Origin: Tolumonas lignilytica | GTDB lineage: Bacteria > Pseudomonadota > Gammaproteobacteria > Enterobacterales > Aeromonadaceae | NCBI RefSeq assembly: GCF_000527035.1 | Contig: NZ_AZUK01000001.1 | Span: 744,001 to 808,000, forward strand | DNA: 64,000 nucleotides | Direction of reading: 5' to 3' | Shown here: piece by piece, positions 1 through 64,000 of the stretch | How positions within the stretch are numbered: the stretch's first letter is position 1 | How the letters are laid out: each line of letters begins with the position of its first letter | Position numbers and translations under genes: made by a program | The notes under the pieces: model-generated | What the model was told of the DNA's origin: nothing | The model's input: only the letters and a program-made list of their open reading frames with translations | The model's database searches: none

Positions 1-354
1 GTTGAAATAGGAAAAATCATTACAGCGATTCAGAATGTATCCAATACGGCAGTCATCAGAATGAAAGAAGCCGTCAGTAAGGTTGAAGCGGGTGTAATGG
101 GGGCAGGTGAAGCCAGAAGCACCATGACAGAAATATGTGACGTGACTGAAACGAGTTTAGAGCTGGTTGCCCATATTTCTGATGCCATCCGGGAACAAGG
201 TTTGGCTACTGACTCCATAGCCCAGCAAGTAGAAAGTGTAGCGGGAATGGCTGAAGAAAATAGCAGTTCCGCCAGCAAATCCGACGAATTGGCTAACCGT
301 CTAGAAAAAGTAGCCGCAAAAATGGAAAAGATCGTATCTGCCTATCAGCTCTGA
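1..354 (+). CDS. Methyl-accepting chemotaxis protein, C-terminal end (partial)
   Basis: The reading frame is open from the first base, so the start lies outside the window; about 117 residues of the C-terminus are present. The sequence is a continuous amphipathic helix rich in Ala, Glu, Ser and Val, with the typical receptor segments IVNAI-like (EIGKIITAIQNVSNTA), ISDAIREQ and a final SSSASKSDELANRLEKVAAKM stretch. This is the descending helix of the cytoplasmic signalling domain, which couples to CheA/CheW. No NWETF-type CheR/CheB docking tail is present; the protein ends at AYQL. Ligand and membrane topology cannot be known from this piece. The family call is firm. Confidence 0.9.
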   Translation, partial: VEIGKIITAIQNVSNTAVIRMKEAVSKVEAGVMGAGEARSTMTEICDVTETSLELVAHISDAIREQGLATDSIAQQVESVAGMAEENSSSASKSDELANRLEKVAAKMEKIVSAYQL

Positions 355-401
355 TCCGATAGATACCATCCAAGATGTAGAAAGAGAAATCATCAAACAA
401 C

Positions 402-428
402 AAAAAGGACGCCAAAGCGTCCTTTTTT
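402..428. terminator. Bidirectional Rho-independent terminator
   Basis: AAAAAGGACGC pairs with GCGTCCTTTTT around a CAAA loop, with a T run on the plus side and a matching one on the minus side. It lies between the convergent chemotaxis gene and pnp and can end both transcripts. Confidence 0.9.
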
Positions 429-453
429 ATTTCATGACCTTAATGCATATCCA

Positions 454-2619
454 TTATTCGGTCATTGGTACCTGTTCAACAACAGTATCCTGTTCGACTA
501 CTGTTTCAGTTACAGATTCAACAGCAACAGGTTGTTCATCACGTTTGGCTTCTTTAATAGACAAACGGATACGACCTTGACGATCCACTTCCAGCACTTT
601 AGTTCGAACCAGATCACCCACTTTCAGATAATCAGATACGTCTTTCACGCGCTCATCCGTGATCTGAGAGATATGCACCAGGCCATCTTTACCTGGCAGG
701 ATGTTGACGAAAGCACCGAATTCGGCCAGACGAGTGACTTTACCTTCGTAGATACGACCGACTTCAACTTCCGCAGTCAGCGCTTCGATACGACGGATCG
801 CTTCCTGAGCCGCTTCACCACTTACCGCAGCAATCTTCACGGTACCATCATCTTCCAGCTCAATAGTTGTACCGGTTTCTTCAGTGAGCGCACGGATCAC
901 TGAGCCGCCTTTACCGATAACATCTTTGATCTTCTCTGGGTTGATCTTGATGGTATGGATACGTGGAGCAAAATCAGAGATTTCGTTACGGGCTTCACCA
1001 ATGGCTTTGTCCATCACACCCAAAATGTGCAGACGCGCTTCACGTGCTTGTTTCAGAGCGATCTGCATGATTTCTTTGGTGATACCTTCAATTTTGATGT
1101 CCATCTGCAGCGCAGTAACACCTTCAGAAGTACCAGCCACTTTGAAGTCCATGTCGCCCAGATGATCTTCATCACCCAGAATGTCAGACAGAACCACAAA
1201 GCTGTCACCTTCTTTCACCAGACCCATGGCGATACCAGCAACAGAGGCTTTAATTGGTACACCCGCATCCATCAGAGCCAGAGAGGTACCACATACAGAG
1301 GCCATAGAAGAAGAACCGTTAGATTCTGTGATTTCTGAAACCACACGAACTACATACGGGAATTCAGCCTGCGAAGGAATAACAGCCGAAACACCACGAC
1401 GAGCCAGACGGCCGTGACCGATTTCACGACGTTTGGGTGAACCCATCATGCCAGTTTCCCCCACACAGTATGGTGGGAAGTTATAGTGCAGCATGAAACG
1501 ATCGGTACGCTCACCGGTAATTTCGTCGATAGTCTGAGCATCACGCTCTGTACCCAGAGTACAAGTCACCAGCGCCTGAGTTTCACCACGGGTAAACAAT
1601 GCAGAGCCGTGAACACGTGGCAGCACACCAGTACCTACACTCAGCGCACGGATCATCTGTGGATCACGACCATCGATACGCGGTTCACCACGCAGAATAC
1701 GACCACGCACCACATCACTTTCCAGCTCATGGAACAGATCAGCAACTTCACCCGCATCCTGAGTTTCATCAGCAGCAGTAATTTCAGCCACGATACGTTG
1801 TTTCAGCGCGGAAATAGCTTCATAACGCACCGCTTTTTCAGTAATACGATAGGCTTCACCAATTTCATTAACTGCCAGTTCAGCAATTTTAGCTTTCAGT
1901 GCTGTATTTGCTTCTGGAGCAGTCCAATCCCAAGGTTTATTACCAACATCAGCCGCAAACTCTTTCACCGCATTGATCACAGTCTGCATTTGCTCATGAC
2001 CGTAAACTACTGCACCCAGCATGACATCTTCAGGCAAAATAGCGGCTTCAGATTCAACCATCAATACTGCCGGTGCAGTACCTGCAACAACCAGATCCAG
2101 CTTGCTGTCTTGTAATTCAACTACAGAAGGGTTCAAAACATATTGGTCGTTGATATAACCAACACGAGCCGCACCAATCGGACCATTGAATGGAATACCA
2201 GAAATGGCCAGAGCAGCTGAAGTACCAATCATAGCAACGATGTCAGGCGATACAGCCGGATTCACTGACATTACGGTAGCCACGATCTGAACTTCGTTCA
2301 GGAAGCCTTCAGGGAACAGAGGACGAATCGGACGATCGATCAAACGGGCAATCAGCGTTTCGCCTTCGCTCGGACGACCTTCACGCTTGAAAAAACCACC
2401 AGGAATACGGCCTGCTGCATAGGTACGCTCTTGATAGTTAACAGTCAGCGGGAAAAAATCGCGACCTTCAACAGCTTCTTTTTTGCCAACAACAGTTACA
2501 AATACTGCCGTGTCATCCATGCTGGCCATAACAGCGGCAGTTGCCTGACGGGCCATAACACCTGTTTCTAACGTTACAGTGTGCTGACCATATTGGAAGG
2601 TTTTTACAATAGGATTCAC
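454..2619 (-). CDS. pnp: Polynucleotide phosphorylase
   Basis: A 721-residue phosphorolytic 3'-5' exoribonuclease and RNA-degradosome component that removes nucleotides from RNA using phosphate and can run in reverse. Two RNase PH-like domains fill the first 540 residues or so, joined by a helical linker. A KH domain follows ([15 protein letters not shown], about 553-612), then an S1 domain (about 620-690, [20 protein letters not shown]). The acidic tail ends EQVPMTE. The start codon is GTG, followed by AATCCTATTGTA ([14 protein letters not shown]), with AAAGGAA eight bases upstream. It follows rpsO, separated by a terminator hairpin and a leader of about 178 nt. In E. coli the leader is cut by RNase III for autoregulation; no long matching stem was obvious here. 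Confidence 0.98.
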
Positions 2620-2744
2620 TTGAATTTCCTTTTATTAATTTCGTCGCTCAAAATGCGCGCTCATTATAGCCGAAGGCGATCAGAATAGGTAAGCAGTGAT
2701 AGATCGACTTTGGATATATTGGCGTAATTGTCATTGATGTCACG

Positions 2745-2775
2745 AAAAAACAAAAGGAGGCAAAAGCCTCCTTTT
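2745..2775 (-). terminator. rpsO terminator / attenuator before pnp
   Basis: Perfect stem AAAAGGAGGC / GCCTCCTTTT with an AAAA loop (2752-2775), followed on the minus strand by a T-rich tail. It sits just after the rpsO stop codon. Read-through would be required for rpsO-promoter transcripts to reach pnp, as in E. coli. Confidence 0.9.
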
Positions 2776-2797
2776 ATTCGTATTCACTAAGTATGAA

Positions 2798-3067
2798 TTA
2801 GCGACGCAGACCCAGTTTAGCAATCAGATCTTTGTAACGTGCTTCATCTTTGCCTTTCAGGTAATCCAGCATTTTACGACGCTGAGAAACCATACGCAGC
2901 AGACCACGACGACCGTGGTGATCTTTAGTGTGTACAGAGAAGTGGCCTTGCAGATGGTTGATCTGGGCAGTCAGCAGCGCTACCTGAACTTCTGGCGAGC
3001 CAGTGTCATTAGTACCACGAGAGAAATCAGCAACGATCTTGGCTTTAGCTTCAGCATTTAGTGACAT
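2798..3067 (-). CDS. rpsO: 30S ribosomal protein S15
   Basis: 89 residues, the usual family length. S15 binds the central domain of 16S rRNA early in small-subunit assembly. The sequence has the conserved [22 protein letters not shown] and the [21 protein letters not shown] helix that contacts rRNA. The ATG start has AGGAG eight bases upstream. The 92-nt gap after truB is long enough for its own promoter, and an S15-binding pseudoknot would be expected in this leader from E. coli knowledge, but I did not resolve one. Confidence 0.98.
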
Positions 3068-3159
3068 AATGTACTCCTGAGTTAATGAACTGTGAGCCGA
3101 TCACTAATTCAGCCCACAGAGAAGCTGCGCATTCTAGCACAGCTGAATTTGCAGACAAG

Positions 3160-4131
3160 CTACTCTGCTTGTTCTTCTTCTGGAAGATCGCCACCAATGC
3201 GCACCAGACGCCGCGGGGCCACCTTACCATCATCGTCTATCTCGCCAACGCCGATGAATTCCGCTTCGGGTCCGACCGTCATACGGACGAAACCTTCTTT
3301 AGGCGAGTTTGGCACCAGAACAGCTTGACCTTGTGTCACATAGGCCGCCAATACAGCAGGCATATTAACCTCAGGCAAACTATAGACAGCGCTGTCCATT
3401 GGTAATAAAAACTGATCCAATCTTTCTCTTGGCGGAATGCCTTGTTCACGGCACTCATCCAAAAGTTGATTCAGTTTTTCCAGATTAAGCATCTTATCGT
3501 TCGGATAACCGGCTACCTGCGTGCGACGTAATTGCGTCACATGGGCACCACAACCTAACAATTCGCCTAAATCATCAATCAATGAACGAATATAAGTCCC
3601 TTTAGAACAATGCACTTCCAGAGAAAGCATATCGTCCGCAAAAGATTCTAGTTGCAGAGAAAAAATGGTAATGGGTCGAGCTTCACGCTCAATCTCAATG
3701 CCTTCACGGGCATATTCATACAACGGACGCCCTTGATGTTTTAATGCAGAAAACATCGATGGCACCTGCAGAATATCACCTCGGAATTTATCCAGAGCCT
3801 GATGCAGCTGTTCCTCAGTCACCTGTACCGGGCGAACGGACACGACGGAACCCTCAGAATCACTGGTGTCCGTACGAACACCAAGACGAGCGGTCACCTG
3901 ATATCGTTTATCCGCATCCAACAGGAATTGAGAAAATTTGGTTGCTTCACCAAAACAAATGGGCAGCATCCCTGTGGCTAATGGGTCCAAAGCACCGGTA
4001 TGCCCAGCCTTTGCGGCGTTATAGATACGCTTTACTTGTTGCAGCGCATCATTCGAAGTGATACCGCTTGGTTTATCCAGCAGTATAATGCCGTGCACAT
4101 CACGACCTTTGAAACGACGTCGTCGAGACAT
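3160..4131 (-). CDS. truB: tRNA pseudouridine-55 synthase
   Basis: 323 residues. TruB makes the universal pseudouridine at position 55 of the tRNA T loop. The catalytic segment [24 protein letters not shown] (Asp near residue 47) and the later [14 protein letters not shown] motif are present, with a C-terminal PUA-like domain ([27 protein letters not shown]). It starts 2 nt after the rbfA stop, indicating translational coupling in the rimP-nusA-infB-rbfA-truB operon. The start [21 protein letters not shown] matches the family. Confidence 0.97.
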
Positions 4132-4133
4132 CT

Positions 4134-4538
4134 TTAATCACGATCCTCCTCGTTTTGATCTAACGATTCGCCTCGGCGACGTTGATCATCACGAACAGTG
4201 TTAGTCACCAGGTTGGAGATTCGCATCCCTTCAACCAATGTTTTATCGTAAACAAAACGAATTTCTGGCACGACGCGCAGCTTCATCGCTTTACCTAGCA
4301 GTATGCGAATATAGCCTGAAGCATCATTCAGCACTTTGACGCCCGCATCAATGTTATCTTCTTCATTCAAAAAGAAGGTCACAAAAATTTTGGCGTGCTG
4401 CAAATCGCGGGTCAACTCAACGTCGGAGACAGTCACCATCCCAACACGGGGATCTTTCACTTCACGTTGCAGTATCACAGCAATTTCACGCTGAATTTGT
4501 TGCGCAACACGATCTGCACGACCAAATTCTTTTGCCAT
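4134..4538 (-). CDS. rbfA: Ribosome-binding factor A
   Basis: A 134-residue KH-fold protein that matures the 16S rRNA 5' end and is needed for 30S assembly in the cold. The start is set at [16 protein letters not shown], preceded by GGAG six bases upstream; a further in-frame extension of nine residues has no ribosome site and overlaps the upstream hairpin. Conserved [25 protein letters not shown] is present. It lies between infB and truB. Confidence 0.95.
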
Positions 4539-4555
4539 TTTTAGCTCCGGAACAA

Positions 4556-4577
4556 ACGGGGGCATTCAAGCCCCCGT
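4556..4577 (-). other. infB-rbfA intercistronic hairpin
   Basis: Perfect 8-bp GC-rich stem ACGGGGGC / GCCCCCGT with a 6-nt loop, directly between the infB stop and the rbfA ribosome site. On the minus strand it is followed by TTTGTTCC, too poor in U for a confident terminator. It more likely protects or partly attenuates the operon transcript. Confidence 0.7.
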
Positions 4578-4583
4578 AACTGA

Positions 4584-7289
4584 TTATAGCGTACGCTGAA
4601 TTTCAACTGTTTCGTAAACTTCAATCTGGTCGCCAGGGCGAACATCATTGTAGTTCTTAACAGCGATACCACATTCGTAGCCGTTTTTGACTTCTGGTAC
4701 GTCATCTTTGAAGCGGCGCAGAGATTCCAGTTCGCCTTCATAGATAACAACGTTATCACGCAGCACACGAATAGGACTGTTCCGCTTAACAGTACCTTCA
4801 GTAACCATACAACCCGCAACCGCACCAAATTTCGGTGAACGGAACACATCACGGACTTCAGCCAGACCAATGATTTGTTGTTTGTATTCAGGAGCCAACA
4901 TACCACTCATGGCTTGACGAACTTCATCAATCAAGTCGTAGATCACTGAGTAATAACGCAGATCGATGTTTTCTGATTCAATGATCTTACGCGCAGAAGC
5001 ATCGGCACGAACGTTGAAACCGAGAACAATGGCATTAGACGCGGCAGCCAAGCTTGCATCTGTTTCAGTAATACCACCGACACCGGAACCAATGATCTTA
5101 ACTTTAACTTCGTCAGTTGACAGTTTGTTCAGTGAGTCTGCAATTGCCTCAACAGAGCCTTGAACGTCCGCTTTCAATACCACGTTCAGTTCAGAAACTT
5201 CACCTTCTGTCATGTTAGAGAACATGTTTTCCAGTTTCGCTTTCTGCTGGCGAGCCAGTTTGACGTCACGGAATTTACCTTGACGATACAAGGCAACTTC
5301 ACGCGCTTTCTTCTCATCACGAACAACAGTTGCTTCATCACCAGCAGATGGAACACCTGATAAACCCAGGATCTCAACTGGCGTAGAAGGACCCGCAGTT
5401 TCAATACTACGGCCCAGCTCATCACGCATCGCACGAACACGGCCATATTCCAGACCACACAGAACGATATCACCCTGATGCAAGGTACCTTCTTGAACCA
5501 AAACAGTAGCTACTGGACCACGGCCCTTATCCAGACGAGATTCGATGACTACACCACTTGCCATGGCATCACGAACCGCTGTCAGTTCAAGAACTTCAGC
5601 CTGCAACAGAATTGCATTCAGCAGATCATCAATCCCCTGACCGCTCTTCGCTGAAACTTTCACAAACTGGTTTTCACCGCCCCATTCTTCTGGAATGACG
5701 CTATGACGAGTCAGTTCATTCATTACTCGGTCTGGATCAGCTTCAGGTTTATCAATTTTGTTGACTGCAACAACAATTGGAACACCTGCAGCCTTAGCAT
5801 GTTGAATTGCTTCAATAGTTTGCGGCATAACACCGTCATCTGCGGCAACAACCAATACAACGATATCAGTCGCTTTAGCACCTCGAGCACGCATTGCGGT
5901 AAATGCTGCGTGACCTGGCGTATCCAGGAACGTAATACTACCGTTATCCGTGTCTACGTGATAAGCACCGATATGCTGCGTAATCCCGCCCGCTTCGCCA
6001 GAAGCAACCTTCGCTTTACGGATATAATCCAGCAACGACGTTTTACCGTGGTCAACGTGACCCATAATGGTCACAACAGGTGCACGATCTTCACGGGTAG
6101 CAGTGGAATCACGATCCTGCAATACAGCTTCTTCCAGCTCATTTTCGCGGCGCAGGGTGACTTTATGACCCATTTCTTCCGCAACCAACTGAGCGGTTTC
6201 TTGATCAATGACTTGGTTGATGGTGGCCATAGCCCCCATTTTCATCATCACTTTAATGACTTCAACGGCTTTCACCGCCATCTTCTGAGCCAACTCACCA
6301 ACAGTAATGGTTTCACCGATAATGATGTCACGGTTTACTGGTTGAGCAGGTTTCTGGAAGCCATGCTGCATTGAATTCGGTGTGTGAACTTTAGCCCGTT
6401 TACCTTTTCTGGCACGAGGATTACGTTCTTCACGAGCTTCATCATGCGGCGATTTTTTAGCCTTAGTGACGCCAGTACGACGACGGCCTTTGCTTTCATC
6501 CTGACGTTCGCGTTCAGCTTCTGCTTCTTTCACGAACTTAGATGCAGCTTCCCCGACATCATCACTCAATTCTGCACGACGACGAGCTTCTTCTTCCGCA
6601 GCCCAACGAGCTTCATTTTCCTCTGCCAGACGACGAGCTTCTTCAGCAATGCGCTGTGCTTCAGCCTCAGCCTTACGACGAGCCTCATCTTCCTGTTTCT
6701 TACGTAATGCCTCTGCTTCACGCTTGGCATTTTCATCTGCGCGTTTATCTGCCTCAGCTTTCACTTTTTTGGCCTTCTCATCCGGAGATTTTGCTGCATC
6801 GTTTGCAACAGCTTCTATCGATTGCTTCTTGACCTCAGCCTCTTTGCGCGCTTTATCTTCGGCTTCTTTGCGGGCTTTAGCTTCCGCGTCCTTACGCGCT
6901 TGTTCAGCTTTGGCTAATTCGTCTTGGCGTGCCTTTTCAGCGTCCAGGCGCGCCTTTTCTTCTGCTTCTTTCTGTTGAGCATCGTCAATCACTGAACGAT
7001 GAACATACGTTTTTGATTTACGAACTTCAATTTGAACTTCTTTATTTTTTCCGCCAGCACCTTGAACATTCAAAGTGCTTTTGGTTTTACGCTGCAGTGT
7101 CATGCGTTTAGGTTCTGCATTATCTGCACCGTGCTGTTTTTTCAGATGTTCTAACAATGCCTGTTTTTCATGTTCGGTAACCATTGCTTCCGCATCTTTA
7201 GTCAAACCGGCATCTTTAAATTGTTGAACTAACCGGTCAACCGGTGTTCCCACTTCAATGGCTAGTTGTTTTACTGATAAATCGGCCAT
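4584..7289 (-). CDS. infB: Translation initiation factor IF-2
   Basis: 901 residues. IF-2 is the GTPase that brings initiator tRNA to the 30S subunit and promotes subunit joining. An IF2_N domain opens the protein ([24 protein letters not shown]), followed by a highly charged Lys/Glu/Ala-rich coiled segment (about 90-290) and a second IF2_N domain. The G domain starts near residue 405 with [14 protein letters not shown], then DTPGH, NKID and the SAK motif. Beta-barrel and C-terminal fMet-tRNA-binding domains complete it. The ribosome site GGAGGG lies just before the ATG. nusA ends 17 nt upstream. Confidence 0.98.
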
Positions 7290-7306
7290 TCACTACCCTC
7301 CGCAGT

Positions 7307-8806
7307 TTACTCTGCTTGCTCACCGAACCAGCAGATATTACGAGCTGCCATAATCAATTCACCGGCTTTCTCTTCGGTCATCCCCGGAATACCACTCAGA
7401 TCGTCAATGCCTTGTTCAGCCAAATCCTCCAGAGTTGGTATTCCCCGGGCAGCCAGCTCATAGGCTAAATCCTGCGTCATACCTTGTAATGCCAGCAGAT
7501 CATCTGCAGGTTTAGCTCCCGCCAGGGTTTCTTCTTTTGCCAACGCCTGTGTGCTTAAAGCCTGCTTAGCTCGTTCACGTAACTCTTCAATCTGTTCATC
7601 ATCTAAGTCTTCAATGCGTTGTAATTCGCTCAAAGGAACATAGGCAATTTCTTCAACAGTTGAGAAGCCCTCTTCAACCAACAATTCAGCAAAATCATCA
7701 TCAATATCCAACGCCTGCGTGAACAGGTTCAAGATGCGATCTTTTTCTGCCTGATGCTTGGTTTGCATATCCTCGACTGTCATCACATTCAGCTCCCAAC
7801 CGGAAAGCTGTGATGCCAGACGAACATTTTGTCCGTTACGACCAATGGCCTGAGCCAGATTGCTGGAGACAACAGCAATATCCATCGTGTGGTTATCTTC
7901 ATCTACAATCAGAGATGCCACATCAGCCGGTGCCATTGCATTGATAACAAACTGAGCTGGATTATCGTCCCACAGGACAATATCAATACGCTCTCCCGCC
8001 AATTCACCAGATACGGCCTGAACGCGGGCGCCACGCATACCAACACAAGCACCTACAGGATCAATGCGGCGGTCATTGGTTTTTACGGCAATTTTGGCAC
8101 GAGAACCCGGATCACGTGCTGCACCTTTGATTTCGATGATTTCTTCACCGATTTCAGGCACTTCAATGCGAAACAGTTCTTTCAGGAAATCAGGATGTGT
8201 TCTGCTAATGAACAATTGTGAGCCACGGGCTTCTGGTTTAACTGCCGCTAAAAGCCCTTTAACCCGATCGCCATTGCGGAATGATTCACGTGGCAGCATA
8301 TCTTCACGATAAAGCACACCCTCAGCATTACTACCCAGATCAAGAATGATACTGTCACGGTTAACTTTTTTCACAACGCCAGTGACAATGGTGCCTTCTT
8401 GATCACGGAATTGTTCAACAATCTGAGCACGTTCAGCTTCACGAACTTTTTGAACAATAACTTGTTTTGCCGTTTGTGTTGTAATTCGGTCAAACGTGAT
8501 TGACTCAATTTGTTCTTCAACATAATCACCCAACTGAATAGTAGGATCATCATATTGTGCGGCATCCAATGAAATTTCACGATACGGGTTTTGCATAATC
8601 CCGTCGCCTTCCACTACCTGCCAACGACGGAAAGTATCAAAATCGCCCGTTTTACGATCGATTGCGACACGAACTTCAATATCGCCTTCATATTTCTTTT
8701 TGGTTGCTGTCGCTAACGCAGTTTCCAGAGCCTGGAAAATTTTTTCGCGAGGGACTGCCTTTTCATTGGAAACGGCATCAACAACTAAAAGGATTTCTTT
8801 ATTCAT
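7307..8806 (-). CDS. nusA: Transcription elongation/termination factor NusA
   Basis: 499 residues. NusA binds RNA polymerase and modulates pausing, termination and antitermination. In order: N-terminal polymerase-binding domain, S1 domain (about 135-200, [28 protein letters not shown]), two KH domains (including [18 protein letters not shown] and [18 protein letters not shown]), and two acidic C-terminal repeats (350-499) that bind polymerase alpha or lambda N. The length matches the gammaproteobacterial form with both repeats. It lies between rimP (15 nt) and infB (17 nt) in one operon. Confidence 0.98.
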
Positions 8807-8821
8807 TATCCAATAGCCTCG

Positions 8822-9280
8822 TCAATCAAAGTTCGGAATCAAGTTTGCCTGTTGAATATTGGCAAAGGCCAGAATTTCATCTCGGCCATCAACAGTAATG
8901 GTGATCATTTCGCCATCAACCTGCTTAATGGTGCCCTTATATTTACGTCGGTTATTAACGGCCATACGCAACGTGACTGCCACGACATGATTTATATATC
9001 GGGCATAATGGGCTGGTTTCAGTAATGGACGATCCATCCCAGGTGAAGACACCTCAAGATAATATTCAGTGGTGATTGGATCTTCCACATCCAGCAATGC
9101 GCTTACCTGATGACTGACTTCTGCACAATCATCTACCGAAACACCATTTGCATGATCAATGTAAACCCGCAATGTAGAATGTTTACCGGCACGGATAAAC
9201 TCAATTCCCCACAATTCATAGCCTAATGCAACAACAGGAGCATCAAGCAATTCTGTCAGGCGTTGTTCCAAGGTAGCCAA
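8822..9280 (-). CDS. rimP: Ribosome maturation factor RimP
   Basis: 152 residues; RimP assists 30S subunit assembly. The conserved segments [39 protein letters not shown] and [12 protein letters not shown] are present. The start is TTG, preceded by GGAGGG five bases upstream, giving (M)[15 protein letters not shown]; the E. coli gene also lacks an ATG start. It is the first protein gene after the initiator tRNA, with terminator-like hairpins in the leader. Confidence 0.96.
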
Positions 9281-9290
9281 TAGACCCTCC

Positions 9291-9318
9291 GTAAATAAAA
9301 AAAGGGCATCAGAGGCCC
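9291..9318 (-). terminator. Second attenuator-like hairpin in the rimP leader
   Basis: On the minus strand GGGC-(7 nt)-GCCC is followed directly by seven T residues, and then the rimP ribosome site. The stem is short, so it is a weak terminator at best, but its position after a stronger one suggests tandem control of read-through into rimP-nusA-infB. Confidence 0.5.
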
Positions 9319-9360
9319 AATATTATGTCCACCGGATGGTGGTAACAGAATCCGGATAAC

Positions 9361-9387
9361 AAAAAGCCCCGTTCAAAGAACTGGGGC
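9361..9387 (-). terminator. Terminator after the initiator tRNA
   Basis: On the minus strand GCCCC-A-GTTC, loop TTT, GAAC-GGGGC, then TTTTTG. One bulged A in an otherwise 9-bp stem. It ends the tRNA transcript; downstream expression of rimP-nusA-infB needs read-through or another promoter. Confidence 0.85.
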
Positions 9388-9422
9388 CCGTATAGCCTGA
9401 TCGCCAAGACGATCATGAAAAT

Positions 9423-9499
<77 letters not shown>

Positions 9500-9549
9500 T
9501 CAAATTACGCTAATGATAACATAACGAGGACTATGCTATCAAACTAAAT

Positions 9550-9634
9550 TGGTGCCCAGCGCGGGACTTGAACCCGCACGCCTATTGGCACTACCCCCTC
9601 AAGATAGCGTGTCTACCAATTCCACCAGCTGGGC
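9550..9634 (-). tRNA. tRNA-Leu (GAG)
   Basis: 85 nt with a long variable arm and encoded CCA. The 5' end is GCCCAGCTGGTGGAATTGG and the anticodon loop reads CTTGAGG. It sits between secG and the initiator tRNA, as leuU does in E. coli. Confidence 0.95.
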
Positions 9635-9640
9635 TTTATT

Positions 9641-9988
9641 TTAGTTTGGAACGTCAGTATTTTTCTTCTCAACCGGAGTTTTTTCTACTGGCTGTTCAGT
9701 TTTCTTTTCTACCACGGCCGGTTTCGTTAAATCCGACCAAGTATCAGCGGGCTTAGTGCGGTTATTGGTAATAGCACCCAGCACCAAGCTGATAATAAAA
9801 AATATGATTGCAAGAATCGCAGTACTTTTTGTTAAAAAGTTACCAGATCCTGATGCTCCAAATACAGTATTAGAAGCGCCAGCGCCAAACGATGCTCCCA
9901 TTGAAGCACCCTTTCCCTGTTGCACCAACACTAAACCAATTAGTGCGATAGCTACTAACAGATATAAAACCAGCAGGACTTCGTACAT
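9641..9988 (-). CDS. secG: Protein-export membrane protein SecG
   Basis: 115 residues. SecG is the small subunit of the SecYEG translocon. Two membrane helices (about 3-22, VLLVLYLLVAIALIGLVL; and 52-72, AILAIIFFIISLVLGAI) flank the conserved QQGKGASMGASFGAGASNTVFG loop. A polar tail ends TDVPN. It precedes tRNA-Leu and probably shares a transcript with it. Confidence 0.97.
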   Translation of the reverse strand: MYEVLLVLYLLVAIALIGLVLVQQGKGASMGASFGAGASNTVFGASGSGNFLTKSTAILAIIFFIISLVLGAITNNRTKPADTWSDLTKPAVVEKKTEQPVEKTPVEKKNTDVPN

Positions 9989-10198
9989 GTTATTCCTCTA
10001 ACGCCCTTAATTGAACAACCGATCTACCTCGGTAATATAAGCGGCAGGATACTAGCATCGGAAAAATATTTTCTCAATCTAACTAGTTTTATTCCCAGCT
10101 ATGGCTACAAAGCGAGGCAATACTAGCCAGCCTTTCTAACTCTGACAAGCAGATTTTCAAAAAAGCCGACTAATTGCATATTTTTAAAACAAAAAAGT

Positions 10199-11533
10199 CT
10201 ATTTTACAGCAGATACTTCCGCAGCAATTTTCTCAGCAAGTTGCTGAACTAACTGCTCGGACTCACCTTCAACCATCACTCTGATCAATGGTTCAGTACC
10301 CGATTTACGCAATAACACCCGACCTGTTTTTCCTAATCTATCTTCGACATCCCGAACAATTTGCTGTACTGATGGAGATGTCAGTGGGTTATGCTCACCT
10401 GAAAAGCGAACATTAATCAGGATTTGTGGGAATTTTTTAATGTCTTGGCGCAATTCAAACAAGGTTTGACCGGCACGACTTGCCGCTTTTAATACCTGCA
10501 AAGCAGCAATAATACCATCGCCCGTGGTGGTTTGATCTAAGCAGATAATATGGCCTGAGTTTTCGCCACCGAGTCGCCATCCCTTCTCTTGAAGCAACTC
10601 CATAACATAGCGATCGCCTACTTTGGCTCTTATTAATGGAATATCAAGCTTAGTTAGCGCGACTTCTAACCCCATGTTAGTCATCAAAGTTCCAACCACA
10701 CCGCCAGTTAATGCGCCTTGTTGCTGAAGATCTCGAGCGATGATATAGAGCAATTCATCACCATCAACTTCATATCCCGTATGATCAACCATAATCAGGC
10801 GATCACCATCACCATCAAATGCAATGCCCAGATCTGCTTTTTCTTGCAATACTCGATCTACTAACGCTTTAGGGGCTGTCGAACCAACCTGATCATTGAT
10901 ATTCAAACCATCCGGTGCACATCCCATGGCAATGACATCCGCGCCTAATTCACGAAATACGGATGGTGCGATGTGATAGGTTGCACCATGAGCACAATCT
11001 ACGACAATTTTTAATCCATCAAGACTGAGCTCGCTAGGAAAAGTGCTTTTGCAAAACTCAATGTAACGGCCTGGCGCATCATCAATTCGTGATGCTTTAC
11101 CTAGCAAGGATGATTCAACGCAGCAGATATCATCATCCATTGCATTTTCAATCGCAGTTTCAATTTCGTCAGGTAATTTAGTGCCTTTAGTAGAGAAAAA
11201 CTTAATCCCATTATCATAATACGGATTATGTGAGGCACTAATTACAACACCCGCTTCCGCACGAAAAGTTCTGGTCAGATAAGCGACTGCAGGTGTAGGC
11301 ATCGGCCCCAGTAAGACAGGTTTCAGACCAGCAGCAGAAAGTCCGGCTTCCAGTGCAGCTTCCAACATATAACCTGAAATTCGGGTATCTTTGCCAATTA
11401 GAACTTTTTTGCTCCCCTGCTTGGCGAGAACCTTACCCGCAGCCCAGCCTAATTTCATTACAAAATCAGGCGTAATCGGCATTTCACCCACTTTGCCCCG
11501 CACACCGTCGGTACCAAAATATTTTCTGCTCAT
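10199..11533 (-). CDS. glmM: Phosphoglucosamine mutase
   Basis: 444 residues. GlmM converts glucosamine-6-phosphate to glucosamine-1-phosphate for peptidoglycan and LPS precursors. The start [13 protein letters not shown] is typical. The phosphoserine loop [14 protein letters not shown] (Ser near 101), metal loop [13 protein letters not shown], sugar loop GGENSGH and phosphate loop [12 protein letters not shown] are all present. It lies 18 nt after folP, so the two are co-transcribed, as in E. coli. Confidence 0.98.
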
Positions 11534-11551
11534 TTTTTATCCGGATAAATA

Positions 11552-12394
11552 TTAACTAATACGTAGTTTCTGATATTGTTGTGCATGCCAGAAAACTCGT
11601 ACGGCATCTGTAGTGGCCCGTACGTCATGAACACGAATAATACGCGCCCCCTTCGAAAGTGCATAGAGTGCAGCACCAATACTTCCAGGTAATCGTTCAT
11701 CTATTGCACAATTAAGAAAATTACCAATCATGCTTTTTCGGGATACACCAATTAAAATTGGATGCTTGACACCCAACTCATTCATTCGCCCCAATAACTC
11801 AAAATTCTGTTCGAGTGTTTTCCCAAACCCAAAGCCAGGATCAATGATTAATTTCTCATCCGAAATCCCTGCGTTAAGACAAGCGGTGATCCTTTCATGC
11901 AGAAACGAAGACACTTCTGTGACTATATCGGTATATGACGGTTTTTGTTGCATTGTTTGCGGGTCACCTTGCATGTGCATTAAACAAACCAATGCATTAT
12001 GGGATGCTGCCACGGCCAAAGCACCATCATCTTGCAATGCCTTGATATCATTAATTAAATGAGCTCCAGCTTTACAAGCCTCATTCATCACGGCAGTTTT
12101 ATAGGTATCAACAGAAATCATGACATCTAGCTTCTGCGATATCCGTTCAATGATAGGTATGACTCTATCCAGCTCTTCCTGTTCTGGTACAAAGGCTGCA
12201 CCGGGTCGTGTCGATTCACCGCCGATATCAATGATATCGGCACCTTCTCGTATCATTTCCTCTGCCCGGAAAAGCGCTTTATCTAATTGGTTAAAACGAG
12301 AACCATCAGAAAATGAATCTGGCGTAATGTTTAGAATCCCCATGATTCGGGGTTGTGATAAATCTAAATTTCGTCCGCAACCAGTCACTATCAT
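11552..12394 (-). CDS. folP: Dihydropteroate synthase
   Basis: 280 residues. It condenses 6-hydroxymethyl-dihydropterin diphosphate with para-aminobenzoate in folate synthesis and is the sulfonamide target. Motifs: GILNITPDSFSDGSRF (residues about 18-33), DIGGESTRPGA, DPGFGFGKTLEQN and GVSRKSMIG. The ATG has GGAG a few bases upstream. The ftsH terminator lies inside its leader, so folP-glmM depends on read-through or a promoter within ftsH. Confidence 0.97.
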   Translation of the reverse strand: MIVTGCGRNLDLSQPRIMGILNITPDSFSDGSRFNQLDKALFRAEEMIREGADIIDIGGESTRPGAAFVPEQEELDRVIPIIERISQKLDVMISVDTYKTAVMNEACKAGAHLINDIKALQDDGALAVAASHNALVCLMHMQGDPQTMQQKPSYTDIVTEVSSFLHERITACLNAGISDEKLIIDPGFGFGKTLEQNFELLGRMNELGVKHPILIGVSRKSMIGNFLNCAIDERLPGSIGAALYALSKGARIIRVHDVRATTDAVRVFWHAQQYQKLRIS

Positions 12395-12405
12395 TATTTT
12401 TCTCC

Positions 12406-12439
12406 AATAAAAAAACCCCAGACATAATGTCTGGGGTTT
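12406..12439 (-). terminator. ftsH terminator inside the folP leader
   Basis: Perfect 12-bp stem AAACCCCAGACA / TGTCTGGGGTTT with a 3-nt loop, followed on the minus strand by TTTTTTTATT. It begins 12 nt after the ftsH stop codon and ends just before the folP ribosome site. Confidence 0.9.
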
Positions 12440-12451
12440 ATATGGCCATGA

Positions 12452-14389
12452 TTAATTTGCAGTATCAGATGGTGCTGAATGCTCTTCAGAGTTATTACTA
12501 ATCTCTGAATTTTCATTGTTTCCAGAAGAATTAGAACCGCCCGCTGTTGGCGTTCCGTTATTTTGACCATAATCTGCTGGTAAGCGAACTTCTCTACGCG
12601 CCATCAAGTCATCAATCTGATGAGCATCGATAGTTTCATATTTCATCAATGCATCTTTCATCGCATGGAGTATATCCATGTTTTCCATCAGCAATTGCTT
12701 CGCTCGTTCATAATTACGGTTAATAACCTGTTTGACTTCGGTATCGATAATACGAGCGGTATCGTCAGACATGTGTTTCGCTTTGGCCATAGACCGACCA
12801 AGGAACACTTCACCATCCTCTTCCGCATATAACATCGGCCCTAACCGCTCGGACATCCCCCACTGTGTCACCATTTTTCTGGCTAGCTCAGTGGCGCGCT
12901 CGATATCATTGGATGCGCCTGTCGTTACACGCTCGTTACCATAAATAATTTCTTCCGCCAGACGTCCGCCATATAAACTGGAAATCATGGATTCCAGATA
13001 TTGTTTGGAATGACTCCAGCGATCCTGTTCTGGTAAATACATGGTTACACCCAAAGCTCTGCCGCGAGGGATAATCGAGACCTTATAAACAGGATCATGT
13101 TCAGGCACAAGGCGACCAATGATTGCGTGACCAGCTTCATGATATGCCGTCATCTCTTTTTCAGATTCGGACATAACCATCGACTTGCGCTCAGCCCCCA
13201 TCATGATCTTATCTTTGGCTCGCTCAAACTCCGCCATTCCGACCAAGCGTTTATTGCCACGAGCCGCAAATAATGCTGCCTCATTCACCAAGTTCGCTAA
13301 ATCAGCACCAGAAAAACCAGGCGTTCCACGAGCAATCAGTGAAGCATCAACATCATCACCTAATGGTACTTTGCGCATATGCACTTTGAGGATTTGTTCT
13401 CGTCCTCTTACATCCGGCAAACCCACTACGACTTGACGGTCAAAGCGACCTGGACGCAACAACGCAGGGTCCAGTACATCAGGACGGTTAGTAGCCGCAA
13501 TGACAATAATAGCTTCATGCCCTTCAAAACCGTCCATTTCAACCAGCATCTGGTTCAGGGTCTGTTCACGTTCATCGTGACCACCACCTAATCCCGCACC
13601 ACGTTGGCGACCGACAGCATCAATTTCATCAATGAAAATGATACAAGGTGCCGCCTTTTTGGCTTGCTCGAACATATCACGAACACGTGACGCCCCCACA
13701 CCGACAAACATTTCTACGAAATCAGAGCCAGAAATAGAGAAAAATGGAACTTTCGCCTCACCTGCGATCGCTTTCGCCAGTAATGTTTTACCCGTACCTG
13801 GCTGACCAACCATCAGAATACCCTTAGGTATTTTGCCACCCAATTTTTGGAATTTAGATGGATCACGCAGATAATCAACCAGCTCTTTGACTTCTTCTTT
13901 AGCTTCATCGCAACCAGCGACGTCCGCAAAAGTGGTTTTGATCTGATCTTCACCCATTAACCGGGCGCGACTTTTACCGAAAGACATCGCGCCTTTCCCG
14001 CCGCCCCCTTGCATCTGTCGCATGAAGAAAATCCAGACCCCAATCAATAACAGCATTGGGAACCAGGAAATGAAGATACTGGCCAATAAACTAGGTTCTT
14101 CGGGTTTATCTCCCACAACGCGGACATTGTGATTCAATAAGTCATTAATCAGTTGGTTATCTTGAATCGGCATAACGGTTGTAAATTTTTCTCCGTCACG
14201 CTTCTGACCATTGATAACTTTGCCATCAATGTGCACTTCGCGGATTTGATCCTGAGCTACATCACGGACAAAACTGGAGTAATCCAGTTGCCGCCCCGAG
14301 TTATCGCTAGGACTAAAACTCTGGAATAATGACATTAATACAACAGCAATAACTAACCACAGGATCAGATTTTTCGCCATATCACTCAA
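12452..14389 (-). CDS. ftsH: ATP-dependent zinc metalloprotease FtsH
   Basis: 645 residues. FtsH is the inner-membrane AAA+ protease that degrades sigma-32, LpxC, SsrA-tagged and misassembled membrane proteins. Two membrane helices (about 5-23 and 97-120) flank a periplasmic domain. The AAA domain has [24 protein letters not shown] and the second-region-of-homology arginines in [15 protein letters not shown]. The zinc site is HEAGH near residue 418. A low-complexity Asn/Ser/Glu tail ends the protein. It follows rlmE by 42 nt and shares the heat-shock promoter upstream of rlmE. Confidence 0.98.
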
Positions 14390-14431
14390 TTCTCTAACCT
14401 CGCAATTGATGGCTAAGATAGTTTCAGGTTA

Positions 14432-15061
14432 CTACAGTTTGAAACCTGTAGCCACAATATAGACTTCCCGCGAACGGGCTCGCGATGAATCAGGTTTACG
14501 AATTTTGACCACAGAAAACAATGATCTAACTTCTTTGAGGTACTCCTCAAACCCAGCCCCCTGAAACACCTTTACCACAAAACTGCCTTTGGCAGCCAGA
14601 ACTTGCTTACACATATCAAGAGCCAGTTCAACCAGATACATGGATCTAGGCTGATCAACCGCTGGTGTGCCGGACATATTTGGAGCCATGTCGGAGAGTA
14701 TAATATCTACTTTCTGTTCGCCAACCCGCCCCAATAACGTATTTAGTACTGCCTCTTCTCGAAAATCACCTTGCAAAAAATCAACCCCAGCAATGGGATC
14801 CATAGGTAAAATATCGCATGCAATGACCCGTCCATGTGGTCCGACCTGTTCAACACAGAACTGTGACCAACCGCCAGGTGCCGCACCAAGATCTACGACG
14901 GTCATTCCCTGTTTGATCAATTTATCTTTTTGCTGGATTTCATCAATTTTGAATACGGCACGGGAACGTAACCCTTGTTTTTGTGCTTGTTGCACATATT
15001 TGTCTTCAAAATGCTCTTTTAGCCAACGTGTAGAGCTGGCTGTACGCTTCTTTTTACTCAT
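14432..15061 (-). CDS. rlmE: 23S rRNA (uridine-2552-2'-O) methyltransferase
   Basis: 209 residues. It methylates U2552 in the A loop of 23S rRNA late in 50S maturation using SAM. The start [22 protein letters not shown] matches the family; a further in-frame upstream extension of 23 residues runs through the promoter and is rejected. The SAM-binding loop [14 protein letters not shown] and the catalytic K-D-K-E set ([23 protein letters not shown]) are visible. It heads the rlmE-ftsH operon and is divergent from yhbY. Confidence 0.96.
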
Positions 15062-15102
15062 GCAAATGACTCTGGGTACGAACCCTATTAGTATTAAAGT
15101 GT

Positions 15103-15131
15103 AGATGGGGTTAAAATGTGGCGTTTTCAAT
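15103..15131 (-). promoter_or_regulatory. Sigma-32 heat-shock promoter for rlmE-ftsH
   Basis: On the minus strand ATTGAAA (-35, 15125-15131), a 14-nt spacer, then CCCCATCT (-10, 15103-15110). This closely fits the heat-shock consensus CTTGAAA-N13/14-CCCCATNT. Transcription would begin about 35 nt before the rlmE ATG. The E. coli operon is also heat-inducible. Confidence 0.8.
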
Positions 15132-15155
15132 ATTTAATACAGAAGAAATAGTGCC

Positions 15156-15449
15156 ATGAATTTAACAACCAAACAAAAGCAATATTTGAAAGGACTGGCT
15201 CATGACCTGAAACCAGTTGTCATGCTGGGTCAGCATGGACTAACTGAAGGGGTGCTGGCCGAGATCGATTCGGCACTAAACCATCATGAGTTAATCAAAG
15301 TTAAGGTTTCAGCGGCTGATCGCGAGACTAAGAAATTAATCGTTGATGCCATTGTTCGAGAAACCAAAGCTGTACAAGTTCAGGTCATGGGCAATGTCTT
15401 AACTTTGTTCCGTCCTTCTGAAGAAAAGAAGATCCATATTCCGAAATAA
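15156..15449 (+). CDS. yhbY: YhbY, CRM-domain ribosome assembly factor
   Basis: 97 residues forming one CRM (CRS1-YhbY) RNA-binding domain. The GLTEGVLAEIDSALNHHELIKVKV core and the preceding KPVVMLGQHG (GxxG RNA-binding loop) are clear. Such proteins associate with pre-50S particles. It is transcribed away from rlmE and ends at a terminator shared with greA. Confidence 0.93.
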   Translation: MNLTTKQKQYLKGLAHDLKPVVMLGQHGLTEGVLAEIDSALNHHELIKVKVSAADRETKKLIVDAIVRETKAVQVQVMGNVLTLFRPSEEKKIHIPK

Positions 15450-15456
15450 AAACAAC

Positions 15457-15494
15457 AACGCCATCTGTTGCAACGAGTTACAGCAGATGGCGTT
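15457..15494. terminator. Convergent yhbY/greA terminator
   Basis: AACGCCATCTG and CAGATGGCGTT form an 11-bp stem around a partly paired loop. It lies between the yhbY and greA stop codons. The T tract is short on both sides. Confidence 0.75.
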
Positions 15495-15514
15495 TGTCAT
15501 TAAGGCTATCGTCA

Positions 15515-15991
15515 TTAGATATATTCGACCTGCACAATCTCAAAATCGACTTTACCCGCAGGTGTGGTAATAGTTGCAACATCATCAACTTCTTTACCAA
15601 TCAGTCCACGAGCAATCGGTGAGTTAATAGAGAGCATTCCTGACTTAATATCAGATTCATCATCACCCACAATACGATAAGTGATCTCTTCTTCCGTATC
15701 ACATTTCAGTACTGTCACGGTAGAACCAAAAATTACGCGACCTGTATTTGGTAATTTAGTCACATCAATGATCTGGGCATTTGATAATTTAGCTTCAATT
15801 TCCTGAATTCGACCTTCACAGAAACCTTGTTGTTCCCGTGCCGCGTGGTATTCAGCATTTTCTTTTAGGTCACCATGTGCGCGGGCTTCAGCTATTGCCT
15901 GGATGATTTGTGGGCGCTGTACTGTCTTCAGTTGTTCTAGTTCTTCGCGTAATTTTTCCGCGCCGAGCACGGTCATTGGTGTCTGACTCAT
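15515..15991 (-). CDS. greA: Transcription elongation factor GreA
   Basis: 158 residues, identical in length to E. coli GreA. It enters the polymerase secondary channel and stimulates cleavage of backtracked RNA. The N-terminal coiled coil carries the acidic tip in [24 protein letters not shown] (Asp and Glu near 41-44), and the C-terminal FKBP-like domain has [17 protein letters not shown]. The ribosome site AGGAA is close to the ATG. Confidence 0.98.
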
Positions 15992-16036
15992 ATTCCTGAA
16001 CCTAATTGTACGATCAAAGCGTTAAACCAACGCAAA

Positions 16037-16071
16037 TAAGAAAAGATGATATGAACGAAATTCATATCATC
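16037..16071 (-). terminator. dnaJ terminator
   Basis: Perfect 11-bp stem GATGATATGAA / TTCATATCATC with a 5-nt loop (16045-16071), followed on the minus strand by TTTTCTTATTT. It lies 68 nt past the dnaJ stop and separates the chaperone operon from greA. Confidence 0.88.
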
Positions 16072-16138
16072 TCACTGCAAAAATGGAATGTCTGACTATA
16101 CATCAGTGTCCGTCTTAAACAAACAGACACCCATCGTT

Positions 16139-17269
16139 TTAGCCAGTCAGATCATCAAAGAAGCGCTTAACACCTTCAAAGAATCCTTCTGCCTTTGGCT
16201 TATGTGTTTTCACGCCAGAACCATTCAAGGAGTCTTCCAGTTGTTTCAGCAATTCCTTTTGTTCGTCGCTCAGTTTCACTGGTGTTTCAACAACCGCTTT
16301 ACACAGTAAATCACCTTCACTACCCGACCGCAATGAACGAACACCTTTACCCCGTAAACGGAACATCCGCCCTGTCTGAGTTTCGGATGGGATTTTCAGC
16401 ATCACCCGGCCATCCAGTGTTGGTACGGCTACCTCACCACCCAAAGCGGCTGTAGTAAAGCTGATCGGAATTTCACAATACAGGTTATTACCATCCCGGA
16501 CAAAAATTGGATGTTCTTTGACGTGCACCTGTACATACAAATCACCAGCCGGTGCACCGAACTCTCCAGCCTCACCTTCTCCAGCCAAACGAATACGATC
16601 ACCTGTATCGACGCCTGCAGGGATCTTAACTGATAATGTTTTAGTTTTTTGAACTCGACCATCGCCATGACATTTCCGACATGGGTCAGTAATGATCTTG
16701 CCTTTACCATGACAATGCGGACACGCCTGAGTTACAGCAAAGAAGCCTTGCCGCATTTGAACTTGACCGGAACCATGACAGGTTGGACACGTCTGTGCCG
16801 ATGTACCTGAACGAGCCCCGGAACCATGGCATTCATCACATTCAACCAGCGTAGGAACTTTGATCTCTTTGCTGACACCTCGAACAGCCTCTTCGAGAGT
16901 CAGTTCCATGTTGTAACGGAGATCGGCACCTCGTGCAGCTCGCTGGCTACGGCGTCCACCGCCAAAGATGTCACCAAAAATATCACCGAATACATCGCCA
17001 AAATCAGCCCCACCACCAAAACCACCTGGACCTGCCTGATTTGGATCAACGCCCGCATGACCAAATTTGTCGTAGGCGGCACGTTTCTGAGCATCGGTCA
17101 GAATTTCATAGGCTTCTTTGGCTTCTTTAAATTTTTCTTCCGCTTCCGGATTATCAGGATTGCGATCTGGGTGATATTTCATCGCCAGCCGTTTATAGGC
17201 TTTCTTGATTTCACGCTCATCGGCAGAGCGTTCAACCCCTAATATTTCGTAATAATCTCGCTTTGCCAT
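16139..17269 (-). CDS. dnaJ: Chaperone protein DnaJ
   Basis: 376 residues. It is the Hsp40 co-chaperone that delivers substrates to DnaK and stimulates its ATPase. The J domain (1-70) has the HPD motif in [10 protein letters not shown] Gly/Phe-rich linker follows ([20 protein letters not shown]), then four zinc-finger repeats [32 protein letters not shown] (about 145-210), then the C-terminal substrate-binding domains. It follows dnaK in the same operon, with a strong hairpin between them. Confidence 0.98.
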
Positions 17270-17300
17270 AGTGAATTATCCATACCTTTTGGATAGACAG

Positions 17301-17326
17301 ACGGGCGTTGGTTACCCAACGCCCGT
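17301..17326 (-). other. dnaK-dnaJ intercistronic hairpin
   Basis: Perfect 11-bp GC-rich stem ACGGGCGTTGG / CCAACGCCCGT with a 4-nt loop, in the 82-nt gap between dnaK and dnaJ. No T tract follows on the minus strand, so it is not a typical terminator. It could stabilise the dnaK 3' end and lower dnaJ expression relative to dnaK. Confidence 0.75.
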
Positions 17327-17351
17327 AATTACTGCCAATGATCGTTAATGC

Positions 17352-19289
17352 TTATTTTTTGTCGTCTTTAACTTCTTCAAACTCGGCATCAACAACATCA
17401 TCGTGAGCTTTGTTACCAGCAGTTTCCGCACCAGCCTCAGCACCTGAATGTGCGTGGGCCTGATGTTGTTGCGCTTGTTGCTGTGCAATTTCCATCAGTT
17501 TTTGAGATGCAGTCATCAGCTCTTGCTGTTTAGCTTCGATAACGGCTTTATCATCACCCTTGACGGCATCTTCCAGTGCTTTCACTGCACTTTCAATTTT
17601 CGCTTTTTCATCCGCAGGCAATGCATCGCCTGCTTCAGTGATCTGCTTGCGTGTTGCATGCACTAAAGCATCTGCGTGGTTACGGGCCTGAACCAGTTCT
17701 TCAAATTTCTTATCTTCTGCCAGATTTGCTTCAGCTTCACGAACCATGCGTTGGATTTCATCATCAGACAAGCCAGAAGAAGCCTGAATGGTGATGTTTT
17801 GTTCTTTGCCGGTATCTTTGTCTTTCGCACCAACATGCAGAATACCATCAGCATCGATGTCAAAAGTCACTTCAATCTGAGGCAAACCACGTGGTGCTGG
17901 ACGGATACCTTCCAGATTGAACTGCCCCAGTGATTTATTATCAGAAGCGCGTTTACGCTCACCCTGCAGTACATGGATAGTTACGGCAGACTGATTGTCG
18001 TCGGCAGTTGAGAACACTTGCGATTTTTTGGTTGGAATCGTGGTGTTTTTCTCAATCAGCGTAGTCATTACGCTACCCATGGTTTCGATACCCAGTGACA
18101 GTGGTGTCACGTCCAGCAGCAGTACGTCGTGTTTTTCACCCGCCAGTACACCGCCCTGGATTGCCGCACCCATAGCAACAGCTTCGTCAGGGTTTACGTC
18201 TTTACGAGGTTCTTTACCGAAGAAATCAGCAACCGCTTTCTGAACCATTGGCATACGAGTCTGACCACCAACCAGAATGATGTCATCCAGTTCGCTGACT
18301 GACAGGCCTGCATCTTTCAATGCAATTTTCAGTGGTTCGATAGACTGCTTCACCAGATCCTCAACCAGTGATTCCAGCTTGGCACGAGTCACTTTGATGT
18401 TCATGTGTTTAGGACCAGTAGCGTCTGCGGTAATATATGGCAGATTCACTTCTGTCTGCTGAGCAGATGACAGCTCGATTTTCGCTTTTTCTGCTGCATC
18501 TTTCAGACGTTGCAGAGCCAGCTGATCTTTACGCAGATCAATACCCTGTTCACGTTTGAATTCTTCAACCAGATAATTGATCAGACGGTTGTCAAAATCT
18601 TCACCGCCCAAATGGGTGTTACCGTTGGTTGACAATACTTCGAAGGTTTTTTCGCCATCCATTTCATCAATTTCGATGATAGAGATATCGAATGTACCAC
18701 CACCCAAGTCATAAACTGCGATTTTACGTTCGCCTTTAACTTTGTTCACGCCGTAAGCAAATGCAGCCGCTGTTGGTTCGTTGATGATTCGTTTTACATC
18801 CAGACCCGCGATACGACCCGCATCTTTGGTGGCCTGACGTTGTGCATCGTTGAAATAAGCAGGCACTGTAATTACGGCTTCAGTAACTGGCTCACCCAGA
18901 AAATCTTCCGCAGTTTTCTTCATTTTTTTCAGCACTTCAGCTGAAATCTGAGGTGCCGCCAATTTACGGCCTTTTACGTCAACCCATGCATCACCGTTGT
19001 CAGCACGCACGATATCGAACGGCATGATTTTGATATCACGTTGTACTTCTTCATCTTCATAGCGGCGACCGATCAGACGTTTGATCGCATACAGCGTGTT
19101 TTTAGGGTTAGTCACTGCCTGACGTTTCGCTGGTTGACCTACCAGAATTTCACCATCATCGGTGTAAGCAATGATGGAAGGAGTTGTGCGATCGCCTTCC
19201 GCATTTTCAATTACACGAGCGGTGTCACCATCCAGAATTGCTACACAAGAGTTGGTGGTGCCCAGGTCAATACCGATGATCTTACCCAT
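17352..19289 (-). CDS. dnaK: Chaperone protein DnaK (Hsp70)
   Basis: 645 residues. It is the ATP-dependent Hsp70 chaperone. Signature segments: [14 protein letters not shown] at the start, [12 protein letters not shown]-type motif ([17 protein letters not shown]) and the interdomain linker [11 protein letters not shown] (about 390). The substrate-binding domain and helical lid follow, with a Gln/Ala/His-rich stretch and the acidic EEVKDDKK end. It lies downstream of grpE with its own sigma-32 promoter in the 143-nt gap. Confidence 0.99.
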
Positions 19290-19336
19290 TTGATATGTCT
19301 CCAGAATTTCTTACTGCATTTAAACCGTTATCAGCT

Positions 19337-19364
19337 ATGTGGGGACTGAATCTTTTTTTTCAAG
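19337..19364 (-). promoter_or_regulatory. Sigma-32 heat-shock promoter for dnaK
   Basis: On the minus strand CTTGAAA (-35, 19358-19364), exactly 13 nt, then CCCCACAT (-10, 19337-19344). It gives a dnaK leader of about 40 nt. One mismatch from CCCCATNT. Confidence 0.85.
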
Positions 19365-19432
19365 TTCACCCACGCAACGGCGTTGATTGTTATATGGTGT
19401 TGTCCCCGCATCGATTCAAGAGGGACAATAAA

Positions 19433-20026
19433 TTAAACTTCTACATCGACACTGGCTGATGGCGCTTTGCTGACCATGACCATGGCTGGACGGATCACCC
19501 GGCCATTCAGCTCATAACCTTTTTGCATGACCGCAATAACTGTATTCGGTGCAACATCGGCATTCTCAACCATGCTCATGGCCTGATGCTGATTCGGGTC
19601 AAATAACTGACCTTGTGGATCAATGGCGGTCACGCCAAATTTGGCCACGCTGTTTGCCATTGATTTCAACGTCAGCTCCACGCCTTCCACCAGCGGTTTG
19701 ACGACTTCATTTTCTTTATCGGCAACCAACAGAGTTCGTTCCAAATTATCCAGAACAGGAAGCAGTTCTGTTGCAAATTTCTCCAAAGCAAATTTATGTG
19801 CTTTTTCAACATCTAACGCCGTACGACGACGTAAATTTTCCATTTCAGCAACAGTTCTTAATGCGCGATCTTTTTCATCAGCAGCGATGCTGTTTGCCTG
19901 TTCCAGTTTTTGTTCTAGTTCAACAACATAAGCGGGATCAATCGCTACGCCTTCGATAGCAACAGTTTCTTGTTCCTGCGCCTCTGTAGTCTGAGTGTCC
20001 TGATTAATCGGTTCTTGATTTGTCAT
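19433..20026 (-). CDS. grpE: Nucleotide exchange factor GrpE
   Basis: 197 residues. It releases ADP from DnaK. A long N-terminal coiled coil (about 30-90, VELEQKLEQANSIAADEKDRALRTVAEMENLRRR) is followed by a four-helix segment and a beta domain ending in LNGRVIRPAMVMVSKA. The promoter upstream is an excellent heat-shock match. Adjacency to dnaK-dnaJ differs from E. coli, where grpE is alone. Confidence 0.97.
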   Translation of the reverse strand: MTNQEPINQDTQTTEAQEQETVAIEGVAIDPAYVVELEQKLEQANSIAADEKDRALRTVAEMENLRRRTALDVEKAHKFALEKFATELLPVLDNLERTLLVADKENEVVKPLVEGVELTLKSMANSVAKFGVTAIDPQGQLFDPNQHQAMSMVENADVAPNTVIAVMQKGYELNGRVIRPAMVMVSKAPSASVDVEV

Positions 20027-20059
20027 CTTTTACTACCTGAATATCACTGAATGGCACAA

Positions 20060-20087
20060 ATATGGGGATGGCATTGATATTTTCAAG
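20060..20087 (-). promoter_or_regulatory. Sigma-32 heat-shock promoter for grpE
   Basis: On the minus strand CTTGAAA (-35, 20081-20087), 13-nt spacer, then CCCCATAT (-10, 20060-20067): a full match to the heat-shock consensus. It lies about 34 nt from the grpE ATG and overlaps no nadK element. Confidence 0.92.
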
Positions 20088-20115
20088 AGGCTATTTTGCA
20101 TCTGCAGGTAATTTA

Positions 20116-20143
20116 TTGGTTCAACAGGTAAAAGAGTTATACT
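20116..20143 (+). promoter_or_regulatory. Candidate sigma-70 promoter for nadK
   Basis: TTGGTT (-35), 16-nt spacer, TATACT (-10), ending 29 nt before the chosen nadK ATG. It supports the shorter nadK start over the longer in-frame extension, which would begin upstream of this promoter. Confidence 0.6.
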
Positions 20144-20172
20144 GCCATCATTGTCATTTTCGGAATGTAGTC

Positions 20173-21057
20173 ATGACTCAGACTTTTCGTACGCTGGCAT
20201 TACTGGGTAAAGCAAACAATGATGAAGTACAGCAAACCATCAGAGCATTGTATGAATTTTTACATGATCTGGGTTATCGGGTACTGACGGAAACCAAATT
20301 AGCACGCCAACTCCCATGTGAACCTGGTGATTGTCTGGATATTGTCGAATTAGGGAAAATCGCAGATTTAGCCATTATCGTGGGTGGTGACGGCCATATG
20401 CTGGGCGCGGCGCGAGTTTTAGCTCGCTATGATGTACCGGTTATTGGTGTAAACCGCGGTAATTTAGGATTCCTGACCGATTTATCGCCACATGATTTCA
20501 AAACTTCACTGCAACAAGTTTTAGCGGGCGATTATCAATCCGAACATCGTTTTTTGCTAGAAACCACCATCTATCGGCATGGTGAAGTGAAATCATCGAA
20601 TACGGCATTGAATGAGGCTGTGTTACATCCAGGCAAAATCGCACACATGATTGAATACTCTGTCTATATTGATGATAGCTTTGTATTTAGCCAGCGTGCT
20701 GACGGCATGATAATTTCCACCCCAACAGGGTCTACCGCATATGCGCTTTCCGCTGGTGGGCCAATCTTAATGCCACAATTGGATGTAATGACTTTAGTAC
20801 CAATGTTCCCGCATACCTTGAGCTGTCGTCCCATTGTTATTGATGCACATCGACAGGTTAAGCTGGTGATATCACCAGATAATCATGACGATCAGTTGCA
20901 TGTCAGTTGCGATGGCCATGTTACATTATCAGTCCATCCCGGTGATGAGATTATTATTCGGCGCGCACCACATCAGTTAACGTTACTGCATCCTAAAGAT
21001 TACGATTACTTTAACGTATTGCGCACAAAACTAGGCTGGAGCAATCAACTGTTTTAA
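20173..21057 (+). CDS. nadK: NAD kinase
   Basis: 294 residues. It phosphorylates NAD to NADP. Motifs: the catalytic [37 protein letters not shown] and the nucleotide-binding [16 protein letters not shown]-type segment ([18 protein letters not shown]). The start [13 protein letters not shown] aligns with E. coli; an in-frame extension to 20062 would run through both flanking promoters. The stop codon lies inside the first LexA box of recN. Confidence 0.96.
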
Positions 21058-21066
21058 TATACAGTA
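21047..21066 (+). promoter_or_regulatory. LexA (SOS) box 1 upstream of recN
   Basis: AACTGTTTTAATATACAGTA fits CTGT-N8-ACAG. It overlaps the last codons and stop of nadK. With the second box 20 bp downstream it makes a double operator, as known for E. coli recN. Confidence 0.85.
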
Positions 21067-21084
21067 AAAATTCCCTCACGCCCC

Positions 21085-21112
21085 TTTACTGTATTTACAT
21101 ACAGTATATACT
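21085..21112 (+). promoter_or_regulatory. recN promoter with LexA (SOS) box 2
   Basis: TTTACT (-35, 21085-21090), 16-nt spacer, TATACT (-10, 21107-21112). The LexA box TACTGTATTTACATACAGTA (21087-21106) fills the spacer, differing from the consensus TACTGTATATATATACAGTA at only two positions. Repression by occlusion of the promoter is expected. Confidence 0.92.
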
Positions 21113-21146
21113 CAAAATAGTTTATCTGCAGAGGGGCCTGCTTGGT

Positions 21147-22814
21147 ATGCTGACTCAACTCACTATTCATAATTTTGCAATTGTTCGTTTTCTAGAGCTG
21201 GATCTTCGCGATGGTATGACCTGTGTCACTGGTGAAACCGGCGCAGGAAAATCTATCGCGATTGATGCATTGGGTCTGTGTCTCGGAGAACGAGCAGATG
21301 CAGGCATGTTGCGATACGGTGCTGAAAAAGCGGAAGTTATTGCCCGCTTTAATATTGAAAAAAATATTCATGCTCAGCAATGGCTTCAAGCCAATGAACT
21401 AGACACTCAGGACGAATGCATTTTACGACGCATCGTGACGCAAGAAGGACGCTCCAGAGCCTATATCAATGGCACCCCCGTTCCTTTAAATCAGCTCAAG
21501 CAACTGGGCAACACCCTGATCAATATTCACGGCCAACATGCTCACCAATTATTGTTAAAGCCCGAATATCAGTTAGCGGTTCTGGATGCTTATGCCAATC
21601 ATCAGGGATTACTCGAGTTAACTCGCCAGCACTACCAAAACTGGCGGAGTTTACATGCAGAACGGCAACGTTTGCGCCAAGCGCAGGAACAGCGTCAGGC
21701 CCGATTGCAGTTATTAGAATACCAAGTACACGAACTGGATGAGTTTGCTTTACAGCCAAACGAATTTATCGAAATTGAAGCAGAACACACCCGACTAGCT
21801 AATAGTGAATCATTACGTAATGACAGCCACTATTGTTTGCAACAATTACATGATGGTGACGATGTCACTATCAGTGTATTGATGAAAAATGTCCTCGATA
21901 AACTAAGCCCGTTAAGTGAATTCGACCCTCACTTAAAGAATGTCATGCAGATGCTGCAAGACGCCCAGATCCAAATTGAAGAAAGCCATTATGAATTAAG
22001 AAGTTATCTCGACAACCTGGATCTTGATCCGTCTCGTTTCGTCGAAGTTGAAACTCGTCTTTCAAAAATAATGGAATTAGCGAGGAAACATCATGTCAGA
22101 CCGGAAGAACTGGCAGAAAAACACCGGTTATTACGTCAAGAATTAACTGAATTAAGTGCAGCCGATGAGCGTTTACAGGAGCTGGCAACGGCACTGCACA
22201 ATGCCCGCGAAGATTATCTTGCAGCCGCCAATAAATTGTCCGCAAGCAGGCAGCGTTATGCGGCAGAACTCAGTCAGCAGATTACCGGTCAAATCAGCCA
22301 ATTAAATATGCCTGATGGCCGATTGGAAATCGTGTTTCATCCTCAGGAGACTCCAACACCGACAGCTCTGGGGCTGGATATTCCAGAGTTCCAAGTTTCT
22401 ACCAATCCAGGGCAGCCATTGCAAGGTCTCGCCAAAGTTGCATCCGGAGGTGAATTATCCCGAATCAGCTTGGCCATCCAGGTTATTACGGCGCAACGCG
22501 TGGCGACACCCACCCTCATTTTTGACGAAGTCGATGTAGGCATCAGTGGTGGTACAGCGTCTATTGTTGGCAAAATGTTACGCAAACTCGGCCAGTCAAC
22601 CCAGGTGTTAGTTGTAACCCACTTACCGCAAGTAGCAGGGCATGGACACCAGCAATATTTGGTAGCCAAACAAACAGATGGTCAGCAAACAGAAACGTCG
22701 ATGAAATTACTGGATACAGAGACACGACTGCAGGAATTAGCCCGTTTATTGGGTGGTGATCAGATCACATCCAATACATTAGCGAATGCCCGAGAGTTGC
22801 TGATCAGTGGCTAA
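21147..22814 (+). CDS. recN: DNA repair protein RecN
   Basis: 555 residues. RecN is an SMC-like ATPase acting in recombinational repair of double-strand breaks, among the most strongly SOS-induced proteins in E. coli. Walker A is TGETGAGKSIAIDALGL (about 28-44), the ABC signature is VASGGELSRISLAIQ and Walker B LIFDEVDVGISG. The centre (about 150-370) is coiled coil. Two LexA boxes precede it. Confidence 0.98.
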   Translation: MLTQLTIHNFAIVRFLELDLRDGMTCVTGETGAGKSIAIDALGLCLGERADAGMLRYGAEKAEVIARFNIEKNIHAQQWLQANELDTQDECILRRIVTQEGRSRAYINGTPVPLNQLKQLGNTLINIHGQHAHQLLLKPEYQLAVLDAYANHQGLLELTRQHYQNWRSLHAERQRLRQAQEQRQARLQLLEYQVHELDEFALQPNEFIEIEAEHTRLANSESLRNDSHYCLQQLHDGDDVTISVLMKNVLDKLSPLSEFDPHLKNVMQMLQDAQIQIEESHYELRSYLDNLDLDPSRFVEVETRLSKIMELARKHHVRPEELAEKHRLLRQELTELSAADERLQELATALHNAREDYLAAANKLSASRQRYAAELSQQITGQISQLNMPDGRLEIVFHPQETPTPTALGLDIPEFQVSTNPGQPLQGLAKVASGGELSRISLAIQVITAQRVATPTLIFDEVDVGISGGTASIVGKMLRKLGQSTQVLVVTHLPQVAGHGHQQYLVAKQTDGQQTETSMKLLDTETRLQELARLLGGDQITSNTLANARELLISG

Positions 22815-22886
22815 CCCTTTCCCTGAGGATATTTACCCGTTATCATCTGAGCAGCTTAATTGACTGTCGGACAAAGAAGAACAGAC

Positions 22887-23228
22887 ATGCAAAATCGCAA
22901 ATGGGTAATCGCACTGTTAGCCAGCCTGATGATCTCGACCATGACTGGTTGCGTTTATCGTATTGATATTCCACAAGGTAACTATGTCGAACAGAAACAA
23001 GTCGATCAACTGCGCGTTGGTATGACAAAGGAACAAGTGGAATATGTAATGGGAAGTTCAATGGTAACTGACCAAAACGATCCCAATGTCTGGTATTACA
23101 TCTATTATCTCAAACCCGGCTGGGGTGATGCGGAACGGAAAGACATGCGTCTGATGTTCAAAAATGATCGTTTAGCCGCTATTTCCGGTGATTTCCGCAC
23201 TCCGGTAGATTTCTACAAACCACTCTGA
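22887..23228 (+). CDS. bamE: Outer-membrane assembly lipoprotein BamE
   Basis: 113 residues. BamE is a lipoprotein of the BAM complex that inserts beta-barrel proteins. The start MQNRKWVIALLASLMISTMTGC gives a signal peptide with a lipobox (MTGC, Cys near 22). The conserved YRIDIPQGNYVEQKQVDQLRVGMTKEQVEYVMG follows. An in-frame extension to 22860 would add a charged leader before the signal peptide and is rejected. Gene order recN-bamE matches E. coli. Confidence 0.93.
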   Translation: MQNRKWVIALLASLMISTMTGCVYRIDIPQGNYVEQKQVDQLRVGMTKEQVEYVMGSSMVTDQNDPNVWYYIYYLKPGWGDAERKDMRLMFKNDRLAAISGDFRTPVDFYKPL

Positions 23229-23250
23229 TTATTTGAGTGTGCAGGATTGT

Positions 23251-23277
23251 TTAAGCCGTCAGTTTCTGACGGCTTAA
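23251..23277. terminator. Convergent bamE/rnfH terminator
   Basis: Perfect 12-bp stem TTAAGCCGTCAG / CTGACGGCTTAA with a TTT loop, abutting the rnfH stop codon. The flanking T tracts are short, but the stem is strong and it sits between convergent genes. Confidence 0.85.
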
Positions 23278-23577
23278 TTATTTCAATGTCTGTAATTTTG
23301 CTTTTTCAGCCCGTTGTCGGCGAATTTCTTTTGGATCAGCTAATAAGGGGCGATAAATTTCAATCCGGGTTGCATGGTTAAGTGGTGTGCTCAATGGCAC
23401 AACCCGACCAAATAAACCCACTTTATTCACCGCTAAATCAATTTCAGGATGTCTCGCCAATATTCCTGATTCGCGAATCGCATCCTCGACACTACATCCT
23501 GCGCTTACTTTCAACACGAGCGTTGTTTGTTGCATAGGCAATGCATAAACGATTTCAATTTGCAGCAGATCAGACAC
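23278..23577 (-). CDS. rnfH: RnfH family ubiquitin-fold protein (RatB)
   Basis: 99 residues, small UPF0125 beta-grasp protein: IEIVYALPMQQTTLVLKV near the start and the highly conserved RIEIYRPLLADPKEIRRQRAEKAK end. Start chosen as GTG (VSDLLQIEIVYALP) with AGAGG six bases upstream, overlapping the ratA stop by 8 nt; this gives the family's usual length. A longer in-frame extension lies wholly inside ratA. In E. coli it is the partner gene of ratA; its biochemical role is unsettled. Confidence 0.9.
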   Translation of the reverse strand: MSDLLQIEIVYALPMQQTTLVLKVSAGCSVEDAIRESGILARHPEIDLAVNKVGLFGRVVPLSTPLNHATRIEIYRPLLADPKEIRRQRAEKAKLQTLK

Positions 23578-24004
23578 CGTAAACCTCTTTTGCCCGTTGA
23601 GTGAATGCTTGCACCATTGCACCCGTGAGTTCTTTAAATATCTTTCCAAAAGCCAATTCAATCATGACAGACTTAAACTCAAACTCTAGATCTAGTTCAA
23701 TTTTACAGGCTTGTTCATCAAGTGAGATGAAACGCCAGATACCACGTAACATCTTGAAAGGCCCTTCTACCAACTCCATATTGATAGCGTTAAAAGGCAT
23801 TAAGGTATTTTTGGTAGTAAATGTTTTTTGAATTCCGGCTTTAGATACGCTGACTACAGCTACCATTTGGTCAGTCGATTTTTCAAGGATCTGTCCATTG
23901 ACACATCCTGGCAAAAAGAAAGGATAAGCCTCTACGTCATTGACTAATCTGAACATTTGCTCTGCACTGAACATCACCAGCGCACTGCGGTTAACTCGCG
24001 CCAT
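23570..24004 (-). CDS. ratA: RatA, START-domain ribosome association protein
   Basis: 144 residues of a polyketide-cyclase/START-like fold. In E. coli RatA has been described as binding 50S subunits and blocking 70S formation; homologues such as mitochondrial COQ10 bind ubiquinone, so both roles are possible. Conserved: SAEQMFRLVNDVEAYPFFLPGC, VSKAGIQKTFTTKN, ELVEGPFKMLRGIWRF and ELAFGKIFKELTGAMVQAFTQRAKEVYG. The ATG at MARVNRSAL has AAGGAG at the right distance; an in-frame GTG two codons earlier is too close to it. Confidence 0.9.
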   Translation of the reverse strand: MARVNRSALVMFSAEQMFRLVNDVEAYPFFLPGCVNGQILEKSTDQMVAVVSVSKAGIQKTFTTKNTLMPFNAINMELVEGPFKMLRGIWRFISLDEQACKIELDLEFEFKSVMIELAFGKIFKELTGAMVQAFTQRAKEVYGV

Positions 24005-24075
24005 AATCACTCCTTTTACTTACAACAATTCTAGCATGACGAAGCAAACATTCGCTAAACCTGTGTGGCTTTGGT

Positions 24076-24103
24076 TTTACAGCTTTATTACAGTACGTAT
24101 AAT
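24076..24103 (+). promoter_or_regulatory. smpB promoter
   Basis: TTTACA (-35), 16-nt spacer, perfect TATAAT (-10). It lies about 33 nt before the smpB ATG and supports that start over the in-frame extension to 24065. Confidence 0.75.
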
Positions 24104-24136
24104 GTAGCGCTTAAATTTATAAAAGGTTTCAGCGAC

Positions 24137-24619
24137 ATGAGTAAAGACAAAACAAAGAAAGGCGGTGACAGTACTATTGCGCTGAACAAAAAAGCCCGCC
24201 ACGAATATTTTATTGAAAGTAAATATGAAGCCGGTTTATCTCTGCAAGGATGGGAAGTTAAATCACTGCGTGCCGGCAAAGCCAATATTGGTGACAGCTA
24301 TGTGCTCGTCCAGAATGGTGAAGCCTTTTTGTTTGGAGCCACCATTACCCCGCTGAATGTTGCATCGACTCATGTAGTATGCGATCCAACGCGGATCCGT
24401 AAATTGCTGCTACAAAAACGCGAATTGGAACGCTTGATCGGCCTGGTTGAACGTCAAGGTTATACCCTCATTCCATTAGCCATGTATTGGAGTCGGGCTT
24501 GGGTCAAAGTTGAAATTGGTCTTGCTAAAGGTAAGAAAGAACACGATAAACGCGAAGACCTGAAAGAGCGTGAATGGCAACGCGACAAAGAACGGATGAT
24601 GAAAAACAAAGGCAGATAA
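24137..24619 (+). CDS. smpB: SsrA-binding protein SmpB
   Basis: 160 residues, same length as E. coli. SmpB binds tmRNA and delivers it to stalled ribosomes for trans-translation. Conserved: [35 protein letters not shown], then the basic C-terminal tail ([33 protein letters not shown]) that enters the mRNA channel. It directly precedes its RNA partner ssrA. Confidence 0.97.
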
Positions 24620-24621
24620 TC

Positions 24622-24650
24622 TTGGATAGCATCTGTTTCTGAGGTATAGT
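24622..24650 (+). promoter_or_regulatory. ssrA promoter
   Basis: TTGGAT (-35), 17-nt spacer, TATAGT (-10), beginning just after the smpB stop. The expected start at about 24657 leaves a short 5' leader for RNase P to remove. Confidence 0.75.
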
Positions 24651-24665
24651 AACAATAACACATTG

Positions 24666-25025
24666 GGGGCTGATTCTGGATTCGACGGGACACTCGAAAC
24701 CCAAGGTGCATGCCGAGGTGCGGTAGGCCTCGTAAATAAACCGCAAAAAATAGTCGCAAACGACGAAACTTACGCTTTAGCAGCTTAATAACCTGCTCGA
24801 AGCCCTTCTACCCTAGCTTGCCTATGTCCTAGGGGATTGGAAGGTCATCTTTCATAGGATCGCGTGGAAACCTTGTCTGGGGTGGAAGCGTTAAAACTAA
24901 TCAGACTAGTTATTCAGTGGCGTGTCGGTCCGCAGCTGGGTGGCGAATGTAAAGATACGACTAAGCATGTAGTACTGAGGATGTAGGTTTTTCGGACGCG
25001 GGTTCAAATCCCGCCAGCTCCACCA
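24666..25025 (+). ncRNA. ssrA: Transfer-messenger RNA (tmRNA)
   Basis: 360 nt. The 5' GGGGCTGATTCTGGATTCGA pairs with the 3' CAGCTCC of the tRNA-like end, which has the T arm GGTTCAAATCC and encoded CCA. The resume codon GCA is at 24756; the tag is ANDETYALAA, followed by TAA at 24786-24788. E. coli has Asn where this has the second Thr position (ANDENYALAA). The degradation signal YALAA, read by ClpXP and ClpAP, is intact. Confidence 0.98.
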
Positions 25026-25032
25026 CTTCATT

Positions 25033-25061
25033 AAAGCCCTGTTTTTACAGGGCTTTTTCTT
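25033..25061 (+). terminator. ssrA terminator
   Basis: AAAGCCCTG / CAGGGCTTT stem followed by TTTTTCTTTTT, eight bases after the tmRNA CCA end. Confidence 0.93.
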
Positions 25062-25118
25062 TTTCGATATAAAACAAATCAAAAACTCACTCCCCCATCA
25101 TAAACCTATTATCAGCAA

Positions 25119-25409
25119 TCAAAGTTTGTGTTCCTCGAATTCCGTGATATCCGGTACATCTAACAGCAACTGAGCCCCATATTTATTAAGTAAATCAGGA
25201 GAAATCACTGAAGCTTCGGGTGATAAATAGTAAATAGAATCAGTATCTGTATGTTTGTAATAGTAACGGGCATGCTCTGGGGAGAAAGGATTGTTTATAT
25301 AGGCTGTATAGAGCTCGCCAGTAAAATTCATACTTGCAATAAATTGAGTCTCATCATTATTGTTAAATATAACGACATGCCATGGTATTGCCTGAGGATG
25401 AAAAACCAT
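25119..25409 (-). CDS. Unrecognised 96-residue protein
   Basis: I do not recognise this protein. It is soluble in appearance, with no signal peptide or membrane segment, rich in aromatic residues and Asn/Asp (FNNNDETQFIASMNFTGELYTAYINNPF) and with a run of Tyr in the centre. A weak ribosome site (AAGG) precedes the ATG. It is AT-rich compared with the flanking core genes and lies just past ssrA, a usual place for acquired DNA. It follows the gene at 25493-25738 on the same strand by 83 nt, so the two may form an operon. Could be a real small accessory gene; no function is claimed. Confidence 0.55.
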   Translation of the reverse strand: MVFHPQAIPWHVVIFNNNDETQFIASMNFTGELYTAYINNPFSPEHARYYYKHTDTDSIYYLSPEASVISPDLLNKYGAQLLLDVPDITEFEEHKL

Positions 25410-25492
25410 AGGAAACCTTACTGAACAAGTTGAATGCTTATATTCATTTCAATTAAACGTATAAACGTCACACATGTTAATGACTTAGATCA

Positions 25493-25738
25493 TTACTCGA
25501 TATTTAAAAGACGGATTTTTTCTCGCAGCGCAACTAATACATCCTCACTTGAATCATATACAACAACTTCCAGTGTTTTAGGTATGTTGTTGCTTTTGCT
25601 GAATACAGCAATATCTTTAACCGCTTTTTTGGACGGTTCATATAAAAAATTTAGTCGAACACCCTGATAAACAGCAAAGATGAAATCAGCCTGCTCTATA
25701 TGCTCTTTGGTCAATTCGTGGAATGAAACTATATTCAT
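25493..25738 (-). CDS. Unrecognised 81-residue protein
   Basis: Not recognised. The ATG has GGAG at a good distance (CTGGAGAATCAA before it). The sequence MNIVSFHELTKEHIEQADFIF looks like an alpha/beta fold with alternating hydrophobic strands (DIAVFSK, LEVVVYD) and a basic C-terminal helix (VLVALREKIRLL). AT-rich, downstream neighbour at 25119-25409 on the same strand. The size and pairing of two small genes recall toxin-antitoxin or immunity pairs, but no motif of such families is visible, so this is only a possibility. Confidence 0.6.
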   Translation of the reverse strand: MNIVSFHELTKEHIEQADFIFAVYQGVRLNFLYEPSKKAVKDIAVFSKSNNIPKTLEVVVYDSSEDVLVALREKIRLLNIE

Positions 25739-25739
25739 T

Positions 25740-26198
25740 TGATTCTCCAGATTTGAACAAAATTTATATATAACATAAAAACAGAAAAAGTATATTATTT
25801 ATACAATCTGTAACAAAAAACCAACACTTCGGTCGCTCACGATTTTTACGCAATCAACGGGCATAGCCAATGGAAACGTGCGTTTTGTGTTCCACAATCA
25901 GCTTAAAAACACACGTAATTGTTATAAAAATGATAAAAATAATTCAGAATTATAAATATGTTTGCCACAGAGATAACCTTACTATATATTAGAAATCGCT
26001 TGATGATTGTGTCATAACCATTCTACTTCTCTCGCTACACCGTCTCTTCTGCATTTTCCTATAGAAAGTCTCGTTGTTTCAGAATAGTTCCATCGTAATG
26101 ATGTTATTTCAGCGTTTTCATTCGATATTTCGTACTTTCAACTTAAATCAAACTAAAAGCCAATTCCTGTATGGAAATCGGCTTATTAAAGGACACTT
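25740..26198. other. AT-rich stretch without a confident gene
   Basis: About 460 nt rich in A and T. The only structure I see is an imperfect inverted repeat, ACGTGCGTTTT (25876-25886) against AAAACACACGT (25906-25916), with one mismatch. No RNA gene, insertion-sequence end or tRNA fragment was recognised. Likely decayed or acquired sequence plus the promoter of the minus-strand gene at 25493-25738. Confidence 0.5.
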
Positions 26199-26423
26199 AT
26201 GTTTATCAATATTTCAAATACTATTAGCGTATCCAAACACATGGGACACCAACAAAACAGTTGGATCTGTTATAAGCCCCTGGATGGTAACGAACAACGA
26301 AAAAAACCATTATGGAAACGCCAAACTGGGCTAATGAGCGCCCGCGCCATGCATGATTGGCTGGTAAAGCAACACACTGATAATAATGCTGTTGTGGCTT
26401 TTCAAAACATTGCGGGGTTGTGA
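26199..26423 (+). CDS. Candidate small protein, 74 residues
   Basis: The ATG has AAAGGA six bases upstream, the main reason to list it. The product is basic in the centre (NEQRKKPLWKRQTGLMSARAM) and has an amphipathic helix after it (MHDWLVKQHTDNNAVVAFQ). I recognise no family. It stands alone between the AT-rich patch and the dehydrogenase gene, and an overlapping frame (26074-26334) shows no ribosome site. It could also be a remnant of a longer gene. Confidence 0.4.
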   Translation: MFINISNTISVSKHMGHQQNSWICYKPLDGNEQRKKPLWKRQTGLMSARAMHDWLVKQHTDNNAVVAFQNIAGL

Positions 26424-26594
26424 TTCACAGTCAATGTCATGAAGATCCATCCCTCTTGTGTTCGACCACTTTAACGCTCTAAATACAACGTATTAAGCAC
26501 AGTAAAATTTTATCGTTTTTTAATATTTAAAATAAAAATACTGTTAAGTCAGTCAAAGATGTTCTTGTGGTTCTGAATGAAGATGATATTAGTT

Positions 26595-26614
26595 TAAGAC
26601 TCAATAAAGTCTTA
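26595..26614. repeat. Inverted repeat upstream of the dehydrogenase
   Basis: TAAGACT and AGTCTTA, a 7-bp palindromic pair with 6 nt between, about 45 nt before the ATG of the alcohol dehydrogenase gene. The 236-nt gap 26424-26659 holds nothing else clear. It could be an operator or a leader hairpin. Confidence 0.45.
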
Positions 26615-26659
26615 TTTCATATACATCTTTCACTTCAAAACTAACAGCAGGAGCGTTTC

Positions 26660-27811
26660 ATGAGTGTCATGCATTTTTCTGTTCCACGCGATATCGTCTA
26701 TGGCGAAAATGCCATGCAAACTCTCAGCACATTAAAGGGTAAACGTGCTGCACTAGTTACCGGTGGTAGTTCGATGCAACGCCTCGGTTTTTTAGAACAA
26801 GCACAGGCATTACTGGCCAAAGCCGGTATGACGACCATTGTGATTGATGGTGTGGAGCCTAATCCGTCTGTGGCAACTGTTCAGCGTGGTGCCAAGGCCA
26901 TGCTGGAATTTGAACCGGACTGGATTGTCGCTATCGGCGGGGGATCTGCACTGGATGCAGCAAAGGTAATGTGGTGTTTTTATGAACACCCTCATTTGAA
27001 GTTTGAAGATATTATTGCGGTTGGTTCCATGCCATCGTTACGGAATAAAGCTCGCTTTGTTGCCATTCCTTCTACCAGCGGTACCGCGTCTGAAATCACC
27101 GCCTTTTCGGTCATTACCGATACCGAAAATCACATCAAATACCCGATTGTGGCCGCAGACATGGTGCCTGATCTAGCGATTCTTGATCCGGCCTTACCAG
27201 AGTTTATGCCAGCACATATTACAGCCAACACAGGCATGGATGTCCTGGCGCATGCCACAGAGGCAGTTGCCTCTATTGCAGCGACCTCATTCACCGATCC
27301 TTATGCCATTGAAGCCATTAAATTGGTTCTGGAGAATCTGGAAACCGCCTACGCAGAACCCCACAACAAAACCGCACGCTACAATATGCATAATGCCTCG
27401 GCATTAGCTGGCATGGCGTTCACCAATGCCTCATTAGGTTTAATCCATTCGCTGGCACACAAAATAGGTGGCGAATTTGGTGTCACACACGGACTGGCAA
27501 ACGCAATCCTGATGCCTTACATCATCAACTTCAACCGCCAATTCACGCATAAATATGAACGTGTGGAACAGTTGCTAGGCATTTCAGATCTGGCCGAAGC
27601 CGTTCATCAACTTAACGCCAGACTCAATATTCCGCGCTGCTTTAAAGAATGTCAGGAAGTTGATTTTGATGAGAGCAAATTTCGCGATGTGTTGAATCGC
27701 ATGAGCGAAAATGCACATGCAGATCCATGTACCTTGACCAACCCTGGTAAACCGACGGTGGCTGATGTCAAGGCGCTTTATATCGCAGCTTATTATGGTG
27801 CCGCAATGTAA
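26660..27811 (+). CDS. Iron-containing alcohol dehydrogenase
   Basis: 383 residues of the group III Fe-dependent alcohol dehydrogenase family. NAD-binding GGGS is at 93-96. The metal ligands fit Asp194, His198 (TGMDVLAHATEA), His263 (LIHSLAHKIG) and His277 (GVTHGLAN). It should interconvert an alcohol with its aldehyde or ketone; relatives include butanol, lactaldehyde, glycerol and 1,3-propanediol dehydrogenases, and the sequence does not settle the substrate. Single gene with AGGAG before the ATG and its own terminator. Under fermentation it would reoxidise NADH. Confidence 0.92.
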   Translation: MSVMHFSVPRDIVYGENAMQTLSTLKGKRAALVTGGSSMQRLGFLEQAQALLAKAGMTTIVIDGVEPNPSVATVQRGAKAMLEFEPDWIVAIGGGSALDAAKVMWCFYEHPHLKFEDIIAVGSMPSLRNKARFVAIPSTSGTASEITAFSVITDTENHIKYPIVAADMVPDLAILDPALPEFMPAHITANTGMDVLAHATEAVASIAATSFTDPYAIEAIKLVLENLETAYAEPHNKTARYNMHNASALAGMAFTNASLGLIHSLAHKIGGEFGVTHGLANAILMPYIINFNRQFTHKYERVEQLLGISDLAEAVHQLNARLNIPRCFKECQEVDFDESKFRDVLNRMSENAHADPCTLTNPGKPTVADVKALYIAAYYGAAM

Positions 27812-27832
27812 AGTCAACCCGCTTGGATTCGG

Positions 27833-27862
27833 GCGGACGGTGTTTACATCGTCCGCTTTTTT
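27833..27862 (+). terminator. Alcohol dehydrogenase terminator
   Basis: GCGGACG / CGTCCGC stem with a partly paired loop, followed by TTTTTTATT, 22 nt after the stop codon. Confidence 0.92.
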
Positions 27863-27940
27863 ATTAGCAGAACAATTTTATTAGTAGAACTAATGCTACT
27901 ATGCCGCTCCGTTGATGAAATAAATCAGGAGTATCGCGTC

Positions 27941-28552
27941 GTGTGTCAAAACCACAATATAACTATGACTCATTCGCCACAGGCACAATTAAGTATTCAT
28001 TTGCCTGACTGGATCAACGAGGTGGTGGACTGGCAACGCACATTACATTCTGATGAAGAAAAGATGGCACTGGCCATCGAACTGGCTCGCCAAAATGTGC
28101 TGCGTGGGACAGGTGGCCCTTTTGGTACCATTATTGTTCATCAGCAGACGGGCGCATTATTGAGCGTCGGGGTTAACCAGGTCATGTCCCAGAATAACTC
28201 CACATTACATGGTGAAGTTATGGCCATCATGTTAGGTGAACAACGCTTGCATCAATTCAGTTTGGCCAGCTCCACAGAAGGTTATGAGCTGTTTACCTCT
28301 TGTGAACCCTGTGCCATGTGCATGGGCGCCATTCTGTGGTCGGGTGTGAAACGTCTGGTCTGCGCCGCTACCGGTGATGATGCGCGCGCGATAGGCTTTG
28401 ATGAAGGCCCCGTCTTTGAGCAATCTTATGATTATCTGCGGAATGCAGGAATTGAAGTAGAACGCCATGTACAGCAATTGGCAGGAAAAGCCGTGCTCGA
28501 ATTATATCTGCAGGAAGGGGGCATCCTTTACAATGGTCAGGCCGACAGCTGA
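27941..28552 (+). CDS. Zinc-dependent nucleoside/base deaminase (CMP/dCMP deaminase family)
   Basis: 203 residues from a GTG with AGGAG nine bases upstream; an ATG at 27965 lacks a ribosome site and an earlier ATG at 27893 precedes it, so the start is uncertain. The cytidine-deaminase fold zinc site is clear: HGEVMAI (His ligand plus catalytic Glu) and SCEPCAMCMGAILWSGV (two Cys ligands). The pattern, with GGPFGTIIV before it, resembles guanine deaminase and tRNA-adenosine-deaminase-like members rather than cytidine deaminase. It overlaps the next gene by 1 nt, so the two are translationally coupled. Confidence 0.85.
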   Translation: MCQNHNITMTHSPQAQLSIHLPDWINEVVDWQRTLHSDEEKMALAIELARQNVLRGTGGPFGTIIVHQQTGALLSVGVNQVMSQNNSTLHGEVMAIMLGEQRLHQFSLASSTEGYELFTSCEPCAMCMGAILWSGVKRLVCAATGDDARAIGFDEGPVFEQSYDYLRNAGIEVERHVQQLAGKAVLELYLQEGGILYNGQADS

Positions 28553-29088
28553 TGTTACGCCGTTTGTTTTTCGCCTTACCCGCTCAGTCGCTAGCGGCTG
28601 AACTGCAGGATTGCCAACATAGGTTAAATAGTGACGGTCACCGAAAACCGGTCAAGTTGGATAATTTTCATCTAACCCTGCATTTTCTTGGCCTGCAGGA
28701 TGACAATCTGTTACCCAAGTTGTACCAAGCCGCCGAAGGGGTGCACGGTTCCCCTTTCGAAGTGACTCTGGATCAATATGGTTTGTTCCGCCATGCGCAG
28801 TGTTTATGGCTCGGGCCTCAACACATCCCTGCCGCACTGCTGAATCTGGTCGATCAATTAGGTTCCGCACTCAAGGCATTGGATCTACCGGTCAGTGCGG
28901 ATTATCGCCCCCATATCACCTTATTTCGTCATGCACAGGGCGTAGCTACCGTACCTGCACCCACGCTGAATTTACCCGTATCTGAGTTTATTCTGTATGA
29001 GTCGAACTCATCCGAACAGGGCGTTTGCTACACACCTTTACAGCGTTGGCCGTTAGTTGAGCAATCTCTGCAGGAAAAGCAGCAATAG
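28552..29088 (+). CDS. thpR: RNA 2',3'-cyclic phosphodiesterase (2H family)
   Basis: 178 residues of the 2H phosphoesterase superfamily (former LigT). Both catalytic His-x-Thr motifs are present: FHLTLHFLG (about 42-50) and PHITLFRH (about 121-128). Family members hydrolyse 2',3'-cyclic phosphates to 2'-phosphates and can join tRNA halves in vitro. MLRRLFFALPA start; its ATG overlaps the stop of the deaminase gene (TGATG). Confidence 0.9.
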   Translation: MLRRLFFALPAQSLAAELQDCQHRLNSDGHRKPVKLDNFHLTLHFLGLQDDNLLPKLYQAAEGVHGSPFEVTLDQYGLFRHAQCLWLGPQHIPAALLNLVDQLGSALKALDLPVSADYRPHITLFRHAQGVATVPAPTLNLPVSEFILYESNSSEQGVCYTPLQRWPLVEQSLQEKQQ

Positions 29089-29416
29089 TTCATATTTCTG
29101 TGACATAACCAAACGTGAATGTCTGAGCAGGACTAAAATAGTAGGAAACGGAAGCCTCTGTTTATCACTATTTTGATAATTTATTTTGCTAAAAGTATTG
29201 AAATAGTATGAGCGCATCCCCATAAAGTGGTGCCTGTTGAAAATCACAATCAGGATCCGGAATTTCTTAAAGCGGTTGTGATTAAGATCCAGGCTTGGCT
29301 AACATTTTTTGCCAACGGATTTGCGAGACGAGGCTGCATCTGATATAGATACCGGCCTCAAAATTCATCGCCAGCACACAGTGACGTGCTGTGTCATGTA
29401 AAAGTAGGAGATAGGC
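29089..29416. other. Intergenic region before dksA
   Basis: 328 nt with no credible gene. It contains a TTGGC...GCCAA inverted repeat (29295-29315) and the candidate dksA promoter listed separately. The leader to dksA is about 60 nt. Confidence 0.6.
29321..29349 (+). promoter_or_regulatory. Candidate dksA promoter
   Basis: TTGCGA (-35), 17-nt spacer, TATAGA (-10), followed by a GC-rich discriminator (TACCGGCC). Such a discriminator would make the promoter sensitive to ppGpp/DksA, in line with dksA autocontrol; this is inferred. Confidence 0.55.
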
Positions 29417-29866
29417 ATGTCAGCAGAAGATAACAAAAAATCTCTGGGACCGCTGGCCATCGCGGGCGTCACCCCTTATCAGGTAGCCCCTGGTGAGGAG
29501 TACATGAATGACCAGCAGAAAGAGCACTTCCGGAAGATTCTGGAAGCATGGAAAACCCAGCTGCGTGAAGAAGTTGACCGTACCGTTGATCATATGAAAG
29601 ATGAAGCGGCTAACTTCCCGGATCCTGTAGACCGGGCAGCACAGGAAGAAGAATTTGCGTTGGAATTGCGTGCGCGTGACCGTGAGCGCAAGCTGATCAA
29701 AAAGATCGAAAAAACGCTGAAAAAACTGGAAGAAGATGACTTCGGTTATTGTGAATCCTGCGGTGTAGAAATCGGTATTCGTCGCCTTGAGGCTCGTCCA
29801 ACCGCAGAACTGTGTGTGGATTGTAAAACACTGGCTGAAATTAAAGAAAAACAGCTCGTAGGTTAA
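29417..29866 (+). CDS. dksA: RNA polymerase-binding transcription factor DksA
   Basis: 149 residues. DksA enters the polymerase secondary channel and with ppGpp carries out the stringent response. The coiled coil (about 35-110) has the catalytic tip [15 protein letters not shown] with two Asp residues, and the four-Cys zinc finger is [14 protein letters not shown]...LCVDCK. E. coli length 151. AGGAG lies before the ATG. gluQ follows, as in most gammaproteobacteria. Confidence 0.98.
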
Positions 29867-29882
29867 ACAACGACACCATGAC

Positions 29883-29911
29883 AAGGGAGCCACGGCTCCC
29901 TTTTGTTTTTA
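29883..29911 (+). terminator. dksA terminator
   Basis: AAGGGAGC / GCTCCCTT stem with a CACG loop, then TTTTGTTTTT. It lies just before the gluQ start, so gluQ expression relies on read-through; E. coli shows the same arrangement. Confidence 0.92.
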
Positions 29912-29921
29912 TAAACAGATT

Positions 29922-30791
29922 ATGACTTATATCGGACGTTTTGCACCCTCACCTTCCGGCCCGTTACATTTTGGTTCACTGATTGCTGCGGTAGGCAGTT
30001 ATCTGCGTGCACGCTCCCAGCAAGGAAAATGGCTGGTACGAATTGAAGATCTTGATCCGCCCAGAGAACAGCCCGGTGCCGCAAAGGGCATATTGCAAAC
30101 CCTTGAGCGTTTTGGATTGTACTGGGATGGCCCGATTATTTATCAGAGCCAGCGACACGAGCGTTATCAGGCCATTCTGGACGAGTTGTATCGACAAGGA
30201 AAAACCTACCACTGCCGTTGTACTCGCGCTCAGATTCAAGCCGCTGGGGGCTTTTATCAGGGAACCTGCCGCGATAAACAGTATCCAGCCAAGGATGCCG
30301 CCGTCCGCTTACGCCTTACTACGCCCTGTTATGCGTTTCATGATCAACTATTAGGTTTAGTTGACGTTGAACATCGCTTAGCCGCAGAAGATTTTATTCT
30401 TAAACGCCGGGATGGGTTGTTTGCTTACAACCTGGCCGTGGTGGTTGATGATGCAGATAGCGGTATTACCGAAGTGGTCAGAGGGGCTGATCTGCTTGAA
30501 CCCACCGTGCGTCAGATCGCCTTATATCAACAACTCGGCTGGACTGAACCAGACTGGCTGCATCTGCCGTTGGCCTTGCAAGAGAATGGGCTGAAATTAT
30601 CCAAACAGAACCATGCGCCTGCCATTGACGGTTTACCTGTTGTGGAAACCCTATGCCAGGTTTTGACCTTTCTGGGGCAACCACTGCCTGAATATTGTTT
30701 CGATCTGACAGCGGAAGCCCTGTTGGACTGGGCCATCACACACTGGCAGTTGTCACGCGTGCCGACAACCGCCAGTGTTCATCGCGCCTAG
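29922..30791 (+). CDS. gluQ: Glutamyl-Q tRNA(Asp) synthetase
   Basis: 289 residues. It attaches glutamate to the queuosine base at position 34 of tRNA-Asp. It is a shortened glutamyl-tRNA synthetase without an anticodon domain. HIGH-like motif [14 protein letters not shown] (about 15-28), zinc-site segment [21 protein letters not shown] and KMSKS-like LKLSKQN are visible. The stop TAG overlaps the stop of the convergent efflux gene within the four bases CTAG. Confidence 0.95.
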
Positions 30792-33700
30792 TGACGAAAA
30801 TTAAGTTTGGCGTGCCAGGGAGCCAGATAATGATAAATCACAGGGGTCAGATAAAGCGTGACCACCTGAGACAGTAACAGCCCGCCCACGATGGCGACCC
30901 CCAGCGGTTGACGCAATTCTGCACCAGCCCCCAACCCCAGCGCGATCGGTAACGCACCTGCCAGCGCGGCAATTGATGTCATCATGATAGGGCGGAAACG
31001 GATCAAACACGCCTGATGGATCGCCTGATCCGGCGCCATTCCTTCCCGCTCTCGCTCCAAAGCAAAATCGATCATCATGATGGCATTTTTCTTGACGATG
31101 CCAATCAGCAGCAAGATCCCCACAAACGCATATAAGGTGATCGGGAATTGGAACAGCCACAGGGTCACCAAAGCGCCTAAACCGGCAGAGGGCAAACCGG
31201 AAAGAATGGTTAAGGGATGAACAAAACTCTCATATAACATGCCCAATACGCCATAAACCACCAGCAGCGCCAAGAGCAGTAACACCATCATGCCAGACTG
31301 TGAACCGGCAAATGCAGCCGCACTCCCCTGCAAGCTGGTCACCAGCGTTGCTGGCGGTAATAGATCTTCCTTCACCTTGTCTAATGCCGCCAGTGCATCA
31401 CTGAGAGCCATCCCCTGACGCATATTGAAGGAGATGGTTGCCGCAGGTAATGTTCCCAGATGATTGACGGTTAACGTTTGTGGTTGTCGTGTGTAGCTGG
31501 CGACAGTATCCAGACTAATTAACACGCCATTACTATTGCGAATACGGATCCGGCTTAAATCTGCCGCTTGCTGCTGATACTCAGGTAATACCTCAAGAAT
31601 AACGGCATATTGATTGGTGTCGGCATAAATGGTCGAAACTTGCCGGGCCGCGAAGGCACTCTGCAGTGTCGTTTCAACCTGACTGTAATTTAAACCATAA
31701 CTGGCCAATTTATCGCGATCTACTTTAACCGCGAGACCCGCGCCCACCACTTCCTGATCGCTGGTAACATCCATCAAACCGGGGATGGCCCGGATAGCCT
31801 TCAAGAAACGATCATGCCACAGTTTCAATTCATCAAAATCGTTACTTTGCAGTGTGAATTGATATTCAGAGGCAGTCGACATACCGCCAATACGAATAGA
31901 TGGCGGGTTACGCAAAAACACGTTCATACCGGGGATATGTGACACTTTCTTGCGTAACTCGGCAATGACCTGATCGGCTGACGGCCGTTGATTGCTAGGC
32001 ACCAGCCGAATCGTCATGGAACCGCCGTTGGAACTGCCGTTCGGGCCGGTACTGCCGACAGACGACATAAATGCCGCAACGTTAGGGTCTTGACGGATGA
32101 TCTCGGCCACCCGCTGTTGCATGCGCGACAATGTTTCAAACGAAGTATCCGGTGCCGCCTTGGTTGTCAGGGTGATTTGTCCACTGTCGGTGCTCGGCAG
32201 GAAATCTTTCGGCAATTGCTGATACAGCAACACAGAAAGAATGATAGAGGCCAAGAATACCGCAAGGACGATGCGAGGGTGGCGCAACGCGCTCACCAAA
32301 GAGAGGCTGTAATTTTCTGTCAGCGAATCAAATGCTCGCTCCAGCCATTGTGCAATAACGCCCTGTTCCTTCGTTTCATGTTGCGGACGTAATACACGAC
32401 TGCAAAGCATCGGAGTCAAGGTTAACGACACCAGACCCGATACCGCAATGGCGGCGCTAATGGTGACCGCAAATTCATGCAGCAACCGCCCCATCAGCCC
32501 CCCCATAAACAACAAGGGAATAAACACGGCAACCAGAGAGAGCGTCATCGATAGAATGGTAAACCCGATTTCGCGGGCCCCTTTGCGTGCGGCCTGCAGC
32601 GCAGGCATACCCTCTTCCATATGCCGGACAATATTTTCCATCATGACAATAGCATCATCGACCACGAAACCCACAGCCAGCGTCAACGCCAGTAATGACA
32701 AATTATCCAGACTGTAATTCAGGATATACATGACCGGTACGGCACCCAATACCGATAACGGGACGGCCAGTGCAGGGATAACCGTGGCTGATAAGTTACG
32801 CAGGAATAACCAGATCACCAACACCACTAAGGCGCAAGAAAGCAGCAACGTGAACTGCACATCATGGATCGAGGCGCGTATTGACTCGCTGCGATCGTAA
32901 AGAATATCCATGTGGATGGAGTCAGGCAGAATGGCCTGAAATTGCGGTAATGCTTTTTTGACCGCATCAACCGTGCTGATGGTATTGGCACCCGGTTGAC
33001 GCTGTACCGCCAGAATAACGCCCGGTTTATTCACGAACCAGCTGGCGACCCGGGTATTTTCTTCACTATCCAGCACGTTGGCGACTTCAGTCAGATAAAG
33101 CGGAGCCCCATTGTGATAAGCAATCACCAATTTGCGATACGCCGCTGCATTTTCTAACTGCCCATTACTTTGCAGACTCAGACTACGATGCGCACCATCC
33201 AGATCACCGATCGGCTGATTTACATTGTTGTTTGCCACAGCAGTCGCCAGTTCATCCAGCCCCAGATTGTGAGCCGTCAGTTTGTCGGGATCGGCCTGAA
33301 TACGTACGGCATAGGGTTTGGCACCATAGACCCCAACCTGAGCCACACCAGGCAGCATGGACAGTGATTGTGCCAGCTTGCTTTCGGCATATTCCGTAAC
33401 GGTTGAGATAGGTAACGAATCAGAATGAAGAGCAATATAAAATATCGGCGCATCAGCTGGATTTGTTTTTTTCATCGATGGCAAAGAGGTCATGTTCTGA
33501 GGCAGTTTGCGCTGTGCTGCACTAATGGCACTTTGCACGTCCAATGCAGCACCATCGATATTACGATCCAAATCAAACTGAATGGTGATCTTCGTCGTTC
33601 CCTGAGAACTCGTCGAGCTGATATTGTCGATTCCAGCAATTGTAGCCAGTTGGCCCTCGAGCGGTGTTGCCACCGCCGATGCCATCGTTTCCGGCGATGC

Positions 33701-33859
33701 GCCTGACAAACTGGCAGTGATATTGATGGTGGGAAAATCAATCTGCGGCAATTCACTGACCGGTAATGCCTGATATGCCAGCACCCCAAACAAGGTAAAA
33801 AAAGACATCAACAAACAGGTCATGACTGGTCGACGAATCGATAACATCGAAAGTTGCAT
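30788..33859 (-). CDS. RND-family multidrug efflux permease
   Basis: 1023 residues with the standard 12-helix, two large periplasmic loop plan. N-terminal motif [35 protein letters not shown]; proton-relay motif [19 protein letters not shown] near residue 405; repeated transport motifs in the second half ([19 protein letters not shown]). The sequence is closest to the MdtB/MdtC/MuxB branch of HAE1 pumps, which export drugs, bile salts or metals-linked stress products; the real substrate is unknown. It follows its adaptor gene by 5 nt. No outer-membrane channel gene is nearby, so a TolC-type protein elsewhere is required. Confidence 0.95.
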
Positions 33860-33864
33860 GATCT

Positions 33865-35022
33865 TTACTCCGCAGCCGATGTTGTCGTTTTAGCCGGTTT
33901 AGGCGCTTTCTTCATCTTATCCGGATGCACGACATTCACGCTGGAACCGTCATTCAGACGAAACTGTCCCTCCGTCACAACCTGATCACCTGCCTGCAAT
34001 TCGCCTTCAACGGCACTCCAACCTTCATTAGAAGCGAGCTCCTGAACTACCACTCGCGTGGCAATGCCATTATCTACCGTGAATAATTGCAACCCATCTG
34101 GCCCTTGTTGCAATGCCTGAGCGGGTACTACCAGCACCTGTTTTAACGTCCGTGGCGCCAGCTGCACCGTGACATACTGCCCCGGCAACCAGTCATTGTG
34201 TGGGTTTTTAAAATCGGCTTTTAAGGCGACGGAACCACTGTTGCTATCAACATTATTATCCAGAAATGAAACCTTACCTGAACGCTGTTCTTCCAAGCTG
34301 CCACTATTCACTTGCGCTGTTACCTCCAACGCACCGACTCGTAAGGTTTTTTCGATATCAGAGAGATATTTTTCCGGCAGGGTAAAGCTGACCGCGATAG
34401 GGTCTAACTGATTCAGCGTGGTCAATATGGTGCTATAGGCCTGTACCGTGGCGCCGACAGAGACGAGATGTGTCCCTACCCGCCCGCTGAACGGGGCTTT
34501 AATTTTGGTGTAATCCAGATTACGGGCCGCAATAGCCAAACTGGCATCATCCTGTTTAACCTGAGCGGCGATAGATTGTGCAGTTGCTTGATAACCATTC
34601 ATATCGGCATCAGAGATGAATTTTTTCTGCAACAACACCTTAGCGCGATCAAGATCAGCCACCGCCTTTTTCAATAAAGCCTGATCATGTTGTAAAACTG
34701 CCTGCGCCTGCTGCCATTTATTCCGATAATCGCTGTCGTCAAGCTCAACCAGCACTTGCCCTGCAGTGACCTCGGCCCCTTCATCAAACAAAATTCGCGC
34801 AACCTGACCTTCAATACGCGGCTTGATATCTACCGAAGATTTCGCCACCACACGACCGACAGACTGCCAGCTGGCTTTAAAGTCTTCTCTTTTTACTGAG
34901 GCAACAACGACTTGCGTTGTTCTTTTTGCCGCCGCCGTCGATTGTGTTTTCTCATTTAAAGAAAATCGATAACCAACAACTGCCACCACCGCCACTAATG
35001 CGCCCCAACGCCAAATGTTCAT
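33865..35022 (-). CDS. RND efflux periplasmic adaptor (membrane fusion protein)
   Basis: 385 residues from the ATG at MNIWRWGALVAVVAVVGYRF, which has GGAGAA just upstream; an in-frame extension of nine residues has no ribosome site. The N-terminal segment is an uncleaved anchor or signal without a lipobox Cys. Then come a biotinyl-lipoyl half (KPRIEGQVARILFDEGAEVTAGQVLVELDDSDY), an alpha-hairpin (about 95-165), the second lipoyl half (IKAPFSGRVGTHLVSVGATVQ) and beta-barrel domains. A Lys/Pro-rich tail ends it. It pairs with the permease downstream; no regulator gene is adjacent. Confidence 0.93.
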   Translation of the reverse strand: MNIWRWGALVAVVAVVGYRFSLNEKTQSTAAAKRTTQVVVASVKREDFKASWQSVGRVVAKSSVDIKPRIEGQVARILFDEGAEVTAGQVLVELDDSDYRNKWQQAQAVLQHDQALLKKAVADLDRAKVLLQKKFISDADMNGYQATAQSIAAQVKQDDASLAIAARNLDYTKIKAPFSGRVGTHLVSVGATVQAYSTILTTLNQLDPIAVSFTLPEKYLSDIEKTLRVGALEVTAQVNSGSLEEQRSGKVSFLDNNVDSNSGSVALKADFKNPHNDWLPGQYVTVQLAPRTLKQVLVVPAQALQQGPDGLQLFTVDNGIATRVVVQELASNEGWSAVEGELQAGDQVVTEGQFRLNDGSSVNVVHPDKMKKAPKPAKTTTSAAE

Positions 35023-35239
35023 GTTTTCTCCGTCATTGTTGTTGAACATTCCCCGACCGATCTAAGGCGCAGTATCTGTGTTAATGTTGGTAAAAGTGTG
35101 TCAAACAGTAGGAACAGCCGCATAATTTATCGGGAATTTTGAAAATAACATGATAAGTCAGCCCTGATGTTCGCATTTCGGCTGTGGTGCGCTATCATAC
35201 CGCCCGCTCTTTTTTGTGTCAGAAATACCGAGGTGTACT

Positions 35240-36742
35240 ATTTTTTCCCATATCGCCAATTTGTATCGCAAAGTGCTTGGTAAAGAAGAGACGCCAACGA
35301 CACCCAAAAACACCGCTACACCACCCGCGGGATCTCAACGTCAGCGTGTTACCAACAGCAGCAAACCAGCAGCAACAGGTTTAAAACGGCGCATCTTAAC
35401 CCGAGACCAGCACACGATCTCTCGCAGCATGATCAGTGATAATGCACTGAAGGTATTATACCGACTGAATAAAGCCGGGTATCAGGGCTATCTGGTTGGT
35501 GGTGGTGTTCGTGATTTATTGCTCGGAAAAATCCCCAAAGATTTTGACGTGGTAACAGATGCGCACCCTGAGCAAATCCGTAAATTGTTCAATAATTGCC
35601 GCCTGATCGGACGCCGCTTCCGTCTGGCCCATATTGTTTTTGGCCGGGATATCATCGAGGTAGCGACATTCCGAGGTCATCACCATCAGGTTCACACCAG
35701 CAAAAACATAGCGGAACAATCGGAAGAAGGCATGCTATTGCGTGACAACGTATATGGCACTATTGAAGAAGACGCCGAACGCCGCGACTTCACCGTCAAT
35801 GCGTTGTATTACAACATTAAAGATTTTTCACTGCATGACTTCCATGGTGGTCTGGACGATCTGGCTGCCGGTAAGCTGGAGCTGATCGGCGATCCGGAAA
35901 CCCGCTATCGGGAAGATCCGGTCAGAATGTTGCGTGCCGTACGATTTGCCGCAAAACTGGGCCTGACAATCAGTGAGCGCAGCGCAGAACCGATTGCACG
36001 CCTAGCCCCCCTGCTGCAAGACATTCCTGCCGCCCGTTTGTTTGAAGAAACGATCAAGTTGTTTCTGGCCGGACACGCACTCAGCACTTACCATCTGCTG
36101 CGGAAATTTGGCTTATTCCAGCAACTGTTCCCTCAGGTTGCCAAACTGCTGACCCCCGACAGTAACTCGGCTTACGAACGTTTTCTGGAAAAAGCCTTAT
36201 CCAATTCAGATAAACGCGTCGCATCCGACCAGCCGGTGACCCCGACCTTCTTCTATGCCACCCTGCTCTGGGGTGTTGTCGCATTGCGTCAGCGCGAAAT
36301 CAGCAACGAAAGCAATCTGCCGTTTCAGGATTCCATGCAAATGGCCATGAATGAAGCGATTGAACAGCAAATTCATACGGTTGCTATTCCGCGTCGTTTT
36401 ACCAGCGATGTCCGGGAAATCTGGTTATTGCAGGAGCGTCTACCCCGTTATTCCGGCAAACGTGCAGAGAAACTGTTTGCACAACCGAAATTTCGTGCGG
36501 CGTTTGACTTCCTCGAATTGCGAGCGCATGTCGAACCACGTCTGCGCGATATTGTTGCCTGGTGGCAGGATTATCAGCAAACGCATGATTTTGTTCGCCC
36601 CGAGCCTTCGCATGTCCGGCCGACTCGCGGCACTGCCGCAGCGACGGAGCAGCCGGGTCACAGCGAAGAGCATCCACCACGAAAACGTCCACGTCGCCGC
36701 CGCCGTTATCCGCAGCAATCAGGCCAGCGTCGTAATGACTGA
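35240..36742 (+). CDS. pcnB: Poly(A) polymerase I, probable ATT start
   Basis: About 500 residues. PcnB adds 3' poly(A) tails that promote RNA decay. Nucleotidyltransferase motif VGGGVRDLLLGKIPKDFDVVTDA, then RLIGRRFRLAHIVFGRDIIEVATFRG, RRDFTVNALYYN, and a basic C-terminus (RKRPRRRRRYPQQ). Alignment with E. coli PcnB (MFTRVANFCRKVL) places the start at ATT in ATT-TTT-TCC-CAT-ATC-GCC-AAT, i.e. (M)FSHIANLYRKVLGKEE, with AGGTG just upstream. An in-frame GTG at 35216 has no ribosome site. E. coli pcnB is known to use AUU. The last 8 nt overlap folK. Confidence 0.9.
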   Translation: MFSHIANLYRKVLGKEETPTTPKNTATPPAGSQRQRVTNSSKPAATGLKRRILTRDQHTISRSMISDNALKVLYRLNKAGYQGYLVGGGVRDLLLGKIPKDFDVVTDAHPEQIRKLFNNCRLIGRRFRLAHIVFGRDIIEVATFRGHHHQVHTSKNIAEQSEEGMLLRDNVYGTIEEDAERRDFTVNALYYNIKDFSLHDFHGGLDDLAAGKLELIGDPETRYREDPVRMLRAVRFAAKLGLTISERSAEPIARLAPLLQDIPAARLFEETIKLFLAGHALSTYHLLRKFGLFQQLFPQVAKLLTPDSNSAYERFLEKALSNSDKRVASDQPVTPTFFYATLLWGVVALRQREISNESNLPFQDSMQMAMNEAIEQQIHTVAIPRRFTSDVREIWLLQERLPRYSGKRAEKLFAQPKFRAAFDFLELRAHVEPRLRDIVAWWQDYQQTHDFVRPEPSHVRPTRGTAAATEQPGHSEEHPPRKRPRRRRRYPQQSGQRRND

Positions 36743-37220
36743 CGTCTTTGTCGCTCTCGGCGCGAATCTGTCTAATCCGAAAAAACAGATCCTTCGCGCC
36801 ATTGATGCATTGCAGCATTTGCCAGACAGCAAGTTGATTGCCTGCTCGCCACAATACAGTTCTGCCCCGATGGGACCGCAGGATCAGCCGGATTACGTGA
36901 ATGCCGTCGCGCAACTGCAGACGACCTTATCTCCGCATCAGCTGCTCGATGAGCTGCAGCGCATAGAGCTGGAACAAGGTCGTGTACGGAAAGATGAGCG
37001 TTGGGGCCCACGGACGCTGGACTTGGATTTACTTTTATATGGACAGCAAGTGATTCAGGATGAACGTTTGACCGTTCCGCATTACGGCATGACACAGCGT
37101 GCTTTCGTACTCATTCCGTTATACGACATAGCACCCGCACTGATCTTACCGGATGGCCGTCAATTAGCTGAACTCGTTGCTGCTTGTGATAGCAGTACGC
37201 TGTTCCGTCTACCTGATTAA
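36735..37220 (+). CDS. folK: 6-hydroxymethyl-7,8-dihydropterin pyrophosphokinase
   Basis: 161 residues. HPPK transfers pyrophosphate from ATP to hydroxymethyl-dihydropterin, the step before FolP. Motifs: [15 protein letters not shown], the signature [26 protein letters not shown] (about 78-103) and [16 protein letters not shown]. The ATG is inside the end of pcnB (8-nt overlap), as in E. coli. An in-frame reading upstream to 36351 is a shadow of pcnB and is excluded. Confidence 0.96.
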
Positions 37221-37243
37221 TTATCGATTCGCAGGAGTCCCCA

Positions 37244-38038
37244 ATGAGCAAAATAAGCCTGACCCAAATTCAGAACATGAAACAAAGCGGTGAAAAAATC
37301 GCGATGATCACCGCTTATGATGCCACTTTCGCCCGTCTTTTTGATGATGAAGGGGTTCATTCCATTCTGGTTGGTGATTCACTGGGCATGGTGGTACAGG
37401 GACATAATGACACGCTGCCCGTCACGATGGATGACATGGTCTATCACACCGCTAACGTTGCCCGAGGGGTTCAAAACGCGCTGCTCATCGCTGATTTACC
37501 CTTTATGAGTTATAGCGATGTGCAATCGGCTTGTATCAATGCCGGTCGTTTGATGGCAGCCGGTGCCAAGATGGTGAAAATTGAAGGCGGCGACTGGTTG
37601 TGCGAAACCGTTAAACAACTGAACCGCAATGGCGTTCCTGTTTGTGCTCATCTGGGTTTAACACCACAATCGGTACACTTGTTCGGCGGTTTCCGCATTC
37701 AAGGTCGCGATGCCCAACGAGCAGAAGAAATTTATCATCATGCGCTGGCGCTGCAGAATGCTGGCGTCCAGATGGTGGTCTTGGAATGTGTACCGGAACA
37801 ACTGGCCGAGCGCATTACCAAGGCGCTGCGGATCCCAGTTATTGGCATCGGTGCCGGCGCGCAAACAGACGGTCAGGTGCTGGTGATGCAAGATGCACTG
37901 GGTGTCACAACCGGTTACATACCTAAATTCAGCAAAAATTTCTTGGCAGAAACCGGAGATGTCCGCAAAGCGATCCGCCTGTATGTGGAACAGGTCGCTA
38001 ATGGTCAGTTCCCGGCTGCCGAACATACCTTCAACTAA
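37244..38038 (+). CDS. panB: 3-methyl-2-oxobutanoate hydroxymethyltransferase
   Basis: 264 residues, the family length. First committed step of pantothenate synthesis: ketoisovalerate plus methylene-tetrahydrofolate to ketopantoate. Conserved: [37 protein letters not shown] (Asp metal ligand), KIEGG and [23 protein letters not shown] precedes the ATG. First of panB-panC-panD, placed after folK as in E. coli. Confidence 0.98.
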
Positions 38039-38050
38039 GGAAGTCTGATC

Positions 38051-38917
38051 GTGTTAGTCACAGAACAGATCGACGCCCTGCGCGCCGCTATCCGGGATTT
38101 TCGCCAACAAGGGAAACGCATTGCGTTTGTCCCAACAATGGGAAACCTGCACCATGGTCATCTGACGCTAGTCCGTCAGGCCAAACAACATGCCGATGTG
38201 GTTATCGTCAGTATCTTTGTCAACCCGATGCAATTTGACCGGGCGGAAGATCTGGCAAACTACCCACGCACCTTGCGTGAAGACTGTGCGTTGCTGGAAC
38301 AGGAAGGTGTTACCGCGGTATTCACGCCAACACCGGCCATCATGTATCCGCAGGGGCTGGAGAACCAAACATTCGTTGAAGTGCCTGGTATTTCCTCACT
38401 GCTGGAAGGCGCCATGCGTCCGGGTCATTTCCGCGGCGTCAGCACCGTTGTCACCAAGTTGTTCAATATTGTGCAACCCGATATCGCCTGTTTTGGTCAA
38501 AAAGATTACCAACAACTGGCATTGATCCGTAAAATGGTACGGGATATGGCCATGCCGATCGAAATCATCGGTGTGCCGACTGTACGCGCAGAAGATGGAT
38601 TAGCACTGAGTTCCCGTAATGGTTACCTCACGCCAGCAGAAAGAGCGCTTGCTCCTGAACTTGCCAAAGTGATGACCTGGCTGGGTAATGAATTATCAGC
38701 CCGTCAACACGCTATCCCCGCATTAATTGCAGAAGCCGCTGACAAACTGAATGCTCAAGGTTTCCGTACTGATGCCATTGATGTTGTTGATGCGGAGAGT
38801 TTATTGCCGCTGACCAGTGACAGCGCTCAGGCAGTCATTCTGATGGCCGCCTGGTTAGGCCCGAAAGCGCGTCTGATCGATAATTTAGTGGTCAATTTGC
38901 GTACAACCACCAGATAG
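38051..38917 (+). CDS. panC: Pantothenate synthetase
   Basis: 288 residues. It joins pantoate and beta-alanine using ATP. HIGH-like motif [15 protein letters not shown] (about 27-41), [47 protein letters not shown], and KMSKS-like [13 protein letters not shown]. The start is GTG, 12 nt after panB, with AAGGAAG at the right distance and the sequence (M)[10 protein letters not shown] matching the E. coli MLIIETLPLLR start. Confidence 0.97.
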
Positions 38918-38980
38918 TTTATAGTCGCGCCGCAGGTGTGCTCTAGACACACCGTAGCCGTGTAATGTAAGGAAAAAGCA

Positions 38981-39361
38981 ATGCAACGAATCATGCTGCG
39001 AGGCAAACTGCATCAGGCCCGTGTTACCCATGCGGTTCTGAACTATGAAGGCTCCTGTGGTATCGACCAGGACCTGCTGGATGCTGCCGGTATCGTCGAA
39101 TATGAAGCGATTGATATCTACAACGTTGAAAATGGCGAACGTTTCTCCACCTACGCTATTTCCGGAGAACGCGGCTCTCGCATGATCTCTCTGAACGGCG
39201 CTGCCGCCCGCAAAGCCGCCGTCGGCGACCGAGTCATCATCTGTGCCTATGGCCCAATGAGTGAAGACGAAGTCAAACAGCATAAACCCCGTCTGGTTTA
39301 TCTGGATGCCGAAAACACTATTGTTCGAACCAGTAAAGACATTCCGCTGCAACTGGCCTGA
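38981..39361 (+). CDS. panD: Aspartate 1-decarboxylase proenzyme
   Basis: 126 residues. It makes beta-alanine for PanC. Self-cleavage site Gly24-Ser25 lies in [18 protein letters not shown]; the new N-terminal Ser becomes the pyruvoyl group. [20 protein letters not shown] is conserved. It directly follows panC, unlike E. coli where another gene intervenes. Its TGA lies in the loop of the operon terminator. Confidence 0.98.
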
Positions 39362-39381
39362 TAAAGGCCAGTTTTCTTTCT
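39352..39381 (+). terminator. panD terminator overlapping its stop codon
   Basis: ACTGGCC / GGCCAGT, 7-bp stem, followed by TTTCTTTCT. The left arm is the last panD codons and the stop TGA forms part of the loop. Confidence 0.8.
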
Positions 39382-39403
39382 ACCTGTCGGAATAGAATTG
39401 ACC

Positions 39404-39997
39404 ATGACACAAGCCATACAACTGATTGTCGGATTGGCTAATCCAGGGCCGGAATATGCCCACACCCGCCATAATGCCGGCGCATGGTATGTGGCCGAGC
39501 TGGCTGCCCGTTATAACGGGAGTCTGCGCGAAGACCCTAAGTATTTCGGCATTACCGGTCGCATACAGATCAACGGTCAGGATGTTCGTTTATTGATCCC
39601 GACGACCTTTATGAATCTGAGTGGGAAATCTGTCGCCGCATTAGCCAAATTTTTTCAGATCCCGCCGGAAGGCATTCTGGTGGCGCATGACGAACTGGAT
39701 TTGCCTCCCGGAGTGGCCAAATTCAAGCAAGGCGGCGGCCACGGCGGTCACAATGGCCTGAAAGACATCATCAGCAAACTGGGTAACAACAATCAATTTC
39801 ACCGCCTGCGCTTAGGAATTGGCCATCCCGGCTCGAAAGAGCAGGTCGTCGGCTTCGTGCTGACCAAAGCGCCCAAAGCTGAACAACAACTGATTGATGC
39901 TGCGGTGGATGAAGCCGTACGTGCAACTGATATACTATTCACTACTGATATGACCAAAGCCATGAATCGCTTACACAGCTTCAAGGCTACAGCCTGA
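39404..39997 (+). CDS. pth: Peptidyl-tRNA hydrolase
   Basis: 197 residues from ATG; an in-frame TTG six bases earlier is equally well spaced from the GGAA site, so the start may shift by two residues. Pth recycles peptidyl-tRNA that drops off ribosomes. Catalytic HNAG ([10 protein letters not shown], about 20-29), substrate-binding FMNLSGKSV, catalytic Asp in [11 protein letters not shown] and [19 protein letters not shown] are present. It precedes ychF, as in E. coli. Confidence 0.97.
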
Positions 39998-40016
39998 TAT
40001 TGAGGAATCAACCACT

Positions 40017-41108
40017 ATGGGTTTTAAATGCGGCATCGTCGGCTTGCCAAACGTAGGTAAGTCCACCCTGTTCAACGCACTAACGAAAGCGGGCATCGAA
40101 GCAGCCAACTTTCCGTTCTGCACGATCGAACCGAATACCGGTGTGGTTCCTATGCCTGATCCTCGCTTGGATCAACTGGCTGCGATCATCAAGCCTCAAC
40201 GCATCGTACCCACCACCATGGAATTCGTAGACATTGCCGGTCTGGTAAAAGGTGCGTCCAAAGGTGAAGGTCTGGGTAACCAGTTCCTGACCAACATCCG
40301 CGAAACCGAAGCGATTGGTCACGTCGTTCGTTGTTTTGAAAACGACAACATCATCCACGTTTCCGGCAAAGTCAATCCGGCCGAAGATATTGAGACTATC
40401 AATACCGAACTGGCACTGGCGGATCTGGACACTTGTGAACGTGCCATCCAGCGTGTACAGAAGAAGGCCAAAGGCGGCGATAAAGACGCTAAAGCCGAAC
40501 TGGAAGCACTGGAAAAATGTCTGCCGCAGCTGGAACAAGCTGGCATGCTGCGTGCGCTGGATCTGAGCGATGCGGATAAAGCAGCCATCCGTTACCTGAG
40601 TTTTCTGACGCTGAAACCAACCATGTACATTGCCAACGTCAATGAAGATGGTTTTGAAAACAACCCATACCTGGATCAGGTACGCGCGATTGCAGAAAAA
40701 GAAGGCTCCGTGGTAGTGCCAGTCTGTGCCGCCATCGAAGCCGATCTGGCGGAAATGGAAGATGAAGATCGTGCTGAATTCATGGCCGAGTTAGGTCTGG
40801 AAGAACCCGGTCTGAACCGAGTGATCCGTGCTGGCTACAAACTGCTGAACCTGCAAACCTATTTCACTGCGGGCGTCAAAGAAGTGCGTGCCTGGACCAT
40901 TCCTGTGGGTGCAACCGCACCTCAAGCCGCCGGTAAGATCCATACCGACTTCGAAAAAGGCTTTATCCGCGCGCAGACCATTTCGTTTGAAGACTTCATC
41001 ACCTACAAGGGTGAACAGGGTGCAAAAGAAGCCGGTAAAATGCGAGCCGAAGGTAAAGACTACATCGTTAAAGATGGTGACGTACTGAACTTCCTATTTA
41101 ACGTCTGA
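40017..41108 (+). CDS. ychF: Ribosome-binding ATPase YchF
   Basis: 363 residues of the Obg family with ATP preference. G1 motif [15 protein letters not shown] (about 8-22), [20 protein letters not shown] (switch II), the N-x-x-E specificity motif at YIANVNEDG, a coiled coil (about 130-175) and a C-terminal TGS domain ([25 protein letters not shown]). It binds ribosomes and responds to oxidative stress in E. coli. Gap after pth 19 nt. Confidence 0.97.
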
Positions 41109-41130
41109 TACGTACGCCTTTCTGTTCCCG

Positions 41131-41157
41131 ATGCCCGCTTTTGCGGGCATTTTTGTT
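41131..41157 (+). terminator. ychF terminator
   Basis: ATGCCCGC / GCGGGCAT stem with a TTTT loop, then TTTTGTTT, 22 nt after the ychF stop. Confidence 0.93.
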
Positions 41158-41310
41158 TAAATTCAAAAAGAAACCACATTTTTAAAATAATAATTTATTG
41201 CACATCCCCGCTTCCTCACGTACAAATTAACTCCTCCTTGTTATTATTCAGCGACTACTATAATTATATAATTTCAATAATATCGTTCAGCTAAGAGAGA
41301 GCCGCAGTCG

Positions 41311-42558
41311 ATGAGCCAGACAACTTCGATTCCTGTTGAGCAACTTAAAATCGGGCATTATGTCGTCTTACCCTTTGGCTGGAAAAATCATCCCTTCCTG
41401 TTTAGCTCTTTTCGCATCAAAGACAATGAACAACTGAAAATCCTGCGCTCTCTGGGTGTAAAAAATATTCCGGTTGATCTAAACAAAAGCATGGTTGAAG
41501 ACAGCGAACCGCTCGAAGCCACCATTCCGGAATCCCCTCCCTCAGAAGCAGAACCTGAAATCGTCTTGCCGGATCCCCATAAGGCGCAACAGCAGGCAGC
41601 CCGCCGCTCAATCCGCCAAGCCGAACGAAGCTTCAGCAATGCAATTTCACCGTTGCGAGAGTCACTGACCAGACTGAATCTGAAACCGGATGAAGGATTA
41701 GCCACTGTCGCCGAGTTGATCCGTAATGCCGCTGCCACGCTGAATGCCACCGAAGGTTCCATTGGGTTTCACTTGGTACGGTCTGTACGTAATGGCGATC
41801 CGTTATTGTTGCATAGTCTCAATGTCGCGTTTATTGCGATGTTAATTGCCAAGGAAGCAGGTTGGGAGCCGTTAGCTATACAAGATGCTGGATTAGCCGG
41901 GTTAGTCCATGACATCGGTGAATTACGCATTCCTACGCAGGTCAGCCGGAAACGGACGGAATTAACGACGGCTGAAACCAATTACCTGAAAATGCATGTC
42001 CAATATGGCTATGAACAGTTAACCCAGTTAAAAGCATTTAATCCGGCTGTGCGTCAGGTTGCCCTGCAACATCATGAATGTCAGGATGGCTCTGGCTATC
42101 CTGCCGGATTAAAAGGGGATGATATTCCGCTACTCAGTCGTTTGATTGCCGTGGTCGATTATTATGAAGAGCAACTGCACCCACGAAATGGACTGGGTTC
42201 CTTGCATCCAAATCAGGTGATCGCCGGATTATACAAAAAGGCAGGCAAGCAATTTGATGTCCAGTTGACCCAACTGCTGATCAAAGTACTGGGGATCTAT
42301 CCACCGGGCAGTCTGGTAACCCTCAGCGACAATACCCTGGCGCTGGTGATGTCCAGTGAACCATCATCTCCGTTGAAGCCGATGGTTTTACCCTATGAAA
42401 AAGGTCGGGTACCGGAAGGCGTTGATCTGATTTCATTACAGAATGACGAGCGTACTATTACAGGCATTGTTGCTTCCGATGAATTGAACTCACAGCAAAT
42501 TGAATACTTCGGATTAACCAAACACGCCTGTTACTATTTCTCTTTACCGCACCAATAA
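41311..42558 (+). CDS. HD-GYP domain protein, probable cyclic-di-GMP phosphodiesterase
   Basis: 415 residues. An N-terminal DUF3391-like region (1-90, PVEQLKIGHYVVLPFGW) precedes an HD-GYP domain (about 150-330). Metal-ligand positions are kept: His168, His200-Asp201, His229, His254-His255 and Asp283, and the GYP loop is DGSGYP (259-264). The usual HDIGK is HDIGE here (Glu204), and the DALT motif after Asp283 is YYEEQ. The family hydrolyses c-di-GMP to GMP or pGpG; with these changes activity is likely but not certain. About 85 residues follow the domain, with no known motif. No membrane segment. Monocistronic. Confidence 0.88.
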   Translation: MSQTTSIPVEQLKIGHYVVLPFGWKNHPFLFSSFRIKDNEQLKILRSLGVKNIPVDLNKSMVEDSEPLEATIPESPPSEAEPEIVLPDPHKAQQQAARRSIRQAERSFSNAISPLRESLTRLNLKPDEGLATVAELIRNAAATLNATEGSIGFHLVRSVRNGDPLLLHSLNVAFIAMLIAKEAGWEPLAIQDAGLAGLVHDIGELRIPTQVSRKRTELTTAETNYLKMHVQYGYEQLTQLKAFNPAVRQVALQHHECQDGSGYPAGLKGDDIPLLSRLIAVVDYYEEQLHPRNGLGSLHPNQVIAGLYKKAGKQFDVQLTQLLIKVLGIYPPGSLVTLSDNTLALVMSSEPSSPLKPMVLPYEKGRVPEGVDLISLQNDERTITGIVASDELNSQQIEYFGLTKHACYYFSLPHQ

Positions 42559-42586
42559 AAAAGGCCCGGCAACCTCTGCCAGGCCT
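42557..42586 (-). terminator. Terminator of the glycyl radical enzyme operon
   Basis: On the minus strand GGCC-T-GGCA, loop GAGGT, TGCC-G-GGCC, then TTTTTTATT. One mismatch in the stem. It lies 17 nt after the stop of the glycyl radical enzyme gene, and abuts the stop of the convergent HD-GYP gene. Confidence 0.88.
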
Positions 42587-42602
42587 GTATTTCATCACAG
42601 GT

Positions 42603-45035
42603 TTAATGCAGGGTGTGTTCTGTACGGGCAATAATGTCATCCTGCGTATCCGGCGATAATGCCGTGAAAAAGGCAGAATAACCCGCAACACGAACAACCA
42701 GATCGCGATATTGATCAGGATGCGCTTTCGCTGCCAGTAATGTCTCTCGTGAGACAATGTTATATTGCACATGCCAGCCTTTGTGCACCTCAAAGAAAGT
42801 GCGCAGCAATGTCATCAGTTTTTGCCGGTCACGCGGTTGCTCCAGACTGGTCGGGTTCAACTTCTGATTCAGCAATACCCCGCCCAGAATGGCGGCTGTC
42901 GGCAATTTACCAAGCGAATTAAAGACGGCCGTCGGACCATGTGTATCCGTGCCGGATGATGGGCTGGCCCCCTCCGCCAGCGGTGTTCTGGCTTTCCGTC
43001 CATCCGGCGTCGCCATGGTGCCTGCCCCGAACGGCACGTTGGCAGAAATTGACGAGGTGCCTGCATAATATCCCCCGCCAATCGGACCACGGCCATAGCG
43101 GGTATTATGGAAATGGCTGATTTCATCGATGTAACTCTGATAAGCACCCACCAGTAATTCATCTACAGAATCGACATCATTTCCATATTTAGCGGCACGA
43201 TTTAATAACATCTGCCGTAATGCTTCGCCCTCTTCCCCGGCGAAATCGTCGGCCAGTTTTGCCGCCAGTTCCTGTTGGGTAATTTTACCGCTGAACACAA
43301 AATCGCGAACTGCGGCCAGGCTGTTTCCCGTATTGGCGATCCCGACCTGCAGACCGGAAACCCAGTCATATTTTGCCCCGCCTTGCTTCGCGGTCTTACC
43401 GCGTTCAATACAGTCATCAATCAGCGCGGAACAGATGATATCGTGGGCATTTTCTTCCAACATGGTGTCAATGACACAATCAATTTCAATGGTCTTGCGC
43501 GCGTAATAACGCACTTGCCGATCCCAGGCTGACATCACTTCATCGAACGTGCTGAAGTTCCCTAATGTCAAGCCTTTATCCTGTGGCAGAAAGGTTTTTC
43601 CGGTCGTGGCATCTGTTCCTTGTTCCAGTGCTGCCAGCATGACCCTGGTAAAATTAAGGAAACTCATCCCCGTACAGCGATATCCCCACTTGCCGGGCAC
43701 CGCCGTTTCAATACAGCCTATCGCGGAATAGTTATAAGCGTCCTCTTTTTCCACCCCCAATTTAATAAATTCAGGAATGACAATCTCATCGTTATTAAAG
43801 GCCGGCATACCGAAACCGCAGCGGATCACCGACATGCAGGCATCCAGAAAATCGTTACTCATCCCTGCGTGATATCGCACGCTCAAGTTTGGCTGAGTAG
43901 AACGTAACCGGCCACACGATTCCAGAATGGTATAAGACAGCGGATTCACGGCATCGACCGGTTCCCCATGATGCAGTTTTTGTCCACCAATCGTAACGTT
44001 CTGATACATCGGGCTGCCAGCAGAAGACTTGGAGTGCAAGCCTGAACGGATCTTGTTGACCTCCAGCAGTTTCAGCCAGCAGCTATGGAATAACTCGATA
44101 GCCCGTTCCCGTGAAAGTGTGCGCTCTTGCTCTACATCGCGTTGATACCAAGGATAGAGATACTGATCCATCCGGCCAAATGAGACTGAATGACCATTTG
44201 ATTCGATCTGCAAAAACAACTGAATGAAATAACACAGCTGCAATGCCTGCCAGAATGTTTGGGCGGGTTGTTCTGCAATCACGTCGCAATTTTCGGCCAT
44301 CGCCAGCAATTCATCCCGACGGTCTAAGCGTTCTTCTTGGCTGGCCATCTCACGCGCTAAGGCAGCATACCTGCGGATGTGATCTGTCATGGCACTGAAC
44401 GCAATATCCACTGATTTCAGAAATTGTTCACGGTGCAGATCAGCCCAGTCAGCCAGATCCAGACGTTGTCGACGTTCTGCCACTTTCTGGCGAACCCCTT
44501 GGATGCCCACTTGCAGGATCAGTTCATAATCTACAGCCATATGCGCATCACCGGAATTCATGTTGCCTTCAGCCTTAATGATGCCTGATTCCAGTAATGC
44601 TTTGTGGTCCTCTGAAAATAGCGCATAGCAACGGTCACGCACCGTTTGCCCCATCCAAAATGGAGCGATGTCATGAATAATGGCTTTATCTTTCTCTGAT
44701 ACCGAAAAACCGGCACCAGGACGATCTGCCAGTTCATTAATTTCCTTCACTACCCAGTCCATTGTATATTCGGGGAAAATTGGTGCCGCACGCAGATAAG
44801 CCGCCTGATTACCAATAATCAATTCGTCATTATCAATCCAGATGCTCCGTTCTGCCAAATGGTGTGCCAGTGCCAATGCCCGACGCACCACGACTGGCTT
44901 ATCCAGATTCGCCTTATAAGCCTGTGTATAATGCAATGCCCGTTCGGTACAAACTGGTGGCGATACAATATCCACCAGACAGCGTTTGTGATTGCGGATA
45001 CGTTCCGTCAATGTGGTCAGATCCAGTTCAGTCAT
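42603..45035 (-). CDS. ybiW: Glycyl radical enzyme, YbiW type (anhydrosugar-phosphate lyase, probable)
   Basis: 810 residues. Radical Gly near 785 in VRVAGYSAFFTALS; catalytic Cys near 441 with Glu two positions on (AIGCIETAVPGKWGYR), the Cys-x-Glu pattern of dehydratase-like members rather than the Cys-Cys of pyruvate formate-lyase. It matches E. coli YbiW along its length (CTERALHYTQ, VRRALALAHHLA, NNDEIVIPEFIKLG, ILGGVLLNQKLNP). YbiW has been reported to open 1,5-anhydroglucitol-6-phosphate to 1-deoxyfructose-6-phosphate, which FSA then cleaves; I recall this from the literature. The second of two ATGs is chosen for its AGAGG spacing. It follows the activase gene directly, and the fsa gene is divergent. 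Confidence 0.93.
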   Translation of the reverse strand: MTELDLTTLTERIRNHKRCLVDIVSPPVCTERALHYTQAYKANLDKPVVVRRALALAHHLAERSIWIDNDELIIGNQAAYLRAAPIFPEYTMDWVVKEINELADRPGAGFSVSEKDKAIIHDIAPFWMGQTVRDRCYALFSEDHKALLESGIIKAEGNMNSGDAHMAVDYELILQVGIQGVRQKVAERRQRLDLADWADLHREQFLKSVDIAFSAMTDHIRRYAALAREMASQEERLDRRDELLAMAENCDVIAEQPAQTFWQALQLCYFIQLFLQIESNGHSVSFGRMDQYLYPWYQRDVEQERTLSRERAIELFHSCWLKLLEVNKIRSGLHSKSSAGSPMYQNVTIGGQKLHHGEPVDAVNPLSYTILESCGRLRSTQPNLSVRYHAGMSNDFLDACMSVIRCGFGMPAFNNDEIVIPEFIKLGVEKEDAYNYSAIGCIETAVPGKWGYRCTGMSFLNFTRVMLAALEQGTDATTGKTFLPQDKGLTLGNFSTFDEVMSAWDRQVRYYARKTIEIDCVIDTMLEENAHDIICSALIDDCIERGKTAKQGGAKYDWVSGLQVGIANTGNSLAAVRDFVFSGKITQQELAAKLADDFAGEEGEALRQMLLNRAAKYGNDVDSVDELLVGAYQSYIDEISHFHNTRYGRGPIGGGYYAGTSSISANVPFGAGTMATPDGRKARTPLAEGASPSSGTDTHGPTAVFNSLGKLPTAAILGGVLLNQKLNPTSLEQPRDRQKLMTLLRTFFEVHKGWHVQYNIVSRETLLAAKAHPDQYRDLVVRVAGYSAFFTALSPDTQDDIIARTEHTLH

Positions 45036-45037
45036 CA

Positions 45038-45952
45038 TTAACCTCTCAGAATTGCAGTCAGGCCGAAGTCTTTCGCTTTCTGCTCTGCAAAAGCCAATAA
45101 CTCCGGGCGCTCAAGTGGTTGTCGGGCACACTGATAATCAAGCCCGAGTAAATGGTATTTATGCATGCCATAAGTGTGATATGGCAGAAAATGGATTTCC
45201 CTGTTGCCGCCATACTGATCGTAATGTGCCGATGCTTGCTGAATGATGGCAGTCAGTGTCGGCTCGTCGTCATTAAACTCAGGGATGATCGGGACACGAA
45301 ACTGCACATTGGCCGCATGCTCGCCCAGTTGCTGAATATTGCGTTGAATTAACGCCAGCCGGCCGTTCGTCCAGCGCAGAAATTTGTCCGCATCCACATG
45401 CTTGATATCGATCAGCCATAAATCGACCAATGAAATAGCCGGTTCAATGTGATGCCATGGCACATGCAGGCAACTCTCCACAGCCGTGTGGATACCTTCC
45501 GTACGGGCGAGATGTAATAACTGTTGGGTCATCTCCGGTTGCATGAATGGCTCACCACCGGATAATGTCACTCCCCCGCCACTACGTTGATAAAAAGTGT
45601 TATCCCGAAGCACCTGCTTCATGATTTGTTCTGCGGATATGACTTCGCCGCACAAAGAAAGTGCTCCACTCGGACAAATATCAGCCGCCTGCCGCATCAT
45701 CGTTTCTGTGAGTTCGGCTCGCATAATCTGCACAGCACCGGTGGTATCATTTCGGTGAAAACCAACACTTTTGGCCGAACAACGCTGGCATCCGGTAAGA
45801 CATAACCGCTCGTCATACAGCAGATCCGCTTTACGCAAACGACTCTCAGGATTTTGGCACCAGCGACAACTCAACGAACAGCCTTTCAAAAACACGACTG
45901 TTCTGATGCCAGGGCCATCATGTGTGGCATAACGTTGCAGGTTACAAATCAT
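45038..45952 (-). CDS. ybiY: Glycyl radical enzyme activating enzyme (radical SAM), YbiY type
   Basis: 304 residues. It generates the glycyl radical on its partner using SAM and a [4Fe-4S] cluster. The radical SAM motif CSLSCRWC is at Cys25-29-32, after THDGPGIRTVVFLKG. A second Cys group (Cys51, 55, 58 with 93 and 101) suits an auxiliary cluster of the ferredoxin-like insert. GGEP motif TLSGGEPFMQPEM follows. The stop TAA overlaps the first possible ATG of the partner gene. First gene of the operon, 57 nt from the FNR box. Confidence 0.95.
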   Translation of the reverse strand: MICNLQRYATHDGPGIRTVVFLKGCSLSCRWCQNPESRLRKADLLYDERLCLTGCQRCSAKSVGFHRNDTTGAVQIMRAELTETMMRQAADICPSGALSLCGEVISAEQIMKQVLRDNTFYQRSGGGVTLSGGEPFMQPEMTQQLLHLARTEGIHTAVESCLHVPWHHIEPAISLVDLWLIDIKHVDADKFLRWTNGRLALIQRNIQQLGEHAANVQFRVPIIPEFNDDEPTLTAIIQQASAHYDQYGGNREIHFLPYHTYGMHKYHLLGLDYQCARQPLERPELLAFAEQKAKDFGLTAILRG

Positions 45953-46009
45953 AATTGATCCTGTCTCTTTATTTCACTTTCATTTAAATACTTTCACTTG
46001 AAACTTATT

Positions 46010-46023
46010 TTGATCTATATCAA
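46010..46023. promoter_or_regulatory. FNR box between ybiYW and fsa
   Basis: TTGATCTATATCAA, a perfect match to TTGAT-N4-ATCAA. Rightward, TATAGT (46046-46051) lies with its centre 32 bp from the box centre, which places FNR at about -41.5, the class II activation position for fsa. Leftward, a weaker TTAAAT/TATTTA element lies 29-32 bp away for ybiY. The site suggests joint anaerobic activation. Confidence 0.85.
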
Positions 46024-46083
46024 TAGCGTTCCAGATCCATCTTTATATAGTGAGATCTGTAAACTGACTCACAGGAGAAATAT

Positions 46084-46737
46084 ATGGAGCTTTATCTTGA
46101 TAGCGCTGATCTGAATGCCATTGAACGATTAGCGCGTTTTATGCCGATTCACGGTGTCACCACCAACCCAAGCATCATTGCCAAAGGGGGACAATCCCTG
46201 GCGCAAGTATTGCCTGAGTTACGGGCAATGCTGGGAGCAGAGAAGATCCTGTTTGCGCAAGTCATGAGTGATAAAGCGGAAGCCATGGCGACAGAAGCAG
46301 AGCATCTGCAAACGTTGGATCCACAACTTGTGATAAAAATTCCTGTTACACCGGAGGGATTGCGTGCCATTCAGCTATTGAAACAACGCCAGATCAAAAC
46401 GTTAGGCACAGCCGTTTATTCTCCGATGCAAGCCCTGTTAGCCGCATTAGCCGGGGCCAGCTATGTCGCCCCTTATGTCAACCGGATTGATGCTCAAGGC
46501 GGCAGCGGCATTAAATGTGTTCAAGAATTACAACAACTTCTGACCTTGCATGCCCCCGAGTGCCAGATTTTGGCCGCCAGCTTTAAAACACCCCGCCAAG
46601 TGCTGGATTGTCTGCTGGCCGGATGTACCAGTATTACCCTGCCGATAGATGTGGCTGAACAATTAGTGCGTAATCCGGCCGTAGATATGGCCATGGCACA
46701 ATTCAAGCAAGATTGGCAGCAAGCGTTTGGTGCTTGA
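46084..46737 (+). CDS. fsa: Fructose-6-phosphate aldolase (transaldolase-like)
   Basis: 217 residues, close to the 220 of E. coli FsaA. It cleaves fructose-6-phosphate or 1-deoxyfructose-6-phosphate to glyceraldehyde-3-phosphate plus dihydroxyacetone or hydroxyacetone. Schiff-base Lys85 lies in [10 protein letters not shown], the same number as in E. coli. [31 protein letters not shown] and [17 protein letters not shown] are typical. AGGAG precedes the ATG. Divergent from the glycyl radical operon, as the probable next step of the same pathway. Confidence 0.95.
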
Positions 46738-46835
46738 AATCAAAACAGATCGCAGCTCAGCCAATAGATAAATTGAGCGATCATGGGTATTACGGATAAG
46801 TTTTAAGCACACGGAACAGGATGATTAAAAAAGGG

Positions 46836-46864
46836 TTGACGGTAACAGCGCATATACGCATAAT
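46836..46864 (+). promoter_or_regulatory. Promoter of the Met/Gln tRNA cluster
   Basis: TTGACG (-35), 17-nt spacer, CATAAT (-10), followed by a very GC-rich discriminator (GCGCCCCGC). This is the hallmark of stable-RNA promoters repressed by ppGpp and DksA. The first tRNA starts 45 nt downstream. Confidence 0.85.
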
Positions 46865-46908
46865 GCGCCCCGCACAGTTCAGCAGCCTTGCTGAATTGTT
46901 CAGGTGTT

Positions 46909-46985
46909 GGCTATGTAGCTCAGTTGGTTAGAGCATCGCACTCATAATGCGGGGGTCACAGGTTCGAATCCCGTCATAGCCACCA
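46909..46985 (+). tRNA. tRNA-Met (CAT), elongator, copy 1
   Basis: 77 nt with encoded CCA: GGCTATGTAGCTCAGTTGG at the 5' end, anticodon loop CTCATAA, T arm AGGTTCGAATCC. G1-C72 pairs, so it is an elongator. Identical to the copy at 47260-47336. Confidence 0.95.
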
Positions 46986-46989
46986 TTAC

Positions 46990-47064
46990 TGGGGTGTCGC
47001 CAAGCGGTAAGGCAGTGGATTCTGATTCCACCATACCAAGGTTCGAATCCTTGCACCCCAGCCA
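46990..47064 (+). tRNA. tRNA-Gln (CTG)
   Basis: 75 nt with encoded CCA, 5' TGGGGTGTCGCCAAGCGGTA, anticodon loop TTCTGAT giving CTG for CAG codons. Four nucleotides after the first tRNA-Met. Confidence 0.95.
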
Positions 47065-47079
47065 ATTTTCATTCTCAGT

Positions 47080-47154
47080 TGGGGTATCGCCAAGCGGTAA
47101 GGCAGCGGGTTTTGATCCCGCCATACCCAGGTTCGAATCCTGGTACCCCAGCCA
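47080..47154 (+). tRNA. tRNA-Gln (TTG), copy 1
   Basis: 75 nt with encoded CCA, 5' TGGGGTATCGCCAAGCGGTA, anticodon loop TTTTGAT giving TTG for CAA codons. Identical to the next copy. Confidence 0.95.
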
Positions 47155-47174
47155 TCTTAATGAAAATCTCCAGT

Positions 47175-47249
47175 TGGGGTATCGCCAAGCGGTAAGGCAG
47201 CGGGTTTTGATCCCGCCATACCCAGGTTCGAATCCTGGTACCCCAGCCA
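47175..47249 (+). tRNA. tRNA-Gln (TTG), copy 2
   Basis: 75 nt, identical over its full length to the copy at 47080-47154, with similar CAGT just before the 5' end: a recent tandem duplication. Confidence 0.95.
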
Positions 47250-47259
47250 TGCTTTTTAT

Positions 47260-47336
47260 GGCTATGTAGCTCAGTTGGTTAGAGCATCGCACTCATAATG
47301 CGGGGGTCACAGGTTCGAATCCCGTCATAGCCACCA
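47260..47336 (+). tRNA. tRNA-Met (CAT), elongator, copy 2
   Basis: 77 nt, identical to the copy at 46909-46985. Last of the Met-Gln-Gln-Gln-Met cluster, corresponding to the metT-glnX operon of E. coli without its leucine tRNA. Confidence 0.95.
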
Positions 47337-47391
47337 TCCCCTCTCTTTTTATTCTTTATCTATTTATTTCTCGCTGACACAACATACTCAT

Positions 47392-47622
47392 TCAGCCCTG
47401 TTTTTGTTCTGAATTTTGTCTTTGTTTGGCTACTTTTAATTCCTGTTGTTCTTGCTGCTGTTTGGCTTTCAATGTCTTTAGCTCAACCGTCAATGCATTC
47501 ATTTTCTGCGTCAGTAATAAGACATCGGTATCGAGTTTATCGTCATTTGCATGACTGGCACAGCCGGTCATCAGTGCAGACAACAAAGGTACAGAGACAA
47601 AGGCAATCTTTTTCAGATACAT
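47392..47622 (-). CDS. Small Lpp-like outer-membrane lipoprotein
   Basis: 76 residues. Signal peptide MYLKKIAFVSVPLLSALMTGC with the lipidated Cys at 21. The mature 56 residues form a heptad helix (KLDTDVLLLTQKMNALTVEL) with a Gln/Glu/Lys-rich end, in the style of Braun lipoprotein (mature length 58 in E. coli). The C-terminus is EQKQG, so the terminal Lys used for peptidoglycan attachment is missing. It may be a free structural lipoprotein. Downstream it runs into the tRNA cluster on the opposite strand. Confidence 0.75.
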   Translation of the reverse strand: MYLKKIAFVSVPLLSALMTGCASHANDDKLDTDVLLLTQKMNALTVELKTLKAKQQQEQQELKVAKQRQNSEQKQG

Positions 47623-47674
47623 GATCCAACCTTATCATTACACTGGAAAATCATATTTCCATCAGATGAAGATG

Positions 47675-47705
47675 TAAAAAAAGCAGATCAAGTCAATGAT
47701 CTGCT
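47675..47705 (-). terminator. serS terminator
   Basis: AGCAGATCA / TGATCTGCT, a 9-bp stem with a 6-nt loop, followed on the minus strand by TTTTTTT. It lies 28 nt past the serS stop. Confidence 0.9.
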
Positions 47706-47732
47706 TATGCAACATAACTGGTAAACCAATCG

Positions 47733-49169
<1,437 letters not shown>

Positions 49170-50516
49170 TTACGAACGGGATTTAGGATAACGCTGGAAA
49201 GTGGTTTGTGCATCCAATTCAGCCAGATAGTTCAGTTTTTGTGCAATCTGTTTTTCAGCCCCGCGCTCTGATGGCAGGTAATATTCCCGGCCTTCGAGTT
49301 CCGGCGGGAAATAACACTCACCAGCAGCATAAGCGCCGGGCTCGTTGTGGGCATAGCGGTATTCTTCCCCATAACCCAGTGACGCCATGAGCTTGGTGGG
49401 CGCATTACGCAGATGAGGCGGAACCTCATAATCCGGCTGGTTTTTGGCGTCTTGCAATGCCGCCGCCCAGGCAACATAAACAGCATTGCTTTTCGGTGCA
49501 CACGCCAGATAAACGACAGCCTGGGCAATTGCGCGTTCACCTTCGGCCGGCCCTACCCGCTCAAAGCAATCCCAAGCTGCCAGTGCAACCCGCATGGCAT
49601 TAGGGTCAGCATTACCAATATCCTCTGACGCGATGGCTAAAAGACGCCGGGCAACATAAAGTGGATCGCCCCCGGCAGCGACAATGCGTGCATACCAGTA
49701 AAGCCCGGCCTGCGGATCTGAACCACGGATCGATTTGTGAAATGCCGAGATCAGATCGTAATAAACATCCCCTTGATTATCGAAGCGTGCGACTTTCTCG
49801 CCGGAGACAGCCGCTAGTAGCTGGCGATCAATCCGTTTTACTCCATGACGGAGCTCCGCCATATCATTCAAGAGTTCAAGATAGTTTAATGCTTTTCTGG
49901 CATCGCCATCGACCAGTTGCACCAAAGCATTCAAGACACCATCATCAAATTGCAGCGGCTCACCGGCCAACCCTCTCGGGTCAGTTAACGCCTGTTGAAC
50001 CACTTGGTGAATGTCGTCTTCGGTCAGGCGTTTCAGCAAATAAACTCGGGCTCTGGATAACAGTGCATTATTCAATTCAAAGGAAGGGTTTTCTGTCGTG
50101 GCGCCGACAAAAATAATCGTGCCATCTTCGATATGCGGCAAAAAGGCATCTTGCTGACTTTTATTAAAGCGATGCACTTCATCGACAAACAGCAAGGTTC
50201 GTCGGCTGCGATAACTGTTGTCTTTCGCCCGTTCAATCGCAGCCCGGATCTCTTTCACCCCAGACGTGACCGCCGAGATCCGCTCTACGTCTGCCTGACA
50301 GTAACGCGCCATTAACTCGGCTAATGTCGTTTTACCTGTTCCCGGCGGCCCCCACAGGATCATCGAATGACAATGGCCCGCCTCGATTGCGCGTCGCAGT
50401 GGTTTTCCTTCAGCCAGCAAATGACTCTGACCGATATACTGATCCAAGCGCTCTGGCCGCATCCGCGCAGCCAGAGGGCGAAAATCAGGCGCAAAATCCA
50501 GCGACAAATTGCTCAT
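49170..50516 (-). CDS. rarA: Replication-associated recombination protein A (AAA+ ATPase)
   Basis: 448 residues. RarA is a clamp-loader-like ATPase acting at stalled replication forks. Walker [17 protein letters not shown] (about 55-70), Walker [16 protein letters not shown], sensor [18 protein letters not shown] and the C-terminal tetramerisation domain with [11 protein letters not shown]. Its ATG overlaps the lolA stop by one base (TGATG), as in the E. coli order ftsK-lolA-rarA-serS. Confidence 0.97.
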
Positions 50517-51139
50517 CAGCGTTGGTCGTCAACCGTCACACCTTCCGGTGTCTTGAAATTAAAGGTATCTGCTTTAATTGTCGGATTCTGATTAAATGAC
50601 GACAGCGTAAATTCGCTACGCTGCCCTTGAGCTTCGTTGACTTCCATCCGGGTAATATGATTTTGATTATCAAACACCATGCGCAGTGACTCAATGCGCT
50701 GATCTTTTTGTTTGCTGGTAATCGTAAACGCTAAACCATCTTGATCGATTTGATAGTTTTTCCAGATTTTGTCATCCGTACTTGAAATCAGCAGAAAGGG
50801 TGTATTCACGACCGCTTTGCTCAAACTCATAACCGTTACTTGTTCAACAAACGGATCATACAGCCACACCGCTTTACCGTCTGACACAATTAGATTGTCA
50901 TCCGGTTTTTTGGCTTCCCAGCGAAAACGATCGGGCCGTTGCACTGTCATGTCACCACTGCCTTTTTGCAATGGTTTACCCTGTGCATCAACGACCTCCT
51001 GTTCAAAATGGGCACTGAACTGGCGAAGACTCGCCAGTTTCTTTTTTAATGCCGCACTGTCATCGGCCAATGCCTGAAAACTCAGCGACCAAATGCAAGC
51101 CGCAATACCAACCGTACACAACTTAGTCATAGTTTTCAT
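50516..51139 (-). CDS. lolA: Outer-membrane lipoprotein carrier protein LolA
   Basis: 207 residues. LolA is the periplasmic chaperone that carries lipoproteins from LolCDE to LolB. A cleavable signal peptide covers about 1-25 ([15 protein letters not shown] then DD). The mature protein has the open beta-barrel features ([36 protein letters not shown]). One nucleotide separates it from ftsK, and its stop overlaps the rarA start. Confidence 0.96.
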
Positions 51140-51140
51140 A

Positions 51141-53771
51141 TCAATCTCTCATAGAAGACGGTGCCAGCACTTCACGTTGTCCGTTACTGCCGGGAGCACT
51201 GACAATGCCTTGTGATTCCATCTGCTCAATCAGACGCGCTGCACGGTTGTAACCTATTTTAAAACGACGTTGGACACTCGACGTAGAACCACGGCGTGAC
51301 TCAACAACAAACTCCACGGCTTCATCAAACAGCGGATCTAAATCTTCATCCCGGCTGGTTTGTTCGCCCGGCAATGCATTTTCCGCCGTAATTTCACCAT
51401 TCAGGATTTCATCAATGTAATTAGGTTCGCCACGCAGTTTCCAATCATCAACCACACGATGCACCTCATTGTCGCTGACAAAAGCACCATGAACTCGCGT
51501 TGGAGTACTATCGCCAGCAGGCATATACAACATATCCCCCATGCCCAACAAAGCCTCAGCACCCTGCTGATCCAGAATGGTTCGTGAATCAATCTTAGAA
51601 GAGACTTGGAATGAAATACGAGTCGGAATGTTTGCCTTAATCAGACCAGTGATCACATCCACCGAAGGACGCTGGGTCGCAAGGATCAGGTGTATACCAG
51701 CCGCACGCGCTTTCTGCGCAATACGGGCAATCAACTCTTCTACTTTCTTACCCACCATCATCATCATGTCGGCGAATTCATCGACAATCACGACAATATG
51801 CGGCAAACGTTCCAGATCTGGTGCTTCTTCATCAAAAGAGTCGCCCGGACGCCAGAATGGATCTTTAATTGGGTTGCCAGAGTCAATGGCCCCACCAATC
51901 TTGGCGTTATAACCTTTCAGGTTACGCACCCCCATCACCGACATCAGCTTATAACGCCGTTCCATCTCACCCACACACCAGCGCAGCGCATTGGCTGCAT
52001 CTTTCATATCGGTGACAACTTCAGTCAGCAAATGAGGAATGCCTTCATATACAGAAAGCTCCAGCATTTTAGGGTCAATCATGATGAAACGAACATCTTC
52101 CGGTGTTGCTTTATACAACATGGAGATGATCATGGCATTCACGCCCACCGATTTACCTGAACCGGTGGTTCCCGCCACCAGCAGGTGTGGCATTTTGGCC
52201 AGATCAACCACCGACGGCTCGCCAGCAATATCCTGCCCCAATACGAGCGTTAACGGGCTGCTGGCATTGTGAAAAGCTGGGCTATCAATGACCTCGCGCA
52301 GATGTACGGTCTGACGATAGCGATTTGGTAACTCCAGGCCAACATAAGGTTTCCCAGGGATCACTTCCACTACACGCACACTCACCGCCGACAGTGAACG
52401 GGCCAGATCGCGGGATAACCCGGTGATTTTGCTGGCTTTCATACCCGGTGCCAAATCAAGCTCAAATCGCGTGATCACAGGGCCTGGATACACGCCAACC
52501 ACGCGTGCCTGCACATTGTAATCAGCCAGTTTCGACTCAACCAGACGAGCAATGCGATCCAATTCGTCCTTACTCATGGTCTGTACTTTAGCCGGTGGAT
52601 TATCCAAGAGCGTGAAAGCAGGTAAATCACCGATGGCTGCTTTTTTGCGCGCCTTTTCAATCAGTGCTTGTTCAGCTTGCTGTAAGGGAGTTAACGCAGC
52701 CGGAGTCGCAACGGGTTTGACCGCTGCTGGCGCGGGAGAAACAGACGACGCAGGAGATACTGAGACCGTCGACATTGCCGGTTTAGCATCCTGCTCATTG
52801 CTCCATGGTAAGACGGGCTCCCAATCATCTTCGTCTTCTGCGGCTGACCAACCAGAGGTAAAGGTCGGCTCACTGCGTGTTGTCGTCGCACTCTTAGCTG
52901 AATTCAGGTTGAATTCGGGTTCACGACGCTCACTGACGGAAACAACCTGTGTTACCTCATTGTCATCATCCGTCAGATCTTCATCGACGATAGCTGATTT
53001 GCGGCTGAAAGAAAAACGAGGTGCACTCCGACGCGGAGTTAAATCGTCATCAACACCAACCGTTGCCGGAATAAAGTCATCGTCATCATCATCGACAAAC
53101 TGATCGTCATCTTCTGCATGTGATTCATCGACGCGTTGGTAGCCCGCTTTTCCCGCAAACCAACCGACGATGCGGCTTGGTAAGGTATAGACAAAATGCA
53201 ACGAGCCCGTGACCGCCTCACCAATCTTTTCGGCCAACATAAGCCATGACCAACCGGTGAATAACGTAATACTGGCCGCAATCAGACACAACAGAACCAG
53301 CGTTGTCCCTAATTGACCAAAAATAGGCAGAATTGCAGTGTAAAGCATGTCACCGATTAACCCGCCCGATGAAAAATTATGAATATCCGTGAAATTCATA
53401 CTGCCCATGGCGGACATGGATAAAAACAGTGCGATAAAACCGATGATCCGCAAACCCAATGCGAAGTAATCGACTTCGAGCAAGCGATATGGTTTCCAGA
53501 AAATCGCCCAGCCTAGCGCGACCAGCAATACGGGAATGGCATAGGCAAACACGCCAAATACAAAAAACATCAAATCAGCCAGCCATGCCCCTGCATTGCC
53601 GCCAGCATTATGCACCTTTACGCCCCAGGCAGTCTGCGACCACCCCGGATCAGAGGGATGATAGGTAAATAGTGAAAGCAGCATAAATAACGCGGCAACA
53701 GTTAAAATTATTAGCCCCGTCTCAAAAATCCGCCGTAAACCTGACATCGGCGTAAACTTTCCAGCAGCCAA
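51141..53771 (-). CDS. ftsK: DNA translocase FtsK
   Basis: 876 residues, well short of the 1329 of E. coli because the central linker is brief (about 210-400, acidic and Pro/Ala-rich) instead of several hundred residues. Four membrane helices (about 15-200), motor domain with Walker [15 protein letters not shown] and Walker [14 protein letters not shown], and the gamma domain (from about 805) that reads KOPS and activates XerCD. Start is TTG with AAGGAG six bases upstream, giving (M)[13 protein letters not shown]; the ATG at MSGL has no ribosome site. Confidence 0.96.
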
Positions 53772-53907
53772 ACCTATACTCCTTATTGGAAAGTAATAAT
53801 TGTGCGTCTGAGATAATTGAAGATAACGATACCCAGACTTGAGATCTGCGGCATATTATAAGCTGTCGTGAAGGAATAGGTACAATTCTGTTGCGTGGAA
53901 TAACAGA

Positions 53908-53931
53908 CAAAGCCCGTGCACAAACACGGGC
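53908..53931 (-). terminator. lrp terminator
   Basis: GCCCGTG / CACGGGC stem with a 6-nt loop, followed on the minus strand by TTTGTCTGTT, eight bases past the lrp stop. Moderate T tract. Confidence 0.75.
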
Positions 53932-53938
53932 AGAATGC

Positions 53939-54430
53939 TTAACGGGTATTAATAACCAGGCGGCTGGTCTGTTTTACCTCTTCCATCACCACATATGTGC
54001 GAGTATCACTCACACCGGGTAACCGCAGCAAAGTCTCGCCTAACAAGCGACGATATGCAGACATGTCCGGAACGCGCGTCTTTAACAAATAGTCGAAATC
54101 ACCAGAAACTAGATGGCATTCCTGTATTTCTTCTAATGACAGAACGGCTTTATTAAATTCCTCAAATACGTCTGGAGCTCCTTTCTGCAAGGTAATTTCA
54201 ACAAATACCAGCAAAGATGCTTCCAGATAATGGGGGTTAAGAATAGCTGTATAACCCTCAATAAAGCCTTGTCTTTCAAGACGTCTTACACGTTCTAAAC
54301 AAGGAGTTGGACTTAAGCCAACACGTTTGGACAGCTCGACATTAGAGATACGGCCATCTTTTTGCAGTTCATTCAGGATGTTTCTATCTATACGATCCAA
54401 ATCCCTGAGTCTGATCTGTTCTTCCAGCAT
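53939..54430 (-). CDS. lrp: Leucine-responsive regulatory protein Lrp
   Basis: 163 residues (E. coli 164), the global regulator of amino-acid metabolism. Winged helix-turn-helix at about 13-70 (DRIDRNILNELQKDGRISNVELSKRVGLSPTPCLERVRRLERQGFI), then the RAM effector domain (GDFDYLLKTRVPDMSAYR). It is divergent from ald across 162 AT-rich nt, a likely Lrp-bound region, though I could not define individual boxes. Confidence 0.97.
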   Translation of the reverse strand: MLEEQIRLRDLDRIDRNILNELQKDGRISNVELSKRVGLSPTPCLERVRRLERQGFIEGYTAILNPHYLEASLLVFVEITLQKGAPDVFEEFNKAVLSLEEIQECHLVSGDFDYLLKTRVPDMSAYRRLLGETLLRLPGVSDTRTYVVMEEVKQTSRLVINTR

Positions 54431-54592
54431 TTCCTTCCACCTTAGATATGAAACACAGTGATAATCACTATTTGTTTTATAATGAACAAACTAAACTTTT
54501 ATAAGATCATAACAATACTATGTCAATATTCCTTTATTTCCAACATTACAAGCAAACAGAATAATCATCTGAATTAACAAGGAGATACCAGC

Positions 54593-55729
54593 ATGATCAT
54601 CGGAGTGCCAAAGGAAATAAAAATCCATGAATATCGCATAGGTATGACACCATCCAGTGTACGCGAATTGACCGCAAGAGGCCACACTGTACTGGTAGAA
54701 ACTAATGCGGGTAAAGCAATTGGTTTTACAGATGAGCATTATTTAGCGGCTGGCGCTGATATTACTAGCACTGCGGCTGATATTTTTGCCACTGCAGAAA
54801 TGATTATCAAGGTAAAAGAACCACAGCCGAACGAACGTAACTTATTACGTCCGGGGCAGATTTTATTCACTTATTTGCATCTGGCACCCGATCTGCGCCA
54901 AACGCAGGATCTGCTGAAAAGTGGGGCCATCTGTATAGCTTATGAAACCGTAACGGATGATAAGGGCGGATTACCTTTACTAGCCCCTATGTCAGAGGTT
55001 GCAGGCCGCATGGCCGTGCACGCGGGTGCGTCCATACTGGAGCGCTCTCACGGCGGCGCCGGCATCTTATTAGGCGGTGTGCCCGGCGTTGCACCCGCTA
55101 AAGTCACGATCTTGGGCGCGGGCGTCGTGGGTTCGAATGCGGCGCGTATGGCCATCGGGATGCGTGCAGATGTTACGGTTTTAGATCGCAACACCGATAC
55201 GTTGCGACGATTGGATAGCGAATTCAAAGGTGCAGCAAAACTGATTCATTCCACTACGGAATCCATAGAACGCGCCGTTCTTGAGGCTGATTTGGTGATC
55301 GGCGGCGTATTGCTACCGGGCGCCACTGCGCCGAAACTGATCACCGCCAGCATGGTCAAAAAAATGAAAGATGGTTCGGCCATTGTTGATGTTGCTATCG
55401 ATCAGGGCGGATGCGCAGAAACCTCTCGTCCAACGACGCACAGCGATCCGACCTATATTGTCGATGGTGTCGTACATTATTGCGTGGCCAATATGCCGGG
55501 AGCGGTGGCCAGAACCTCTACCCAGGCATTAAACAACGCAACCTTGCCATTTATTATCAAACTGGCTAAGCAGGGTTATGTGGAGGCTTTTCGGAATGAC
55601 CGTTTTTTACGTCATGGCTTAAACATATTTAAAGGTCAGCTCACCTGTGCTGAGGTGGGACAAGCCCATTCGTTGGCAACATGCTCCCCCGAACAGGCGC
55701 TAGGTCTGGATGAAGAAAAAACATCGTGA
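54593..55729 (+). CDS. ald: Alanine dehydrogenase
   Basis: 378 residues. It interconverts L-alanine and pyruvate plus ammonia with NAD. N-terminal IGVPKEIKIHEYRIGMTPSSV, catalytic His in FTYLHLAPD (near 96) and Lys in KVKEPQPNE, NAD-binding VTILGAGVVGSNAARMAIGMRADVTVLD. Length slightly above the usual 371. AAGGAGATACCAGC precedes the ATG. Divergent from lrp, absent from this position in E. coli; a nearby Lrp-type gene often controls ald in other bacteria. Confidence 0.96.
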   Translation: MIIGVPKEIKIHEYRIGMTPSSVRELTARGHTVLVETNAGKAIGFTDEHYLAAGADITSTAADIFATAEMIIKVKEPQPNERNLLRPGQILFTYLHLAPDLRQTQDLLKSGAICIAYETVTDDKGGLPLLAPMSEVAGRMAVHAGASILERSHGGAGILLGGVPGVAPAKVTILGAGVVGSNAARMAIGMRADVTVLDRNTDTLRRLDSEFKGAAKLIHSTTESIERAVLEADLVIGGVLLPGATAPKLITASMVKKMKDGSAIVDVAIDQGGCAETSRPTTHSDPTYIVDGVVHYCVANMPGAVARTSTQALNNATLPFIIKLAKQGYVEAFRNDRFLRHGLNIFKGQLTCAEVGQAHSLATCSPEQALGLDEEKTS

Positions 55730-55815
55730 ACCTTAACAACCGGCATGAGCAGATAAACTGTATTTTATTTGCTCATTTTCCGGCTCACTTATAAAGATTT
55801 GCTATTTAATAGATA

Positions 55816-56860
<1,045 letters not shown>

Positions 56861-56878
56861 GTCATCTGTTATCGATTT

Positions 56879-56904
56879 AAATGCCGCTTTATGCGGCATT
56901 TTTT
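56879..56904 (+). terminator. trxB terminator
   Basis: AAATGCCGC / GCGGCATTT stem with a TTTAT loop, then TTTTTA. It lies 19 nt past the stop. Confidence 0.93.
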
Positions 56905-56986
56905 ATCCCTGCGACATGGTGCCATGACAAAACCAGATAGGCTGGTTATTATCAAATAAATGCGTCTTTTCGAATGAATGCTGTAA

Positions 56987-57687
56987 ATGACGATTTATCT
57001 GACACAACTGGATTCGACATTGTACTTTCCCTCACCGGAAGAGGCATTACTCGAACCAAACGGACTCCTTGCCATTGGCGGCGATCTTTCCTCTGCCCGA
57101 CTGTTGGCGGCTTACTATAACGGTATTTTTCCCTGGTACAGTGCCTATCAGCCCATTCTCTGGTGGTCTCCTGATCCGCGGGGCGTATTGCCTGTGGCGC
57201 AATTGCATATCAGCCGGTCATTACGCAAAACACTGGCGAAAACCTCGCTGCGATTTACGGTCAATCAGGCCTTTATGGATGTGGTAAAAGCCTGCGCTGA
57301 ACCCCGGCGTTACTCTGATGAAACCTGGATCACCCAGGAATTCATGCAGTCCTATGCCATTTTGCACGAGATGGGCCAAGCCCACTCCATTGAAGTATGG
57401 GATGACGAACAGTTGGTTGGCGGGTTATACGGCATCACGGTTGGAAAATTATTTTGTGGCGAATCCATGTTCCATCGCCAGCCGGATGCCTCGAAACTGG
57501 CGATGGTGGCATTGTGCCGACATCTGGCACGCTATAACGCCCCCTTGATCGATTGTCAGATGCAAAACAGCTATCTTGAGACGATGGGCGTTCAGGAGTT
57601 GCCCCGCGACATCTTCTTGCAACAACTGGCTGAACTGCGGGAGCAATCCTTTCCGGCTGAATGCTGGCAACCACAGGTGCTGATATT

Positions 57688-57691
<4 letters not shown>
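56987..57691 (+). CDS. aat: Leucyl/phenylalanyl-tRNA-protein transferase
   Basis: 234 residues, E. coli length. It adds Leu or Phe to N-terminal Arg or Lys, making N-degrons for ClpS-ClpAP. Conserved: YFPSPEEALLEPNGLLAIGGDLS, GIFPWYSAYQPILWWSPDPRGVL, GGLYGITVGKLFCGESMF. Its TGA overlaps the bpt ATG. The rest of the pathway (bpt, clpA, clpS) is in the next 4 kb. Confidence 0.97.
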
Positions 57692-58687
<996 letters not shown>

Positions 58688-58697
58688 GATCCAGATA

Positions 58698-58731
58698 GAA
58701 AAAAGCCCCAGTAGTATCCGGGGCTTTTTTC
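58698..58731. terminator. Convergent infA/clpA terminator
   Basis: AAAAAGCCCC / GGGGCTTTTT with a 10-nt loop, T runs on both strands. It lies between the convergent stops of infA and clpA. Confidence 0.93.
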
Positions 58732-58749
58732 TTTTGGTCTTAACCGCCG

Positions 58750-61026
58750 TTATGGCTGTAAGACACTCTCTTTGTTGGGCGCAAAATCAAATTTCAGTTT
58801 GTCGTCGAGCAGATAAACCTTCACACTGCCCCCTGCCACCAGTTCGCCAAACAACAGCTCATTGGCCAGCGGTTTTTTCATCTGTTCTTGGATCAGACGC
58901 CCCATAGGACGAGCGCCCATGGCCTTGTCATAGCCTTTTTCTGCCAGCCAATGCCGAGCCGCAGAGGTGACTTCCAATGACACGCCTTTAGCATCCAGTT
59001 GTGCCTGCAGTTCAACAATGAATTTATCCACCACCTGATGGATCACATCCATATCCAGATGGTTGAACCAAATAATATTGTCTAACCGGTTACGGAATTC
59101 CGGTGTAAAGGTGCGGTTGATTTCCGACAACGCATCATGGCTATGATCCTGTTGCTGGAAGCCGATGGATTTCCGTTGTGTTTCCTGAACACCACAGTTG
59201 GTGGTCATCACCAGCACGACATTTCGGAAATCGGCCTTACGACCATTGTTATCGGTCAATGTACCGTTATCCATGACCTGTAACAGCAGGTTAAAGACAT
59301 CAGGATGCGCTTTTTCAATCTCATCGAGCAAGACAACGCAGTGCGGTTGTTTGATGACGGCATCAGTCAGTAAACCACCCTGTTCATAGCCGACATAGCC
59401 CGGAGGTGCGCCGATCAGACGTGATACGGTATGGCGCTCCATATATTCCGACATATCGAAACGTAATAACTCAATGCCCATTGCTTTCGCAAGCTGCAAC
59501 GTGACTTCGGTTTTACCGACACCGGTTGGCCCGGCAAACAGGAACGAACCGACCGGACGGCGTTCATTACCCAGACCGGAACGACTGAGACGAATGGCAT
59601 CGGTCAGGACTTCAATCGCTTTATCCTGGCCAAACACCACCATTTTCAGATTCCGTTCCAGATTACGCAGAATATCCCGGTCACTGGAAGAAACCGATTT
59701 TTCCGGGATCCGGGCAATTTTTGCGACAACGGCTTCAATATCCGGCACATTGATCACTTTTTTACGTTTGCTTGGCGGCAGCAGACGCTGGCTGGCACCA
59801 ACTTCATCAATCACATCAATGGCTTTATCCGGCAAATGGCGATCATTGATATATTTGGCCGCCAGTTCAGCCGCCGCGCGTAACGCCTTATTGGTGTAAC
59901 GCACATGGTGATGTTCTTCATAGCGAGGCTTCAACCCAATCAGGATTTTGGTGGTGTCATCCACTGAAGGTTCCACCACATCAATCTTCTGGAAGCGACG
60001 TGCCAGCGCATGATCTTTTTCAAAGACCTGTGAATATTCCTGATAGGTGGTTGATCCCATGCAGCGTAACTGGCCGGAAGACAAAATAGGCTTGATCAGA
60101 TTGGCTGCATCCAGTTGTCCGCCAGAGGCGGCTCCGGCACCGATGATGGTATGAATCTCATCAATAAACAGGATCGCCCCTTTTTCACGTTCCAGTTGTT
60201 TTAATACCACCTTAAAGCGTTTCTCAAAATCACCACGATATTTGGTACCGGCCAGCAATGAACCCATATCCAGTGAATAAACGGTGTTGTCAGCAATGAC
60301 TTCGGGGACATCGCCATGCACGATACGATAGGCCAGCCCTTCCGCAATGGCAGTCTTACCGACTCCGGCTTCGCCGACCAGCAAAGGGTTATTTTTACGG
60401 CGACGGCATAGGATCTGAATCGTACGATTAACTTCCGCGTCACGGCCAATCAGCGGATCAATATTCCCCTCAACCACTTTCTGATTCAGGTTGGTGACAA
60501 AGTTTTCCATCTGGTTGGCGGCGGCTTCTTCACTCATGCCCTCGCCGTCACCGGAATCCTGGCTGGAATGTGAATCATCCTGATGTGGTACATCCTTCCG
60601 GACGCCATGAGAGATGTAGTTGACGACATCCAACCGGTTAATATCCGCTTTTTTCAGGAAATAGACGGCCTGTGACTCTTGTTCGCTGAAAATGGCTACC
60701 AGCACATTGGCGCCAAACACTTCATTATGACCGGAAGATTGCACATGAAAGACGGCCCGTTGCAATACCCGCTGGAAACCCAGTGTCGGTTGAGTATCCC
60801 GTTCAGGTTCTTCAAGCGGGATCATCGGGGTGGTCTGTTCCAGAAATACGGTGAGTTCTCTGCGCAGTTGGTCAACATCCGCACCACATGCCACTAATGC
60901 ATCATGCGCCGAATGGTTATCAATTAATGCCAGCAACAGATGTTCAACGGTCATGAACTCATGACGTGCATCTCTCGCTGCCTTGAATGCCTGGTTAATA
61001 GACTTTTCCAGTTCTTTGTTTAGCAT
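58750..61026 (-). CDS. clpA: ATP-dependent Clp protease ATP-binding subunit ClpA
   Basis: 758 residues, equal to E. coli. Double AAA+ unfoldase that feeds ClpP. N-domain (1-140, MLNKELEKSINQAFKAARDARHEFMTVEHLLLAL), Walker A1 GEAGVGKTAIAEGL (about 213), Walker A2 GPTGVGKTEVTLQLA (about 495) and the ClpP loop between them in D2 (I/L-G-L type). The ATG has GGGAGG upstream; six further residues of in-frame extension have no site. It follows clpS by 52 nt. Confidence 0.97.
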   Translation of the reverse strand: MLNKELEKSINQAFKAARDARHEFMTVEHLLLALIDNHSAHDALVACGADVDQLRRELTVFLEQTTPMIPLEEPERDTQPTLGFQRVLQRAVFHVQSSGHNEVFGANVLVAIFSEQESQAVYFLKKADINRLDVVNYISHGVRKDVPHQDDSHSSQDSGDGEGMSEEAAANQMENFVTNLNQKVVEGNIDPLIGRDAEVNRTIQILCRRRKNNPLLVGEAGVGKTAIAEGLAYRIVHGDVPEVIADNTVYSLDMGSLLAGTKYRGDFEKRFKVVLKQLEREKGAILFIDEIHTIIGAGAASGGQLDAANLIKPILSSGQLRCMGSTTYQEYSQVFEKDHALARRFQKIDVVEPSVDDTTKILIGLKPRYEEHHHVRYTNKALRAAAELAAKYINDRHLPDKAIDVIDEVGASQRLLPPSKRKKVINVPDIEAVVAKIARIPEKSVSSSDRDILRNLERNLKMVVFGQDKAIEVLTDAIRLSRSGLGNERRPVGSFLFAGPTGVGKTEVTLQLAKAMGIELLRFDMSEYMERHTVSRLIGAPPGYVGYEQGGLLTDAVIKQPHCVVLLDEIEKAHPDVFNLLLQVMDNGTLTDNNGRKADFRNVVLVMTTNCGVQETQRKSIGFQQQDHSHDALSEINRTFTPEFRNRLDNIIWFNHLDMDVIHQVVDKFIVELQAQLDAKGVSLEVTSAARHWLAEKGYDKAMGARPMGRLIQEQMKKPLANELLFGELVAGGSVKVYLLDDKLKFDFAPNKESVLQP

Positions 61027-61078
61027 GGGCACCTCCCAAACCAACTGACAACAACGCTATGCAAGAGGCACCTGATTA

Positions 61079-61393
61079 TCAGGCTTGTTCCATAGTACAC
61101 AGCAACGGATGTTCATGCTTACGCGCGTAACGGTTAACTTGATCAACTTTTGTTTCTGCTATATCAGCAGTATAGACGCCACACACCCCTTTGCCCTCAT
61201 AGTGCACAGCCAACATGACCTGTGTCGCTTTTTCCAGATCCATACGAAAAAAACGCTGTAACACTTCAACGACAAAATCCATCGGGGTGTAATCATCATT
61301 CAGTAAAATCACCTTATACATCGACGGCGGCTGAATTTCGGTTTTACTCTCACTCACCGTTTCCGTGGTCGGTGAGACACGCGTTTTACTCAT
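61079..61393 (-). CDS. clpS: ClpA adaptor protein ClpS
   Basis: 104 residues. ClpS binds N-terminal Leu, Phe, Trp and Tyr and hands substrates to ClpA. The flexible N-terminal tail precedes the core [24 protein letters not shown] (binding pocket Asn-Asp-Asp) and [25 protein letters not shown]. Co-transcribed with clpA. Together with aat and bpt it makes this locus a near-complete N-degron pathway. Confidence 0.97.
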
Positions 61394-61607
61394 TTACGAC
61401 TACCTTTTTCTTTCATTACTACTGAGATAAGAATAGTTGTCAATATACTATTTGAAATAGCTCTTGCTTTAGAGATCTGCTACTTGACTGAATTGCTTTT
61501 TGCACTAGATTGATGATTTGGTGACCAACTGACAGCTCTTATTTGAGGTCAGTGGTGCATCATCTCAACGGCGTTTAAAGTAATTTCATCTCTGAGGACG
61601 TAGATGT

Positions 61608-61826
61608 ATGGCTACTGGAACCGTAAAGTGGTTTAACAATGCGAAAGGATTTGGATTCATCTGCCCCGATGGTGGTGGCGATGATATTTTTGCTCATTAC
61701 TCCACTATCGACATGAACGGGTACAAGACGCTGAAAGCGGGGCAACCTGTTGAGTTTGAAGTACAAGCAGGGCCTAAAGGGTCACATGCCACCAGCATTG
61801 TCCCTACCTCATCCCAGGAATCATAA
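61608..61826 (+). CDS. cspD: Cold-shock-like protein CspD
   Basis: 72 residues, one cold-shock domain: GTVKWFNNAKGFGFICPDGGGDDIFAHYS contains RNP1 (KGFGFI) and RNP2 (DIFAHY). The Gly-rich GGGDD loop and GPKGSHATSIVP end match CspD, a stationary-phase replication inhibitor in E. coli, rather than CspA. Divergent from clpS across 214 nt, as in E. coli. Confidence 0.93.
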   Translation: MATGTVKWFNNAKGFGFICPDGGGDDIFAHYSTIDMNGYKTLKAGQPVEFEVQAGPKGSHATSIVPTSSQES

Positions 61827-61855
61827 TAAAGAGAACGGGATGTACTCTAAATGAA

Positions 61856-61887
61856 GAAGCGGGAACCCAGTTCCCGCTTCTGTTTTT
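61856..61887. terminator. Convergent cspD/icd terminator
   Basis: GAAGCGGGAA / TTCCCGCTTC, 10-bp stem with a CCCAG loop, then TGTTTTT on the plus side. It is 30 nt past the cspD stop. Confidence 0.9.
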
Positions 61888-61931
61888 CTGCGCGAAGATA
61901 ACCACCGCCTAAAGCGGCAGTTATCCTGTCA

Positions 61932-63185
61932 TTACATCTGGCTGATCATGTCATCAGCAAATTCAGAGCATTTACGCAGTGTCGCGCCGTCCATCAGACG
62001 TTCGAAGTCATAGGTCACTGTCTTGTTACGGATAGCGCCTTCCATGCCTTTAACGATCAGATCAGCCGCTTCAAACCAGCCCAGATGACGCAGCATCATT
62101 TCCGCAGACAGGATCAGTGAACCTGGGTTAACTTTGTCCTGACCGGCATATTTCGGCGCAGTACCGTGAGTCGCTTCAAACAGTGCCACACCGTCACCGA
62201 TGTTCGCGCCTGGCGCGATACCGATACCACCCACCTGTGCAGCCAGTGCATCAGAGATGTAGTCACCGTTCAGGTTCATGGTGGCGATAACATCGTATTC
62301 AGCCGGACGCAGCAGGATCTGTTGCAGGAACGCATCAGCAATCACGTCTTTAACGATGATGTTTTTGCCGGTTTTCGGGTTTTTGAACTGGCACCAAGGG
62401 CCGCCATCGATCAGTTCAGCACCGAACTCTTCACGAGCCAGCTGGTAACCCCAGTCTTTGAACGCGCCTTCGGTGAACTTCATGATGTTGCCTTTGTGCA
62501 CCAGTGTCAGCGAGTCACGATCGTTGTCGATCACATATTCCAGCGCCGCGCGAACCAGACGTTTGGTGCCCGCTTCTGACATTGGTTTGATACCAATACC
62601 GCAGTTGTCAGGGAAACGGATCTTCTTCACGCCCATTTCGGTGCGCAGGAATTCGATGACTTTTTTCGCTTCGGCAGAATCGGCTTTCCATTCGATACCG
62701 GCGTAGATGTCTTCCGCGTTTTCACGGAAAATAACCATGTTGGTCAGTTCAGGCTGTTTAACCGGGCTAGGTGTGCCTTCATAGTAACGAACCGGACGCA
62801 GACAAACATACAGATCCAGCTCCTGACGCAGAGCTACGTTCAGAGAACGGATACCACCACCAACCGGGGTAGTCAGTGGGCCTTTGATACCCACGTGGTA
62901 TTCACGCATGGCATCCAGTGTTTCGGCTGGTAACCAAACATCATCGCCGTACACTTTGGTTGATTTCTCACCGGTGTAGATTTCCATCCAAGAGATTTTC
63001 TTTTCGCCTTTGTAGGCTTTCTCTACGGCAGCATCCACCACTTTCAGCATGGCAGGAGTCACGTCCACACCGATACCGTCACCCTCGATGAAAGGAATAA
63101 TTGGGTTATTCGGTACAACCAGCTTACCTGCTGCATCTACAGAAATTTTTTCGCCTGTAGCAGGTACTACGATTTTACTTTCCAT
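61932..63185 (-). CDS. icd: Isocitrate dehydrogenase [NADP]
   Basis: 417 residues (E. coli 416). TCA-cycle step isocitrate to 2-oxoglutarate. Substrate loop [28 protein letters not shown] contains the Ser that AceK phosphorylates; catalytic Tyr in [11 protein letters not shown], Lys in [12 protein letters not shown], metal Asp in [23 protein letters not shown]-type residues follow HGTAPKYAG. The ATG ([11 protein letters not shown]) has AGGAG seven bases upstream; an in-frame extension of 47 residues is excluded. Confidence 0.98.
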
Positions 63186-63452
63186 CTGTGTCTCCTGACT
63201 TCCGGTTATTGTCTTGCTCAACCAACCACCCTCACACAAGAGAGTCTCTTGCTCGGTTGTGCACACTTTGCAAATTATTATTGTGACCGTCATCTTAGCC
63301 CATCGGCCAATTTCTGCAAACGTCACACCCGCTTACAAGACCAATTTCATGAAAACAAGTCGCATTTCACCTGTTTACCCTCCCCCGACAGACGAAAGAT
63401 GACGGAGGGATGACTCTTCATGTAATCTATGATCGTTTGCAAAGGGGCTCCC

Positions 63453-63908
63453 ATGACTTTTCGTCCAAATGTAACGGTTGCAGCCGTTATCCGTTATCAA
63501 GATCGTTTCTTATTGGTGGAAGAGCTGGATCGCCACCGTCACGTGTTCAATCAACCGGCAGGTCATTTGGAAGCCGGAGAATCGATCTATCAGGCAGTCT
63601 GTCGTGAAATCAAAGAGGAAACCGGACTGACTTTGACGCCAGATGGCTGGCTGGGCACGTATATGTATTCCAGCCCCTATCGCAAACTGACTTATCTGCG
63701 TTTCTGTTTTTATTGTGAATTGCAGGAAGCGCCGGGCGAACATCATCCGCAGGACCCGGATAACGACATTCTGGCTTGTCACTGGAAAACCATCGATCAG
63801 ATCCGTGCTCTGGGTCGCCAGTTACGCAGCCCGCTGGTGATGGAATGCTTTAATGATTATCTGTCTGGCGTCAGGCTGCCGCTGTCGGCATTGAAAGATC
63901 GCCGTTGA
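63453..63908 (+). CDS. nudJ: Nudix hydrolase NudJ
   Basis: 151 residues. In E. coli NudJ (YmfB) acts on nucleoside di- and triphosphates and thiamine pyrophosphate precursors. The Nudix box is GHLEAGESIYQAVCREIKEE followed by TGL, with all key Gly and Glu residues. NVTVAAVIRYQDRFLLVEE is the usual first strand pair. The start MTFRPNVTV has a GGGG site; eight in-frame residues upstream are excluded. It precedes mnmA in many gammaproteobacteria. Confidence 0.93.
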   Translation: MTFRPNVTVAAVIRYQDRFLLVEELDRHRHVFNQPAGHLEAGESIYQAVCREIKEETGLTLTPDGWLGTYMYSSPYRKLTYLRFCFYCELQEAPGEHHPQDPDNDILACHWKTIDQIRALGRQLRSPLVMECFNDYLSGVRLPLSALKDRR

Positions 63909-63975
63909 GATTGTAGGCGTCAGTGTGCTTTTTTGCTAAAATGCGCGTCGATTTTCCATCTTTACTGATATCCCG

Positions 63976-64000
63976 ATGACAAACAACAGCCAAATCAAAG
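63976..64000 (+). CDS. mnmA: Start of a gene, probably tRNA 2-thiouridylase MnmA (partial)
   Basis: Only eight codons (MTNNSQIK) lie in the window, 68 nt after nudJ, with no strong ribosome site. The call rests on gene order nudJ-mnmA in related bacteria and the polar start expected before a VIVGMSGGVDSS motif. It cannot be verified here. Confidence 0.4.

Follow-up and report, generated by a model that had tools for sequence, protein, structure and literature searches.

A ybiW-ybiY/fsaA-type glycyl radical enzyme unit of Tolumonas lignilytica and its predicted control by FNR and a YciT-type regulator

The closest described counterpart of the locus analysed in this study is the ybiW-ybiY/fsaA module of Escherichia coli K-12. 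According to the passage on YbiW in a 2025 review, the enzyme cleaves 1,5-anhydroglucitol-6-phosphate, after its entry via a PTS, to 1-deoxyfructose-6-phosphate, a product that is "further metabolized" (PMC12441222). The first-pass annotation of this DNA had named the same ring-opening for YbiW. A passage in a report on Shigella in the gut states that YbiW was raised (PMC3136414). The second related E. coli locus, comprised of pflD-pflC, the frw PTS genes, ptsA, fsaB and gldA, represents the 1,5-anhydromannitol-6-phosphate branch. As in the window (the whole 64,000-nucleotide stretch of Tolumonas lignilytica DNA that was analysed), an enzyme, its activase and a fructose-6-phosphate aldolase (FSA) are encoded together; unlike in the window, PTS genes and gldA are adjacent, and the two glycyl radical enzymes share 37% identity. 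FSA, we assume, splits 1-deoxyfructose-6-phosphate into glyceraldehyde-3-phosphate and hydroxyacetone.

The unit and its promoter contain the following features:

42603..45038, minus strand: glycyl radical enzyme of 811 aa, orthologous to YbiW (from orthology, Pfam and NCBIfam), catalytic positions Cys442 and Gly786
45038..45952, minus strand: radical-SAM activase of 304 aa, orthologous to YbiY; its gene precedes that of the enzyme, with a one-base overlap
45990..46005, no strand assigned: palindrome, candidate operator of YciT (DeoR family), from pattern and conservation
46010..46023, no strand assigned: perfect FNR box TTGATCTATATCAA, 60 bp upstream of the start codon of FSA
46084..46737, plus strand: fructose-6-phosphate aldolase, FsaA orthologue (217 aa; orthology and curated cut-offs), Lys85 present
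42562..42586, minus strand: terminator-like hairpin with T tail, directly 3′ of the enzyme gene (pattern match only; 6 such hairpins in the scanned stretch versus 4.1 expected)

All three ORFs are intact at these coordinates, and their strands agree with the first-pass annotation, which had described an enzyme and activase divergent from FSA. The absence of a transporter beside the unit, also noted there, holds: the neighbours are a convergent DUF3391/HD-domain gene, located after the enzyme gene, and a cluster of five tRNAs. The genes do sit together, but the compactness ascribed to the unit is not peculiar to it: this is the usual arrangement, found in E. coli K-12 too. In that strain the orthologous proteins (identities of 76% for YbiW, 55% for YbiY and 62% for FsaA) are encoded in the same order and divergence, and the equivalent promoter also contains an FNR-like box and a palindrome; ybiW is followed by ybiV (sugar phosphatase) and ybiU, where the window has the DUF3391/HD-domain gene instead. 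Among the named related loci (the best 80 of 584 confirmed candidate stretches), FSA is divergent from, and within 300 bp of, the activase gene in 65. The pathway is already known in E. coli, and the unit in the window is a further member, the Tolumonas version.

The glycyl radical enzyme contains PFL-like (665.6 bits) and Gly_radical (112.1 bits) Pfam domains, with Cys442 within GCIETAV and Gly786 within RVAGYSAFF, the Cys-x-Glu site and glycine motif already named in the first-pass annotation. Its identity with YbiW, of which solved chains are present in the PDB (8yjn and 8id7), extends over 810 residues with 1 gap. The Cys loop AIGCIETAV is shared with 92 of 93 distinct YbiW-type relatives and the Gly loop VRVAGYSAFF with all 93; the window protein and these relatives have 363 invariant columns, at 176 of which PflD departs. 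Among NCBIfam models, the enzyme scores above the cut-off of the PFL2-3 subfamily and under those of the PflD, HypD, CutC, sulfopropanediol dehydratase and arylacetate decarboxylase equivalogs. Full-length orthology, the two loops, gene order and the review passage on YbiW support its prediction as a YbiW-type anhydroglucitol-6-phosphate lyase.

The activase contains a CX3CX2C motif (CSLSCRWC) at residue 25 and a second one at residue 51, the same as in YbiY, and exceeds the cut-off of TIGR02494 (glycyl-radical enzyme activase; 319.6 versus 174.35 bits), in keeping with its annotation as the radical-SAM partner. FSA passes two curated cut-offs, NF009296 (357 versus 306) and TIGR00875 (274.7 versus 245.95), and Lys85, previously described as intact, is identical, together with 15 other compared positions, to E. 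coli FsaA and FsaB. Taken as a whole, the locus is best explained as the Tolumonas orthologue of the ybiW-ybiY/fsaA module, encoding a probable anoxic anhydroglucitol-6-phosphate route under predicted FNR and YciT-type control, a reading to which we assign a probability of roughly 85%.

A PflD-type enzyme cleaving 1,5-anhydromannitol-6-phosphate would share the superfamily and the chemistry, and PflD, which the review passage pairs with anhydromannitol-6-phosphate (PMC12441222), is likewise encoded close to an FSA gene and PTS genes in K-12. This identity is very unlikely, given the 37% identity to PflD versus 76% to YbiW, a score of 544.6 bits against the PflD equivalog model NF007437 (curated cut-off 1109) and the absence of PTS genes beside the window enzyme. 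The comparison of active-site residues with YbiW and PflD, proposed as a check in the first-pass annotation, gave loops matching those of YbiW, and the segment R454-C455-T456-G457, invariant in the window enzyme and its 93 relatives, is G-L-H-D in PflD. YbiW is named "probable dehydratase" in PDB titles, and the B12-independent glycerol dehydratase 1r8w, which has the fold family, the GC-x-E loop and the Gly loop in common with the window enzyme, ranks fourth among solved-structure matches. That the protein is a glycyl radical dehydratase acting on glycerol, a diol or another small substrate is extremely improbable: 1r8w scores 548 bits versus 1427-1442 for YbiW-type chains, its GCVEP loop and Asp447 are not kept (they align with GCIET and Gly457, respectively), and the gene partner is an aldolase, not a propanediol dehydrogenase. 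Asp447 presumably has a role in glycerol binding. A grouping of the residues with glycerol dehydratase, the outcome named beforehand as refuting the assignment, was not seen; the enzyme groups with YbiW.

We also consider it unlikely that the pathway drifted in Tolumonas towards a different phosphorylated anhydro-polyol. At 16 positions the window enzyme does not have the residue of the 95% consensus among its relatives; two of these, N161 and M167, lie beside His166, and altered specificity is therefore possible. Moreover, the related genome G002 contains three YbiW-type copies, one of them next to genes for a Gfo/Idh/MocA-type oxidoreductase and a GutQ-type isomerase, which suggests varied uses within the genus; the lack of a detectable GldA orthologue in the present genome (see below) points the same way. 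Against drift, the Cys loop, the Gly loop and the other compared motifs are otherwise as in YbiW, and FSA and the promoter boxes have been retained. Tolumonas auensis is a toluene producer, for which reason an arylacetate decarboxylase was considered as well; it was rejected on the two models compared, for indoleacetate (338 bits, cut-off 1100) and 4-hydroxyphenylacetate (289 bits, cut-off 1150).

No other FNR box in the window is free of mismatches; the K-12 equivalent of this box has one mismatch. Boxes with 0-1 mismatch occur in 60 of 76 distinct intergenics versus about 1.2% of shuffles, which preserve single-base composition only (as do those used for the palindrome); the shuffle figure comes from a comparison on 82 intergenics, among which the same contigs are repeated. 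Perfect boxes number 14 in 3.6 Mb versus 1 for the reversed pattern. With a box in the promoter and an FNR protein (79% identical) encoded in the genome, the unit is a predicted member of the FNR regulon, and the conserved box independently supports the oxygen-sensitive, anaerobic character that had been attributed to the pathway. A sigma-70 scan gave fewer promoter-like sites than shuffles (3 versus 6.1), and a class II spacing between FNR and the -10 region of fsa, read by eye, is therefore not claimed.

The palindrome matches ACTTTC-N4-GAAAGT with 1 mismatch and has an exact TTTC-N4-GAAA core (ACTTTC-CACTT(N4)-GAAACT type); it is separated from the FNR box by 4 bp. With up to 2 mismatches it is present in 73 of the 76 intergenics versus 0.8% of shuffles, and the 4-bp spacing is exact in 71 of these 73. 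The box pair recurs, mostly at the same spacing, across Aeromonadaceae and Enterobacterales, relatives that are not independent samples. Seven Yersinia loci contain the enzyme and activase genes without FSA beside them, and neither box was found there within 250 bp. As a loose pattern the palindrome is weak, since all fetched E. coli DNA (107.7 kb) contains 8 copies with up to 2 mismatches versus 0-10 in 20 shuffles; its support comes from position and conservation.

A 2021 study describes E. coli YciT as an osmolarity-related regulator that has 49 binding sites and a palindromic motif; its peaks at ybiUVWY and fsaA, at the promoter equivalent to that of the window, were called rare and physiologically unknown targets (PMC8464067). 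Of 10 named YciT targets in E. coli, 4 have the palindrome and 6 lack it; it also occurs in 1 of 27 hand-picked control upstream regions from the fetched E. coli stretches (originally 28; one that coincided with a target region was removed and another was shortened). In 19 of the best 80 loci the enzyme gene is immediately followed by a yciT orthologue in the same orientation. A search of 26 of 37 Aeromonadaceae genomes, a set chosen by hand, detected YciT in 15 of the 16 genomes that have the enzyme and in 0 of the 10 that lack it. The T. lignilytica orthologue (52%) is encoded away from the unit (G000:C1:112770), with no palindrome of up to 2 mismatches in 16 kb around it. The one-mismatch palindrome with its exact core is a candidate YciT operator, and the unit a possible member of a YciT regulon.

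From these patterns we propose YciT as the cognate regulator of the unit, gated with FNR. We lean slightly towards a broader view, in which YciT would not primarily be an osmolarity regulator but would serve the radical anhydroglucitol pathway as its dedicated sensor of a sugar phosphate. It would bind TTTC-N4-GAAA 4 bp from the FNR box, forming a composite element that fires both arms only without oxygen and with the pathway phosphate; yciT and the enzyme gene, linked in Serratia, Hafnia, Buttiauxella, Aeromonas and other genera, would have been linked ancestrally and have become separated in E. coli and this Tolumonas.

The predicted route comprises (i) probable entry of 1,5-anhydroglucitol by a general glucose-type PTS encoded elsewhere in the genome, (ii) under anoxia, placement by the activase of a glycyl radical on Gly786, which would give a thiyl radical at Cys442, (iii) opening of 1,5-anhydroglucitol-6-phosphate by this thiyl radical to 1-deoxyfructose-6-phosphate, and (iv) cleavage of the latter by FSA, presumably to glyceraldehyde-3-phosphate and hydroxyacetone. 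FNR, responding to anaerobiosis, and a YciT-type DeoR regulator, which probably senses a sugar phosphate of the pathway, are predicted to control both divergent arms from adjacent sites. Two PtsG-like IIBC proteins (77 and 72%) are encoded in this genome; a mannose-type PTS EIID (PF03613) was not found in it and was matched in 3 of 14 control genomes. An E. coli-type GldA orthologue was likewise not found in this genome (3 of 3 comparison genomes gave one), which makes the "reducible ketone" step suggested earlier an uncertain fate for hydroxyacetone.

The enzymes carry a recently described anaerobic pathway into another Aeromonadaceae genome and confirm the conservation of its layout. The new part is the conserved two-box DNA switch before the unit, which points to an oxygen sensor and YciT. 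Such a switch would explain why oxygen and substrate would be sensed jointly for an enzyme that is killed by oxygen, and the promoter analysis offers a concrete, testable function for the little-understood YciT.

The predicted unit of three ORFs was found to be intact, and the promoter region shared by its divergent genes (the intergenic region between the starts of the activase and FSA genes) contains two further elements:

41311-42558, plus strand, gene of a DUF3391 and HD-domain protein, facing the enzyme gene in convergent orientation
42603-45038, minus strand, YbiW-type glycyl radical enzyme
45038-45952, minus strand, its activase
45990-46005, palindrome (candidate YciT operator), one mismatch, with an exact TTTC-N4-GAAA core
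46010-46023, FNR box TTGATCTATATCAA, mismatch-free and the only such box in the window, within the 131-bp intergenic region
46084-46737, plus strand, fructose-6-phosphate aldolase (FSA)

The enzyme contains PFL-like and Gly_radical domains, with catalytic positions Cys442 and Gly786; both the activase and FSA score above the cut-offs of their families. Lys85 of FSA, previously described as intact, is indeed present, and 15 other compared positions are also identical to those of FsaA and FsaB. The host genome (3.63 Mb) is regarded, on protein similarity, as Tolumonas-like (Aeromonadaceae), because, among the best 80 of 584 candidates, the named proteins closest to the enzyme are from Tolumonas (90, 85 and 84% identity). 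The unit is flanked by the DUF3391/HD-domain gene and, on the other side, by five tRNAs, which bears out the first-pass annotation that it lacks an adjacent transporter. An ORF of an Aeromonas locus (L171:6004-7209), convergent with the FSA gene, has an N-terminus resembling that of the DUF3391/HD protein, a likeness judged by eye.

The layout is the same in E. coli K-12, where ybiW-ybiY is divergent from fsaA. In the named loci compared (the best 80 of 584 candidates), the activase gene lies directly upstream of the enzyme gene in 78, and a divergent FSA gene within 300 bp of the activase gene in 65; the 15 loci without FSA include seven of Yersinia and one of T. osonensis.

Over 810 residues, with a single gap, the enzyme shares 76% identity with YbiW of E. 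coli; its identity to PflD is 37%. The activase and YbiY share 55%, and FSA and FsaA 62%. The only NCBIfam model passed by the enzyme is that of the broad PFL2-3 subfamily (1157.8 versus 678.2 bits). It scores below the cut-offs of the models for (i) PflD, HypD, CutC, sulfopropanediol dehydratase and PFL, and (ii) indoleacetate and hydroxyphenylacetate decarboxylases. The three best-matching solved chains (6xs4, 8yjn and 8id7; 1427-1442 bits) are all YbiW-type, and the next is glycerol dehydratase 1r8w (548 bits). When the window protein and 93 distinct relatives are aligned, 363 columns prove invariant, and PflD has another residue in 176 of these, e.g. G-L-H-D in place of R454-C455-T456-G457. 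Asp447, a glycerol-binding residue of glycerol dehydratase, aligns with Gly457. Because of these scores and differences, the active-site comparison does not place the enzyme in a different class (glycerol dehydratase, for instance), and the YbiW-type assignment stands. At 16 positions, including N161 and M167, which flank His166, the window protein differs from the 95% consensus of its relatives; it also has one extra C-terminal residue.

In the anhydroglucitol-6-phosphate pathway, FSA would cleave 1-deoxyfructose-6-phosphate to glyceraldehyde-3-phosphate and hydroxyacetone, a ketone that may then be reduced. According to the section of a 2025 review that cites Ma et al. (JACS 2024), YbiW and PflD of E. 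coli cleave 1,5-anhydroglucitol- and 1,5-anhydromannitol-6-phosphate to 1-deoxyfructose-6-phosphate, following phosphorylation by the PTS (PMC12441222). On this evidence, the unit represents an already known pathway in one more genome, in support of the earlier interpretation of an anaerobic sugar-phosphate route. The substrate would enter through a general PTS: the genome gave 14 PTS_EIIC matches above the cut-off, including two PtsG-like proteins (77 and 72%), and no mannose-type EIID was found in it. Only two transaldolase/FSA-family matches were detected there, one being the window FSA. E. coli GldA as a query gave no match in this genome, and matches of 68, 68 and 57% in three comparison genomes. 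Nine Fe-ADH genes of the window's genome exceed the Pfam cut-off. An iron-containing alcohol dehydrogenase is encoded in the window (26660-27811, plus strand; top NCBIfam match, the C-terminal part of AdhE, 385 bits, below the cut-off); it could be assigned to no equivalog. Another perfect FNR box (C1:1906898-1906911, same genome) precedes an Fe-ADH match by about 60-75 bp; this gene possibly encodes an anaerobic reductase.

The 3.6-Mb genome contains 14 mismatch-free FNR boxes, compared with one occurrence of the reversed pattern; one of these boxes, besides that of the window, lies at 2755813, near grcA (grcA-type match 2755272-2755442). FNR itself is encoded in the genome (79% identity). 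In the best FNR box of each of 76 distinct activase-FSA intergenic regions, mismatches number 0 in 22 regions, 1 in 38 and 2 in 16; among shuffled sequences, these classes make up 0.01, 1.15 and 10.7%, respectively. Shigella dysenteriae is described as switching to anaerobic metabolism in the gut and as having more YbiW there (PMC3136414).

Promoter alignment revealed a second conserved element, ACTTTC-N4-GAAAGT, occurring with 0, 1, 2 or 3 mismatches in 49, 14, 10 and 3 of the 76 regions; 0.8% of shuffled sequences reach two mismatches or fewer. Where it has up to two mismatches (73 regions), the palindrome stops exactly 4 bp short of the FNR box in 71. When no FSA gene is present (17 upstream regions), the FNR box occurs in 10 and the palindrome in eight, each with at most one mismatch. 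Seven Yersinia loci (L037, L038, L040, L044, L045, L056 and L078) retain the enzyme and activase genes with no adjacent FSA gene, and neither promoter box was found within 250 bp.

The candidate for the cognate regulator, YciT, came to light in the related genome G002, where the third enzyme copy is convergent with a gene of the DeoR family whose product shares 49% identity with YciT of E. coli (305.9 bits, under the YciT model's cut-off of 450). This genome, of the same genus, encodes three YbiW-type enzymes (L133, L134 and L135; identities of 84, 87 and 81%). Adjoining the copy at L134 are genes of a GutQ-type isomerase and an oxidoreductase of the Gfo/Idh/MocA type; GldA and a second FSA-like start lie some kilobases off. 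In 19 of the 80 named loci (best 80 of 584; 900 bp or more of sequence beyond the enzyme gene available in 77), the gene immediately after that of the enzyme, in the same orientation, encodes a YciT orthologue; these loci represent Hafnia, Serratia, Enterobacter, Buttiauxella, Franconibacter, Chimaeribacter, Edaphovirga and Aeromonas. Of 37 Aeromonadaceae genomes, we selected 26 for comparison: YciT has a match (identity of 49% or more) in 15 of the 16 with a full-length enzyme and in none of the 10 without; the exception, G017, is 71% complete. In six of the 16, yciT comes after the enzyme gene in the same orientation, and in the window's genome it is unlinked to the unit (C1:112770, 52%). 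In G024 (Aeromonadaceae), a 111-bp tandem array (L171:11554-11956; 3.6 copies, 97% matches), made of repeats of the enzyme gene's 3′ end, separates this gene from yciT.

Published E. coli data, as far as the available text extends, place YciT peaks upstream of ybiUVWY and fsaA, report altered expression of ybiV, ybiY and fsaA upon yciT deletion, and describe the YciT motif as palindromic (PMC8464067). The TTTC-N4-GAAA core lies upstream of four of ten YciT targets named there or in part of PMC7567609 (the source for phnA), i.e. ybiY/fsaA, ybiV, ybiO and phnA, and also upstream of ybiU; it is absent upstream of ompX, cusF, ydbD, ycaP, yfdQ and ykfC. One of 27 control regions carries it (pdeR, near yciT), and it occurs eight times in the 119.7 kb of E. 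coli DNA compared. This target comparison supports, short of proof, the palindrome as a putative YciT operator. In our literature search, no one paper contained both yciT and anhydroglucitol.

In the proposed mechanism, FNR, switched on by anoxia, would act at the shared promoter, and YciT, whose DeoR-family relatives typically sense sugar phosphates, would answer to a phosphate compound of the pathway; the leftward arm would serve the activase and the enzyme, and the rightward arm FSA. The two boxes, their conservation, and the linkage and co-occurrence of yciT with the enzyme gene are observed, and binding in E. coli comes from the work of others; we infer binding in this species, as well as the effector, the sign of regulation and the enzyme activity. 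The gene set is ordinary; what is new is a modest regulatory hypothesis, in which FNR and YciT may both act at the promoter shared by the unit.
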